Shown here: piece by piece, positions 1-41,140 of the stretch
How positions within the stretch are numbered: the first letter of the stretch is position 1
Layout of the letters: each line of letters starts with the position of its first letter
Notes under the pieces: generated by a model
The model's database searches: none
What the model was told of the DNA's origin: nothing
The model's input: only the letters and a program-made list of their open reading frames with translations
Source: Ignavibacteria bacterium RIFOXYC2_FULL_35_21
GTDB taxonomy: Bacteria > Bacteroidota > Ignavibacteria > Kapaibacteriales > UBA2268
Reading direction: 5' to 3'
Assembly: GCA_001804705.1 (NCBI GenBank)
Contig: MHAY01000007.1
Span: 1 to 41,140, forward strand
DNA length: 41,140 nt
Made by a program: the position numbers and the translations under genes

Positions 1-143
1 GGCGATAATTCGTTTGTTACTGATATTTAATCGCTACGCGATAAATTTGTTAAATGATTTATTATACAATAATTCAAATTTTAATTCAGTATTCATCATT
101 CAGAATTTTTATTAAATATATAACCACAATTCGTAATTCGCAA

Positions 144-1109
144 TTAATTAGAGAATTCCGTCTCAAGCATGTCCCAATACTGGTCGCAAAACTCTTCAAT
201 ACCACTGTAATATTCTTTTGGATTTATTGTGAAATGCTGTAATATCTTTGAAAGTTTTGGTGGTATGTAAGGATATAATTTTGAGATGTTCATGACCCTG
301 TAATTATGAAATGCTGAACTGTCAGAAGGCTCTAAGCTGTTTTTTACTTCATCCGAAAAATCATTTCCTTTTATAATCTGTCCGAATGTTTTGATGCCTT
401 TCCCAACAGTATAGGAAAGAATATTACCCATGCTCCAGGTATCGAAATCGCTCACATCCTGCTTCAAATCGAAATCAATCCATTTATATTCACCTGTGCT
501 TCTTTCAATTATTATGTGGTCGTTCCTGATGTCGCCGTGACAAAGTTTATTTTCATGAAGTAGCTGAATACCGAGAAAAGAATCATACAGTTTCCTGAGT
601 ATATCAGGTAAATCCTCGTAGAAGAACTGCTCGTGCGGTTTATTTATTGTATAAATATAATTGAACATCGTAATCCCCCTGATGAAATCAATCGCCCTTA
701 CAGCATTATTCATGTCATCATAATGGGCGATACCCTGCATGAAACGGGGGTTTCCCCTGACAAGTGCTAAAACCTCTGCTTCTTTCTCGGGGCTTCGGTA
801 ACATCTGATTTTCAGTATTCCTATATGAGCGGTAAATTCTTCATGGAAAACCATTTTTAAAATTTTTTCTTTTTTTGTTTCCATATCTATAGTGTTGAAA
901 ACCCAATATTTCGGCTGGTCGTCAATTCCGAACCGGGTTTCGCTCATGTTTCCTTTGACTAAGAAATCCTTGCCTCCGATGCGAATGATGTCACCCCTGA
1001 TTATGTCCATCCACTGCGAGGTATCGGTCACAATTTTGAAACGCTGGGGCTTGACATCCCATCCTGTCAAATCTTTGATTCTAACTACCAGTTCTTCTTT
1101 TTCAGTCAT
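144..1109 (-). CDS. protein kinase-like protein
   Basis: This 321-residue protein has the layout of the protein kinase/aminoglycoside phosphotransferase fold. A candidate ATP-binding lysine sits at about residue 85 (ILK), a catalytic loop HGDIRNDH at 191-198 and a DFG-like IDFD at 211-214. The metal-binding Asn expected five residues after the catalytic Asp193 is His198, so activity is likely but not certain. I see no signal peptide or membrane segment, so it should be cytoplasmic. It follows the metalloprotease gene on the same strand with a 16-bp gap and is probably co-transcribed with it. The substrate is unknown; a small-molecule kinase or a pseudokinase are alternatives. Confidence 0.65.
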   Translation of the reverse strand: MTEKEELVVRIKDLTGWDVKPQRFKIVTDTSQWMDIIRGDIIRIGGKDFLVKGNMSETRFGIDDQPKYWVFNTIDMETKKEKILKMVFHEEFTAHIGILKIRCYRSPEKEAEVLALVRGNPRFMQGIAHYDDMNNAVRAIDFIRGITMFNYIYTINKPHEQFFYEDLPDILRKLYDSFLGIQLLHENKLCHGDIRNDHIIIERSTGEYKWIDFDLKQDVSDFDTWSMGNILSYTVGKGIKTFGQIIKGNDFSDEVKNSLEPSDSSAFHNYRVMNISKLYPYIPPKLSKILQHFTINPKEYYSGIEEFCDQYWDMLETEFSN

Positions 1110-1125
1110 AATTCAAAATTGAAAT

Positions 1126-3912
1126 TTATTTGATTATGATAATTTTTTTTACAATGGAAATATCCTTTGATTGAAATTTTAAGAAATAAATACCAGTTGA
1201 AATTCCGGATATATCTAACTTGAGTTTATGTTTACCGAATATAGGATAATCTATTATTTCATTTTTTACGATATGACCGAGTTCATCACAAATTATAATT
1301 TCGGAATGTTCGGTGGACAGGTTATTAATCATAATTTCTAATATTTCAGATGCCGGTATAGGACTGATGATAATTGATGATTCATAATTATAATCTTCAA
1401 CATTATTAACGCTGTCAAATATGAAAGAGAAAACATCAGACCACCGGCCTGAACCAAAGAAATTGCCTGATTTAACCCGCCAATAGTAGGTTTTTCCATT
1501 TACATGATTATCAAATGCAAATGTCGTGTCTTTGAGCAGTGAATCGTTAACCGGCAATGGGTAATTCACAAAGTCGTTATTATCTGAAAGTTGAAAATGA
1601 TAATATTTTGTATTGGCTACCCAGTCCCAAATAAAATTTACATCGGGATTACTAATCAACGAACTGTCCAAAGGTGACAATAGGTTTGGTTTTTCAGGAA
1701 CAAAAGGATTGTCATAATACAGCGAGGCTATTTCTCCTTCGCTTAGTACTTTTTTGAAAATATAAATATCATCAATTGCTCCTGAATAAGGTTCACTTCC
1801 TTTTCTTGAACCGATGTATAAAGATGTTGTGAAATTGAGCAGTGGTCCGGGTTTTTCTTCTGTCATTGTTAATACACCATTAATATAAGCTTTTGCAGTA
1901 TCACCGTCATAAGTAAATGCGGCATGTTTCCAGGTATTAGCCTCGGGCCAGCCTGCCCAGCATTGATATAATCCTGCTTTCAAATAGAAAGTACAACCGA
2001 GAGCACCCCAATGATAAATTTCAAATACATTCAGAGCGGGCCCTGAATTTGTACCAATGAAAAACTTTTTTACTGTTGAGTTTTCGCCTTTGAACCAGAA
2101 AGCTACAGTTATTTCATTATGATTCAAATCTGCATCAGGAATAAAAATATAGTTGCCGCTTGAAAAGCTGAAAGCACTGTTGGGATTACCGTATCTATCA
2201 GGAACTGCCTGGGGACTACCTTTAAGAATACCATCCGGGAAACCGCCGCAGATTGAATTTGCAGCATTTTTGTTAAATGGGTAGAAAGCAAGAGTATCTC
2301 CAAAAGAATCTGCATAGATAGAAAAGGGTATAACGCTTGTGTCGGCAACTGAATTATCAGAAATATCAAAGAGCCGTAATTTAATATTGCTACTACACAT
2401 TTTCGGTGCAACCCAGTAATGTAAATTATCAGATGCAAAAACAGAATCAGCAATTGTGAACCAATTAATACCATTATCAATTGTGTAATATATTCCGATA
2501 TTATCAACCCCTGATGAGTTCCATTTAATTGGAATATAGTCTCCGGTTTTAAATGATTGATTATTGTTCGGATTTTGCAATACAACTTCGGGTTCAGAAG
2601 GAGCAGTCAAACACAGTGCCTGCTCAGCAGTATTCCTCATTAATACTGCATTTTTTTCATCGAAAACCATTTTGACCTGGTAACCCAATCCGAACTGGTT
2701 GTTAGTACCTCCGCAATAGCTCATTATCGAACCGGGATTAGGCCTTGGTGTAATCGAAGCGTCAAGACAACCTCCATTTATTGCATCAGTTGTTATACAA
2801 GTATCAGTGGGAGAGCCGAAGTAGCAGCTATGAGTATGCTGTCCGTTGAAATTATGCCCTAATTCATGTGCAACAATGTAAACATCGTAATTAAATGCCA
2901 TGATTGGAAAGCTGTGACTTGCCTGAACAGAGCTGACTGAGAACCCGTATTCCTTGTTATCACATAGTGCATCAAAATAACCGAATCCTCCCCCGCCATA
3001 AGATATTGATGTCATGACATGGAAAACATCTCTCTGAACATCTGAATAATTCTCTTTCCAATATATACGTACTGTATCAGGTAAAGCATAGGCATTACCT
3101 TTGACATTGTATGGGTCAGCCGGATTGTCAGTCCAGTTTTTCAACCAGCTTAGTTTAATCGAAATGTTGAGTTGTTCTTCATAGATAACATCAACCATAG
3201 AGAAGATTGCTATTGCATAAGCCTGGGCTAATGCAGTATTACCTCCTGTTGCTTTGAAGAATTCAGTATCTGTTTCAACTGCAAGTTCAAGTTCGAGAAG
3301 TTCATTTGATAATGTATGTTCTATGGCTTTGAAATATTTTCCAGATTCAACTTTATTAAGATTATCAGTGAGGCAGCCTAAATCTTTAATGTCGTTAGGG
3401 AAATTCTCTTTGCTGACAATTTCCGATTCGGTATTACCATCAGTGAGATTAGGAGAAATGAAATATTGAATTACATCATTTTTCAAAACAGCACCGAATA
3501 ATAAATTGTCTATGATAATTAGATTAGCTTTTTCTTCAGGATATCCATCAATTGTTCCTGAATACATAATGACATTGGGAGCATTTAATTTCATTTCACC
3601 TGTTTTAGTTTGAGTGAGGAATTTTATTTTTTCATCAACTATTGACTTTCTTTTTGTCAATTCTAGATTTACAAATTTGCCTTCAGTTAATTGAAGGTTT
3701 TTTATTATTAGATTCTTAGATTGATTAATTTGAGAAATAAAATTTCTATTTAAGGATATTTTTGATTTATCATTTTCATTTTTAATATTAAATATTTCAT
3801 TTGCAGATGTTGAGAAAGTATATTCTTTATTAATTTTTTCAGCAAATAGATTATTGATTGTAAAAGATAGACTAAAAAACAAAACAAATACATACTTATA
3901 GCGTAAAACCAT
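1126..3912 (-). CDS. secreted zincin metalloprotease with LamG-like domain and T9SS sorting tail
   Basis: This 928-residue protein starts with a signal peptide (about 1-24), then a pro-region to about 210. The catalytic domain carries HELGHNFNGQH (His349, Glu350, His353, His359) and a Met-turn SIMSYC (Met397), the pattern of reprolysin-like metzincins (M12B). A LamG/concanavalin-type module follows (about 545-735), then a fibronectin-III-like module (740-835). The last 80 residues resemble a type A T9SS sorting domain, starting at PIPASE and ending in a lysine/isoleucine-rich tail. It should cross the outer membrane by T9SS and act at or outside the cell surface. The start is supported by a GAGG stretch a few bases upstream of the ATG. 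The natural substrate cannot be told. Confidence 0.88.
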   Translation of the reverse strand: MVLRYKYVFVLFFSLSFTINNLFAEKINKEYTFSTSANEIFNIKNENDKSKISLNRNFISQINQSKNLIIKNLQLTEGKFVNLELTKRKSIVDEKIKFLTQTKTGEMKLNAPNVIMYSGTIDGYPEEKANLIIIDNLLFGAVLKNDVIQYFISPNLTDGNTESEIVSKENFPNDIKDLGCLTDNLNKVESGKYFKAIEHTLSNELLELELAVETDTEFFKATGGNTALAQAYAIAIFSMVDVIYEEQLNISIKLSWLKNWTDNPADPYNVKGNAYALPDTVRIYWKENYSDVQRDVFHVMTSISYGGGGFGYFDALCDNKEYGFSVSSVQASHSFPIMAFNYDVYIVAHELGHNFNGQHTHSCYFGSPTDTCITTDAINGGCLDASITPRPNPGSIMSYCGGTNNQFGLGYQVKMVFDEKNAVLMRNTAEQALCLTAPSEPEVVLQNPNNNQSFKTGDYIPIKWNSSGVDNIGIYYTIDNGINWFTIADSVFASDNLHYWVAPKMCSSNIKLRLFDISDNSVADTSVIPFSIYADSFGDTLAFYPFNKNAANSICGGFPDGILKGSPQAVPDRYGNPNSAFSFSSGNYIFIPDADLNHNEITVAFWFKGENSTVKKFFIGTNSGPALNVFEIYHWGALGCTFYLKAGLYQCWAGWPEANTWKHAAFTYDGDTAKAYINGVLTMTEEKPGPLLNFTTSLYIGSRKGSEPYSGAIDDIYIFKKVLSEGEIASLYYDNPFVPEKPNLLSPLDSSLISNPDVNFIWDWVANTKYYHFQLSDNNDFVNYPLPVNDSLLKDTTFAFDNHVNGKTYYWRVKSGNFFGSGRWSDVFSFIFDSVNNVEDYNYESSIIISPIPASEILEIMINNLSTEHSEIIICDELGHIVKNEIIDYPIFGKHKLKLDISGISTGIYFLKFQSKDISIVKKIIIIK

Positions 3913-4005
3913 TCGGACCTCACTATTTCAAAAGAATACAAATTAAGTCCTGAATGTTTAAATCAAAAATATTCTTGAATATTTATTATTTTAATAAAAA
4001 AACAC

Positions 4006-4036
4006 TTGACTTTTGTTTCAATATTGAGTAATTTTG
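4006..4036 (+). promoter_or_regulatory. candidate promoter of the glycan operon
   Basis: TTGACT (4006-4011) is followed after 17 nt by TAATTTTG (4029-4036), which fits the Bacteroidota -7 form TAnnTTTG. A start near 4043 would leave a leader of about 28 nt before the ATG at 4071. This is a motif match only. Confidence 0.45.
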
Positions 4037-4070
4037 TTACACAGTATTGATTAATTAATAATTATTTGTA

Positions 4071-4616
4071 ATGCTTGATTCACTAATAACATCCAAAACA
4101 CGTGTGAAGCTTCTGCTGAAGTTCTTCCTGAATCCCGGCACACGTGCTTATTTAAGAGAATTGTCAAAGGAATTCGGTGAATCAACTAATGCCGTAAGAA
4201 TAGAATTAAACCGTTTGTCAAAAGCCGGTTTGCTAAAATCAGACAAAGATGGAAACACAAAACTGTACCATGCTAATACTCAGAATCCGTTATTTAATGA
4301 AATTCATAACCTTGTAAAAAAGTATCTTGGAATTGACTTTGTCGAAGGTATAATCAATAATCTCGGCAATGTGGAACTCGCATTTTTAACGGGTGATTAT
4401 GCAAAAGGCAAAGACATTGGAATAATTGATATTGTCATTGTTGGAGATATTAACCAAAATTATCTGAATGAGCTGATTATTGTCGCCGAAGAAAATCTCA
4501 AAAGAAAAATCAGGCCCCTGGTTTTGAATACTAAAGAATACAAGCGGTTGAAAGAAAACCTGAAGCTCGACAAATCCCTTTTAATCTGGAATAGAAACGG
4601 AGGCAGGAATGGATAG
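4071..4616 (+). CDS. winged-helix regulator with degenerate nucleotidyltransferase domain
   Basis: This 181-residue protein has an N-terminal winged helix (about 1-70, including RAYLRELSKEFGESTNAVR), typical of ArsR/MarR-like DNA binders. Its C-terminal half resembles a nucleotidyltransferase: FLTGDYAKG stands where GSxARG is expected, and IIDIVIVG stands where a DxD pair is expected. Two catalytic positions therefore look lost, and the domain may bind rather than modify. Proteins of this build often open polysaccharide clusters in Bacteroidota, and this one is the first gene of the operon, overlapping the permease gene by 8 bp. A role in controlling the glycan operon is inferred from position. 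Confidence 0.7.
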   Translation: MLDSLITSKTRVKLLLKFFLNPGTRAYLRELSKEFGESTNAVRIELNRLSKAGLLKSDKDGNTKLYHANTQNPLFNEIHNLVKKYLGIDFVEGIINNLGNVELAFLTGDYAKGKDIGIIDIVIVGDINQNYLNELIIVAEENLKRKIRPLVLNTKEYKRLKENLKLDKSLLIWNRNGGRNG

Positions 4617-5448
4617 TTGGACAACTGTAATAAAGCCAGTTAATAGCTGGTTTAATCTTAATCTCAGGGAAGTCTGGCAATACAGGGATTTAATCCGTTT
4701 GTTCTTTCATCGTGATTTTGTTGTGTTCTACAAGCAGACAATACTCGGTCCTTTGTGGTTTCTGATTCAGCCTTTACTGACGACAGTTGTCTATACGATT
4801 ATCTTTGGCAAAATAGCAAATCTCCCGACAGATGGGATTCCGCATATTCTTTTTTACATGTCCGGAGCTGTGATTTGGAATTATTTCTCACTGTGCCTGA
4901 CAAATACATCAAATACTTTTTCGCAAAATTCCGCAATTTTCGGGAAAGTGTATTTTCCCAGGCTTGTGATGCCGATTACATCAGTGATTACAAACCTCGT
5001 AACATTTTTTATTCAGTTACTGTTATTGTTAGCATTCTGGCTTTATTATTATTTTTACGGAAGCGGGATTCATATTAATAATATGCTTTTTATGTTTCCT
5101 TTACTGATTTTACAGATGGCACTCCTGGGATTGGGAACAGGTGTTTTAATATCATCATTAACGATTAAATACCGCGATTTAAGTTTTGTTGTAGGCTTCG
5201 GAGTACAGCTTTGGATGTATGCTACACCGATTGTTTATCCTTTGTCAATGATACCTGAAAAGTGGCAATGGCTCTCAATAATTAATCCTATGACTATGGT
5301 TGTGGAGACATTCAGATTAGGATTTCTTGGAAGCGGTTCGTTTGATTTAATGAGATATTTATTAAGCATTTTAATGACAGTACTTATTTTTTTAGTTGGT
5401 GTGATGCTCTTCAGCAGAGTAGAGAAATCGTTTATTGATAAGATATAA
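4609..5448 (+). CDS. wzm: ABC-2 type polysaccharide export permease
   Basis: This 279-residue protein has about six hydrophobic segments and matches the ABC-2 transporter permeases that move lipid-linked O-antigen or capsule glycans across the inner membrane (Wzm/KpsM/RfbA type). The early stretch FVVFYKQTILGPLWFLIQP is characteristic of the family. Its ATPase partner is the Wzt-like gene at 11551 in the same operon. The reading frame starts inside the 3' end of the regulator gene, suggesting translational coupling. The symbol is given for family membership; the exported glycan is not known, though the neighbours suggest one with a sialic-acid-like sugar. Confidence 0.88.
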   Translation: MDSWTTVIKPVNSWFNLNLREVWQYRDLIRLFFHRDFVVFYKQTILGPLWFLIQPLLTTVVYTIIFGKIANLPTDGIPHILFYMSGAVIWNYFSLCLTNTSNTFSQNSAIFGKVYFPRLVMPITSVITNLVTFFIQLLLLLAFWLYYYFYGSGIHINNMLFMFPLLILQMALLGLGTGVLISSLTIKYRDLSFVVGFGVQLWMYATPIVYPLSMIPEKWQWLSIINPMTMVVETFRLGFLGSGSFDLMRYLLSILMTVLIFLVGVMLFSRVEKSFIDKI

Positions 5449-5460
5449 ATAAAATAGAAT

Positions 5461-5760
5461 ATGAGACTAAGTGAGATTGAGAAGAAGGCATTGAATAATT
5501 CTCTTGAAGGAGTTGATGGAGAAGTCTATATTTTCGGTTCAAGAATTGATGATAATAAAAAGGGCGGGGATATAGATATCTTAATATTTTCAAATAATAG
5601 CCCATTTGAATTATCCCAAGAAGTATCTGTTCGTTTTTTTAAATTATGTGAAGAAAAAATTGATGTGATTGTGATGGATCCCAATCAGTTGACAAGAGAA
5701 CAAGAAGCTTTTTTGAATACAATAGAAAAAATAAAATTGTTAAACAACAAGGTTGATTAA
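5461..5760 (+). CDS. MNT-domain minimal nucleotidyltransferase (putative antitoxin)
   Basis: This 99-residue protein is a minimal nucleotidyltransferase of the MntA/HI0073 kind. The catalytic signature is intact: Gly26-Ser27 (FGSR), then Asp37 and Asp39 (GDIDIL), and a later Asp in KIDVIVMD. It is followed two bases later by a HEPN gene, the usual MNT/HEPN pairing. In characterised type VII toxin-antitoxin pairs the MNT protein neutralises the HEPN RNase by adding AMP to a tyrosine. The pair is embedded in the glycan operon with 12 bp to the permease gene. A housekeeping or regulatory role instead of toxin-antitoxin is possible. Confidence 0.78.
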   Translation: MRLSEIEKKALNNSLEGVDGEVYIFGSRIDDNKKGGDIDILIFSNNSPFELSQEVSVRFFKLCEEKIDVIVMDPNQLTREQEAFLNTIEKIKLLNNKVD

Positions 5761-5762
5761 CT

Positions 5763-6203
5763 ATGGAAAAAGATATAAAAGAATTGTTAATTGTTTCGTT
5801 AGAGAAAGTGCACAAATCTATTGAAGCAGCTATTGACTCAATAATTAATGCGTCTGGATTTGATCCTTTCAAAGTATATACACTCAGGGAACAAGAACCT
5901 TATGATGCATTGACTATAAGATTTTCAAGAGCTGTTGAAGTCTGTTTGAAATTTTTCAGAACTTATGAAGTTTATCTTTTTGGAGAATCATCAGATACTA
6001 TTAGAGACAGATTATTGAAAATGGAAAAAATTGGACTTATAAGTAATGTAGATTTATGGATTAATATGAGAGATGTTAGAAATAGGGTAGTTCATGATTA
6101 TTTACCTGAAGAAATTAAAAAGACATATAATTTTATTACAAGTCTCTATTGTAAAGAATTAGAAAGTTTGAATAATAAAGTTAGTGATTTAAAATTTGAA
6201 TAA
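5763..6203 (+). CDS. HEPN-domain protein (putative RNase toxin / MNT partner)
   Basis: This 146-residue, helix-rich protein carries the HEPN active-site motif RNRVVHDY, that is R106-x4-H111-x-Y113. This is the RX4HXY form whose tyrosine is AMPylated by MntA-type antitoxins. It follows the MNT gene by two bases, so the two are surely co-expressed. The length and layout also fit the HI0074-like 'nucleotidyltransferase substrate-binding' family. The motif and pairing are seen directly; toxin activity is inferred from the family. Confidence 0.75.
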   Translation: MEKDIKELLIVSLEKVHKSIEAAIDSIINASGFDPFKVYTLREQEPYDALTIRFSRAVEVCLKFFRTYEVYLFGESSDTIRDRLLKMEKIGLISNVDLWINMRDVRNRVVHDYLPEEIKKTYNFITSLYCKELESLNNKVSDLKFE

Positions 6204-6205
6204 AA

Positions 6206-6382
6206 ATGAGACTGAATCAAAATGAGGAAGATTTATTTAATGAGCTCGAAAAAATCGAGTTCGATTTCAGTCTGGGTGATGATATAAATAAATTAGATAA
6301 AAAGGAAAAAGAAAAAATAATGAAGGCGATTGAAAATAAAAAAACCATTAATAATGAAGCTGATGATGTGAATAAAAAATGA
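6206..6382 (+). CDS. small hypothetical protein in the nonulosonate operon
   Basis: This is an unrecognised 58-codon ORF. The protein is highly charged (rich in Lys, Glu, Asp and Asn), has no membrane segment and looks helical. It begins two bases after the HEPN stop and its TGA overlaps the ATG of the neuB-like gene (ATGA), a tight coupling that supports real translation. It may be a small partner of the synthase or of the MNT/HEPN pair; nothing in the sequence decides between these. Confidence 0.5.
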   Translation: MRLNQNEEDLFNELEKIEFDFSLGDDINKLDKKEKEKIMKAIENKKTINNEADDVNKK

Positions 6383-7416
6383 ATGAAATAAAAATAAATA
6401 ACAGGTTAATTGGTGAAGCTCATAAGCCATTTGTGATTGCTGAAATAGGTATCAATCACGAAGGGAATTTCGATTTAGCTATTAAAATGGTTAATGATGC
6501 TCACAAAGCCGGATGTGAGTGTGTGAAGTTTCAGACTCACATAATAGAAGATGAAATGATACCTAATGAAGTTGTACCGGGTAATGCAAGTGAATCAATA
6601 TGGGAAATTATGAAGAGATGCAGGCTGACTGAAGAAGAAGAAATAAAAATTAAAGAATATGTTGTATCATTGGGTATGATTTTTCTATCTACCCCATTTT
6701 CAAGAGCTGCAGCAGACAGGCTACAAAAACTCGGAGTTCCTGCTTACAAGATTGGTTCGGGTGAGTGTAACAACTATCCACTAATTGAGCATATCGCTAA
6801 ATTCGGAAAGCCGGTAATTCTCAGCACAGGAATGAATGATATAAATTCAATACAATTATCTGTTGATATTTTGAGAAAATATAAAGTGCCTTATGCTTTA
6901 ATGCACTGCACCTCGATGTACCCAACACCATACAATAAAGTGAGATTGGGAGCATTGAACGAGCTAAAAGAAAATTTCCCTGAAGCAGTGCTTGGATTGA
7001 GCGACCATTCATTGGGTATATACACTTGTCTGGGAGCAATTCCCCTGGGAGCAAGTATATTAGAAAAACATTTTACGTCGGATAGAAAATTACCGGGACC
7101 TGATAATCCAATTTCAATCGAACCTGATGAATTGAGGGAACTCATAATTGGAAGTGAAGCAATTCACAAAGCACTTGGGGGCACAAAAGAAATTCTGAAA
7201 GAAGAACAGCCGACGATTGATTTTGCTTATTCCTGTGTTGTGTCAATAAAAGAGATTAAAAAAGGAGAGCAGTTCAGCTATGAAAATATATGGGTGAAAC
7301 GCCCCGGTACGGGAGAAATCAAAGCAGTGGATTTTGATAATGTAATCGGGAAAAAAGCTAAAAGAGATATTGAAGTTAATCAACAAATTAAGTGGGAAGA
7401 TGTTGGACGATATTAG
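6379..7416 (+). CDS. neuB: nonulosonate (sialic acid-type) synthase
   Basis: This 345-residue protein matches the NeuB/LegI/PseI family, which condenses phosphoenolpyruvate with an N-acetylhexosamine to give a nine-carbon acidic sugar in the cytoplasm. Family features include the N-terminal VIAEIGINHEG, the barrel motif KFQTH, and a C-terminal antifreeze-like SAF domain (about 285-345) with the typical stretch NIWVKRPGTGEI. With the neuC- and neuA-like genes downstream it forms a minimal pathway from UDP-GlcNAc to a CMP-activated sugar. The sequence does not settle which sugar (Neu5Ac, legionaminic or other) is made. No LegB/LegC-type dehydratase or aminotransferase is present in the window, which leans towards the Neu type. 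Confidence 0.88.
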   Translation: MNEIKINNRLIGEAHKPFVIAEIGINHEGNFDLAIKMVNDAHKAGCECVKFQTHIIEDEMIPNEVVPGNASESIWEIMKRCRLTEEEEIKIKEYVVSLGMIFLSTPFSRAAADRLQKLGVPAYKIGSGECNNYPLIEHIAKFGKPVILSTGMNDINSIQLSVDILRKYKVPYALMHCTSMYPTPYNKVRLGALNELKENFPEAVLGLSDHSLGIYTCLGAIPLGASILEKHFTSDRKLPGPDNPISIEPDELRELIIGSEAIHKALGGTKEILKEEQPTIDFAYSCVVSIKEIKKGEQFSYENIWVKRPGTGEIKAVDFDNVIGKKAKRDIEVNQQIKWEDVGRY

Positions 7417-7419
7417 AAG

Positions 7420-7442
7420 GTGTCAGGAGTAACTCCTGACAC
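7420..7442. repeat. perfect stem-loop between neuB-like and amidotransferase genes
   Basis: GTGTCAGGAG (7420-7429) and CTCCTGACAC (7433-7442) form a perfect 10-bp stem with a 3-nt loop, four bases after the neuB-like stop. No T-run follows, so it is more likely a REP-like element or mRNA-stabilising hairpin than a full terminator. The next gene is in the same direction. Confidence 0.6.
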
Positions 7443-7517
7443 GGATTGAAAAAAATAATTTCTTTAATTATGAATTATGAATTGTGAATTGTTAATTAGA
7501 ATATAGATGGAGGTATT

Positions 7518-8642
7518 ATGAAATACTGTAAAAAATGCCTGATGCCTGATACAAGGCCCGGAATAACATTTCATGAGGATGGTATGTGCGCACCATGCCA
7601 TAACTATGAAAAACAAAAAACGACTGACTGGAATAAAAGACTGGAAGAGTTTGAAAAACTCTGCTCCAAATACAGAGGGAAATATGGAAATTATTATGAT
7701 TGTGCCATAGCCGTTTCAGGCGGGAAAGATTCTACATTTCAGGTTTATTATATTAAGGAAGTGATGAAGATGAATCCTGTGCTTCTTGCTGTCGGGAATA
7801 TTGATTGGACTGAAACAGGAAGGAAAAATCTTGCAAATCTTTCAGATACTTTTAGCTGTGATATTATTTCGATTACTCCGAATCATAATATAACAAGAAT
7901 AATGGCAAAGAAAGCATTTATAGAATTAGGTTCGCCAACCTGGTATGCCGATGCCTTGATTTATGCTTATCCTTACAGGATGGCTATGAAACTAGGTTTA
8001 CATTTGCTTTTTTATGGTGAGAATGTGAATTATCAATATGGTGGCAAATATGATGAAGAAACACCATCGGCAAAGTTACAGCCGCTCAATGATGTAGTCA
8101 AACCGGTTTGGGATTTGTGGCTGAAAGACGGGGATATAACTGAAAAAGAGCTTGAATCAGCTAAACAACCAACGCTTGATGAATGTGATAAACATGGCTT
8201 GGAGCCTGTTTATCTGAGCTACTACGTCCCATGGGACACACATCACAATTATGAAGTTGCAAAAAGATGGGGTTTCAGACATCTTGGTCACGAGTATATT
8301 CGAGAAGGCACAATCGAGCAGTACAATCAGATAGATTCAATCAGTTATTTGCTCAATCAATATCTGAAATATCCGAAATTCGGACACGCGTCTGCAACTG
8401 AAATGGCTTCACGATGGATTAGAGCAGGACTAAAAACACGCGAGGAAATGATCCCTTATGTGAAGCAATATGACAGAAATCTCGACCAGGGGATTGTTGA
8501 CCGGTTCACAGAATTTATAAACATGAAGCCAAGAGAATTTTGGTCAATAATGGATAAATGGTATAACAAAGAATTATTCACTCAAGACAAAGATGGAGTC
8601 TGGCATGAGAGGTATGAGGTTGGAGTTGGGATTGTAAAATAA
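7518..8642 (+). CDS. N-acetyl sugar amidotransferase (WbpG/PseA family)
   Basis: This 374-residue protein has a PP-loop ATPase motif (AVSGGKDST, about 65-73) and an N-terminal four-cysteine zinc-type site (C4, C7, C24, C27). Both are typical of the WbpG/PseA N-acetyl sugar amidotransferase family. Such enzymes turn an acetamido or carboxyl group of a sugar into an amidine or amide in LPS, flagellar or capsule sugars. A strong ribosome site, GGAGG, lies just before the ATG. Between the synthase and the epimerase it probably tailors the nonulosonate or its hexosamine precursor. The ammonia donor is often a separate HisH/HisF-like pair; none is seen here. Confidence 0.83.
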   Translation: MKYCKKCLMPDTRPGITFHEDGMCAPCHNYEKQKTTDWNKRLEEFEKLCSKYRGKYGNYYDCAIAVSGGKDSTFQVYYIKEVMKMNPVLLAVGNIDWTETGRKNLANLSDTFSCDIISITPNHNITRIMAKKAFIELGSPTWYADALIYAYPYRMAMKLGLHLLFYGENVNYQYGGKYDEETPSAKLQPLNDVVKPVWDLWLKDGDITEKELESAKQPTLDECDKHGLEPVYLSYYVPWDTHHNYEVAKRWGFRHLGHEYIREGTIEQYNQIDSISYLLNQYLKYPKFGHASATEMASRWIRAGLKTREEMIPYVKQYDRNLDQGIVDRFTEFINMKPREFWSIMDKWYNKELFTQDKDGVWHERYEVGVGIVK

Positions 8643-8659
8643 TCAAGTAAAGTGTGATA

Positions 8660-9316
8660 ATGGAAATTAATATTGCTAATAGTTTCGAATATGAAAATAA
8701 CTTTTACCTGACAGCACAGTCAAGCCGCATGGCTCGTACCATTGCTCATTATGAGATTTATAAAAATATTCAACATCTCAATGGTGACATAGTTGAATGT
8801 GGAGTTTTCAAAGGTGTATCATTAATGCGATTCATAATGTTTATGCAACTTTTCGAGACTGATAAAACCAAAAAAATAATCGGTTTTGATACTTATGGCA
8901 AATTCCCTGAAAATGATTTTGAACAGGATAAAGAAGAATATGAAGAATTTATAACAGAAACCGGTGGAGGCATTTCAATTTCAAAAGAAGAATTGGAGAA
9001 ATTTATTTTAAACAAAAATTTCTCGAATTACGAATTAGTTAAAGGAGACATAAATTTAACCGTTCCAAAATATGTATCCGAAAATCCTGATTTAAAAATT
9101 TCTCTTCTGAATATTGATACTGATATTTATGAACCTGCTAAAACAATACTGGAACACCTTGCTCCAAAAGTAGTTGTAGGTGGTATAATCATATTTGATG
9201 ATTATGGAATTTTCCATGGTGAAACTCAGTTAGCCGATGAGTATTGCGAAAAGCATGGGTATAAATTAATTAATTTCCCGTTTAACAAAGTTCCTTCATA
9301 TTTAATTAAAGAATGA
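8660..9316 (+). CDS. TylF/MycF-like sugar O-methyltransferase
   Basis: This protein (218 residues from the preferred ATG) matches the TylF/MycF family of SAM-dependent O-methyltransferases acting on deoxysugars. It has DIVECGVFKGVSL for SAM binding, IGFDTYGKFP, and a late acidic metal site (NIDTDIYEP and IIFDDYG). A GTG six bases upstream is also in frame but the ATG is more usual. It likely methylates a hydroxyl of a sugar in the exported glycan; the acceptor is unknown. It lies four bases upstream of the epimerase gene. Confidence 0.78.
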   Translation: MEINIANSFEYENNFYLTAQSSRMARTIAHYEIYKNIQHLNGDIVECGVFKGVSLMRFIMFMQLFETDKTKKIIGFDTYGKFPENDFEQDKEEYEEFITETGGGISISKEELEKFILNKNFSNYELVKGDINLTVPKYVSENPDLKISLLNIDTDIYEPAKTILEHLAPKVVVGGIIIFDDYGIFHGETQLADEYCEKHGYKLINFPFNKVPSYLIKE

Positions 9317-9320
9317 TGAT

Positions 9321-10442
9321 ATGAGAAAAATTGTATTTCTAACGGCAACCAGGGCGGATTTCGGAAAATTGAAATCCTTGATTGATATTACTTCTCATTC
9401 AAAGAAATTTGAGGTTCACATATTTGCTACGGGTATGCACATGAATCCCAAATATGGAAAAACCGTGAATGAAATTGAGCTTTGCGGCTTTCATAACATT
9501 TTCAAATTCTACAATCACGGCAATTATGATTCGATGGATTTAATACTTTCCCGAACAATAGAAGGATTTTCAGGATTTGTGAATGATATCAAACCGGATT
9601 TAATTGTTATTCACGGTGACAGGGTAGAAACACTTGCCGGAGCTATAGTAGGTGCATTGAACAATATTCTAACCGCTCACATTGAAGGCGGGGAGCTATC
9701 AGGAACGATTGACGAGTTAATCAGGCATTCGGTTACAAAACTATCACACATACATTTTGTCGCTAATGAGGAAGCCAAGAGAAGGGTGATTCAACTTGGA
9801 GAAATCGAATCATCTGTCTTTGTGATTGGCTCGCCTGACATTGATGTAATGCTATCAGATAAAATACCCCCAATGAATGAAGTTAAAAGATGGTATGAAA
9901 TACCTTTTAATGAGTATGCTATACTTGTTTATCACCCGGTAACTACCGAACCGGATTTATTAAGGAAAAATGTAAAAAACGTGCTCAATGCTGTTCTGAA
10001 ATCAGGTTTGAAATATGTCGTTATTTATCCAAACAATGACCATGGGACTGAAATTATATTGGAGGAATACGAGGTTCTTAAACATAATCCTGATTTCAAA
10101 ATTTTTCCTTCAATGAGGTTCGAATATTTTTTAACATTATTAAAAAATTCTCTTTTTATCATAGGTAATTCAAGTGCAGGAATACGTGAAACAGGTGTTT
10201 ATGGTGTTGGATGTATTAATATAGGCACAAGACAGAAAAACAGGGGCAATGCTGTTAATATTATTAATGTCTCTGATGATGAAAAATTAATTCATAACGC
10301 TATTAATCAAATCTCAGGAAAGAAATTTAAGAATTCTTTTAAATTTGGCGATGGCAATAGTATTGAGAAATTTTTTAATATAATAAATGGGAATGATGTT
10401 TGGGATATACCGCATCAGAAAATTTTTAATGATATTGTATAA
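9321..10442 (+). CDS. neuC: hydrolysing UDP-GlcNAc 2-epimerase-type enzyme
   Basis: This 373-residue protein matches the NeuC/LegG hydrolysing epimerases, which release an N-acetylmannosamine-type sugar from a UDP-sugar. It has the N-terminal TATRADFGKL, the nucleotide-site stretch VIHGDRVETLAGA, HIEGGE, and the late glycan-binding GNSSAGIRE. It supplies the substrate of the neuB-like synthase. It is preceded by the methyltransferase (4-bp gap) and followed by the CMP-transferase (17-bp gap), so the order is not the pathway order. NeuC and LegG cannot be separated by eye. Confidence 0.87.
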   Translation: MRKIVFLTATRADFGKLKSLIDITSHSKKFEVHIFATGMHMNPKYGKTVNEIELCGFHNIFKFYNHGNYDSMDLILSRTIEGFSGFVNDIKPDLIVIHGDRVETLAGAIVGALNNILTAHIEGGELSGTIDELIRHSVTKLSHIHFVANEEAKRRVIQLGEIESSVFVIGSPDIDVMLSDKIPPMNEVKRWYEIPFNEYAILVYHPVTTEPDLLRKNVKNVLNAVLKSGLKYVVIYPNNDHGTEIILEEYEVLKHNPDFKIFPSMRFEYFLTLLKNSLFIIGNSSAGIRETGVYGVGCINIGTRQKNRGNAVNIINVSDDEKLIHNAINQISGKKFKNSFKFGDGNSIEKFFNIINGNDVWDIPHQKIFNDIV

Positions 10443-10459
10443 TATAGAATCTGAAAATT

Positions 10460-11170
10460 ATGTATAATGGTAAAACAATTCTTGGATTAATACCTGCACG
10501 GGGAGGTAGCAAAGGTATCCCATGGAAAAATATTGTGGATTTGGGAGGGAAACCTCTTATATCCCGGACAATTGATGCTTCGTTAAAAAGTGAGTTTATT
10601 GACAGAACTATTGTAACGACCGACTCGGTAGAGATAGCAGGCATTTCAAAGAAATATGGTGCCGATGTGCCATTTCTCAGGCCCAATGAATTAGCTCTCG
10701 ATGAATCGAATAGCTATGATGCAATTTTCCATGCTCTCGACTGGTTGAAGGAAAATGAAAATATTGAGTATGACTATATATGTTTGTTACAGCCAACATC
10801 ACCATTCAGAAACCATTCGCATATAAATGAGGCAATCGAATATTTAATAAATAGCAAAGATGCTTTATCATTAATTTCAGTTACAGAAGCTCATGTCGGG
10901 CCTTACTGGATGGTAGAAAAAAATGAATTCGGTTTTCTGAAACATTTAGATGGATATGAAAAAGAGTTTGACAGGAGACAGGATATGCCACAGGTATTTG
11001 AATTCAATGGTGCAATATACCTGATGAGAACAGCAGATATGAGAACTTATCGCCATTATATGACAGACAAAACAATATATTACCTGATGGACAGGGAATC
11101 AGCATTAGATATTGATGAGCCGATTGATTTGGAGTTTGCTCGGTTTTTATTGGAGAAGGAAAAATTTTAA
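10460..11170 (+). CDS. neuA: CMP-nonulosonate cytidylyltransferase
   Basis: This 236-residue protein has the family's opening LIPARGGSKGIPWKNI, the CTP-binding P-loop-like region of acylneuraminate cytidylyltransferases, and the later LLQPTSPFR motif. It activates the nine-carbon acidic sugar with CMP, the form used by sialyltransferase-like enzymes. The length fits a one-domain NeuA/LegF/PseF protein. Its stop is ten bases before the left inverted repeat of the GIY-YIG cassette, which separates it from the export ATPase gene. Confidence 0.88.
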   Translation: MYNGKTILGLIPARGGSKGIPWKNIVDLGGKPLISRTIDASLKSEFIDRTIVTTDSVEIAGISKKYGADVPFLRPNELALDESNSYDAIFHALDWLKENENIEYDYICLLQPTSPFRNHSHINEAIEYLINSKDALSLISVTEAHVGPYWMVEKNEFGFLKHLDGYEKEFDRRQDMPQVFEFNGAIYLMRTADMRTYRHYMTDKTIYYLMDRESALDIDEPIDLEFARFLLEKEKF

Positions 11171-11180
11171 ATGATTGTGA

Positions 11181-11207
11181 TGTCATTCTGAACGAAGTGA
11201 AGAATCT
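11181..11207 (+). repeat. left inverted repeat of GIY-YIG cassette
   Basis: The 27-bp end begins TGTCATTCTGAACGAAG. Its exact reverse complement is at 11512-11538. Confidence 0.85.
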
Positions 11208-11222
11208 CTTTTGAGGTAAGTA

Positions 11223-11513
11223 ATGTACTTATACTATTATGTTTATATTATGACCAATAAATCAAAAACACTATATGTTGGTGTAACTAATGATATACAA
11301 AGACGAGTTCATGAACATAAGCTTAAAATATTTGAGGGCTTTACTAAGAAATATAATTTAACAAAACTTGCTTATTATGAAGTAAAAAATAATATTAATG
11401 AAGCAATAGCAAGAGAAAAGCAGATAAAAGGATGGTTAAGAGCTAAAAAGATTGCATTAATTGAAGCTGAAAATCCGAATTGGAATGATTTAAGTGATGG
11501 GTGGTATAATTAG
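11223..11513 (+). CDS. small GIY-YIG nuclease-family protein
   Basis: This 96-residue protein consists of a single GIY-YIG domain in the UvrC/homing endonuclease superfamily. YYVYIMTNKSKTLYVG holds the two tyrosine motifs, followed by the catalytic-type Arg in DIQRRVHEHK and Glu in ARE. Single-domain proteins like this are common and mostly uncharacterised in Bacteroidota. Here the gene is enclosed by perfect inverted repeats and interrupts an otherwise tightly packed glycan operon. That suggests it is the nuclease of a small mobile unit and not a glycan gene. Confidence 0.82.
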   Translation: MYLYYYVYIMTNKSKTLYVGVTNDIQRRVHEHKLKIFEGFTKKYNLTKLAYYEVKNNINEAIAREKQIKGWLRAKKIALIEAENPNWNDLSDGWYN

Positions 11514-11538
11514 ATTCTTCACTTCGTTCAGAATGACA
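11512..11538 (-). repeat. right inverted repeat of GIY-YIG cassette
   Basis: This is the exact reverse complement of 11181-11207, and the gene's stop codon runs into it. Confidence 0.85.
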
Positions 11539-11550
11539 AATTAAATTTTT

Positions 11551-12834
11551 ATGTCGGAAACAATAATAAAAATAGAGAATTTATATAAGGAATACCGGCT
11601 GGGCATCATCAGCACCGGTACTCTGTACCGCGATTTGCAAAGCTGGTGGGCTCGTGCTAGGGGGAAGGAAGACCCAAATTCTCTAATCTCTCAATCAACC
11701 GTTTTGAATAAAGAATTAAAACAGCATCTTCTTGCACTCGACGATATCTCATTCGATGTTCATAAAGGTGAAATCCTTGGAATCATAGGACCAAACGGAG
11801 CAGGCAAATCTACATTATTGAAAATTTTATCGAGAGTAACGACTCCGACAAAAGGATTAATAAAAATCAAAGGTAGAATCGGAAGCCTTCTCGAAGTGGG
11901 AACAGGATTTCATCCCGAACTGACAGGCAGGGAGAATATTTATCTGAACGGTGCAATCCTCGGGATGAGAAAATATGAGATAGATAAAAAGTTAGATGAA
12001 ATCATCTGTTTTGCTGAAATGGAAAAATTTATTGATACGCCTGTTAAAAGATATTCATCAGGTATGTATGTACGTCTTGCTTTTGCAGTTGCCGCTCATC
12101 TTGAACCTGAAATATTAATTGTTGATGAGGTGCTTGCCGTTGGTGATGCACAATTCCAGAAGAAGTGCGTAGGAAAAATGAGTGAAGTATCGAAAAGCGA
12201 AGGCAGGACTGTGCTTTTCGTCAGTCATAACATGGGGACAATCAAACAGCTTTGCTCAAGATGCCTGCTGATTAACAAAGGTAAGCTAATTGCAAATGCT
12301 GACTCTGGTTCTGTTGTTGACCAATATTTGAACAATGTAAATAAAGAATTTGAATCACCTGAAAAAATATTCACAGAAGATTTGAACAAGGATTTTCAAT
12401 TAATGTCTATCAAGCTGACAGATATGGAAGGAAAAATAAGACAAAGCTTTGAATGTGATGAAACTGTTACAATCGAGATGGATTGCTCTTACAGGAATCA
12501 GGTCCCCGGTATATACGGCTATCTGTCCTTAATAAAAGATGGCACTGAAATTTTACTTTCGGACACTTATGATATACCTGAAAGCTCGCTTATGGAACTA
12601 AATCCCGGGAAATACAAAATCAAAGTTAATATTCCACCCAGAACATTAGGACATGGCACTTATAATATTAATATCTATTTTATCAGCCACCAGTCTAACA
12701 AGGGGCAGTACGTTGACATGGCTGAATATGCCTGTTCTTTTACAATGAACGACACGGCAACTCAAAGAGGCAACAACAGAACAGGCTTTTTGAGCACTCT
12801 GCTAAAGTGGGAAATTGGGAAGGTGAGTAGATGA
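11551..12834 (+). CDS. wzt: polysaccharide ABC exporter ATPase with Wzt-like C-terminal domain
   Basis: This 427-residue protein has Walker A GPNGAGKST (80-88), the signature YSSGM, and Walker B ILIVDEVLAVGD. This is the sequence style of the O-antigen/capsule (Wzt/KpsT) subfamily. Residues after about 270 form an extra beta-rich domain like the Wzt carbohydrate-binding domain that recognises a capped glycan terminus. It energises the permease encoded at 4609. The extra domain suggests chain-end recognition, which would suit a methylated or otherwise modified terminal sugar. The gene overlaps the next one by 4 bp (ATGA). Confidence 0.9.
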   Translation: MSETIIKIENLYKEYRLGIISTGTLYRDLQSWWARARGKEDPNSLISQSTVLNKELKQHLLALDDISFDVHKGEILGIIGPNGAGKSTLLKILSRVTTPTKGLIKIKGRIGSLLEVGTGFHPELTGRENIYLNGAILGMRKYEIDKKLDEIICFAEMEKFIDTPVKRYSSGMYVRLAFAVAAHLEPEILIVDEVLAVGDAQFQKKCVGKMSEVSKSEGRTVLFVSHNMGTIKQLCSRCLLINKGKLIANADSGSVVDQYLNNVNKEFESPEKIFTEDLNKDFQLMSIKLTDMEGKIRQSFECDETVTIEMDCSYRNQVPGIYGYLSLIKDGTEILLSDTYDIPESSLMELNPGKYKIKVNIPPRTLGHGTYNINIYFISHQSNKGQYVDMAEYACSFTMNDTATQRGNNRTGFLSTLLKWEIGKVSR

Positions 12835-13877
12835 TTGTATTATTAATTGCATCTTATGTTTCCATTCCTCCGGCACTAGCTTTGCTGACCGAAGTAAATG
12901 ATGATTTTATGATTTTAACACCTGATAAAAATATATATGATTTCATGTCAATTATGTTTGATAAAAATAAGATTGAATTATTTGAAATACCAATTGCGAG
13001 TCTCAAAACATTTAATCCGGTAACACTGCTACACAATATTAAACAAATAAATAATTATAAGAAGAAGGTTCTACAGGTAATCAATTCTATTCATGATTGT
13101 GTCGTTTACTTTGATTTGGTTATGTATTGCGATTTTGAATTTTGGATAATTAAGAAATTATCAAAACGAAATAAAATATTTTATCTCCCGAGCACTGAAA
13201 GAAAGAATATTGCAATTGACCAACAGACAATGCTTGCATTATGGTATGGGTTTCTTAACAGAGCGATATACCATACAAAATTAAAACCATGCCTTCATGG
13301 TACCGATTTGACATTACTGCTGACAGATGATTTTTTACATGATGTAGGAGCAACAATATACCAGCAAATTATAGATTATAATAATTTGTCATTAAACATA
13401 AGAGATAAATTCAATTTAAAAATTGGTAAAGTACTTCTGCTTTGCGGAGGTGTAGTTGATTACATTGTTGAAAAAGAGAAATATATTAAAGCGGTAGATG
13501 AAATAATTGATTTTGTTATTGAGAAGTATGGAGAAGATAACATTTATATTAAGGCTCATCCAAGGTTCCAGGAGTATTATTCGAAAGAGAATCAATTAAA
13601 AAATATTCCGGCATTTTTACCTGCACCATTAGTTACGGATTTGACTGATATTGTGATAGGATATAGTTCAAGTGCCCTTTATGAATCTACATTAATAGGA
13701 AAGAAAGTAGTTTCTTTTTTGAAAATGATTGAACCAACAGATAAGAGAAAGTTCCCGGCACTCATTGAATTTCTCAATACAAACATGGATAAATCGAATC
13801 CGATATATTTTCCTGAAACAATTGATGAATTAAAATCTTTGCTTAATTCATTCGATAAAGGAGATAAAAATGATTAG
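12831..13877 (+). CDS. possible nonulosonate/sialyl transferase
   Basis: This 348-residue protein has no clear family that I recognise with confidence. It has an early alpha/beta Rossmann-like pattern, a KAHPR motif (His243-Pro244), and a later GYSSSALYE (Ser279-281, Glu285). An HP motif followed by a serine motif is the hallmark of bacterial sialyl- and polysialyltransferases with a GT-B fold (GT38, GT52, GT80, GT97). No convincing D/E-D/E-G motif is visible. The position in a CMP-nonulosonate operon, overlapping both neighbours, fits a transferase using that donor. This is inference; another GT-B glycosyltransferase or capsule-processing protein is possible. Confidence 0.5.
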   Translation: MIVLLIASYVSIPPALALLTEVNDDFMILTPDKNIYDFMSIMFDKNKIELFEIPIASLKTFNPVTLLHNIKQINNYKKKVLQVINSIHDCVVYFDLVMYCDFEFWIIKKLSKRNKIFYLPSTERKNIAIDQQTMLALWYGFLNRAIYHTKLKPCLHGTDLTLLLTDDFLHDVGATIYQQIIDYNNLSLNIRDKFNLKIGKVLLLCGGVVDYIVEKEKYIKAVDEIIDFVIEKYGEDNIYIKAHPRFQEYYSKENQLKNIPAFLPAPLVTDLTDIVIGYSSSALYESTLIGKKVVSFLKMIEPTDKRKFPALIEFLNTNMDKSNPIYFPETIDELKSLLNSFDKGDKND

Positions 13878-14397
13878 ACTAATTACCAGATTGATAACTT
13901 GGTTCGTTCTATTATTCAAAAGGTTCTTCATAAGCCAGGCATGGGAACATCTCCTAATAAGAGTTAGAAGAGAATATAATTATGATTATTGGAAAAGAAG
14001 GCTACAGTTATTGGGAGAAGATGTTCTATTCTATAAATATGTCGTTATTCATTCGCCTGAGAAAGTATCAATCAAATCGCACAGCCGAATCGGTGATTAT
14101 GTTCTTATTTGGGGTGGTGGTGAAGTTGAAATCGGTGAAGGAGTATTAATCGCCGCACATTCAGTTATTACTTCGGAAGGACATGACCCCAATGCCGATT
14201 CATTCAGGGATTCAAGTTATTCCGGTAAGGTAACTATAAAAGATAATGTTTGGCTTGGTGCTGGGGTGTACGTTATGCCCGGTGTAACAATTGGTGAGAA
14301 TTGTATTGTAGGTGCGGGTACCATCGTAACAAAAGATATTCCTGCAAACTCTATTGCAATTGGAAATCCTGCGAAAGTAATTAAATCAAGAGAGTAA
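13870..14397 (+). CDS. hexapeptide-repeat acyltransferase
   Basis: This 175-residue protein has an N-terminal hydrophobic/basic stretch (about 1-25) and left-handed beta-helix hexapeptide repeats. The C-terminal pattern WLGAGVYVMPGVTIGENCIVGAGTIVTKDIP is cut by the family's conserved turns. The His of SEGHDP is the likely catalytic base. It resembles maltose/galactoside O-acetyltransferases and NeuD/NeuO-type sugar acetyltransferases. It probably acetylates a sugar of the exported glycan. The start overlaps the preceding gene by 8 bp. Confidence 0.8.
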   Translation: MIRLITRLITWFVLLFKRFFISQAWEHLLIRVRREYNYDYWKRRLQLLGEDVLFYKYVVIHSPEKVSIKSHSRIGDYVLIWGGGEVEIGEGVLIAAHSVITSEGHDPNADSFRDSSYSGKVTIKDNVWLGAGVYVMPGVTIGENCIVGAGTIVTKDIPANSIAIGNPAKVIKSRE

Positions 14398-14414
14398 TTT
14401 TAATTGGGTGCTTT

Positions 14415-15113
14415 ATGAATATATTTCGTGATTTTATTGGAAAAATAATCAGCTACCCTGCCGTTGCTAAGCAGAGAAGATTCTATAAAAATGAATTTGT
14501 CAGGAAAAGCATCTATATCGGAAAAAATGTTTCTTATGATGTCTTTTCAGATTTTGAGGGTCATAATTATTTTTATGATAATGTGAATTTGAATGCTTCT
14601 AAAGTTGGTTTGGGGACTTACATCGCTTTCAATTCTTTCATGCCACGCACTAAAATCGGAAGGTTTTGTGCAATTGGTGAAAATGTCAGGACGCATCTTG
14701 GATTGCACCCGTCGAAAGAATGGGTTTCTGTTCACCCCGCTTTTTTTTCAAACCTGGCTCAAGCAGGGTTTACATTCACGGACAAAAATCTTTTTGATGA
14801 GCATAAATATATTGATGATGATAAGAAATTCGTTGTTGAAATCGGTAATGATGTGTGGCTCGCTAACAATGTAATGATTTTGGATGGTGTGAAAATAGGA
14901 GATGGTGCAATTGTCGGTGCAGGTTCGATTGTAACAAAAGAAGTTGAGCCTTACTCGATTGTTGGAGGCGTTCCGGCAAAATTAATAAGAAAAAGATTTT
15001 CTGATGAACAGATTGAAAAACTAATGAAAATCAGGTGGTGGGACTGGGATTATGAGAAAATAAATGAGTACTCTCATTTATTTTCGAACATTAAGAAATT
15101 TATAGAATTATAA
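14415..15113 (+). CDS. CatB-like hexapeptide acetyltransferase
   Basis: This 232-residue protein has left-handed beta-helix repeats and the CatB/VatD-type loop containing HLGLHPSKEW and HPAFF. It ends in a motif WLANNVMILDGVKIGDG followed by a helical tail (FSDEQIEKLMKIRWWDWD) seen in xenobiotic/polysaccharide acetyltransferases. It is the last gene of the operon, 17 bp after the first acyltransferase gene. O-acetylation of the glycan is the likely role; the exact acceptor is unknown. Confidence 0.8.
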   Translation: MNIFRDFIGKIISYPAVAKQRRFYKNEFVRKSIYIGKNVSYDVFSDFEGHNYFYDNVNLNASKVGLGTYIAFNSFMPRTKIGRFCAIGENVRTHLGLHPSKEWVSVHPAFFSNLAQAGFTFTDKNLFDEHKYIDDDKKFVVEIGNDVWLANNVMILDGVKIGDGAIVGAGSIVTKEVEPYSIVGGVPAKLIRKRFSDEQIEKLMKIRWWDWDYEKINEYSHLFSNIKKFIEL

Positions 15114-15168
15114 CTATAAATAAGTTAACTCCAGATTATTCAATAGAAATTGATATGGTATAATTTAA

Positions 15169-15348
15169 TGTCATGCTGAGCGAAGTCGAAGCATCTTTCC
15201 CCCTTTTTCAAAGGGGGATTAAGGGGGTTTCAGAATCTTCGTCGTTACACTTCTCAGAATGTCAGTCAGGCACTTGCTTTTAGGATAATAATAAACTTCT
15301 AATAAATAATTTGGGTTAACTGGATTCTGAACTAAGTTCAGAATGACA
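15169..15348. repeat. decayed cluster of dispersed inverted repeats
   Basis: 15169-15195 (opening TGTCATGCTGAGCGAAG) is a variant of the GIY-YIG cassette end, and 15323-15348 is an inverted variant. Between them lie an 8-bp-stem hairpin (CCCCCTTT-TTC-AAAGGGGG, 15199-15217) and a third degraded inverted copy around 15231-15261. No ORF is enclosed. It looks like an emptied or rearranged relative of the cassette and fills most of the gap between the glycan operon and yceI. Confidence 0.6.
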
Positions 15349-15356
15349 AATTCATT

Positions 15357-15968
15357 TTATTTGCTGAAATACAAATCCATCTTGAACCAGATATCGTCAT
15401 AGATGAATTTATCGCCAAGGTCGCTGAATATACTGCTGGACTTGTACTTTATATTCCACTTTGTCCTGTCAATTGTAAATTTTGCACGTCCAAAAATTCC
15501 ATTTTCTTCAAATCTTATAATAGCAGGAAATGAGATTGGCTTTTTAATACCCTTAATTGTCATGTCCCCATAGATTTTGAAGTTGATGTTTGAATTTTCA
15601 CTATCCTTGTATGGCTCAGACTTTGTGATTTTAAAAAAAGATTTCTTATACTTTGACACATTGAAAAAGTCTTCCGATTTGAGATGTTTCACAAGCTTGG
15701 CATTATATTCTTTATCGTCTAAATCAGTATTGGCTATAGTTGTCATATCAACGACAAACTCACCTCCGGCAACGAGGTTATTTTTCATTTTTAAAAAACC
15801 TGAAAGAAATTTAATATTTCCAATGTGCGAGCCAAGAACTTTTTTTCCTTCCCACTCAATTGTACTTTTTTCAGGTAATAATTTGAAACTATCTACATCC
15901 TTCTGTGATAAAGTAATGTATTGAATAATGAAAAAAAATAAAATTGATAACTTATAAATCCCCTTCAT
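15357..15968 (-). CDS. YceI family protein
   Basis: This 203-residue protein has a signal peptide (about 1-20) and the single lipocalin-like beta-barrel of YceI proteins. Family features include an early STIEWEGKKVLGSHIGNIKF, a middle DMTIKGIKKPISFP, and the late FTIDRTKWNIKY. YceI proteins bind polyisoprenoids or similar lipids in the periplasm; the ligand here is unknown. The ATG has a clear AAGGAG site upstream. It lies 12 bp after rsmB on the same strand, so the two are probably co-transcribed. Confidence 0.88.
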   Translation of the reverse strand: MKGIYKLSILFFFIIQYITLSQKDVDSFKLLPEKSTIEWEGKKVLGSHIGNIKFLSGFLKMKNNLVAGGEFVVDMTTIANTDLDDKEYNAKLVKHLKSEDFFNVSKYKKSFFKITKSEPYKDSENSNINFKIYGDMTIKGIKKPISFPAIIRFEENGIFGRAKFTIDRTKWNIKYKSSSIFSDLGDKFIYDDIWFKMDLYFSK

Positions 15969-15980
15969 AATAATTCTCCT

Positions 15981-17411
15981 TTACAAATCCTTTTTTCTTA
16001 ATCTTGCAGCGAAGGCTCCGTCAATGTAGTGCTTATGCGGATAGGTTTGCATAAACCCGTCAGAACAGACCTCTGAGGGCAGGTATTTTTCGGCAGGGTC
16101 AAGCTCGAAATTTGGAAAAACCTCGAGGAACCATTTAATATTATCAGTGTTTTCTTCAGGTTCTAATGTGCATGTAGAGTAAAGAATAACGCCACCGGTT
16201 TTGACATGATGCACTGCATTAAGAAGTATTTTCCTTTGCTTTGACTGTAAAATCGGAATGTCTTCTCTTTCTCTTTTCCATTTAATATCCGGTTTTTTTG
16301 ATATAGTCCCCAAACCTGAACAAGGCACATCGGCAAAAACTAAATCGAACTCCCGGTCGAATTCGACAGTTTCAGCATCTGCAGTCGTGGCTTTAATAAT
16401 ATCAAGCCCGAGTCTCTTTGCACCCTCTTCGATAAACCTCATTTTAGCCGAATATTTATCTATTGCAATAACCTCTCCCTGGTTTTTCATTAGCTCTGCG
16501 AGCAAAAAAGATTTGCCCCCGGGAGCAGCACATAAGTCTAATACATTTTGTCCCGGTTCCGGCATAGCAAGTTTAGCGGCTAGAGCTGCACTCGTATCCT
16601 GGATTGTCATCGCGCCTTCCTGAAAAATCCCGAGTGACCTGATATCTAATCTTGGCGACTTCAGAATAATTGATGTCGGTATAAATCTCGAAACAAAATA
16701 TGAAATCCCTTTTTCATTTAAAAATTGCAGAATGCTTTCCTGAGTAGCTTTCAAAGTGTTTATACGAATGGGAATAAAGGGCCTCCTGTTATTTGCCGAA
16801 AGCAAAGCTTCTGCTTCCTGTTCACCAAATCTGTCGAGCCAACGCTTTACCATCCAGCGGGGATGGGAATAGACTACTGACAAGTAATACTGAAGGTCAT
16901 CCTCACGTCCGGGGAACCTGACGTTTTCAATATTTCGTGCGACATTTCTCAATACGGCATTAACAAGCCCTGCTGTTTTTTCCCCCTGTATCTTTTTAAC
17001 AATCTCGACAGATTCATTTACAGCCGCATGTAACGGTATCTTGTTAAGATATAATATTTGGTATATACCAACCCTAAGAGCATTTTTAACAATATTCAGG
17101 CATTTAAGGTAATCCCCCTGATAAAATCCTGTGAGTACCCAATCGAGCTTCCATTTCCAGCGGATTACCCCGTTGACAAGCTCTGTCAGCAATCCCCTAT
17201 CCATTTGGTTAAAATTATTATTCCTGATTTCATTGTCGAGCAGTTTCTCAAGGTATGCATCGCTTCGTTCAAATCGGCTAAGAATTTTAACGGCTATTCC
17301 CCGCACTCCAATAAAATATGCTATTGATTCGTTACTTTCCGAAGTGGTTTTGTTCTGTTCAACAATTTCTGTGTTGTTTTCAATATTATCAACAGTGTAT
17401 TCAGTTTCCAT
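15981..17411 (-). CDS. rsmB: 16S rRNA m5C967 methyltransferase
   Basis: This 476-residue protein has an N-terminal NusB-like RNA-binding domain (about 35-175) and a C-terminal Rossmann methyltransferase. The SAM motif is VLDLCAAPGGKS. The two cysteines used by RNA m5C methyltransferases are in DVPCSG and YSTCT. It methylates C967 of 16S rRNA. The first 33 residues, rich in Asn, Glu and Thr, are an unusual extension before the conserved start of the fold; an internal start is possible but no ATG is nearby. Confidence 0.93.
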   Translation of the reverse strand: METEYTVDNIENNTEIVEQNKTTSESNESIAYFIGVRGIAVKILSRFERSDAYLEKLLDNEIRNNNFNQMDRGLLTELVNGVIRWKWKLDWVLTGFYQGDYLKCLNIVKNALRVGIYQILYLNKIPLHAAVNESVEIVKKIQGEKTAGLVNAVLRNVARNIENVRFPGREDDLQYYLSVVYSHPRWMVKRWLDRFGEQEAEALLSANNRRPFIPIRINTLKATQESILQFLNEKGISYFVSRFIPTSIILKSPRLDIRSLGIFQEGAMTIQDTSAALAAKLAMPEPGQNVLDLCAAPGGKSFLLAELMKNQGEVIAIDKYSAKMRFIEEGAKRLGLDIIKATTADAETVEFDREFDLVFADVPCSGLGTISKKPDIKWKREREDIPILQSKQRKILLNAVHHVKTGGVILYSTCTLEPEENTDNIKWFLEVFPNFELDPAEKYLPSEVCSDGFMQTYPHKHYIDGAFAARLRKKDL

Positions 17412-17427
17412 AAAAATTAAATAATTT

Positions 17428-17458
17428 TTTGTAAGATAAAAATAATATTTTATGTTTG
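17428..17458 (+). promoter_or_regulatory. Bacteroidota-type promoter for the barrel-protein gene
   Basis: TTTG (17428-17431), a 19-nt spacer, then TATGTTTG (17451-17458) fit the -33/-7 pattern TTTG/TAnnTTTG. It lies in the 72-bp gap between divergent genes, 25 bp before the GTG start at 17484. Confidence 0.6.
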
Positions 17459-17483
17459 ATTAAATTAAGTTAGAATAAATACG

Positions 17484-18314
17484 GTGAATCCAGTGAAATT
17501 ATTGTTTAAACTTTTTCTTGCATCATTTCTATTCTTCATTTTTGTGTTAAGTACATTAGGCCAAATTAAAAAGAAAGAGGACACACCTTTGTTGCCAACA
17601 GAGCAGATAAAAACAGAAGTAGGTGTCTTTATCGGGCTTGGCGGCAATAGCCAGTCCGGCATTTTCATTACTGATACTTGTAAATGCGAATTTGACAAAG
17701 GGCGAGGATTTGGATTTACAATAGGAGGTTTGTACGAATCTGAAATCATCAGGCGTTTGCGTTGGGGTGGTGCTTTAGCTTTTGACATTCGAAGCTTCTG
17801 GGCATCTTACAGAGAAAATGAATCAATTGAATTTTTTTCTGAACAAGTTGGAAGAAAAGTTAATGTTCCCGTCCATTTCCGTCATAAAGCAGAATCACAG
17901 GTTTTCTATCTAACATTTATGCCGTATTTAAAGTATGTTCCTTCAAAATTTATCTTCTTTAGATTTGGATTTGGCGGCTCTTTCGTCTTAGGTGCAGGTT
18001 TGAAACACACAAAAGAAATTCTTGATGAAACGGCAAGATTAAGCACTGGTGAGATTGTTAAAATTGAATATGAGAAGATAGGTGGTAAAATCGCTACTGT
18101 TGAGGATGGAGATTTTCCTGCTGCTAATTCAATGCAATTCTCGCTCGAACCTGCTATCGGCTTTACTTTTCCTTTCGGAAAGAAAATAAATTTCAGTCCT
18201 TTATTTCAATATTCAATTCCATTAACTAAATTTTCCGAAAACGGAACTGATGTAAAATTAAGTGCATGGAGAATAATGCTCGAGTTCAGGTACGATATTA
18301 CACCTGAAGAGTAA
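17484..18314 (+). CDS. outer membrane beta-barrel protein
   Basis: This 276-residue protein has a signal peptide ending near LSTLGQ. Alternating hydrophobic/polar strands with short turns follow, ending in FRYDITPEE. The pattern is that of small outer-membrane barrels of the porin/OmpW-like or PorT-like type. I recognise no specific family. No ATG fits: the start is GTG at 17484 (or GTG at 17493), just below a good promoter. It is divergent from rsmB and followed by a terminator-like hairpin. Confidence 0.7.
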   Translation: MNPVKLLFKLFLASFLFFIFVLSTLGQIKKKEDTPLLPTEQIKTEVGVFIGLGGNSQSGIFITDTCKCEFDKGRGFGFTIGGLYESEIIRRLRWGGALAFDIRSFWASYRENESIEFFSEQVGRKVNVPVHFRHKAESQVFYLTFMPYLKYVPSKFIFFRFGFGGSFVLGAGLKHTKEILDETARLSTGEIVKIEYEKIGGKIATVEDGDFPAANSMQFSLEPAIGFTFPFGKKINFSPLFQYSIPLTKFSENGTDVKLSAWRIMLEFRYDITPEE

Positions 18315-18362
18315 TAGATGTAGATATAATGATTTAATCCCACAATTGTGGATTTAATTCAC

Positions 18363-18380
18363 CGAAGCTTGCTTCGTTTT
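18363..18380 (+). terminator. short intrinsic terminator after the barrel gene
   Basis: CGAAGC-TT-GCTTCG (18363-18376) is followed by TTTT, about 50 bp past the stop. A separate 12-bp palindrome CCACAATTGTGG lies at 18340-18351. Confidence 0.5.
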
Positions 18381-19042
18381 CAACTAAATTTCTTATAGAT
18401 ACTTCGTAGATGCTACAGGGTATTTCATTTTCTTCTTTTGATAGTTAAGTGGCTAATAATTACTTATCTTTTATCATTATTCTGCGTTTTGGAAAAATTC
18501 TTAAGCAATTGATTTGGGTTTTCAATTTTTTTTTTTATATGATTTAAACAATTATTAACTTAGCAACAGAATATCCGATTTAATTTTAAAACCTGTAAAT
18601 AAGGATTTAAAAAATTTTAGTCTTGACGAAAATTTGGCTATTTTAAGAATTAATAAAATTAAAGCCTTATAAACTTATAATATTATATAATTTTTTGCAG
18701 TTTGTCAATACAATATTGAAAATAGAAAATAAACGCAATTTTTTTTTTTTAGAATATGCTTATAAAACAATAAAAAATTTGTGAATTAAATCAAATTGGT
18801 TTAATTTATAGTTTATCAAAAATTTAACATGTCTAATTTTTGTACTTTTTTTGTAAGATTAAGGTTAGTTCTTTGTAATATGTGATGAAGATATGAGAAT
18901 TGGATTTATATAGTACAATAAAAATATCAAAATTATTTATCTGCTATGTAAAGCCGGTTTCCGGTCATTTAATTCATATCTGCAATCATTCGGGTGAAAA
19001 TAATAAAATTGATAAAAGATAAATATATTTAGGTAGGGCAGT
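18381..19042. other. AT-rich gap without a gene
   Basis: This is about 660 bp of very AT-rich sequence with several long T-runs. I see no ORF, RNA gene or clear promoter. It presumably holds the upstream control region of the PD40/OmpA gene. Confidence 0.6.
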
Positions 19043-21697
19043 ATGCAACATGTATTCAAATTATCATTAGCATTATTATTCATAACATTATATCTAAGTG
19101 GTATAAACCTATATTCCAAAAACACTGCGACAGGGGCAGTAGAAGGAGCAACAGCTTCCAATATACAATATTACCTTTACGGAGCCGTAATCGAATCGGC
19201 GGCTTTACCTGAACATCCACAGGAAGAAGGTATTTTCACAAAAAAAATCAGGATTATCAATCTTGGTCCTATTGTTAATTGGAAAGGGTTGGACTACGCA
19301 CCAACTATTAGTGCAGACGGAAGAACCCTCTATTATGTTTCTAATAGGCCGGGTAGTATTCTCGATGAAAGCGATGACCCGTCCCACGATTTCTGGGGGG
19401 CAAAAAAACTTGACAGGCTCGATACGGTATTTTTCAAACCATTTAATATTGATACATCAAAGCAGTTTGGAAAGCAGGGTGTTAACACTCCTTTGAACGA
19501 GGGAGCGGCTTCCATTGCGGCAGACAGGCAGTCTCTGTACTTTACAGGTTGCAACAGGCCTGATGGTTTGGGAAGTTGTGATATCTACAAAACTACTATT
19601 GAAGGCGACAAATGGGGACGTCCGAAAAACCTCGGCAGATTTGTCAACTCAAAGAATTTTGATTCCCAGCCTTCAATCGCTCCCGACCAAAGCCGTATTT
19701 ATTTTGTCTCGACAAGAGAAGGCCCAAACAGCACAGGAGATAACATTCCGGCAAATATGGATATTTGGTATTCAGACTGGGACTATGATGCTGAAGATTG
19801 GAAACCTGCTCAAAACCTTACTACTATAAATACAAAAAGGCAGGATGTTTCTCCATTTATAGCGGCAGATAATCAAACTTTGTTTTTCGCTTCCGATGGC
19901 CATTCTCCAAATTTTGGTGGCCTAGATTTTTACTATGTAAGATTTGACCCTGAGATAAATTCCTGGTCGAAACCTATTAATTTAGGCGACCAGATTAACA
20001 CTAAGGATGACGAACAATTTATTACACTGCCTGCATCCGGTGACATTATTTATTTCTCATCCAGAAGAACCGACCTTTTGGGATATCAGGGTGATTTGGA
20101 CATATTCATGGCTTTTGTGCCTACATTCTTCCGTGCTGTTAACCTGAAAGCAAACGTTATTGATGAATGCAGCCGTGCTAATATTCCTGCAACAATTACT
20201 GTAAAGAATCCGTTAACAGGAAGAATCGTCGAAGACAGCCTTACTATATTAAGGACGCAGTTTGAAATGGTTATTTCTAACACAGACTACGGCAATCCTA
20301 AGGATTCCATTCAATATGTTGACCTTGAGATTACTGCTGAAAATCCGAAGTATGGCAAGACTATTATGACTCAGCGCGTACATAAACCTTCCCTCACAGA
20401 AAATCCTGAAGAAGCGGCGAAGTTCGCCGATGAAATTAATGTAACGCTAACTCTTGGTCAGATGCCGGTTATTGCCACCCAGATTGAAGAAGCTCAACAC
20501 GTCAAGGAAAACAAAGGCGAAGATGCAAATCTTGCAGGCTTCAATGGCCTTATTATGAAGGAAGTCAAAACATGGGATTTATATCCATTACTTAATTATG
20601 TATTCTTTGACCTTGGCACAGCTAAGTTTCCCGATAGATACGTGATTTTCAAATCTCCCGAAGATACTGAAGGCTTCAGCGATACGACTATCGTCGGCGG
20701 TACACTCGATAAATATTATCATATTCTCAATATTTACGGTTTCAGGATGAAGCAGTTCCCGGATTCCAAAATTGAGATTGTCGGGTGCAACGACGGGAAA
20801 ACACCGGAAGAAAAGAAGCCTAACCTGTCGAAAGAAAGAGCCCAGCTTGTTTTCGATTACTTTAAAAATGTATGGGGCATTCCTGACAGCAGGATGAAAC
20901 TGACCGTCAGAAATCAACCCCTTGTTATTTCAAACCTGAATGATTCGATGGGTATTGTCGAGAACAGACGCGTCGAAATCTTATGTTCCGACTGGAACAT
21001 TATGAAGCCGATTTTTGACAAAGACCCAAAGACCTATCCTCAACCCGAAGACATGAATTTCTTATTGAAGAATGGTATCGAAGATGCACTTGTCGCAAAA
21101 AGAAGAGTTGAAATCAAACATGGTGAGGATATGTGGAAAGTTCTGCCGGATGTTGGTATAACCGATCCTACTTTCCCATGGGACTGGAGAGATGAAAAAC
21201 GAAAATTCCCGAAAGACGAAATGTCTTACTTCGCAACTCTTGTTATTACGACTAATACAGGGTTCGAATGTAAATCAATGCCGGTGAAAATCCCTGTGAT
21301 GCAGGTTAAGGTCGAGGAACAGCAGGTTGATAAGCTGAATGACAGTACTTGGGAAAAATACAGCCTCATACTGTTTCCGTTCGACAAAAGCGATGCAGGG
21401 CCGATTAACACAAGAATAATGGTAGATTATGTTTACGGAAGGTGCTTCCCTAATTCGAACATTGAAATTATCGGCCATACTGATGTTGTTGGTTTGTACG
21501 ACCACAATAAAGGTTTATCCGAACGCAGGTCTAAGACCGTATATACAGGCATTATGAAAACAACCAAGGGTGCTTTTGGTGGTTTATCGAGCCGTGGGGT
21601 TGGCGAAGATGAACCGCTCTATACTAATGAGCTTCCCGAAGGAAGGTTCTACAACAGAACTGTGCAGGTGACTATAAAAACACCGCTCAACAAATAA
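19043..21697 (+). CDS. PD40 beta-propeller protein with two OmpA-like domains
   Basis: This 884-residue protein has a signal peptide (about 1-25), then WD40-like PD40 propeller repeats (about 85-370) of the form APTISADGRTLYYVSNRPG and QPSIAPDQSRIYFVSTREG. A linker follows, then two OmpA/MotB-like peptidoglycan-binding domains. The first is around 515-650 (SKIEIVGCNDGKTP, SKERAQLVFDYF, NRRVEILCSD). The second is around 765-880 (FPFDKSDAG, IEIIGHTDVVG, LSERRSKTV, GEDEPLYTNE). It should link the outer membrane or periplasmic machinery to the cell wall. Similar PD40-OmpA proteins accompany T9SS and gliding systems, but the double OmpA end is less usual. Confidence 0.85.
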   Translation: MQHVFKLSLALLFITLYLSGINLYSKNTATGAVEGATASNIQYYLYGAVIESAALPEHPQEEGIFTKKIRIINLGPIVNWKGLDYAPTISADGRTLYYVSNRPGSILDESDDPSHDFWGAKKLDRLDTVFFKPFNIDTSKQFGKQGVNTPLNEGAASIAADRQSLYFTGCNRPDGLGSCDIYKTTIEGDKWGRPKNLGRFVNSKNFDSQPSIAPDQSRIYFVSTREGPNSTGDNIPANMDIWYSDWDYDAEDWKPAQNLTTINTKRQDVSPFIAADNQTLFFASDGHSPNFGGLDFYYVRFDPEINSWSKPINLGDQINTKDDEQFITLPASGDIIYFSSRRTDLLGYQGDLDIFMAFVPTFFRAVNLKANVIDECSRANIPATITVKNPLTGRIVEDSLTILRTQFEMVISNTDYGNPKDSIQYVDLEITAENPKYGKTIMTQRVHKPSLTENPEEAAKFADEINVTLTLGQMPVIATQIEEAQHVKENKGEDANLAGFNGLIMKEVKTWDLYPLLNYVFFDLGTAKFPDRYVIFKSPEDTEGFSDTTIVGGTLDKYYHILNIYGFRMKQFPDSKIEIVGCNDGKTPEEKKPNLSKERAQLVFDYFKNVWGIPDSRMKLTVRNQPLVISNLNDSMGIVENRRVEILCSDWNIMKPIFDKDPKTYPQPEDMNFLLKNGIEDALVAKRRVEIKHGEDMWKVLPDVGITDPTFPWDWRDEKRKFPKDEMSYFATLVITTNTGFECKSMPVKIPVMQVKVEEQQVDKLNDSTWEKYSLILFPFDKSDAGPINTRIMVDYVYGRCFPNSNIEIIGHTDVVGLYDHNKGLSERRSKTVYTGIMKTTKGAFGGLSSRGVGEDEPLYTNELPEGRFYNRTVQVTIKTPLNK

Positions 21698-21724
21698 GAG
21701 GACAATCTTATTAAAAAGAAAATG

Positions 21725-21754
21725 AAAAGGGGCGTTTATGCGTCCCTTTTTTTT
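21725..21754 (+). terminator. intrinsic terminator after the OmpA-domain gene
   Basis: A 10-bp stem (AAAAGGGGCG, loop TTTATG, CGTCCCTTTT) runs into eight Ts, 28 bp past the stop. Confidence 0.8.
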
Positions 21755-21761
21755 AATGCAA

Positions 21762-21788
21762 TCACACTTCGACAAGCTCAGTGTGACA
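21762..21788. repeat. single copy of the dispersed 27-bp repeat family
   Basis: On the minus strand it opens TGTCACACTGAGCTTGTCG, a variant of the GIY-YIG cassette ends. It can also fold, because TCACACT and AGTGTGA flank it. Confidence 0.55.
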
Positions 21789-21810
21789 TTTTATTAAATA
21801 TTAAAAAAAT

Positions 21811-22560
21811 ATGAATTCATCATTACCTAAAATTGCAATAGTTGGCTACGGCTCGATGGGCAGGGAAATCGAGAAAGCCGCAATCAGAAGGGGATTTAAG
21901 GTTACCGATATTTTTGAAATTGACAATCCCATTGATGAACGTCAAAAATATAACTTTGATGTGGCTATTGATTTTACTTTTCCTGATTCGGTTATTGAGA
22001 ATATTAGAAAATTGAGCATACTCAGGAAAAACATCGTTATTGGTACTACCGGTTGGGATGCGCACACAGAAGAAATTAAAAAATATGTTAAAGCTCATGA
22101 TATAGGGCTTGTCTATGGTTCAAATTTTTCTGTTGGTATGCAAATGTTTTTCAGGATAGTCGAACAAACTTCAAAATTGCTCGATAAAATTGAAAATTAT
22201 GATGTTTCAGTACACGAAATTCACCACACACGCAAAAAGGACAGCCCAAGCGGTACTGCAAAAAGCCTTGCTGAAATCATATTGAAAAATGTAAATAGAA
22301 AGAAAAAAATCCTTGAAGAAACAGTTCACGGGAGCATTGCACCTGATATGCTTCATGTAACATCCTCCCGAGTCGGTGAGGTTACCGGGACGCATACGAT
22401 AATGCTTGATTCGGATGCAGATTCTATCGAGCTGATTCACAGGGCTAAGAACCGAAGCGGTTTCGCACATGGAGCCTTGCTCGCCACAGAATGGATTCAA
22501 GGGAAAAAAGGCTTTCATGATTTCAAAGATGTAATGAGTGATTTGTGGAATAAAGTTTAA
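21811..22560 (+). CDS. dapB: 4-hydroxy-tetrahydrodipicolinate reductase
   Basis: This 249-residue protein has an N-terminal Rossmann motif AIVGYGSMGREI, the cofactor stretch IGTTGW, and YGSNFSVGMQMF. The DapB catalytic motif EIHHTRKKDSPSGTA contains the paired histidines and the lysine. It reduces the dihydrodipicolinate precursor with NAD(P)H in the lysine/diaminopimelate pathway, supplying peptidoglycan. The length is normal. The DUF1573 gene follows after 6 bp and may be co-transcribed. Confidence 0.94.
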   Translation: MNSSLPKIAIVGYGSMGREIEKAAIRRGFKVTDIFEIDNPIDERQKYNFDVAIDFTFPDSVIENIRKLSILRKNIVIGTTGWDAHTEEIKKYVKAHDIGLVYGSNFSVGMQMFFRIVEQTSKLLDKIENYDVSVHEIHHTRKKDSPSGTAKSLAEIILKNVNRKKKILEETVHGSIAPDMLHVTSSRVGEVTGTHTIMLDSDADSIELIHRAKNRSGFAHGALLATEWIQGKKGFHDFKDVMSDLWNKV

Positions 22561-22566
22561 ATTAAA

Positions 22567-23016
22567 ATGAAAACTATCTTATTATTTATATTCTTTCTTA
22601 TTATTTGTTCATGTTCAAGTGTCAGCCGGAACAAAGAAACGGCTGCAAAGACAACAATTCCCATTGATACAGCCAACGCACCTGTTATTGAATTGCTACC
22701 TCCTTTATTCGAAATACCAAAACCTGATGGAAAATTTGTCACAGAGACTTTGACAATCAAAAACACTGGCAAGAGTTTGCTCTTGATTGAAAGGGTGGAT
22801 GCATCTTGCTATTGCGGCTCGTCAACAGTGCTGAACTCACGCATCGAACCCGGAATGGAAGGAAAAATCCTGCTTAACGTCAATCTCAGCGGCTTGTTTG
22901 ACGACAACAACATTGTGCAGTTCACAATCCACAGCAACGCAAAAAACTCACCCACAGGATTGAATATGACTATATTGCCTGCTGTCAAGGACAGCTTGGA
23001 GAAAAAGGAGAAGTGA
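22567..23016 (+). CDS. DUF1573 lipoprotein
   Basis: This 149-residue protein has a lipoprotein signal (lipobox around FLIICSC, Cys14 or Cys16) and one DUF1573 immunoglobulin-like domain (TETLTIKNTGKSLLLIERVDASCYCG). These are periplasmic or surface proteins of unknown role common in Bacteroidota. The 3' half of the gene (from 22858) recurs almost exactly at 26778, so this gene marks the edge of an inserted segment. Confidence 0.85.
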   Translation: MKTILLFIFFLIICSCSSVSRNKETAAKTTIPIDTANAPVIELLPPLFEIPKPDGKFVTETLTIKNTGKSLLLIERVDASCYCGSSTVLNSRIEPGMEGKILLNVNLSGLFDDNNIVQFTIHSNAKNSPTGLNMTILPAVKDSLEKKEK

Positions 23017-23028
23017 TTATATCATCGC
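22858..23028 (+). repeat. left copy of a 171-bp direct repeat
   Basis: This stretch matches 26778-26948 with only two differences (22864 A/C and 22893 C/T), a spacing of 3,920 bp. It covers the last third of the DUF1573 gene and 12 bp past its stop. Similarity fades at 22857 and stops sharply after 23028. Confidence 0.95.
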
Positions 23029-23109
23029 TCAACACTCAAAACTTTTACATAATGTATATAACTCTCTTCGTCATAGCCCTTTCTCTTGCAATGAAGCGAA
23101 GATGAATTA

Positions 23110-25467
23110 CTATCTATCCACCATCACTTTTATATACTTTGTTTTTGTTCCATGATTGATTTTAATAAAATATATACCTGATTCCACATCGGAGCAATCC
23201 CACACAAGCCAGCCGCTGTATGAATTCTTTTTATCTATTCTTATTTTCTCTTTTCCTTCAATCTTTACTCCATAGATATTGTAAACAGCAATTTCATCTT
23301 TGTCAATATCAATGCTCAAATCCCAGTAGATTAGAGTTTTCACATAATTTTTTGCAGGTATCGGGAATGGAGGATATACATATAGGTAATTTTGTACTTC
23401 TATTTCATTTTCCTCGACACTATTAATAGGGTCCAAGGGTTTTAACCAATATATATTTGTTTCTGCAAGGTAACCTCTTGTCGAAGGATTGTTATCATCA
23501 GCATAACCAACAAAAAATTTATCACCAAACTTTTTAAAAGGAAAGTTTCTTATTCGTCCATTGTTGGGAAGTATTTGGTACCTCCATTTGCTTTTATCAA
23601 ATAAGTCATTAGTATAAAATAGAGTATCTTGAAATGTTATATAAACCCAATTATTCTCGTTCTCGATTCCTACACCAAACCAAGTCCAATTTGAATCCGG
23701 ATTGTTTGTTGTCCATTTGTAAACACTATCGAACTGATTATTACTAAGATTTACGGCATCAATTCTAAAGCTGGGTTCATCTTTATTAACATGGACTAAC
23801 GCCAGATATTTCTGATTATTTATTTCAATTTCTTTAAAATTTTTACATGTTTCTGTGATTGGATACTTTTTTATGATTTCCCAATTAATCCCTTTATCGC
23901 TTGTAAAATTTACTTCACTTGTTCTGTCCCATCCATTAGCATTGTGAATTAAAAAAGTATTAGTATCTTTTGAAAATATATAGTCAATCACTTTTCCTGT
24001 TACTAACATAAAATTATTTATTATAAAATCTTTATCTAAATTATATATAGTTTCTCTTACAGTATCCTTTTTATAAAAAAAACCCTCTGTTATTATGTAT
24101 TCATCATTTATTTTCTGTAGATTTGGTAATCTTTGTGCATTTTTATAACCACCAAATTCAGGACCATTGAGAAAAGTATAACCATTTATCCATTTGGAAA
24201 TAAAACTTATACCATAATTTTCAGAAATGAGAACACGCGTTTGTTCTATAAAATACAATTTATTTTCTTTCTCATCAAAATATTTGAACCTGAAAATAAA
24301 CCACGGATATCCTGATTTATAAAAACCATTTTTTATATCAACAACCGGCTTAAGAGTAATCGCATTATCATCTGTTCTGTAAATGAATGGTAAATACCTA
24401 AATTGATCTCCGGTAAAAAATAGAAAGGAACTTTCACCAATTTTTTCAGGTACCAAATATCTGCTCCAATTAGTAAATTCTGAAATTATTCTTATAGAAC
24501 TATCTTTTATATTCACAAATTCAATTAGTTTATTTGCTCCAACAATAATTTGCGTATCATTAACAACAGAAAAATCATTTCCGTAACGATAATAATCTGT
24601 ATTAGAAAATTTTGTTGTGTCAATAAGATATTTAGAATTTTTCTGAAGAAGATATAATTTGTCATTAATAATTTTATAAATTGAATATGGTTGGTATAGT
24701 TTCTCAAAAGGTTCAATTATTTTAAAATCTTTTGTCCTGTAAATTGAATCTAATCTTTTGCTTGTCGAATCATTAATTATATGGTCGGCTACAACCTGAA
24801 AATAAAAATATTGTAAATCAGTGTCAAGTTGATACCCTGTAAAATATTTATATGATGTGTCAAATAATACTGATTTAAAAAATGAAAATGTATCTAAAGG
24901 AGATAAATTGATATCGAATCTAATGAAGTTTGAAGAATCAGCTTCTGCTATAAGTTCATTATTAAAATAAGCAAGAGACCTTGGATATTTAGGGGTATAA
25001 AAAGAAATATTAATAGATAGTACCTTTGAATATAATTGAAATTCTTTTTTCAGTTTGAAATCATCAGTTATAGTAAATAATTTATTTCTACTTCTTAAAA
25101 AATATCCATCGGGATATTTAATAATTGCTAATACTGAATCACCTAAATTAGTAACAAATTCCCAATTCAATCCTTTGTTGTATGAACTGGCAACATCACC
25201 TGCATCATTAAGAGCGACCATTGTGGTATCGTCCCAGTATAATTTGAGAATAATACCCTTATCAAAAACCCTAACCTGTTTCCAATTCTGACCAAAGTCA
25301 TAACTAATTAGCATAGAACCAAAATCACCAAAGGCAATTATTGTGTCATTTTTTGCTTCAACTCCCCTGAAATTAATTACAATTGGTATTATTTCAAACT
25401 TGTTTACTTCAGCCTGACAGTTTAAAGAAGCAATAATAAAAAAGAAATAAACAATATACTTTTTCAT
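23110..25467 (-). CDS. secreted T9SS-tagged beta-propeller-like protein
   Basis: This 785-residue protein has a signal peptide (about 1-20). A long beta-rich body carries recurring sialidase/YCF48-like turns of the form YDFGQNWKQV, YNKGLNWEFV and SDKGINWEII. The last approximately 85 residues resemble a T9SS sorting domain (PFPIPAKNYVKT, then DVESGIYFIKINHG and a basic end). It is predicted to be exported to the cell surface; ligand or activity is unknown. An AGGTGA ribosome site precedes the ATG. The TGTAACA/GTTATT motif 43 bp upstream links it to the ECF sigma gene at 31124. It lies within the 3.9-kb inserted segment. Confidence 0.8.
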   Translation of the reverse strand: MKKYIVYFFFIIASLNCQAEVNKFEIIPIVINFRGVEAKNDTIIAFGDFGSMLISYDFGQNWKQVRVFDKGIILKLYWDDTTMVALNDAGDVASSYNKGLNWEFVTNLGDSVLAIIKYPDGYFLRSRNKLFTITDDFKLKKEFQLYSKVLSINISFYTPKYPRSLAYFNNELIAEADSSNFIRFDINLSPLDTFSFFKSVLFDTSYKYFTGYQLDTDLQYFYFQVVADHIINDSTSKRLDSIYRTKDFKIIEPFEKLYQPYSIYKIINDKLYLLQKNSKYLIDTTKFSNTDYYRYGNDFSVVNDTQIIVGANKLIEFVNIKDSSIRIISEFTNWSRYLVPEKIGESSFLFFTGDQFRYLPFIYRTDDNAITLKPVVDIKNGFYKSGYPWFIFRFKYFDEKENKLYFIEQTRVLISENYGISFISKWINGYTFLNGPEFGGYKNAQRLPNLQKINDEYIITEGFFYKKDTVRETIYNLDKDFIINNFMLVTGKVIDYIFSKDTNTFLIHNANGWDRTSEVNFTSDKGINWEIIKKYPITETCKNFKEIEINNQKYLALVHVNKDEPSFRIDAVNLSNNQFDSVYKWTTNNPDSNWTWFGVGIENENNWVYITFQDTLFYTNDLFDKSKWRYQILPNNGRIRNFPFKKFGDKFFVGYADDNNPSTRGYLAETNIYWLKPLDPINSVEENEIEVQNYLYVYPPFPIPAKNYVKTLIYWDLSIDIDKDEIAVYNIYGVKIEGKEKIRIDKKNSYSGWLVWDCSDVESGIYFIKINHGTKTKYIKVMVDR

Positions 25468-25509
25468 ATTTTCACCTGTTAAAAGTTATTTTGTATTTAA
25501 TAATACTGT

Positions 25510-25538
25510 AATAACAAAAAAATTTGCAAAATGTTACA
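25510..25538 (-). promoter_or_regulatory. candidate ECF-sigma promoter, copy 2
   Basis: Read on the minus strand: TGTAACA (25538-25532), exactly 16 nt, GTTATT (25515-25510). The same layout occurs at 31084-31112 and 36051-36079. A 42-nt leader would precede the propeller gene. Confidence 0.6.
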
Positions 25539-25566
25539 GTCAAAAAATAATTAATTTTAAAATACC

Positions 25567-25593
25567 CATTCGATGATAATAGACCATCGAATG
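25567..25593 (-). terminator. stem-loop after the Cys-rich gene
   Basis: CATTCGATG and CATCGAATG make a perfect 9-bp stem with a 9-nt loop, about 70 bp past the end of the Cys-rich gene. The T-rich sequence after it on the minus strand is weak, so it may be a terminator or a stabilising hairpin. An analogous hairpin follows the second Cys-rich gene (29099-29126). Confidence 0.5.
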
Positions 25594-25662
25594 AGTATAG
25601 ATTCATAATAAAATTCATCTCAATTTGAAAATTGAATTTTATTCTATTTCAAAATTTAAATT

Positions 25663-26259
25663 CTACTGACTACAAGGTGTTGATATAGGGAAACAATCCG
25701 TTGAATATCCTGGTTCAGGGTTAGGAGGCTCAGAACCTGAACAATTTTCTGTTTGGTTACACCAATAAGGGATTCCAACAGATATTGGTATTGGATTACC
25801 ATCTTGATAGCACCAATGTGTTTCCTGGCAACAATCATACGAATGACAATTGTGATAAATAATTGTACCATTGTCATTTTCTTTATTCCAACATTTTGAA
25901 TATGTCATTATAAGAACAATATAATCATTTAAGCCATTGCAAGGAGGTGGTACATTTCTACAAACTCCCCAAGAAAAAAAGTGTTCATATAAATAAGTCT
26001 CCAGAAAATTTATAAGATCATCAGTTCCCAATGACTCTGTACAGTTTGGGTTGATTTTATAAAATGCATCAATAATCAGACCTACCTGAGGGGCTGGCAT
26101 AACACATTTATAACAATAAATTACTTCATACTGACAATTACTTATAGGAGTATAAACTGTGAATGTTACAGATGTAAACCCATCCGGACAATCTGAATAA
26201 ACATTTGTGGTAAAACACAAGATAAATAATGCGACGATAGAAATTAAATACTTTTTCAT
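25663..26259 (-). CDS. exported cysteine-rich protein (module 1)
   Basis: This 198-residue protein of no recognised family has a clear Sec signal peptide (about 1-22, ending NVYSD). The mature part has 16 cysteines in about 176 residues, many paired (YDCCQ, IYCYKC), which suggests a disulphide-stabilised extracellular protein. There is no T9SS tail or lipobox. An AGGAG site precedes the ATG. It shares no obvious sequence with the Cys-rich protein at 29134, but it has the same position relative to the 155-bp block, the candidate small RNA and an AraC gene end. The function is unknown. Confidence 0.65.
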   Translation of the reverse strand: MKKYLISIVALFILCFTTNVYSDCPDGFTSVTFTVYTPISNCQYEVIYCYKCVMPAPQVGLIIDAFYKINPNCTESLGTDDLINFLETYLYEHFFSWGVCRNVPPPCNGLNDYIVLIMTYSKCWNKENDNGTIIYHNCHSYDCCQETHWCYQDGNPIPISVGIPYWCNQTENCSGSEPPNPEPGYSTDCFPISTPCSQ

Positions 26260-26301
26260 AATAAGTCTCCTAAAAAAAATTTACAAATATTAGTTAATTT
26301 G

Positions 26302-26397
26302 CAAATCAGCCTCGGTGCTGATTTATAGCCGTCATTGAGGCAGCAGTAATAAACCACTGCGGAGCCAACGAGCTTCACCTCGTTGGTTCTTTTTTTT
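26302..26397 (+). ncRNA. candidate small RNA, copy 1 (divergent from the Cys-rich gene)
   Basis: The plus strand between the Cys-rich gene and the 155-bp block has local hairpins (TCAGC/GCTGA at 26306-26321 or GCCTC/GAGGC; then GCAGT/ACTGC). It ends in a strong terminator with eight Ts. No plus-strand ORF is present, so the terminator implies a short transcript. The upstream AATTTGC is only a weak -7 match. The equivalent spot in module 2 has the same layout and a similar segment around AGCCGT. The 5' end is a guess. Confidence 0.4.
26362..26397 (+). terminator. strong intrinsic terminator, module 1
   Basis: GAGCCAACGAG, loop CTTCAC, CTCGTTGGTTC give an 11-bp stem (one G-T pair), followed by eight Ts. 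Confidence 0.8.
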
Positions 26398-26491
26398 ATG
26401 CTCTACAATGCTGCTGCATTGTGCCAATTTTATATTTTCCATAATCCTCCATCATTTGTTTAAACAATTTATTAATTTTTATATGTCTCAT
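26396..26491 (-). CDS. possible 31-residue small protein, module 1
   Basis: This 31-codon ORF starts MRHIKINKLFKQMMEDYGKY. Its counterpart at 29776-29880 shares the N-terminal 26 residues except five positions. It is basic, with no membrane segment. The stop overlaps the small-RNA terminator. The DNA upstream is more conserved between copies than the ORF, and all differences inside the ORF change amino acids, so it may not be translated. The ribosome site is weak. Confidence 0.25.
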   Translation of the reverse strand: MRHIKINKLFKQMMEDYGKYKIGTMQQHCRA

Positions 26492-26570
26492 TTCGCTGTG
26501 CTGTCCTTGCTTTTTTTGGTTATGTTATTATTGATAAATTTATTAATCTAACTCCTCAATCGAAATTTAC
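26415..26570. repeat. 155-bp conserved block, copy 1
   Basis: It matches 29804-29958 in the same orientation, with about 93 percent identity by eye. It lies between the AraC gene end and the terminator of the candidate small RNA in both modules. Confidence 0.9.
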
Positions 26571-26636
26571 ATTTTCTACATATATAAACCAAGTGGAATT
26601 TTCACCTGTAAAAATCGCCTGTAATTTTTCCGGATA

Positions 26637-26777
26637 CTATTTCCATAATTCATTTATTAAATTATCTATGATTTCAACCTTGTTGGTTGCACTCATAATT
26701 TTTGTTCTATGCTCTTCGAAAGTATTTCCCAAACGCCTTTTGAAAGCTTTTCGGAATGTGCGGAAGTGAGGGGGAAA
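26637..26777 (-). pseudogene. 3' remnant of an AraC-type regulator gene
   Basis: The frame encodes FRKAFKRRLGNTFEEHRTK and ends in LINELWK. This parallels the end of the intact AraC-type protein at 30026 (FQKAFKRRFKQNF to LINELWH). Upstream of about 26770 the sequence switches abruptly to the duplicated DUF1573 end, in the other orientation. Only the last helix of the DNA-binding domain is left, so it cannot act as a regulator. Confidence 0.8.
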
Positions 26778-26948
26778 GAAGGACAAATCCTGCTTAACGT
26801 CAATCTCAGCGGTTTGTTTGACGACAACAACATTGTGCAGTTCACAATCCACAGCAACGCAAAAAACTCACCCACAGGATTGAATATGACTATATTGCCT
26901 GCTGTCAAGGACAGCTTGGAGAAAAAGGAGAAGTGATTATATCATCGC
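26778..26948 (+). repeat. right copy of the 171-bp direct repeat (DUF1573 gene end)
   Basis: This is the second copy of 22858-23028. It holds the last 52 codons of a DUF1573 gene with no start or signal peptide, so it is a gene fragment. Its end forms the last four codons and stop of the convergent barrel gene at 26937. Confidence 0.93.
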
Positions 26949-27794
26949 AATAAATCCAAACCTGATATTTTGCTTGTATTGCAGTTCTCTCTTTTGCTTT
27001 TCATCATAGATAAAATCCGCTCTTAAAATCACACCGAAGTATTTCAGTATTTTGATTTGAAATTCATTTTCAAATTTGATTGACCATACATCCAAATTTT
27101 TGAAGGTGCCGAAAGAATCTAACAAGCCTTTGTAGAACACGACTGAATCAATATTAAAGTACGTTTCTGTTTTCCATTGAATACCCGATTCAGGTTTATA
27201 GGCTTCTTTAATATTTGTTGTTTTTAGGTCATCTGTTAATTTAGTATAAATTTCTGCCCTTGTCTGTTTGAGTGAAACACCGATTCGCGACAACAAAGAC
27301 AAATCGGTATAATAGCTGTAAGCCAAGCCGAAGCTTTCCTGCGAAATAACAGGGTCCCAAAAGGCAGAAGTTGGAGAAAGCCTTCCCTTGACATACATAA
27401 AACTTTCGGCTATTTGTGTCTCGACTGAAGAAGAAACAAAAGGGTCGAGAACCCAGCCTAATTGGTATCGAAGCACAATTTCACCATATATAACATTATC
27501 CGAGGGCCTAAGCTGAGCCGGAACACTGTCTGCAATCTTCTCGTAAAGGGCACCAAATGCAAACTTGTAATTAAGATTGATAAGCATTGTATCGAGACGC
27601 AATAAATTTTTTGTATCGAACGAGGAAGCCAGTTCAATTGATTTCACCTCACCCGTCCTCCAGTCGTTAATTGCAGACTGGGACAGGCTCAGGGAGAAGG
27701 TGGTTTGACTGTAAGTGTATGAAAAAAGGAAAAAAAATATAATGAATATAAAATATTTTTTATAAAAATGAATTTCATTACTTTTATTTTTCAT
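26937..27794 (-). CDS. outer membrane protein, DUF3078-like
   Basis: This 285-residue protein has a long hydrophobic signal sequence (about 10-31, ending YTYSQ) and a beta-barrel-like body. It opens with TFSLSLSQSAINDWRTGEV and ends with short amphipathic strands. The opening resembles DUF3078 outer-membrane proteins of Bacteroidota. The last codons and stop lie inside the duplicated 171-bp segment. The gene was probably the original convergent neighbour of the DUF1573 gene before the insertion. Confidence 0.65.
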   Translation of the reverse strand: MKNKSNEIHFYKKYFIFIIFFFLFSYTYSQTTFSLSLSQSAINDWRTGEVKSIELASSFDTKNLLRLDTMLINLNYKFAFGALYEKIADSVPAQLRPSDNVIYGEIVLRYQLGWVLDPFVSSSVETQIAESFMYVKGRLSPTSAFWDPVISQESFGLAYSYYTDLSLLSRIGVSLKQTRAEIYTKLTDDLKTTNIKEAYKPESGIQWKTETYFNIDSVVFYKGLLDSFGTFKNLDVWSIKFENEFQIKILKYFGVILRADFIYDEKQKRELQYKQNIRFGFIAMI

Positions 27795-27849
27795 TGTTCT
27801 TTATGTTCATAAAAAGATAATAATTCAAATTCTTAATAACATTTATGAT

Positions 27850-29046
27850 TTATTTTTTTTCAATTATCAATATTTCAATATTTTCTTTTTCCTTTCGCAG
27901 AAGCAATCCGTAATGTTTCATAAGATTATCTTTGACTTTTTCAATTCCACCTGATATATCAAAGGAAAAATTATATTTATAAGATGTTTTATAAACATTT
28001 ACAAAGGGAATTCCAAAGATATCTTCAAGATAAAAACTAAGAGCGTCTAGCGATGTATTTGCTGAGCTAAATAACGAATCAGAACTGCTTGAATGAGAAA
28101 TATTGTCATAATCTGATGGATTTACCTTATAAAGATTTAATTTTGTAGAGTCTGCACAGATAATTTTTTCAACATCAAATTGTTTTATTATTGTATCTAA
28201 TTTTAAATTGAAAATTGTTAAAAGTATATTTTTTAAAATTATCGAAGCCTTTTCGATATCATTATCAATTGAATTTAGGTAATTTAAATCCCAATTAATA
28301 GAATCCTTAAATATACATTCTAACCTTGTGGCATTAATGTTCAATAACTCTTGAAAAATATGACATAGTGGTTTATTAATATAATTGAAGACAACTCCAC
28401 TATCAGATATGTCTCTGAAACTTTTTGTCATATTAGTTGTTAATGAAGGTTTCATATTTATAAAAATTGAGTTCAAATTTTTTGCTCTAGTATTAATATT
28501 TTCAATTATTTTCTTCGAATCGGTAATATTACTTAATGGTTCTTTAGTATTAGGCACAGAAATATTTGAAATTTTTTCTATTATACTATCATTCAAAAGA
28601 ATTGGATGACCATCCCAAAGAATTTCATCTTTAGAGTTGATAATTATGATTCGTGGTATAGCTGTTACTTTAAATTTATTATGTAGCTCTTTTGTTGAAT
28701 CAAGAAAAATAAATGTTTCTAATTTCTTTCTTTTGAGGAATAGTTCGACAATTTTTCGCTTTTCAGGAGTTATGCTAATAAAAATTTTAGATTTATTATT
28801 GAATTTATTTGCTAACTTATTTATATGAGGAAATGAGGAAATGCATGGGGCGCACCATGTTGCCCAAAAATCAAGAATAAATATAGTGCTATCAGAATAT
28901 TGAGGTTTTGATTTTATCCAACTACTTTCTTTAAGAATTTCATAAATTTTCCTATCTTCATTCTGTAAATTCTGAATTGGTGCTGATAATATTTTCAATA
29001 TAAATAAAATATTGAGTAATGAAATGTATAAAATTATTTTTTTCAT
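27850..29046 (-). CDS. TlpA-like thioredoxin with C-terminal DUF3738-like region
   Basis: This 398-residue protein has an N-terminal signal or anchor (about 1-21). A TlpA/thioredoxin domain follows (about 35-165) with the redox motif WCAPC (Cys65, Cys68) and a cis-proline in AIPR. The rest (about 200-398) resembles the TIGR03435/DUF3738 region often fused to redoxins in Bacteroidota; this is a weaker call. It should act on disulphides in the periplasm. It lies downstream of an exported Cys-rich protein gene, which suggests it may reduce or shuffle that protein's disulphides. Confidence 0.72.
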   Translation of the reverse strand: MKKIILYISLLNILFILKILSAPIQNLQNEDRKIYEILKESSWIKSKPQYSDSTIFILDFWATWCAPCISSFPHINKLANKFNNKSKIFISITPEKRKIVELFLKRKKLETFIFLDSTKELHNKFKVTAIPRIIIINSKDEILWDGHPILLNDSIIEKISNISVPNTKEPLSNITDSKKIIENINTRAKNLNSIFINMKPSLTTNMTKSFRDISDSGVVFNYINKPLCHIFQELLNINATRLECIFKDSINWDLNYLNSIDNDIEKASIILKNILLTIFNLKLDTIIKQFDVEKIICADSTKLNLYKVNPSDYDNISHSSSSDSLFSSANTSLDALSFYLEDIFGIPFVNVYKTSYKYNFSFDISGGIEKVKDNLMKHYGLLLRKEKENIEILIIEKK

Positions 29047-29098
29047 TTTATTTACCTAACTAAAATATAAATCAATTCCTTACATATATTAAATATTT

Positions 29099-29126
29099 GG
29101 TAGATACCATCAAGATGGTATCTACC
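29099..29126. terminator. perfect 13-bp stem-loop after the second Cys-rich gene
   Basis: GGTAGATACCATC (29099-29111) pairs exactly with GATGGTATCTACC (29114-29126) across a 2-nt loop. Seven Ts follow on the plus strand; the minus side is AT-rich. It sits 8 bp past the Cys-rich gene, where it could terminate or stabilise that mRNA before the thioredoxin gene. Confidence 0.65.
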
Positions 29127-29133
29127 AATTTTT

Positions 29134-29616
29134 TTACTGATAAAAGCGATTTTGATCAACCCACTGGTCAAGAGCTGCTATTTCTAATCCTGACAATGCA
29201 GCTCGTTTTACCACATAATTATTTTCTGCGAGATTGAATTCTGTCTCATTCTGCTCATCAACAGCTTCAATTACCCAATCCAAAGCTGATACTAATTCAG
29301 TTGCTTCATTTGAATTTAAACTTTGAATAAAGGGCCTCAATTGATTAGTAAAATAATCTCTTTCACCATGTGCAAATATTGTTAATGTAAAAGATCCTCC
29401 TTCATCGCCCCCGGCCCCCCCTGGTGGGGGTGGAGGCACACATGTACATGATGGCGTTGTAGCTCCACCCATACATACTGCTATGTCTCCAGTAAGACAA
29501 CCTACTGAACAAGTTCTACCGTTATCAGCTCGTGCTGAACAACTCGTTTCTGAAATAAGTTCTAATGAAGATGATAAGAACATTACAAGAAGAATTAAAA
29601 TTACTGATAGTTTCAT
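29134..29616 (-). CDS. exported small cysteine-motif protein (module 2)
   Basis: This 160-residue protein has a signal peptide (about 1-22). A compact six-cysteine region follows (about 25-60: TSCSA, RTCSVGC, AVCMG, PSCTC), then a proline/glycine linker (PPPPPGGAGG). The C-terminal half is acidic and helical and has no cysteines. Cys-rich modules of this style occur in exported Bacteroidota proteins, but I recognise no named family. AGGTGA precedes the ATG. It is transcribed away from the candidate small RNA and is followed by a hairpin and the thioredoxin gene. Confidence 0.68.
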   Translation of the reverse strand: MKLSVILILLVMFLSSSLELISETSCSARADNGRTCSVGCLTGDIAVCMGGATTPSCTCVPPPPPGGAGGDEGGSFTLTIFAHGERDYFTNQLRPFIQSLNSNEATELVSALDWVIEAVDEQNETEFNLAENNYVVKRAALSGLEIAALDQWVDQNRFYQ

Positions 29617-29637
29617 ATTTTCACCTAAAAAATATTA

Positions 29638-29668
29638 TTGGAACAATATTAATTATATCTTATATTTG
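29638..29668 (+). promoter_or_regulatory. Bacteroidota-type promoter for candidate small RNA 2
   Basis: TTG (29638-29640), a 20-nt spacer and TATATTTG (29661-29668) fit the -33/-7 consensus. It faces away from the Cys-rich gene with only the terminated small transcript downstream. Confidence 0.5.
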
Positions 29669-29674
29669 CTCCTA

Positions 29675-29777
29675 CATCCTGCATATTTTTCTCGCAAGAT
29701 TTTGTATGCGGATTACAGCCGTTAGGCTATGAGCCGGCGGGAGAGCAAAATATGTAGCTCGTCGGCTCTTTTTTTTT
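29675..29777 (+). ncRNA. candidate small RNA, copy 2
   Basis: A plus-strand transcript of about 100 nt is predicted from the promoter at 29638-29668 to the nine-T terminator. It would contain a GCATA/TATGC stem (29681-29709), an AGCC-GTTA-GGCT hairpin (29717-29728) and the terminal 11-bp stem. Its counterpart at 26302-26397 has a similar order of stems and the shared AGCCGT, but low overall identity. No ORF is present. It could be an antisense or trans-acting regulator of the module. Confidence 0.48.
29731..29777 (+). terminator. strong intrinsic terminator, module 2
   Basis: GAGCCGGCGGG pairs with CTCGTCGGCTC (11 bp, two G-T) across a 16-nt loop, followed by nine Ts. Confidence 0.8.
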
Positions 29778-29880
29778 ATTTACTAATGCTCAGCAATATT
29801 AATTGCATTGTGCCAATTTTATATTTTCCATAATCCCCCATTATTAGTTTAAACACTATATTAATTTTTATATGTCTCAT
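29776..29880 (-). CDS. possible 34-residue small protein, module 2
   Basis: This 34-codon ORF starts MRHIKINIVFKLIMGDYGKY and is the paralogue of 26396-26491. After residue 26 the two diverge (here a hydrophobic LILLSISK end). The caveats are the same: it has a weak ribosome site and all nucleotide differences between copies are nonsynonymous. Confidence 0.25.
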   Translation of the reverse strand: MRHIKINIVFKLIMGDYGKYKIGTMQLILLSISK

Positions 29881-29958
29881 TTCGCTGTGCTGTCCTTGCT
29901 TTTCTGGTTATGTTATTATTGATAAATTTATTAATCTAACTCCTCAATCGAAATTTAC
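29804..29958. repeat. 155-bp conserved block, copy 2
   Basis: This is the direct-orientation partner of 26415-26570. The 79 bp upstream of the small ORF differ at about two positions only, and the ORF part at about six. Confidence 0.9.
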
Positions 29959-30025
29959 GATTTTATTCAATACCAGTCAAAAGTCATTTTCGCATATAAT
30001 TTTCGCATATAATTTTATTCGATTC

Positions 30026-30472
30026 TTAATGCCATAGCTCATTTATCAAATTCTTTATTAAAACATCTTTCTTAGAAGATTTTAATAATTTGGTTTTATA
30101 ACATATAAAATTTTGTTTGAATCTTCTTTTGAATGCTTTTTGAAAAGTCCCAATGTTATTATAACCACATTCATTTGCAACATCAATAATATTGTAGTTG
30201 TTCTTTTTTAAGGATATTAAAGCATGTTCGAGTCTTAAATTTTCAATTAATTTTTTGGGGGTGCATTTGAAGTATTTAACTGTCAGGAAGTTCAAATTCA
30301 TGGGAGTAATTGACAATTTTTCATGTAAATAATCCACATTGCACTCATATTTTAGGAAGTTGTCTTTTAAAGTTATTAATAGTTTTTTCAATTTTTCAGG
30401 GCAATGCCCATCCACGTTTATTTGGGCAGCACATCTTTTCGGTTTGCAATATTTACAAATTTCATTGAGCAT
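30026..30472 (-). CDS. AraC-type regulator with N-terminal cysteine cluster
   Basis: This 148-residue protein is a short, SoxS/MarA-sized AraC-type DNA-binding protein. It has two helix-turn-helix units, the second with the signature IDVANECGYNNIGTFQKAF. The first 24 residues hold four cysteines (C6, C9, C14, C24: CKYCKPKRC, then GHC), unlike a plain AraC domain, suggesting metal or redox sensing. It heads module 2 on the minus strand, upstream of the 155-bp block, small RNA region, Cys-rich gene and thioredoxin gene. It is probably the local regulator of that module. Confidence 0.75.
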   Translation of the reverse strand: MLNEICKYCKPKRCAAQINVDGHCPEKLKKLLITLKDNFLKYECNVDYLHEKLSITPMNLNFLTVKYFKCTPKKLIENLRLEHALISLKKNNYNIIDVANECGYNNIGTFQKAFKRRFKQNFICYKTKLLKSSKKDVLIKNLINELWH

Positions 30473-30757
30473 AAATCACATTCTTTTGTGCGTAAAAAAA
30501 ATCAAAATTTTCAATACTTTTTTAAAATTTGTCACCTTAATATGTATGTAGTTACTTTTTACAAAAAAAAAAGGCGGATTTTTCACACTTTTTTTGAAAA
30601 TAATTTTTATCGCCTTCGTAAGTCCTTTAAAACAACAAAACTATTTTTTCTACTATTTTCCCCACCAGGTTCAATCTTAGTGTTAATCTTATAATTTTAA
30701 TCACTATTGTCCGATATAAAAATTTAAAATTTTGAGAAATAGTATTATTTTCATAGG

Positions 30758-30952
30758 GTTCCCCCTTAAAAAAGGGAGTTAGGGGGTTGTTTTTCAATTT
30801 TACAGATGTTCCCAACATAATGTGAATTTTAATGATTATGCAAACAATATACAAAGATAAAATAATTATGAAACACAAGTACAGTTCTTAATTTTCGAAC
30901 AATGACGAAATAAATAATAAACAACCCCCTAAACCCTTTTTTAAGGGGGAAC
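30758..30952. repeat. 195-bp element with near-perfect inverted ends
   Basis: GTTCCCCCTTAAAAAAGGG at 30758 recurs inverted at the right end (30914-30952), with about 37 bp in each arm and few differences. The core is AT-rich without an ORF. The arms resemble the CCCCCTTT/AAAGGGGG hairpin at 15199. It looks like a small non-autonomous element (MITE-like). Confidence 0.65.
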
Positions 30953-31083
30953 TTTTTTCGGACAACAATAAATTTTAATAACAAAGTATTAAATTATTTA
31001 GTTAAAAGAATCTATCAACTAATATGTCTATATATGAAAAAAGCAAAATTTGGGTTATATTTTTTATTTTTTTTTAAATTGAC

Positions 31084-31112
31084 TGTAACATTTTTGGTTT
31101 TTTTTTGTTATT
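31084..31112 (+). promoter_or_regulatory. candidate ECF-sigma promoter, copy 1 (autoregulation)
   Basis: TGTAACA (31084-31090), 16 nt, GTTATT (31107-31112), just upstream of the sigma gene ATG at 31124. If these are -35 and -10 boxes, the transcript would be almost leaderless (about 5 nt). Identical layout occurs at 25510-25538 and 36051-36079. Confidence 0.6.
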
Positions 31113-31123
31113 GCATATAGAAG

Positions 31124-31684
31124 ATGGACAGGGAATTCGAAAACCTTAGCGATACGGAACTCTTCATACTGCTGACGACCGATGAATCAAGGGCGGGCAA
31201 GGCGTTTGAGGAGATATACACGAGGCATTCCCCCCGTGTGTTTGCCTATTGCCAACGTTTTCTTGGCAACAGGGAAGAAGCTGAGGACGTTTTTCAGGAA
31301 ACCTTTATCCGTTTTTATAACAGCAGGTTCAAAACGCGTAAGATGTCGAACCTTGCGGCTTTCCTGCTCAAAATAGCACGAAACCAGTGCGTTAATGCAA
31401 TAAGGGAGCATAAGCACGAAGCTCGTTATAATGATGAAATTATGATTAGGCATGACGAAAGTGATGAAACTGATGAATTGCTTAATTTGATTAAAATGGC
31501 TATCGAGCTTCTGCCGGATGAATATAAGGAAATATTTATTATGAGAGAATATAACGGATTGAAATATACTGATATTGCCTATATAACAAATCAGTCAATT
31601 AATACCGTTAAGGTAAAAATTTTCAGGGCAAGGGAAAGAATCAGGCAAATCCTTCAGCCCTATTTATCGGAAATGTCGAAATAA
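31124..31684 (+). CDS. ECF RNA polymerase sigma factor
   Basis: This 186-residue protein has sigma region 2 (about 25-95: FEEIYTRHSPRVFAYCQRFL, EAEDVFQETFIRFY) and region 4 (about 125-182: LLPDEYKEIFIMREYNGLKY, then the helix-turn-helix IAYITNQSINTVKVKIFRAR). This is the compact two-domain form of extracytoplasmic-function sigma factors. The next gene, 27 bp on, encodes its likely anti-sigma factor. No ribosome site is visible, which fits a near-leaderless start. The promoter motif it probably recognises lies just upstream and before two T9SS-tagged protein genes. T9SS control by an ECF sigma (SigP) is known in Porphyromonas; the parallel is inferred. Confidence 0.92.
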   Translation: MDREFENLSDTELFILLTTDESRAGKAFEEIYTRHSPRVFAYCQRFLGNREEAEDVFQETFIRFYNSRFKTRKMSNLAAFLLKIARNQCVNAIREHKHEARYNDEIMIRHDESDETDELLNLIKMAIELLPDEYKEIFIMREYNGLKYTDIAYITNQSINTVKVKIFRARERIRQILQPYLSEMSK

Positions 31685-31711
31685 TTATTATTATTTATAG
31701 ATGATTCAATT

Positions 31712-32944
31712 ATGGAAGAAATAAACGGAAACACAGCATCGGAATTATTGAACCTCCTCATTGACGGGGAGCTCGAAAGCAGTCAGGAAGTTTCTCTTTA
31801 TGCTTCATTGACCGAAAATGACGAATTAAGGAACGAAATGAGGGAATTGCTCGCTATTCGTGAATCAATTCACAAGGATACCGAAGCATTCACTCCTCCT
31901 CGAACCACGAAAAGAGCCGTTTTAACGGCTGTGGGGCTTACTCCCGGGGCAGTTGCTAATGCGCCTATAACCCAGGTCGCTATTCAAGCCGGCTTTTGGA
32001 GCGGCTTTTGGGCGAAAGTCTGGGTGCCTGTAGTTTCCGCCGTGGTTGCGACAATTATTACTTCCTTATTGTTTCTTAATTTCTATGACACCGGAAAAAC
32101 CGTTTCTTCATCAGGAAGTGTATTAAAGAAAATTCCGGTGGTGAGTTCTTCAGAAAAAGTTGCACCTGAAAAACCGGCAAATATATTAAGCACAAACGGA
32201 ATTAATAAATCTATAAGGAAAAATAGAAATATTGGAATAACAAATGCTTCGCGTGTTGTTCCTGCACCCAATGTCATATATAATGAAGACTATATCAGCA
32301 GCGATAATCAAACGATTCAGCCGATTGAGACTGCTTCCCTCGGAACTGAAATATATAAGACGAACAGCCTGAACTATTCCGAATCAAGAAATATTGGTAT
32401 TCCTGTTATAGCACTTACTCCAAATCAATTTTCATCATTAAATCGAGGGAAATTGTCCGGCCTCGATATTACATTAATACTCAGGGGTATCTCAGCCAAG
32501 TCATACCCAACGGTTTACATGCCTTCACAATGGAATCCTATAATTTCTAATTTTAGTTTAGGAGGCTATGTTACTTTGGTTGACGGATTGGATGTCGGTA
32601 TGGAAGCCGGATTGGAGAATTTTGGGCTTGTTTATTTCAATTATGAAACGATTAGGATTGACAAGAAGAATCCATTTTTATATTGGGCAGGAATCGGTTT
32701 GAAAGGTCAAATAACAAAGCATATTGAATTACTTGCAGGAGCTAAACCTTATGCACAGGTTTTTGTTGGCGGCACAAACATTGGCCCAAACATTAGAATG
32801 GCTGGCGGCTTGGAATATAGCTGGGACAACGGCTTAGGGTTTATTATCGGAATCGAAGGCAGTTCACTATTCTACAATGTTCAGGATAATTGGTACTCGA
32901 CTGAAAAACTCGGGTTCACTTACGGGGTGTTGTATAGCTTCTAA
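31712..32944 (+). CDS. anti-sigma-like protein spanning inner membrane, with C-terminal barrel-like domain
   Basis: This 410-residue protein starts with a helical segment (about 5-60, ELLNLLIDGELESSQE) typical of anti-sigma cytoplasmic ends; the zinc His/Cys motif is absent. A single membrane helix lies at about 103-125, then a low-complexity linker (126-245). The last approximately 160 residues are alternating beta strands ending in phenylalanine (VLYSF), like an outer-membrane barrel. This matches the dual membrane-spanning anti-sigma (Dma) proteins described in Bacteroides thetaiotaomicron. It could carry an outer-membrane signal directly to the sigma factor. The topology is inferred by eye. 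Confidence 0.72.
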   Translation: MEEINGNTASELLNLLIDGELESSQEVSLYASLTENDELRNEMRELLAIRESIHKDTEAFTPPRTTKRAVLTAVGLTPGAVANAPITQVAIQAGFWSGFWAKVWVPVVSAVVATIITSLLFLNFYDTGKTVSSSGSVLKKIPVVSSSEKVAPEKPANILSTNGINKSIRKNRNIGITNASRVVPAPNVIYNEDYISSDNQTIQPIETASLGTEIYKTNSLNYSESRNIGIPVIALTPNQFSSLNRGKLSGLDITLILRGISAKSYPTVYMPSQWNPIISNFSLGGYVTLVDGLDVGMEAGLENFGLVYFNYETIRIDKKNPFLYWAGIGLKGQITKHIELLAGAKPYAQVFVGGTNIGPNIRMAGGLEYSWDNGLGFIIGIEGSSLFYNVQDNWYSTEKLGFTYGVLYSF

Positions 32945-32966
32945 TGTATGAGTAATTTTGAAGTTA

Positions 32967-33536
32967 ATGAAAAATAAAATTATCATATTAATCATATTAG
33001 CTTTGACAGGAACTTTTATTCTGTTTTCCTGCAAATCGCCTATGGATATTGATTCTCCTAATGATTTTGAACCGATTGCGAATAGGATAATTCCCGGCCA
33101 GACAGATATTATTTTTGATGAAAACGGCGAACAGATTTCTTTAGTAGTCAGAAGTACATCAGTACAAATTGATACGTCGAACCATATTCCTTATGTATGG
33201 ATTGATTTTGTTTTTGAAGCCAACCAGAACTTTACAAATTATCAGGACAGTTTATGTATTTCACAATTTTCCATTAAGCTGGATTCCCTGCCAATTATTC
33301 CGTTTATTGATGACACTCTCGGCAGCCCCTCAGAAGGTTCCTGGTCTTGTTTTATTATTAGTAGCGGTGCGTCAGCCGATACATTATTTTCCGGTGAGGA
33401 TAGGAACTTAACGAGAGTCTCCTTCACCTTTGATAAAGGAAGAAAAGAAATGAAAGCATTTATTTATGCAAGTCTGATTAAGAAACAACCATCGGTTACA
33501 AGCGATTTCAGGGCAACATTCACGTTTCTGTATTAG
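32967..33536 (+). CDS. hypothetical lipoprotein
   Basis: This 189-residue protein (from ATG at 32967; a TTG nine bases upstream is less likely) has a lipoprotein signal ending in a lipobox, FILFSC, with Cys22-24 as the lipidated residue. The mature part is beta-rich, acidic and of no family that I recognise. It is 22 bp downstream of the anti-sigma-like gene and likely in the same operon, so it may be part of the envelope signal. Confidence 0.7.
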   Translation: MKNKIIILIILALTGTFILFSCKSPMDIDSPNDFEPIANRIIPGQTDIIFDENGEQISLVVRSTSVQIDTSNHIPYVWIDFVFEANQNFTNYQDSLCISQFSIKLDSLPIIPFIDDTLGSPSEGSWSCFIISSGASADTLFSGEDRNLTRVSFTFDKGRKEMKAFIYASLIKKQPSVTSDFRATFTFLY

Positions 33537-33579
33537 CAATTATTGCAAAAAAAAATCCAACACTCAACACTCAACACTT

Positions 33580-34230
33580 TTATTTCAGCACCACAAAGGG
33601 CTTGGAGTAATGCCTGCCGTTCAATTCAAGTACGGCGAAATAGACTCCTCCGGATAATGCCGAGACATCGAGCTGAATGTTATTGCCATTTATTTTTGTA
33701 TGTGATATTGTCCCTGTCATATCCTCGCCAAAGCAATTGAATAGCTGAAAGTTTCTGCATAAACCTGCTTCGGAGAAGCTTATAGTACAGTTGGTGGTGG
33801 CAGGATTGGGAGAAATCCTGATATTATCAGTATTGACGGGCTTCTCGGCAACATCACTATGAGGTGAGGAACCCTCATAAATCGGGAAAAATGTTTCTGA
33901 AAATTGATATAAAGCACTATCGGGTTGCTCAATCTTCACTCTGAAATTGAAGCCTGTGGGATGATTTTCAGGTATTACCCAGTCGTATTCACCGAGTGAT
34001 GCCTGCACACTTGTATCAATTGTGGTGAAAGTAGCGGAAGTCATGTCCCATAAATATATATTGACAGTATTATGGAAATAAGCTGTGTCCCATTTTATTG
34101 TTTTGGTTGTGTTCTGCCGCCAGAACTCACCGTTCTCACCGCCGTTGGGGTTGAACTCTGCATATAGTATTCCTGTCATTAATAATGAGAGGGAAAAAAT
34201 AACGAGTAGTTTTGCAATTGAATTTTTCAT
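33580..34230 (-). CDS. small T9SS-tagged secreted protein
   Basis: This protein of 216 residues from the ATG at 34230 has a signal peptide (to about YAEF) and a Kre9/KNH-like beta-sandwich (PNGGENGEFWRQNTTKTIKWD, SLGEYDWVIPEN) of the Ser/Thr-rich membrane-anchor family. It ends with a T9SS sorting domain (ISPNPATTNCTISF, GGVYFAVLELNG, ending VVLK). The ATG start is chosen over the GTG at 34242 because AAGGTGAGG lies just upstream. It is convergent with the lipoprotein gene. A surface role is inferred. Confidence 0.8.
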   Translation of the reverse strand: MKNSIAKLLVIFSLSLLMTGILYAEFNPNGGENGEFWRQNTTKTIKWDTAYFHNTVNIYLWDMTSATFTTIDTSVQASLGEYDWVIPENHPTGFNFRVKIEQPDSALYQFSETFFPIYEGSSPHSDVAEKPVNTDNIRISPNPATTNCTISFSEAGLCRNFQLFNCFGEDMTGTISHTKINGNNIQLDVSALSGGVYFAVLELNGRHYSKPFVVLK

Positions 34231-34575
34231 TTTGAACCTCACCTTATAATTAAATTTTCAATTTTCAATTTTATAATTTTCAATTTAGTCTGTTAGCTGT
34301 TTAGACTGTTAGTCTGTTAGCGATATAAATTTTCAATATCCACAATTCCTAATTCCTAATTTTCACTAACAACTTCCAACTTCGTTCTTCCGTCTTTTTT
34401 CTATTACATTTTTTCTATTTTCTTTTTGCTATTTTCTATCTTCCGTCTTCCGTCTTCCAGCTTCCGTCTTCCGTCTTCCGTCTTCCGTCTTCCGTCTTCC
34501 GTCTTCCGTCTTCCGTCTTCCGTCTTCCGTCTTCCAGCTTCCAACTTTTCCAATTTCTCATTCCTAATTCCTAAT
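34231..34575. other. gene-free gap with simple repeats
   Basis: This gap has runs of AATTTTCAA and TCTGTTAG-type repeats (34255-34340) and an ATTCCTA repeat at both ends. It also holds the heptamer array described separately. A plus-strand frame through the array reads only as FRLPSSV-type repeats and is rejected as a gene. Confidence 0.7.
34440..34537. repeat. 14-copy CTTCCGT heptanucleotide array
   Basis: Fourteen 7-bp units: 12 are CTTCCGT and two are CTTCCAG (third and last); a degraded unit follows. It is non-coding and lies about 40 bp from the end of the gene at 34576. Confidence 0.92.
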
Positions 34576-35823
34576 TCACTTCACAATCACCAGAGGAATT
34601 GTTTCTACAATTTCATTTATGTTTATTTTAACATAATAATAGCCCTGCGGCAGTATTTCGCAATTTATCGTTTTTTCGTTTGTGCCTTCGGCGCTTTGCA
34701 GCTTTTGGCTGAAAACACAGTTGCCAAGCAAATCGAATATATTTATTTGCACTATTGTTTCAATCGGCGAGTGAAACCTTAATCTAAATTCATCCGAAGC
34801 GGGATTGGGTTCGATTTTAATTTCAATTTTTTGCTCTTGCTCTTTTACATCTGTAATACCCAGGTCACTCAGTTTTGCTCTGAATACACCTTTGGAAAGA
34901 GTACCTGCGAAAATATAATTTCCATTTATTATTATTGATGAAACTCCATCCGTTATTCCTGAATATTTTGGAATCCAAGAATTCCCATTGTCTGTGGATA
35001 CATATACACCAACACCACTTGCAAAAATATAATTTCCCTTAATATATAAATAAACAACAAAAGTATCTTTAAAACTAAGATGTTTCCAATTATCACCATT
35101 GTCAGTAGATAAAAATATACCTTCAGACACAGCACCCGCAAAAATATTATCACCATTAACTGCTAAGGAGAATACCTTACTTTTCCACATTCCTATATTT
35201 TTAGCAATCCAATTATCTCCGTTGTCAGATGTCATATAAACACCGTACCTTGTGCCAGCAAAAATATTATTACCATTTACAGCCAATGAATAAACTTCTT
35301 TATTTGCTTTAAACTCAAGTAAACCATTGTTTTTTATTGTCCAATTATTTCCATAGTCGGTGGACAGATAAAATCCATTTATTGTATCTCTTTCTCCATA
35401 AGTGCCGGCATAAATATTTGATCCGTTTATTATTAATGAACCAACAACTTCCTTAAATAATGTATCCATACTAACAAGGTATGGTAATCCTTTACTTTTA
35501 CGTTCCCAATTTTCACCTTTATCAGTTGAACGATATATCCCACTCATGTTTGAACCTGCAAAAATATAATTACCACTTAATGCTAATGACTCAATAGGGG
35601 ACATCTGCCAATCAATTATTCCATTATTTTTGACGAGCCAATTATCTCCATTGTCAGTTGACATAAATATGCCAGCACCATTACCTGTATAAATATTAAA
35701 ACCATCAGCTGCAAAGCCACCAATGCCACTACCTTCAAGACCGCTACCACAAGGCACCCATTGTGCATTTACGTGAATTGAAAACATTAGAGTTGTCAGC
35801 ATGAATAAAGCAAGCTTTTTCAT
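34576..35823 (-). CDS. secreted YCF48/sialidase-like propeller with T9SS tail
   Basis: This protein of 415 residues from the MKK start (an ATG 12 bp upstream is also in frame) has a signal peptide to about HVNAQ. At least six repeats have the form NNIFAGTRYGVYMTSDNGDNW, each a propeller blade of the photosystem stability/BNR type. The end is a type A T9SS sorting domain (EPNPASDEF, GNCVFSQKL, ending LVIVK). It is predicted at the cell surface. The TGTAACA/GTTATT motif at 36051-36079 faces this gene, leaving a 228-nt leader. Neither start has a clear ribosome site. Confidence 0.83.
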   Translation of the reverse strand: MKKLALFMLTTLMFSIHVNAQWVPCGSGLEGSGIGGFAADGFNIYTGNGAGIFMSTDNGDNWLVKNNGIIDWQMSPIESLALSGNYIFAGSNMSGIYRSTDKGENWERKSKGLPYLVSMDTLFKEVVGSLIINGSNIYAGTYGERDTINGFYLSTDYGNNWTIKNNGLLEFKANKEVYSLAVNGNNIFAGTRYGVYMTSDNGDNWIAKNIGMWKSKVFSLAVNGDNIFAGAVSEGIFLSTDNGDNWKHLSFKDTFVVYLYIKGNYIFASGVGVYVSTDNGNSWIPKYSGITDGVSSIIINGNYIFAGTLSKGVFRAKLSDLGITDVKEQEQKIEIKIEPNPASDEFRLRFHSPIETIVQINIFDLLGNCVFSQKLQSAEGTNEKTINCEILPQGYYYVKININEIVETIPLVIVK

Positions 35824-35835
35824 AATCGAATCCAT

Positions 35836-36252
35836 TTTTTTGAGAAATATATTATATATAAAATTTTTTCTTTTCTCAAATCGCTGATGCGAATACCCTT
35901 CATTTGGGCAATTCTTGAATTGCCCCTACAACCAAAAATCCAATACCGAAATGTCAATCTTATAAACCAAAATCAAATACGCATCAATAATATATATAAA
36001 GACACATGAAACCAAAAAAAGTTTCAGAAAATCTAACTATTATTTACTGTAATAACAAAAAAAATTGCAAAATGTTACAGTAAATTTAATATATTTTTTC
36101 AAATCTGTCTGTATTTACTTCTGATAGTGCCATGTAATTCATTATTGCTCACTTATGTTCTGCAACTTTTTCTCTCTTTTCGTGTTATTTGTCATAAAGC
36201 AAGTAATAAATTTTCAGTAATTATAAATGAACAACAAATTGAGGAGAGTATT
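35836..36252. other. divergent control region between two T9SS cargo genes
   Basis: No gene. It contains a 20-bp hairpin (GGGCAATTC-TT-GAATTGCCC, 35906-35925, followed by a common bacterial CCCTACAACC end) and the candidate ECF-sigma motif. The motif is nearly palindromic (ACTGTAA and TTACAGT at its ends) and could serve both genes. Confidence 0.65.
36051..36079 (-). promoter_or_regulatory. candidate ECF-sigma promoter, copy 3
   Basis: On the minus strand: TGTAACA (36079-36073), 16 nt, GTTATT (36056-36051). It is the same as copies at 31084 and 25510 and faces the propeller gene; its inverted ends could also act for the gene at 36253. Confidence 0.55.
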
Positions 36253-39060
36253 ATGAAAAAATTTAATAACTATTTCGGAGCATTTTTTGCGGCTGCTTTA
36301 ATGCTGCTGCTCACAGGTTCTTTTGCCTCTTATGCAATTGATGCACCCAACCCGCCGCAAAACCTGACAGCAGAATTGGACAGCACCGGTAAGGAAATTG
36401 CCGTAAAGCTCAGTTGGGAAAGAGATACGACAGGCACACAACCTAACTATTTCTTTATATATATGGCTCCAAAAGACAGCGATGACCCTAATGATTTCAG
36501 CTATATTGCAAAAGTACAAAATCAACACAATCAGCATAATTTCCATTTCCTGGTTCATCACCTCGATAACGGACATTACTCTTTCTATGTAACAGCAGTT
36601 CTTTATCACGAGAATCAGAAACTCGAAAGCAGCCCATCGAATATCGTGAAGATTGAAATGGTGCAGAGGCCCTATGTGCATGTAAAACCGGCAGAAACGT
36701 TACGGGGAATCATGGGTTTGACTTTTACTTTTACCGTGAAAGCCGAAAGTAATGTTGACTGTCCGATACTTTTTGAACTGGTTGATGGGCCCGACGGCAT
36801 GACGATAGACCAGAGCTTAGGCTTAGTAACATGGATACCTTTGGCAAACGGGAAATTCAGTTTTAAAGTGAAAGCATGGCTCGAATGTGATGCGAGTGTA
36901 ACAGGTTATGGCGAATTTAAGATTCAGGTTGGAAACGATGATAACCACAAGCCTTTTGTTCACATCGTTTCTAAACCCAACGAAAGAGGAATGCCCGGCG
37001 AGCCTTATATATACGAAGTAAAAGCCGAATCGAATATAAATTGCCCTATTCTTTTTGAATTGTTACCCGAACATCCGGATGGAATGGAAATCAACAGCCA
37101 AACCGGTGTAATAACATGGACACCTGGCTCTATCGGCTACTATCATGTGGGTGTGAGGGTTTTCCTCGAATGTCAGCCTGATGTCTATGCGAAACAGGTA
37201 TTCACAATCAGGGTAGGCGATGACAGCAATTTTGCTTTTATTAAAATTACGTCTAAGCCAAATCTACATGCAAAACCAAATTCGGAGTATGAGTACGAAG
37301 TTGAAGCAGAATCGAATATTGACTGCAATATAATATATGAATTGCTTGAAGGTCCGGATGGAATGACAATGGATTCAACCGGAAAAGTCACCTGGCACAC
37401 ACCTGCTAATGGCACTTTCCCTGTGGCTGTTAAGGCAACATTAGAGTGCAGGCTTGATATTTCATTTACGCAAAGATTTACAATTAAAGTCGGCGAGGGT
37501 GATGATAAGCCGTTCTGTGCTTTGATTCAGGGACCTGCCACTTTTGAAAACGGCGACAGCGTAAAAGAAGGTGTCGTCAAGGCTGTGAAATTAGATTCAA
37601 ATTCGAAGGAACACCCATTATATGTCGGTCAAATTAAAAATGGAGAGTTCTCGGTCAGAGTTAACGAGGGAACCTACATACTTAAATTCTCGGGTCCGCA
37701 TTTTAAAGAAGAGTGGTATGAAAATGCAAGCTCAATGGACTCTGCAACCAGAGTGCCTGTTGTTTGCGGCGATACCATAACATTGAATGTCGTTCTCGAC
37801 AAACTACCCGAACCGAAGCATTTCACAGTAACAGGCAAAGTTGTGGCAGAATCCGATAGTACCGGAATATATGCTAATGTCGAGTTCATTCCCGTTGAAA
37901 AGATGCACGGAAGGGAAGGCAATGAAGACAGTAAGAATGCTTTCCATACAAAGACAGATGGCCAGGGGAATTATGAAATATCATTGCCCAATACTTTCTC
38001 ATATATAGCCCATGCTATCCATATGTCTGACGATAGAAAGTATGCCGGCCAATACTATGACCAGGTGTCAGACCCGCTCGAAGCAGACATTATCGTGTTG
38101 ACCGGTGATTTATCAGGTATTGATTTCTACCTTAAAGCTATTGAAGAGAAGAATAATGGATTCAGCGGCGTAGTTGTTGATGATTTCGGTGTCGGAATCA
38201 GGGCAAGAGTAATTGCTCACCTGGTTAGTTCCAATGAACACAATAAAAGATTTAATAAAACCGTCGAGACTGACGAGCAGGGTAATTTTACTTTCTCAAA
38301 CATGCTTGTCGGAAAATATGTTCTTCTGTCAATTCCTTATGAGAAAACATTAGTTCCCGGTTATTATAAGTTGAATGACTTTGTTGTGCATAAATGGCGT
38401 GATGCGACAAGAATTGAAGTCGGCGATTCAATCGGAGCTTCAATCGTAATCAAGCATAATGTCAGAACCGGTATTCTCGGTGTAGCACATGTAAATGGAA
38501 ACATAACATCAGGAACATTGTCAATCGGTAAATCAGGAGATGAGACACAATCAGGAGAGCCTGTTGCCGGAGCATTCGTTTATGTTCTCGATGAAAATGG
38601 CGATGTCAGCGATTATATTTTCAGCGATAACTCAGGCAACTTTGAGCTTTCGGAGCTGGGTGTCGGCACATATACACTCGTTGCAGACAAAGTAGGTTAC
38701 CTTACTTATGAACAGGAAGTTACAACCGATTATGAAACAAAATCAAATGTATCGCTCGACTTCTCGATGACAGAACAACCGACTGATGTTACAGATGAAA
38801 CAATCAATGTTAATGATGCTGTTATTTACCCATCGCCTGTCGAATCGAAAGCAACGATTAAGTTTAATTCATCCGAAGGGACCGGAAAACTTCTATTATA
38901 CGGTTCAAATGGCATGCAGCTTGAAGTCCGCAGTGTTCAGACAGTTGAAGGTGAAAATCAAATTGAACTGAACATGAGCAATTTACCAACAGGAGCATAT
39001 TTTGTGAGAATAATTACTCATAACAGAATCATAACAGTACCTGTGAGAGTTGTGAGATAA
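36253..39060 (+). CDS. large multi-domain T9SS-tagged surface protein
   Basis: This protein has 935 residues from the ATG with GAGGAG upstream; an upstream in-frame start is rejected because it precedes that site and the signal peptide (about 1-29). Order: a fibronectin-III-like domain (about 31-135), three tandem repeats of about 95 residues, then about four carboxypeptidase-regulatory-like beta domains, then a T9SS sorting domain (YPSPVESKATIKF, ending VPVRVVR). The repeats are cadherin/Ig-like (AESNVDCPILFEL, GMTIDQSLGLVTW, with paired cysteines in each). It is likely a structural or adhesive surface protein. It is divergent from the propeller gene and ends in a terminator. Confidence 0.83.
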   Translation: MKKFNNYFGAFFAAALMLLLTGSFASYAIDAPNPPQNLTAELDSTGKEIAVKLSWERDTTGTQPNYFFIYMAPKDSDDPNDFSYIAKVQNQHNQHNFHFLVHHLDNGHYSFYVTAVLYHENQKLESSPSNIVKIEMVQRPYVHVKPAETLRGIMGLTFTFTVKAESNVDCPILFELVDGPDGMTIDQSLGLVTWIPLANGKFSFKVKAWLECDASVTGYGEFKIQVGNDDNHKPFVHIVSKPNERGMPGEPYIYEVKAESNINCPILFELLPEHPDGMEINSQTGVITWTPGSIGYYHVGVRVFLECQPDVYAKQVFTIRVGDDSNFAFIKITSKPNLHAKPNSEYEYEVEAESNIDCNIIYELLEGPDGMTMDSTGKVTWHTPANGTFPVAVKATLECRLDISFTQRFTIKVGEGDDKPFCALIQGPATFENGDSVKEGVVKAVKLDSNSKEHPLYVGQIKNGEFSVRVNEGTYILKFSGPHFKEEWYENASSMDSATRVPVVCGDTITLNVVLDKLPEPKHFTVTGKVVAESDSTGIYANVEFIPVEKMHGREGNEDSKNAFHTKTDGQGNYEISLPNTFSYIAHAIHMSDDRKYAGQYYDQVSDPLEADIIVLTGDLSGIDFYLKAIEEKNNGFSGVVVDDFGVGIRARVIAHLVSSNEHNKRFNKTVETDEQGNFTFSNMLVGKYVLLSIPYEKTLVPGYYKLNDFVVHKWRDATRIEVGDSIGASIVIKHNVRTGILGVAHVNGNITSGTLSIGKSGDETQSGEPVAGAFVYVLDENGDVSDYIFSDNSGNFELSELGVGTYTLVADKVGYLTYEQEVTTDYETKSNVSLDFSMTEQPTDVTDETINVNDAVIYPSPVESKATIKFNSSEGTGKLLLYGSNGMQLEVRSVQTVEGENQIELNMSNLPTGAYFVRIITHNRIITVPVRVVR

Positions 39061-39092
39061 AAAATCAGGACTACCTGAATGAGGGAGTGTTC

Positions 39093-39121
39093 AGCCGGGG
39101 AGAAATCTCCGGCTTTTTTTT
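39093..39121 (+). terminator. intrinsic terminator after the large surface protein
   Basis: AGCCGGGGA, loop GAAA, TCTCCGGCT form a 9-bp stem (one G-T), followed by a T-run. Confidence 0.82.
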
Positions 39122-39194
39122 GTATAAATTATAAATCACATTTTTTCTTATATTTGCTCTTGCTCAATCTTGTGTTTCATTCTAAAAGAGAAAT

Positions 39195-39338
39195 ATGTCG
39201 GTACTACAGAAAATTAATTCTACAAATGTCAAAACAGTGACAAATCAAATCGAATCCACTGACCGCCAAATAGACAAACTTGTCTATGAACTCTACGCCT
39301 TAACCGACGACGAAATCAAGGTGGTGGGGGGAGAATAA
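39195..39338 (+). pseudogene. 3' fragment of a restriction-modification gene
   Basis: The 47-residue frame ends IDKLVYELYALTDDEIKVVGG. The end pattern IDxLVYELYGLTxxEIxIVE is common at the C-terminus of large type IIG/Eco57I-like methylase-restriction proteins. No catalytic part is nearby, so it is a leftover tail, or a small independent protein of the same origin. It is 7 bp before the four-helix-bundle gene. Confidence 0.55.
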
Positions 39339-39345
39339 TAGTGAG

Positions 39346-39927
39346 ATGGGAAAAGAAAATCAATATAACGAAAATGGATTTATACCTCTGCATGGAGGCT
39401 ATCAGAAATTGCTTTCATATAAAAAATCGGAAATAATATATGACGGCACAGTTCATTTCTGCAAAAGATTTTACACCAAATATGACAGAACTATTGACCA
39501 AATGGTTCAGGCAGCACGTTCTTGCAAACAAAACATAGCAGAAGCAAGTATGGCATCCGGAACTTCAAAAGAAACAGAAATTAAACTTACTAATGTTGCC
39601 AGAGCAAGTCTTGAAGAATTGCTGATTGACTATAAGGATTTTCTGAGAACTAATAACTATAAAGAATGGGATAAGACACATCCTTATGAAAAAAGAGTAC
39701 GAGAACTAAATAGAGACCCTGAAGGAAATTATGAAACATTTCGTAAAGGTATCGAAAATGAAAATCCGGAAATTTGTGCAAATGTTATGATAGGTTTAAT
39801 AAAAGTAACTTCTTACCTGCTTAATAGGCAAATAAAAAGATTAGAAGAAGATTTTCTCAAAGAAGGCGGTTTGCGTGAAAGAATGACACGAGCGAGGTTG
39901 ACACAACGAAATAAAGAACAAAGATGA
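39346..39927 (+). CDS. four-helix-bundle (S23/IVP-family) protein
   Basis: This 193-residue, all-helical protein has the family signature CKQNIAEASMASGTSKETEIK, followed by ARASLEELLIDYKDFL. This is the build of S23 'rRNA intervening sequence' proteins and the related four-helix-bundle proteins. The role is unknown in most cases. The diversity-generating-retroelement accessory protein Avd has the same fold, but no reverse transcriptase is in the window. It is followed 63 bp later by the hairpin tandem array. Confidence 0.78.
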   Translation: MGKENQYNENGFIPLHGGYQKLLSYKKSEIIYDGTVHFCKRFYTKYDRTIDQMVQAARSCKQNIAEASMASGTSKETEIKLTNVARASLEELLIDYKDFLRTNNYKEWDKTHPYEKRVRELNRDPEGNYETFRKGIENENPEICANVMIGLIKVTSYLLNRQIKRLEEDFLKEGGLRERMTRARLTQRNKEQR

Positions 39928-39990
39928 CTTACACGACACACCTGTCATTTTAGTACTTATAGTCCTTTAAGTCTTTTCATGTTTTGAAAT

Positions 39991-41140
39991 CAATCATCCC
40001 AATCACACAAATCCCAGTTCCGACAACTTGCGTCTCTGAGTGAGATTAACCCCATGCTTCAGCATGGGGGGTGAAGACACGAGACCAGGGGCTACATCCG
40101 AGCCACCCCACACTAAAGTGTGGGTTTAACCAAATCATCCCAATCACATTAATTACCGTTCAGACAACTTGCGTCTCTGTGTGAGAATAACCCCATGCTT
40201 CAGCATGGGGGGGTGAAGACACGAGACCAGGGGCTACATCCGAGCCACCCCACACTAAAGTGTGGGTTTAACCAAATCATCCCAATCACATAAATCACCG
40301 TTCAGACAATTTACGTCTCTGAGTGAGATTAACCCCATGCTTCAGCATGGGGGGAAGACACGAGACCAGGGGCTACATCCGAGCCACCCCACACTAAAGT
40401 GTAGGGTTAACCAAATCATCCTAATCACATAAATCACCGTTCCGACAACTTGCGTCTCTGAGTGAGATTAACCCCATGCTTCAGCATGGGGGTGAAGACT
40501 CGAGACCAGGGGCTACATCCGAGCCACCCAACACTAAAGTGTAGGGTTAACCAAATCATCCCAATCACATTAATTACCGTTCAGACAACTTGCTTCTCTG
40601 TGTGAGAATAACCCCATGCTTCAGCATGGGGGGTGAAGACACGAGACCAGACCAGGGGCTACATCCGAGCCACCCCACACTAAAGTGTAGGGTTAACCAA
40701 ATCATCCCAATCACATAAATCACACAAATCACAGTTCCGACAACTTGCGTCTCTGAGTGAGATTAACCCCATGCTTCAGCATGGGGGGGTGAAGACACGA
40801 GACCAGGGGCTACATCCGAGCCACCCAACACTAAAGTGTAGGGTTAACCAAATCATCCCAATCACATTAATTACCGTTCAGACAACTTGCTTCTCTGTGT
40901 GAGAATAACCCCATGCTTCAGCATGGGGGGTGAAGACACGAGACCAGACCAGGGGCTACATCCGAGCCACCCCACACTAAAGTGTAGGGTTAACCAAATC
41001 ATCCCAATCACATAAATCACACAAATCACAGTTCCGACAACTTGCGTCTCTGAGTGAGATTAACCCCATGCTTCAGCATGGGGGGAAGACACGAGACCAG
41101 GGGCTACATCCGAGCCACCCCACACTAAAGTGTAGGGTTA
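39991..41140. repeat. tandem array of 8 or more hairpin-rich 140-151 bp units, open at window end
   Basis: Units begin at about 39991, 40131, 40273, 40412, 40552, 40698, 40849 and 40995. Each contains CCCCATGC-TTCA-GCATGGGG, then a near-invariant stretch around GACCAGGGGCTACATCCGAG, then a CCACACT-AAAGTGTGG-type hairpin. Two variants alternate: type A in units 2, 5 and 7; type B in 1, 3, 4, 6 and 8. Units 5 and 7 are identical and share a 6-bp insertion (CCAGAC), and 6 and 8 share another insertion, so a dimer of about 297 bp has been duplicated. The G-run after the first hairpin varies in length. No spacers and no cas genes. Confidence 0.93.

Follow-up and report, generated by a model that had tools for sequence, protein, structure and literature searches.

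A conserved promoter-like motif associates an ECF sigma factor gene with type IX secretion cargo genes in an uncultured Ignavibacteria bacterium

Introduction

To our knowledge, little is known about how members of the Bacteroidota choose among their many type IX secretion system (T9SS) cargo proteins. The stretch of DNA analyzed here (hereafter the window; 41,140 nucleotides of contig MHAY01000007.1 from Ignavibacteria bacterium RIFOXYC2_FULL_35_21) raises this question, as a bipartite element, TGTAACA-N16-GTTATT (motif 1), stands before an ECF sigma factor gene and before two T9SS cargo genes. Is this element a promoter read by the sigma factor, and how far does its reach extend? We consider it probable (roughly 80%) that motif 1 is the −35/−10 promoter of the sigma factor encoded at 31124–31684, under anti-sigma control and with a cargo regulon that extends across the genome.

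Pairs of Dma (dual membrane-spanning anti-sigma) proteins with sigma factors are already known, as is ECF control of the T9SS machinery. In the Dma systems of Bacteroides, the Dma-paired Das1 and Das2 are reported to affect vesicle formation and the expression of nigD1 and PULs (PMC13088901), whereas here the promoter motif is indicative of T9SS cargo; the main text of that paper contains neither "type ix" nor "motif". In the PorX/PorY-SigP system of Porphyromonas gingivalis, which likewise links an ECF sigma factor to type IX secretion, SigP is reported to act with a two-component system on genes for T9SS components such as porT (PMC4800418, PMC8265659). In contrast, motif 1 stands before genes for cargo and before the sigma gene itself, which is partnered by a Dma-like anti-sigma gene. 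The SM6 promoters of Flavobacterium psychrophilum offer another likeness, being an ECF-type class in which an ECF sigma/anti-sigma operon and T9SS genes both occur. Our literature search, with most subscription papers beyond its reach, found no report of a Dma-type sigma factor controlling T9SS cargo, nor of T9SS cargo under ECF control; the published ECF control that it did find concerns the secretion machinery, whereas the genes considered here encode cargo.

Motif 1 in the window and in the genome

Within the window, TGTAACA-N14..18-GTTATT has exactly three matches (Table 1), each with a 16-nt spacer and all sharing ACTGTAACATTTT, whereas 100 dinucleotide shuffles gave a mean of 0.01 and never reached three. 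A preliminary description of this DNA had named these three sites and their common sequence, and its statement that the window holds no fourth exact copy is also correct; the genome nonetheless contains 31 exact matches with spacers of N15–17 (27 of these N16), against 2 for a reversed control pattern. An extended consensus allowing up to three mismatches yields 30 genome matches against 0 in the control. From the two lists we compiled 34 sites, 33 of them clear of ORFs of at least 100 codons and one overlapping an opposite-strand ORF of 135 codons. Random scatter through coding DNA, a possibility raised in the same description, is not what the exact matches display, as only three of the 31, all N15, fall within a long ORF of their own strand and the other 28 lie outside, save one over the opposite-strand 135-codon ORF. 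AAC occurs in the −35 element of 32 of the 33 N16 sites, mostly through the way the sites were selected, and because most of the 34 were chosen by motif letters, the spacing that they share does not count as separate evidence.

The housekeeping −7 box is TAnnTTTG (PMC9723704). Between motif 1 and the start codon (59–110 nt searched), this box occurs at none of the 33 N16 sites, against 4.87 in shuffles, and a reading of these sites as housekeeping promoters was rejected for this reason. The same absence bears on whether motif 1 could instead be an operator for a DNA-binding regulator, be it the AraC-type protein encoded at 30026–30472, near motif-1 sites in the window, or an unseen one. Some motif-1 sites do extend to an imperfect dyad, ACTGTAA...TTACAGT, as an operator might; however, TTACAGT follows the right half of the motif at only 5 of 33 sites, the halves of motif 1 differ in sequence, and sites with this geometry but different letters stand before paralogous sigma genes. 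The scarcity of the second half of the dyad led us to reject the operator as the main reading, and we consider it very unlikely.

Table 1. Positions in the window of motif sites and of the genes associated with them.
Feature	Position	Strand	Description
T9SS cargo gene, 785 aa	23110..25467	-	C-terminal Por_Secre_tail
Motif 1	25510..25538	-	exact match; 42 nt from the ATG of the 785-residue cargo gene
Motif 1	31084..31112	+	-35 TGTAACA 31084-31090, N16, -10 GTTATT 31107-31112; proposed autoregulatory ECF promoter of the sigma operon
ECF sigma factor, 186 aa	31124..31684	+	Sigma70_r2 2.4e-17, Sigma70_r4_2 1e-14
Dma-like anti-sigma factor (predicted), 410 aa	31712..32944	+	weak NCBIfam anti-sigma match, AlphaFold2, Foldseek
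Third gene of the probable operon, 192 aa	32958..33536	+	lipoprotein-like by eye (LFSC)
T9SS cargo gene, 419 aa	34576..35835	-	propeller-type repeats and Por_Secre_tail
Motif 2	36002..36026	-	TGAAACTTTTTTTGGTTTCATGTGT, next base C; second promoter-like site, downstream of the 36051 motif 1 on the same strand
Motif 1	36051..36079	-	exact match; 215 nt from the first ATG of the 419-residue (or 415-residue) cargo gene
Motif-3 variant	36161..36189	+	TGCAAC-N15-GTGTTATT, before the divergent 935-aa cargo gene
Divergent T9SS cargo gene, 935 aa from the ATG at 36253	36253..39060	+	

Genes behind motif 1

The two window products behind motif 1 carry the sorting domain, the 785-residue one with PF18962 at 29.3 bits (cut-off 27) and TIGR04183 at 24.1 bits (cut-off 23), and the 419-residue one with PF18962 at 50.1 bits alongside Sortilin-Vps10 at 38.6 bits. 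The divergent 935-residue gene has CarboxypepD_reg, He_PIG and Por_Secre_tail (39.5 bits) in a scan of its longer GTG frame, 36127–39060. As the preliminary description had anticipated, motif matches in the genome precede T9SS-tagged genes: the sorting domain (PF18962/TIGR04183) is found behind 22 of the 34 compiled sites when Por_Secre_tail is counted at E ≤ 3e-4 (18 exceed the Pfam cut-off), a frequency for which the background was all genes, secreted or not, of assumed number. One further site precedes the sigma gene, four run off their contig, and seven have no sorting-domain gene behind them. While autoregulation and control of T9SS cargo, as proposed in that description, are supported computationally, the regulon is not compact, with its 34 sites spread over the genome and not only beside the sigma gene, and it is not purely one of cargo, as two of the seven domainless sites stand before lipoprotein-like genes that congeners retain as members. 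Among the seven, two loci look degenerate. The sorting domain is absent from six scanned products (L121, L135 and L142, without any match, and L122, L131 and L143). T9SS component genes, the kind of target that defines SigP, are absent from the 30 motif-1 products that were profile-scanned, three of the 34 sites having no scannable product.

Leaving aside the sigma operon, 30 products sort into 13 similarity groups, eight of which include the sorting domain, and many of the cargo genes are paralogs of each other. Could motif 1 then be shared upstream sequence, copied along with duplicated genes or mobile cassettes, and no marker of a regulon? Besides the paralogy, the similarity at several sites does take in a longer leader, as between 35840–36082 of the window and a locus on contig C10 (86% over 198 nt). 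Many sites, however, match that leader over only 33–44 nt around the motif, the motif is found across all 13 similarity groups, and in congeners it precedes related genes (many at 45–84% protein identity), as it does cargo genes of two other genera, which makes such a spread without a regulon highly improbable.

A regulon read from a sigma-dependent promoter is also what the comparison of genomes suggests. Behind motif 1, sorting-domain genes occur at 7 of 11, 10 of 16 and 9 of 13 sites in three congeners (G001, G002 and G003), and at 9 of 17 and 7 of 8 sites in two genomes of other genera (G019 and G018). Most other genomes of the family have a relative of the sigma gene and only 0–4 motif-1 sites; the large cargo set is therefore a trait of this genus and at least two other genera, not of the whole family.

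The sigma gene and its Dma-like partner

That the window encodes an ECF sigma factor is confirmed: the 186-residue protein matches PF04542 and PF08281, with PF04545 overlapping region 4, and thus has regions 2 and 4, with no region 3 match in the Pfam scan. It passes the superfamily model TIGR02937 (95.1 bits; cut-off 42.9); its best NCBIfam match, NF058625, scores 116.9 bits, below the cut-off of 130. Motif 1 sits 11 nt ahead of its ATG, and of the genome's 16 matched ECF-like genes it is the only one preceded by a listed motif-1 site. In 22 of 30 genomes, our own included, the strict motif immediately precedes the sigma gene that matches best (shuffle mean 0.005), and it is missing there in the other 8. 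In 20 of the 22 it is 2–11 nt from the ATG, and the sigma mRNA is therefore probably leaderless or nearly so. The site has the AAC in its −35 element and the fixed spacer of an autoregulatory ECF-type promoter, AAC-N17-GT being the geometry of the E. coli RpoE promoter. Enrichment, cargo association, position and phylogenetic footprinting together support autoregulation by the sigma factor and its control of T9SS cargo, and we infer from them that the sigma factor itself binds motif 1 and starts transcription from it.

The preliminary description overlooked the adjoining gene at 31712–32944, as well as the paralogous sigma/promoter system considered below. Its anti-sigma match in NCBIfam is weak (21.7 bits against a cut-off of 100), and its predicted architecture is that of the Dma family. 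The AlphaFold2 model (mean pLDDT 67, barrel blocks mostly 85–95) has helices at residues 9–74, a long helix at 95–125, which we propose as the inner-membrane span, a low-confidence tether at about 126–248 and a C-terminal beta-barrel at 253–409, for which Foldseek returned NspA, OmpA, OprF and other outer-membrane barrels. An anti-sigma domain, a membrane helix, a disordered tether and a C-terminal beta-barrel make up the Dma layout as defined in PMC13088901, and, as in those systems, the gene lies beside that of its ECF sigma factor (31124–32944). An anti-sigma ORF follows the sigma gene at 28 of 30 loci, 27 of these ORFs being complete, while loci L099 and L112 end soon past the sigma gene; the layout is kept in the 27 full-length orthologs. 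The third gene of the probable operon has no family match in the Pfam and NCBIfam scans.

Proposed mechanism

At rest, the sigma factor would be held by the anti-sigma protein encoded alongside it, whose N-terminal helices would bind it in the cytoplasm, whose single long helix would cross the inner membrane, and whose disordered tether would reach the beta-barrel, presumably seated in the outer membrane. Some change in the outer membrane or at the surface of the cell may then act as the signal and free the sigma factor to transcribe surface-protein genes across the genome, mostly T9SS cargo with some lipoprotein-like genes, as well as its own operon, whose start would be nearly leaderless. 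A promoter code before dozens of cargo genes, coupled to an anti-sigma protein predicted to reach the outer membrane, would be a mechanism that matches the supply of surface proteins to the state of that membrane, such that one sensor, apparently spanning both membranes, may decide the surface proteins of this uncultured bacterium. If true, this would add protein secretion to the roles of the Dma family, which in Bacteroides has so far been associated with vesicles and glycan use, and the promoter code would allow regulons to be predicted from sequence in uncultured genomes.

Paralogous sigma genes and further motifs

The preliminary description, correct about the three motif-1 sites, missed two further sites in the window. 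One is of a second type, motif 2 (TGAGACC...TGTGTC), with 40 genome matches against 0 in the control. A hairpin reading of this element (TGAAAC/GTTTCA) was set aside, as genome matches with two to three mismatches mostly keep TGAGACC and TGTGT, not GTTTCA. The motif-2 type stands before a paralogous sigma/Dma-like operon on contig C49, whose sigma gene has one motif-2 site upstream in each of four genus members, and cargo genes lie behind 21 of the 39 motif-2 sites examined. Motifs 1 and 2 co-occur at nine loci, including the one in the window. The C49 pair may act likewise, through motif 2, on a second and partly overlapping cargo set.

The other missed site, at 36161–36189, gives the divergent 935-residue gene its own, different promoter variant. 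It is a two-mismatch relative of motif 1, is kept in all four genus members examined, and resembles the promoter of a third sigma gene, on contig C13. The core of the latter, TGCAWC-N15-GTGTTAWT, has 8 genome matches against 0 in the control, the divergent window cargo gene included, and the long C13 motif matches only itself. With so few core matches and no other long one, this motif-3 assignment is weaker than those of motifs 1 and 2.

Motifs 1, 2 and 3 share a geometry and differ in letters, and cross-recognition between paralogous motifs is possible because of this geometry. It could then be that one or more paralogous ECF sigma factors recognize motif 1, with the neighboring sigma gene only one target; the nine loci with both motifs, and the roughly six sigma/Dma-like pairs that we count by eye in the genome, would fit such an arrangement. 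Yet this is the sole sigma gene with a listed motif-1 site ahead of it, and the motif tracks its best matches across genera, and three paralogous sigma genes own other sites, conserved within the genus, so that we consider it unlikely. We would tentatively suggest, at somewhat less than even odds, that T9SS cargo in this clade is split among parallel and distinct channels, each with an ECF sigma factor, its own −35/−10 code and a membrane-bridging anti-sigma protein. The state of the outer membrane would thereby select surface proteins, loci with two promoters would integrate two channels, and the sensing operon would itself be turned on from a leaderless start. The motif of a further sigma gene, on contig C81, is kept in all four genus members, and its single genome match at up to three mismatches is itself.

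A probable ECF regulon for T9SS cargo

Our analysis gives good computational support to a T9SS-cargo regulon under ECF control, with a Dma-like anti-sigma partner (Dma, the dual membrane-spanning family) and at least one parallel system. We put its probability at 0.82, reduced from 0.83 because the spacing argument is partly circular, sites having been selected by the motif letters, and because AAC occurs in 32, not 33, of the 33 N16 sites of motif 1. An ECF sigma factor with a Dma anti-sigma factor is an already known kind of system; what appears to be new is that a Dma-type ECF serves cargo genes, along with the parallel promoter codes. Selected parts of earlier papers place T9SS component genes under ECF control in P. 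gingivalis (PMC4800418, PMC8265659) and F. psychrophilum (PMC9723704), and describe Dma/Das pairs in B. thetaiotaomicron (PMC13088901). Judged on titles, abstract openings and selected passages, the literature holds no description that we found of a Dma-type sigma factor controlling T9SS cargo.

Motif 1 and the genes behind it

The preliminary description had linked the sigma gene to two cargo genes through motif 1 (TGTAACA-N16-GTTATT, a proposed -35/-10 pair). All three sites are where it placed them, each with N16 and all sharing ACTGTAACATTTT, against a mean of 0.01 in 100 dinucleotide shuffles of the window, and the genome scan it proposed, with TGTAACA-N15-17-GTTATT, gave 31 exact matches versus 2 for the reversed pattern. 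The genome comprises 4.15 Mb in 105 contigs, the window being C7:1-41140. By spacer, the matches genome-wide are 27 N16, three N15 (each within a long ORF of its own strand) and one N17; extending the pattern to 32 nt and allowing up to three mismatches gave 30 matches, with 0 in the control. The working set of 34 sites consists of the 27 N16 and one N17 exact matches plus six more from the extended pattern. One of them overlaps an ORF of at least 100 codons (C56:21467, 135 codons, opposite strand), an overlap that we discount because a motif-1 site precedes the related gene in three congeners (G001, G002, G003). The 33 N16 sites have the consensus aCTGTAACAtTTT.c.atTTTTTtTGTTATTACa; most were chosen by the motif letters, and the independent positions are therefore only those outside them, namely C before, AC after, the T-runs and C at position 12.

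Features of the window
Feature	Position	Strand	Remark
Motif-1 site	25510-25538	-	
Motif-1 site	31084-31112	+	before sigma gene
Motif-1 site	36051-36079	-	
164-bp element	30496-30659		between AraC-type gene and sigma operon; 85% identical to L238:1953-2115
Inverted repeat	30758-30952		78-79% complementary arms of 37-38 nt, separated by 112-121 nt; CCCCCTTAAAAAAGGG type
Sigma gene	31124-31684	+	186 aa; sigma regions 2 and 4
Anti-sigma gene	31712-32944	+	410 aa
Cargo-type gene	33580-34242	-	220 aa; lacks an exact motif-1 site upstream; Por_Secre_tail 34.9 bits
Promoter-plus-leader segment	35840-36082		
Motif-3 site	36161-36189	+	before divergent 935-aa cargo gene

A Por_Secre_tail gene (E<=3e-4) lies behind 22 of the 34 sites, 18 of them exceeding the Pfam cut-off. 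The other 12 comprise the sigma gene, four loci cut by contig ends (two IgGFc-binding-domain genes on C46, plus one locus each on C102 and C81) and seven without the sorting domain: a 176-aa protein (C2) and an FGE-sulfatase-domain protein (C56), both lipoprotein-like by eye, a 449-aa protein (C3), degenerate-looking loci on C83 and C105, short ORFs on C77, and a 259-aa GH20-type ORF near the end of C1. Other domains in the products include propeller-type repeats, IgGFc-binding, arylsulfotransferase, Omp28, VWA and DUF3160. With the sigma gene and the four cut loci removed, the hypergeometric P for at least 22 cargo genes among 29 sites is 2e-18, on a background of 296 domain genes in an assumed 3,400, the gene number being an estimate; by similarity, 30 products fall into 13 groups, eight with the sorting domain (P = 3e-6). 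Sorting-domain loci number at least 150 in the genome (150 of 296 candidates scored), most of them not behind any listed motif-1 site.

Motif 1 occurs 27, 12, 16 and 13 times in four members of the genus (control 0), and in two other genera 8 times in G018 (control 1) and 17 times in G019 (control 0). Remaining family members have 0-4, and 24 genomes of other families together gave 4 matches versus 19 in the control, a single genome accounting for 17 of these 19. With an HMM built from 18 regulon members, a sorting-domain gene was found behind 7 of 11 sites examined in G001 (12 exist), 10/16 in G002 (three more run into the end of a contig or stretch), 9/13 in G003, 7/8 in G018 (the remaining one is truncated where its contig ends) and 9/17 in G019 (4/4 plus 5/13; 2/17 overlap long ORFs). 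Two genes lacking the domain are also conserved: G001 and G003 have the 176-aa one, and all three congeners the FGE-sulfatase one.

The sigma gene and its putative partner

Of 60 genomes searched, the best-matching sigma genes of 30, the source genome among them, were examined over the 100 nt preceding the chosen ATG: 22 have a strict form of motif 1 there, TG[TA]AAC-N17-GTTA[TA][TA], and eight do not; across 1000 base shuffles the average was 0.005 and the highest count 1. The motif ends 2-11 nt before the ATG in 20 of the 22, and 26 and 28 nt before it in the other two, the distance being at least 30 nt for genes behind non-sigma motif-1 sites. At other ECF promoters, transcription starts 5-8 nt after the -10; with such a start, the sigma mRNA is probably leaderless or nearly so. 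The window sigma has 17 matches in its own genome, counted as 16 genes because two share one frame, and only the window gene among them is preceded by a listed motif-1 site. Relatives with 77-85% identity come from MAGs deposited as Bacteroidetes bacterium and Ignavibacteriae bacterium. Upstream of the operon, the inverted repeat looks like a small mobile element, and the 164-bp element has its other copy upstream of another sigma/Dma-like pair, on C99.

Profile comparison ties the 410-aa protein weakly to anti-sigma factors (1.6e-4, 21.7 bits versus a cut-off of 100), and Pfam gave no match. Its AlphaFold2 model, from 27 orthologs (mean pLDDT 67, pTM 0.41), predicts helices at 9-74, a long helix at 95-125 and a confident beta-barrel at 253-409, residues 126-248 being almost all below pLDDT 50. 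Foldseek matched it best to NspA (E 9e-5, TM-score 0.59 by target length), followed by FadL, OpcA, OmpA and, at E 1e-3, OprF. Outer-membrane barrels often end in phenylalanine, as do 23 of the 27 ortholog proteins. This predicted architecture would be that of the Dma family, as portrayed in parts of PMC13088901. The next gene (192 aa) matched no family.

Putative parallel promoter codes and shared leaders

Motif 2 (TGAGACC...TGTGTC), initially picked out as a common element on the downstream side of motif 1, has 40 genome matches versus 0 in the control at up to three mismatches. The same HMM finds a sorting-domain gene behind 21 of 39 sites examined, that is, 20 distinct genes, four of which (on C7, C10, C27 and C65) also have motif 1; the two motifs occur together at nine loci (C3, C7, C10, C27, C65, C77, C81, C83 and C105). 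By eye, the -10 GT(T/C)ATT begins 23 nt after the first -35 T in both. A motif-2 site stands 24 nt before the first gene of a C49 operon encoding a 374-aa protein with a weak TolB-propeller match, a sigma factor 45% identical to the window sigma, a 468-aa anti-sigma protein (Dma-like by eye) and a 233-aa protein. In all three congeners, too, the related sigma gene has a motif-2 site on its strand, some 1.2 kb upstream; the intervening genes were read in the source genome only.

Motif 3, TGCAAC-N15-GTGTTATT, lies 63 nt before the ATG of the 935-aa gene and is conserved, slightly altered, in all three congeners. From its sequence, it resembles the promoter of a sigma gene on C13. The core TGCAWC-N15-GTGTTAWT has 8 genome matches versus 0 in the control: one at that sigma gene, one at its divergent neighbour, one at the 935-aa gene and five elsewhere. 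This evidence is thinner because the longer form of the C13 promoter has one genome match only.

The promoter-plus-leader segment is common to several otherwise different cargo loci, with identities of 86% over 198 nt (L124), 81% over 175 nt (L139), 84% over 142 nt (L122) and 81% over 94 nt (L141). By eye, an additional ~130 nt, bounded by TTGATGC and GCATCA, is present in some copies and missing from others, and the motif-bearing loci L135 and L142 share the leader and a signal-peptide start (MKTKFFLC) before diverging, as though promoter and leader moved together with the signal peptide.
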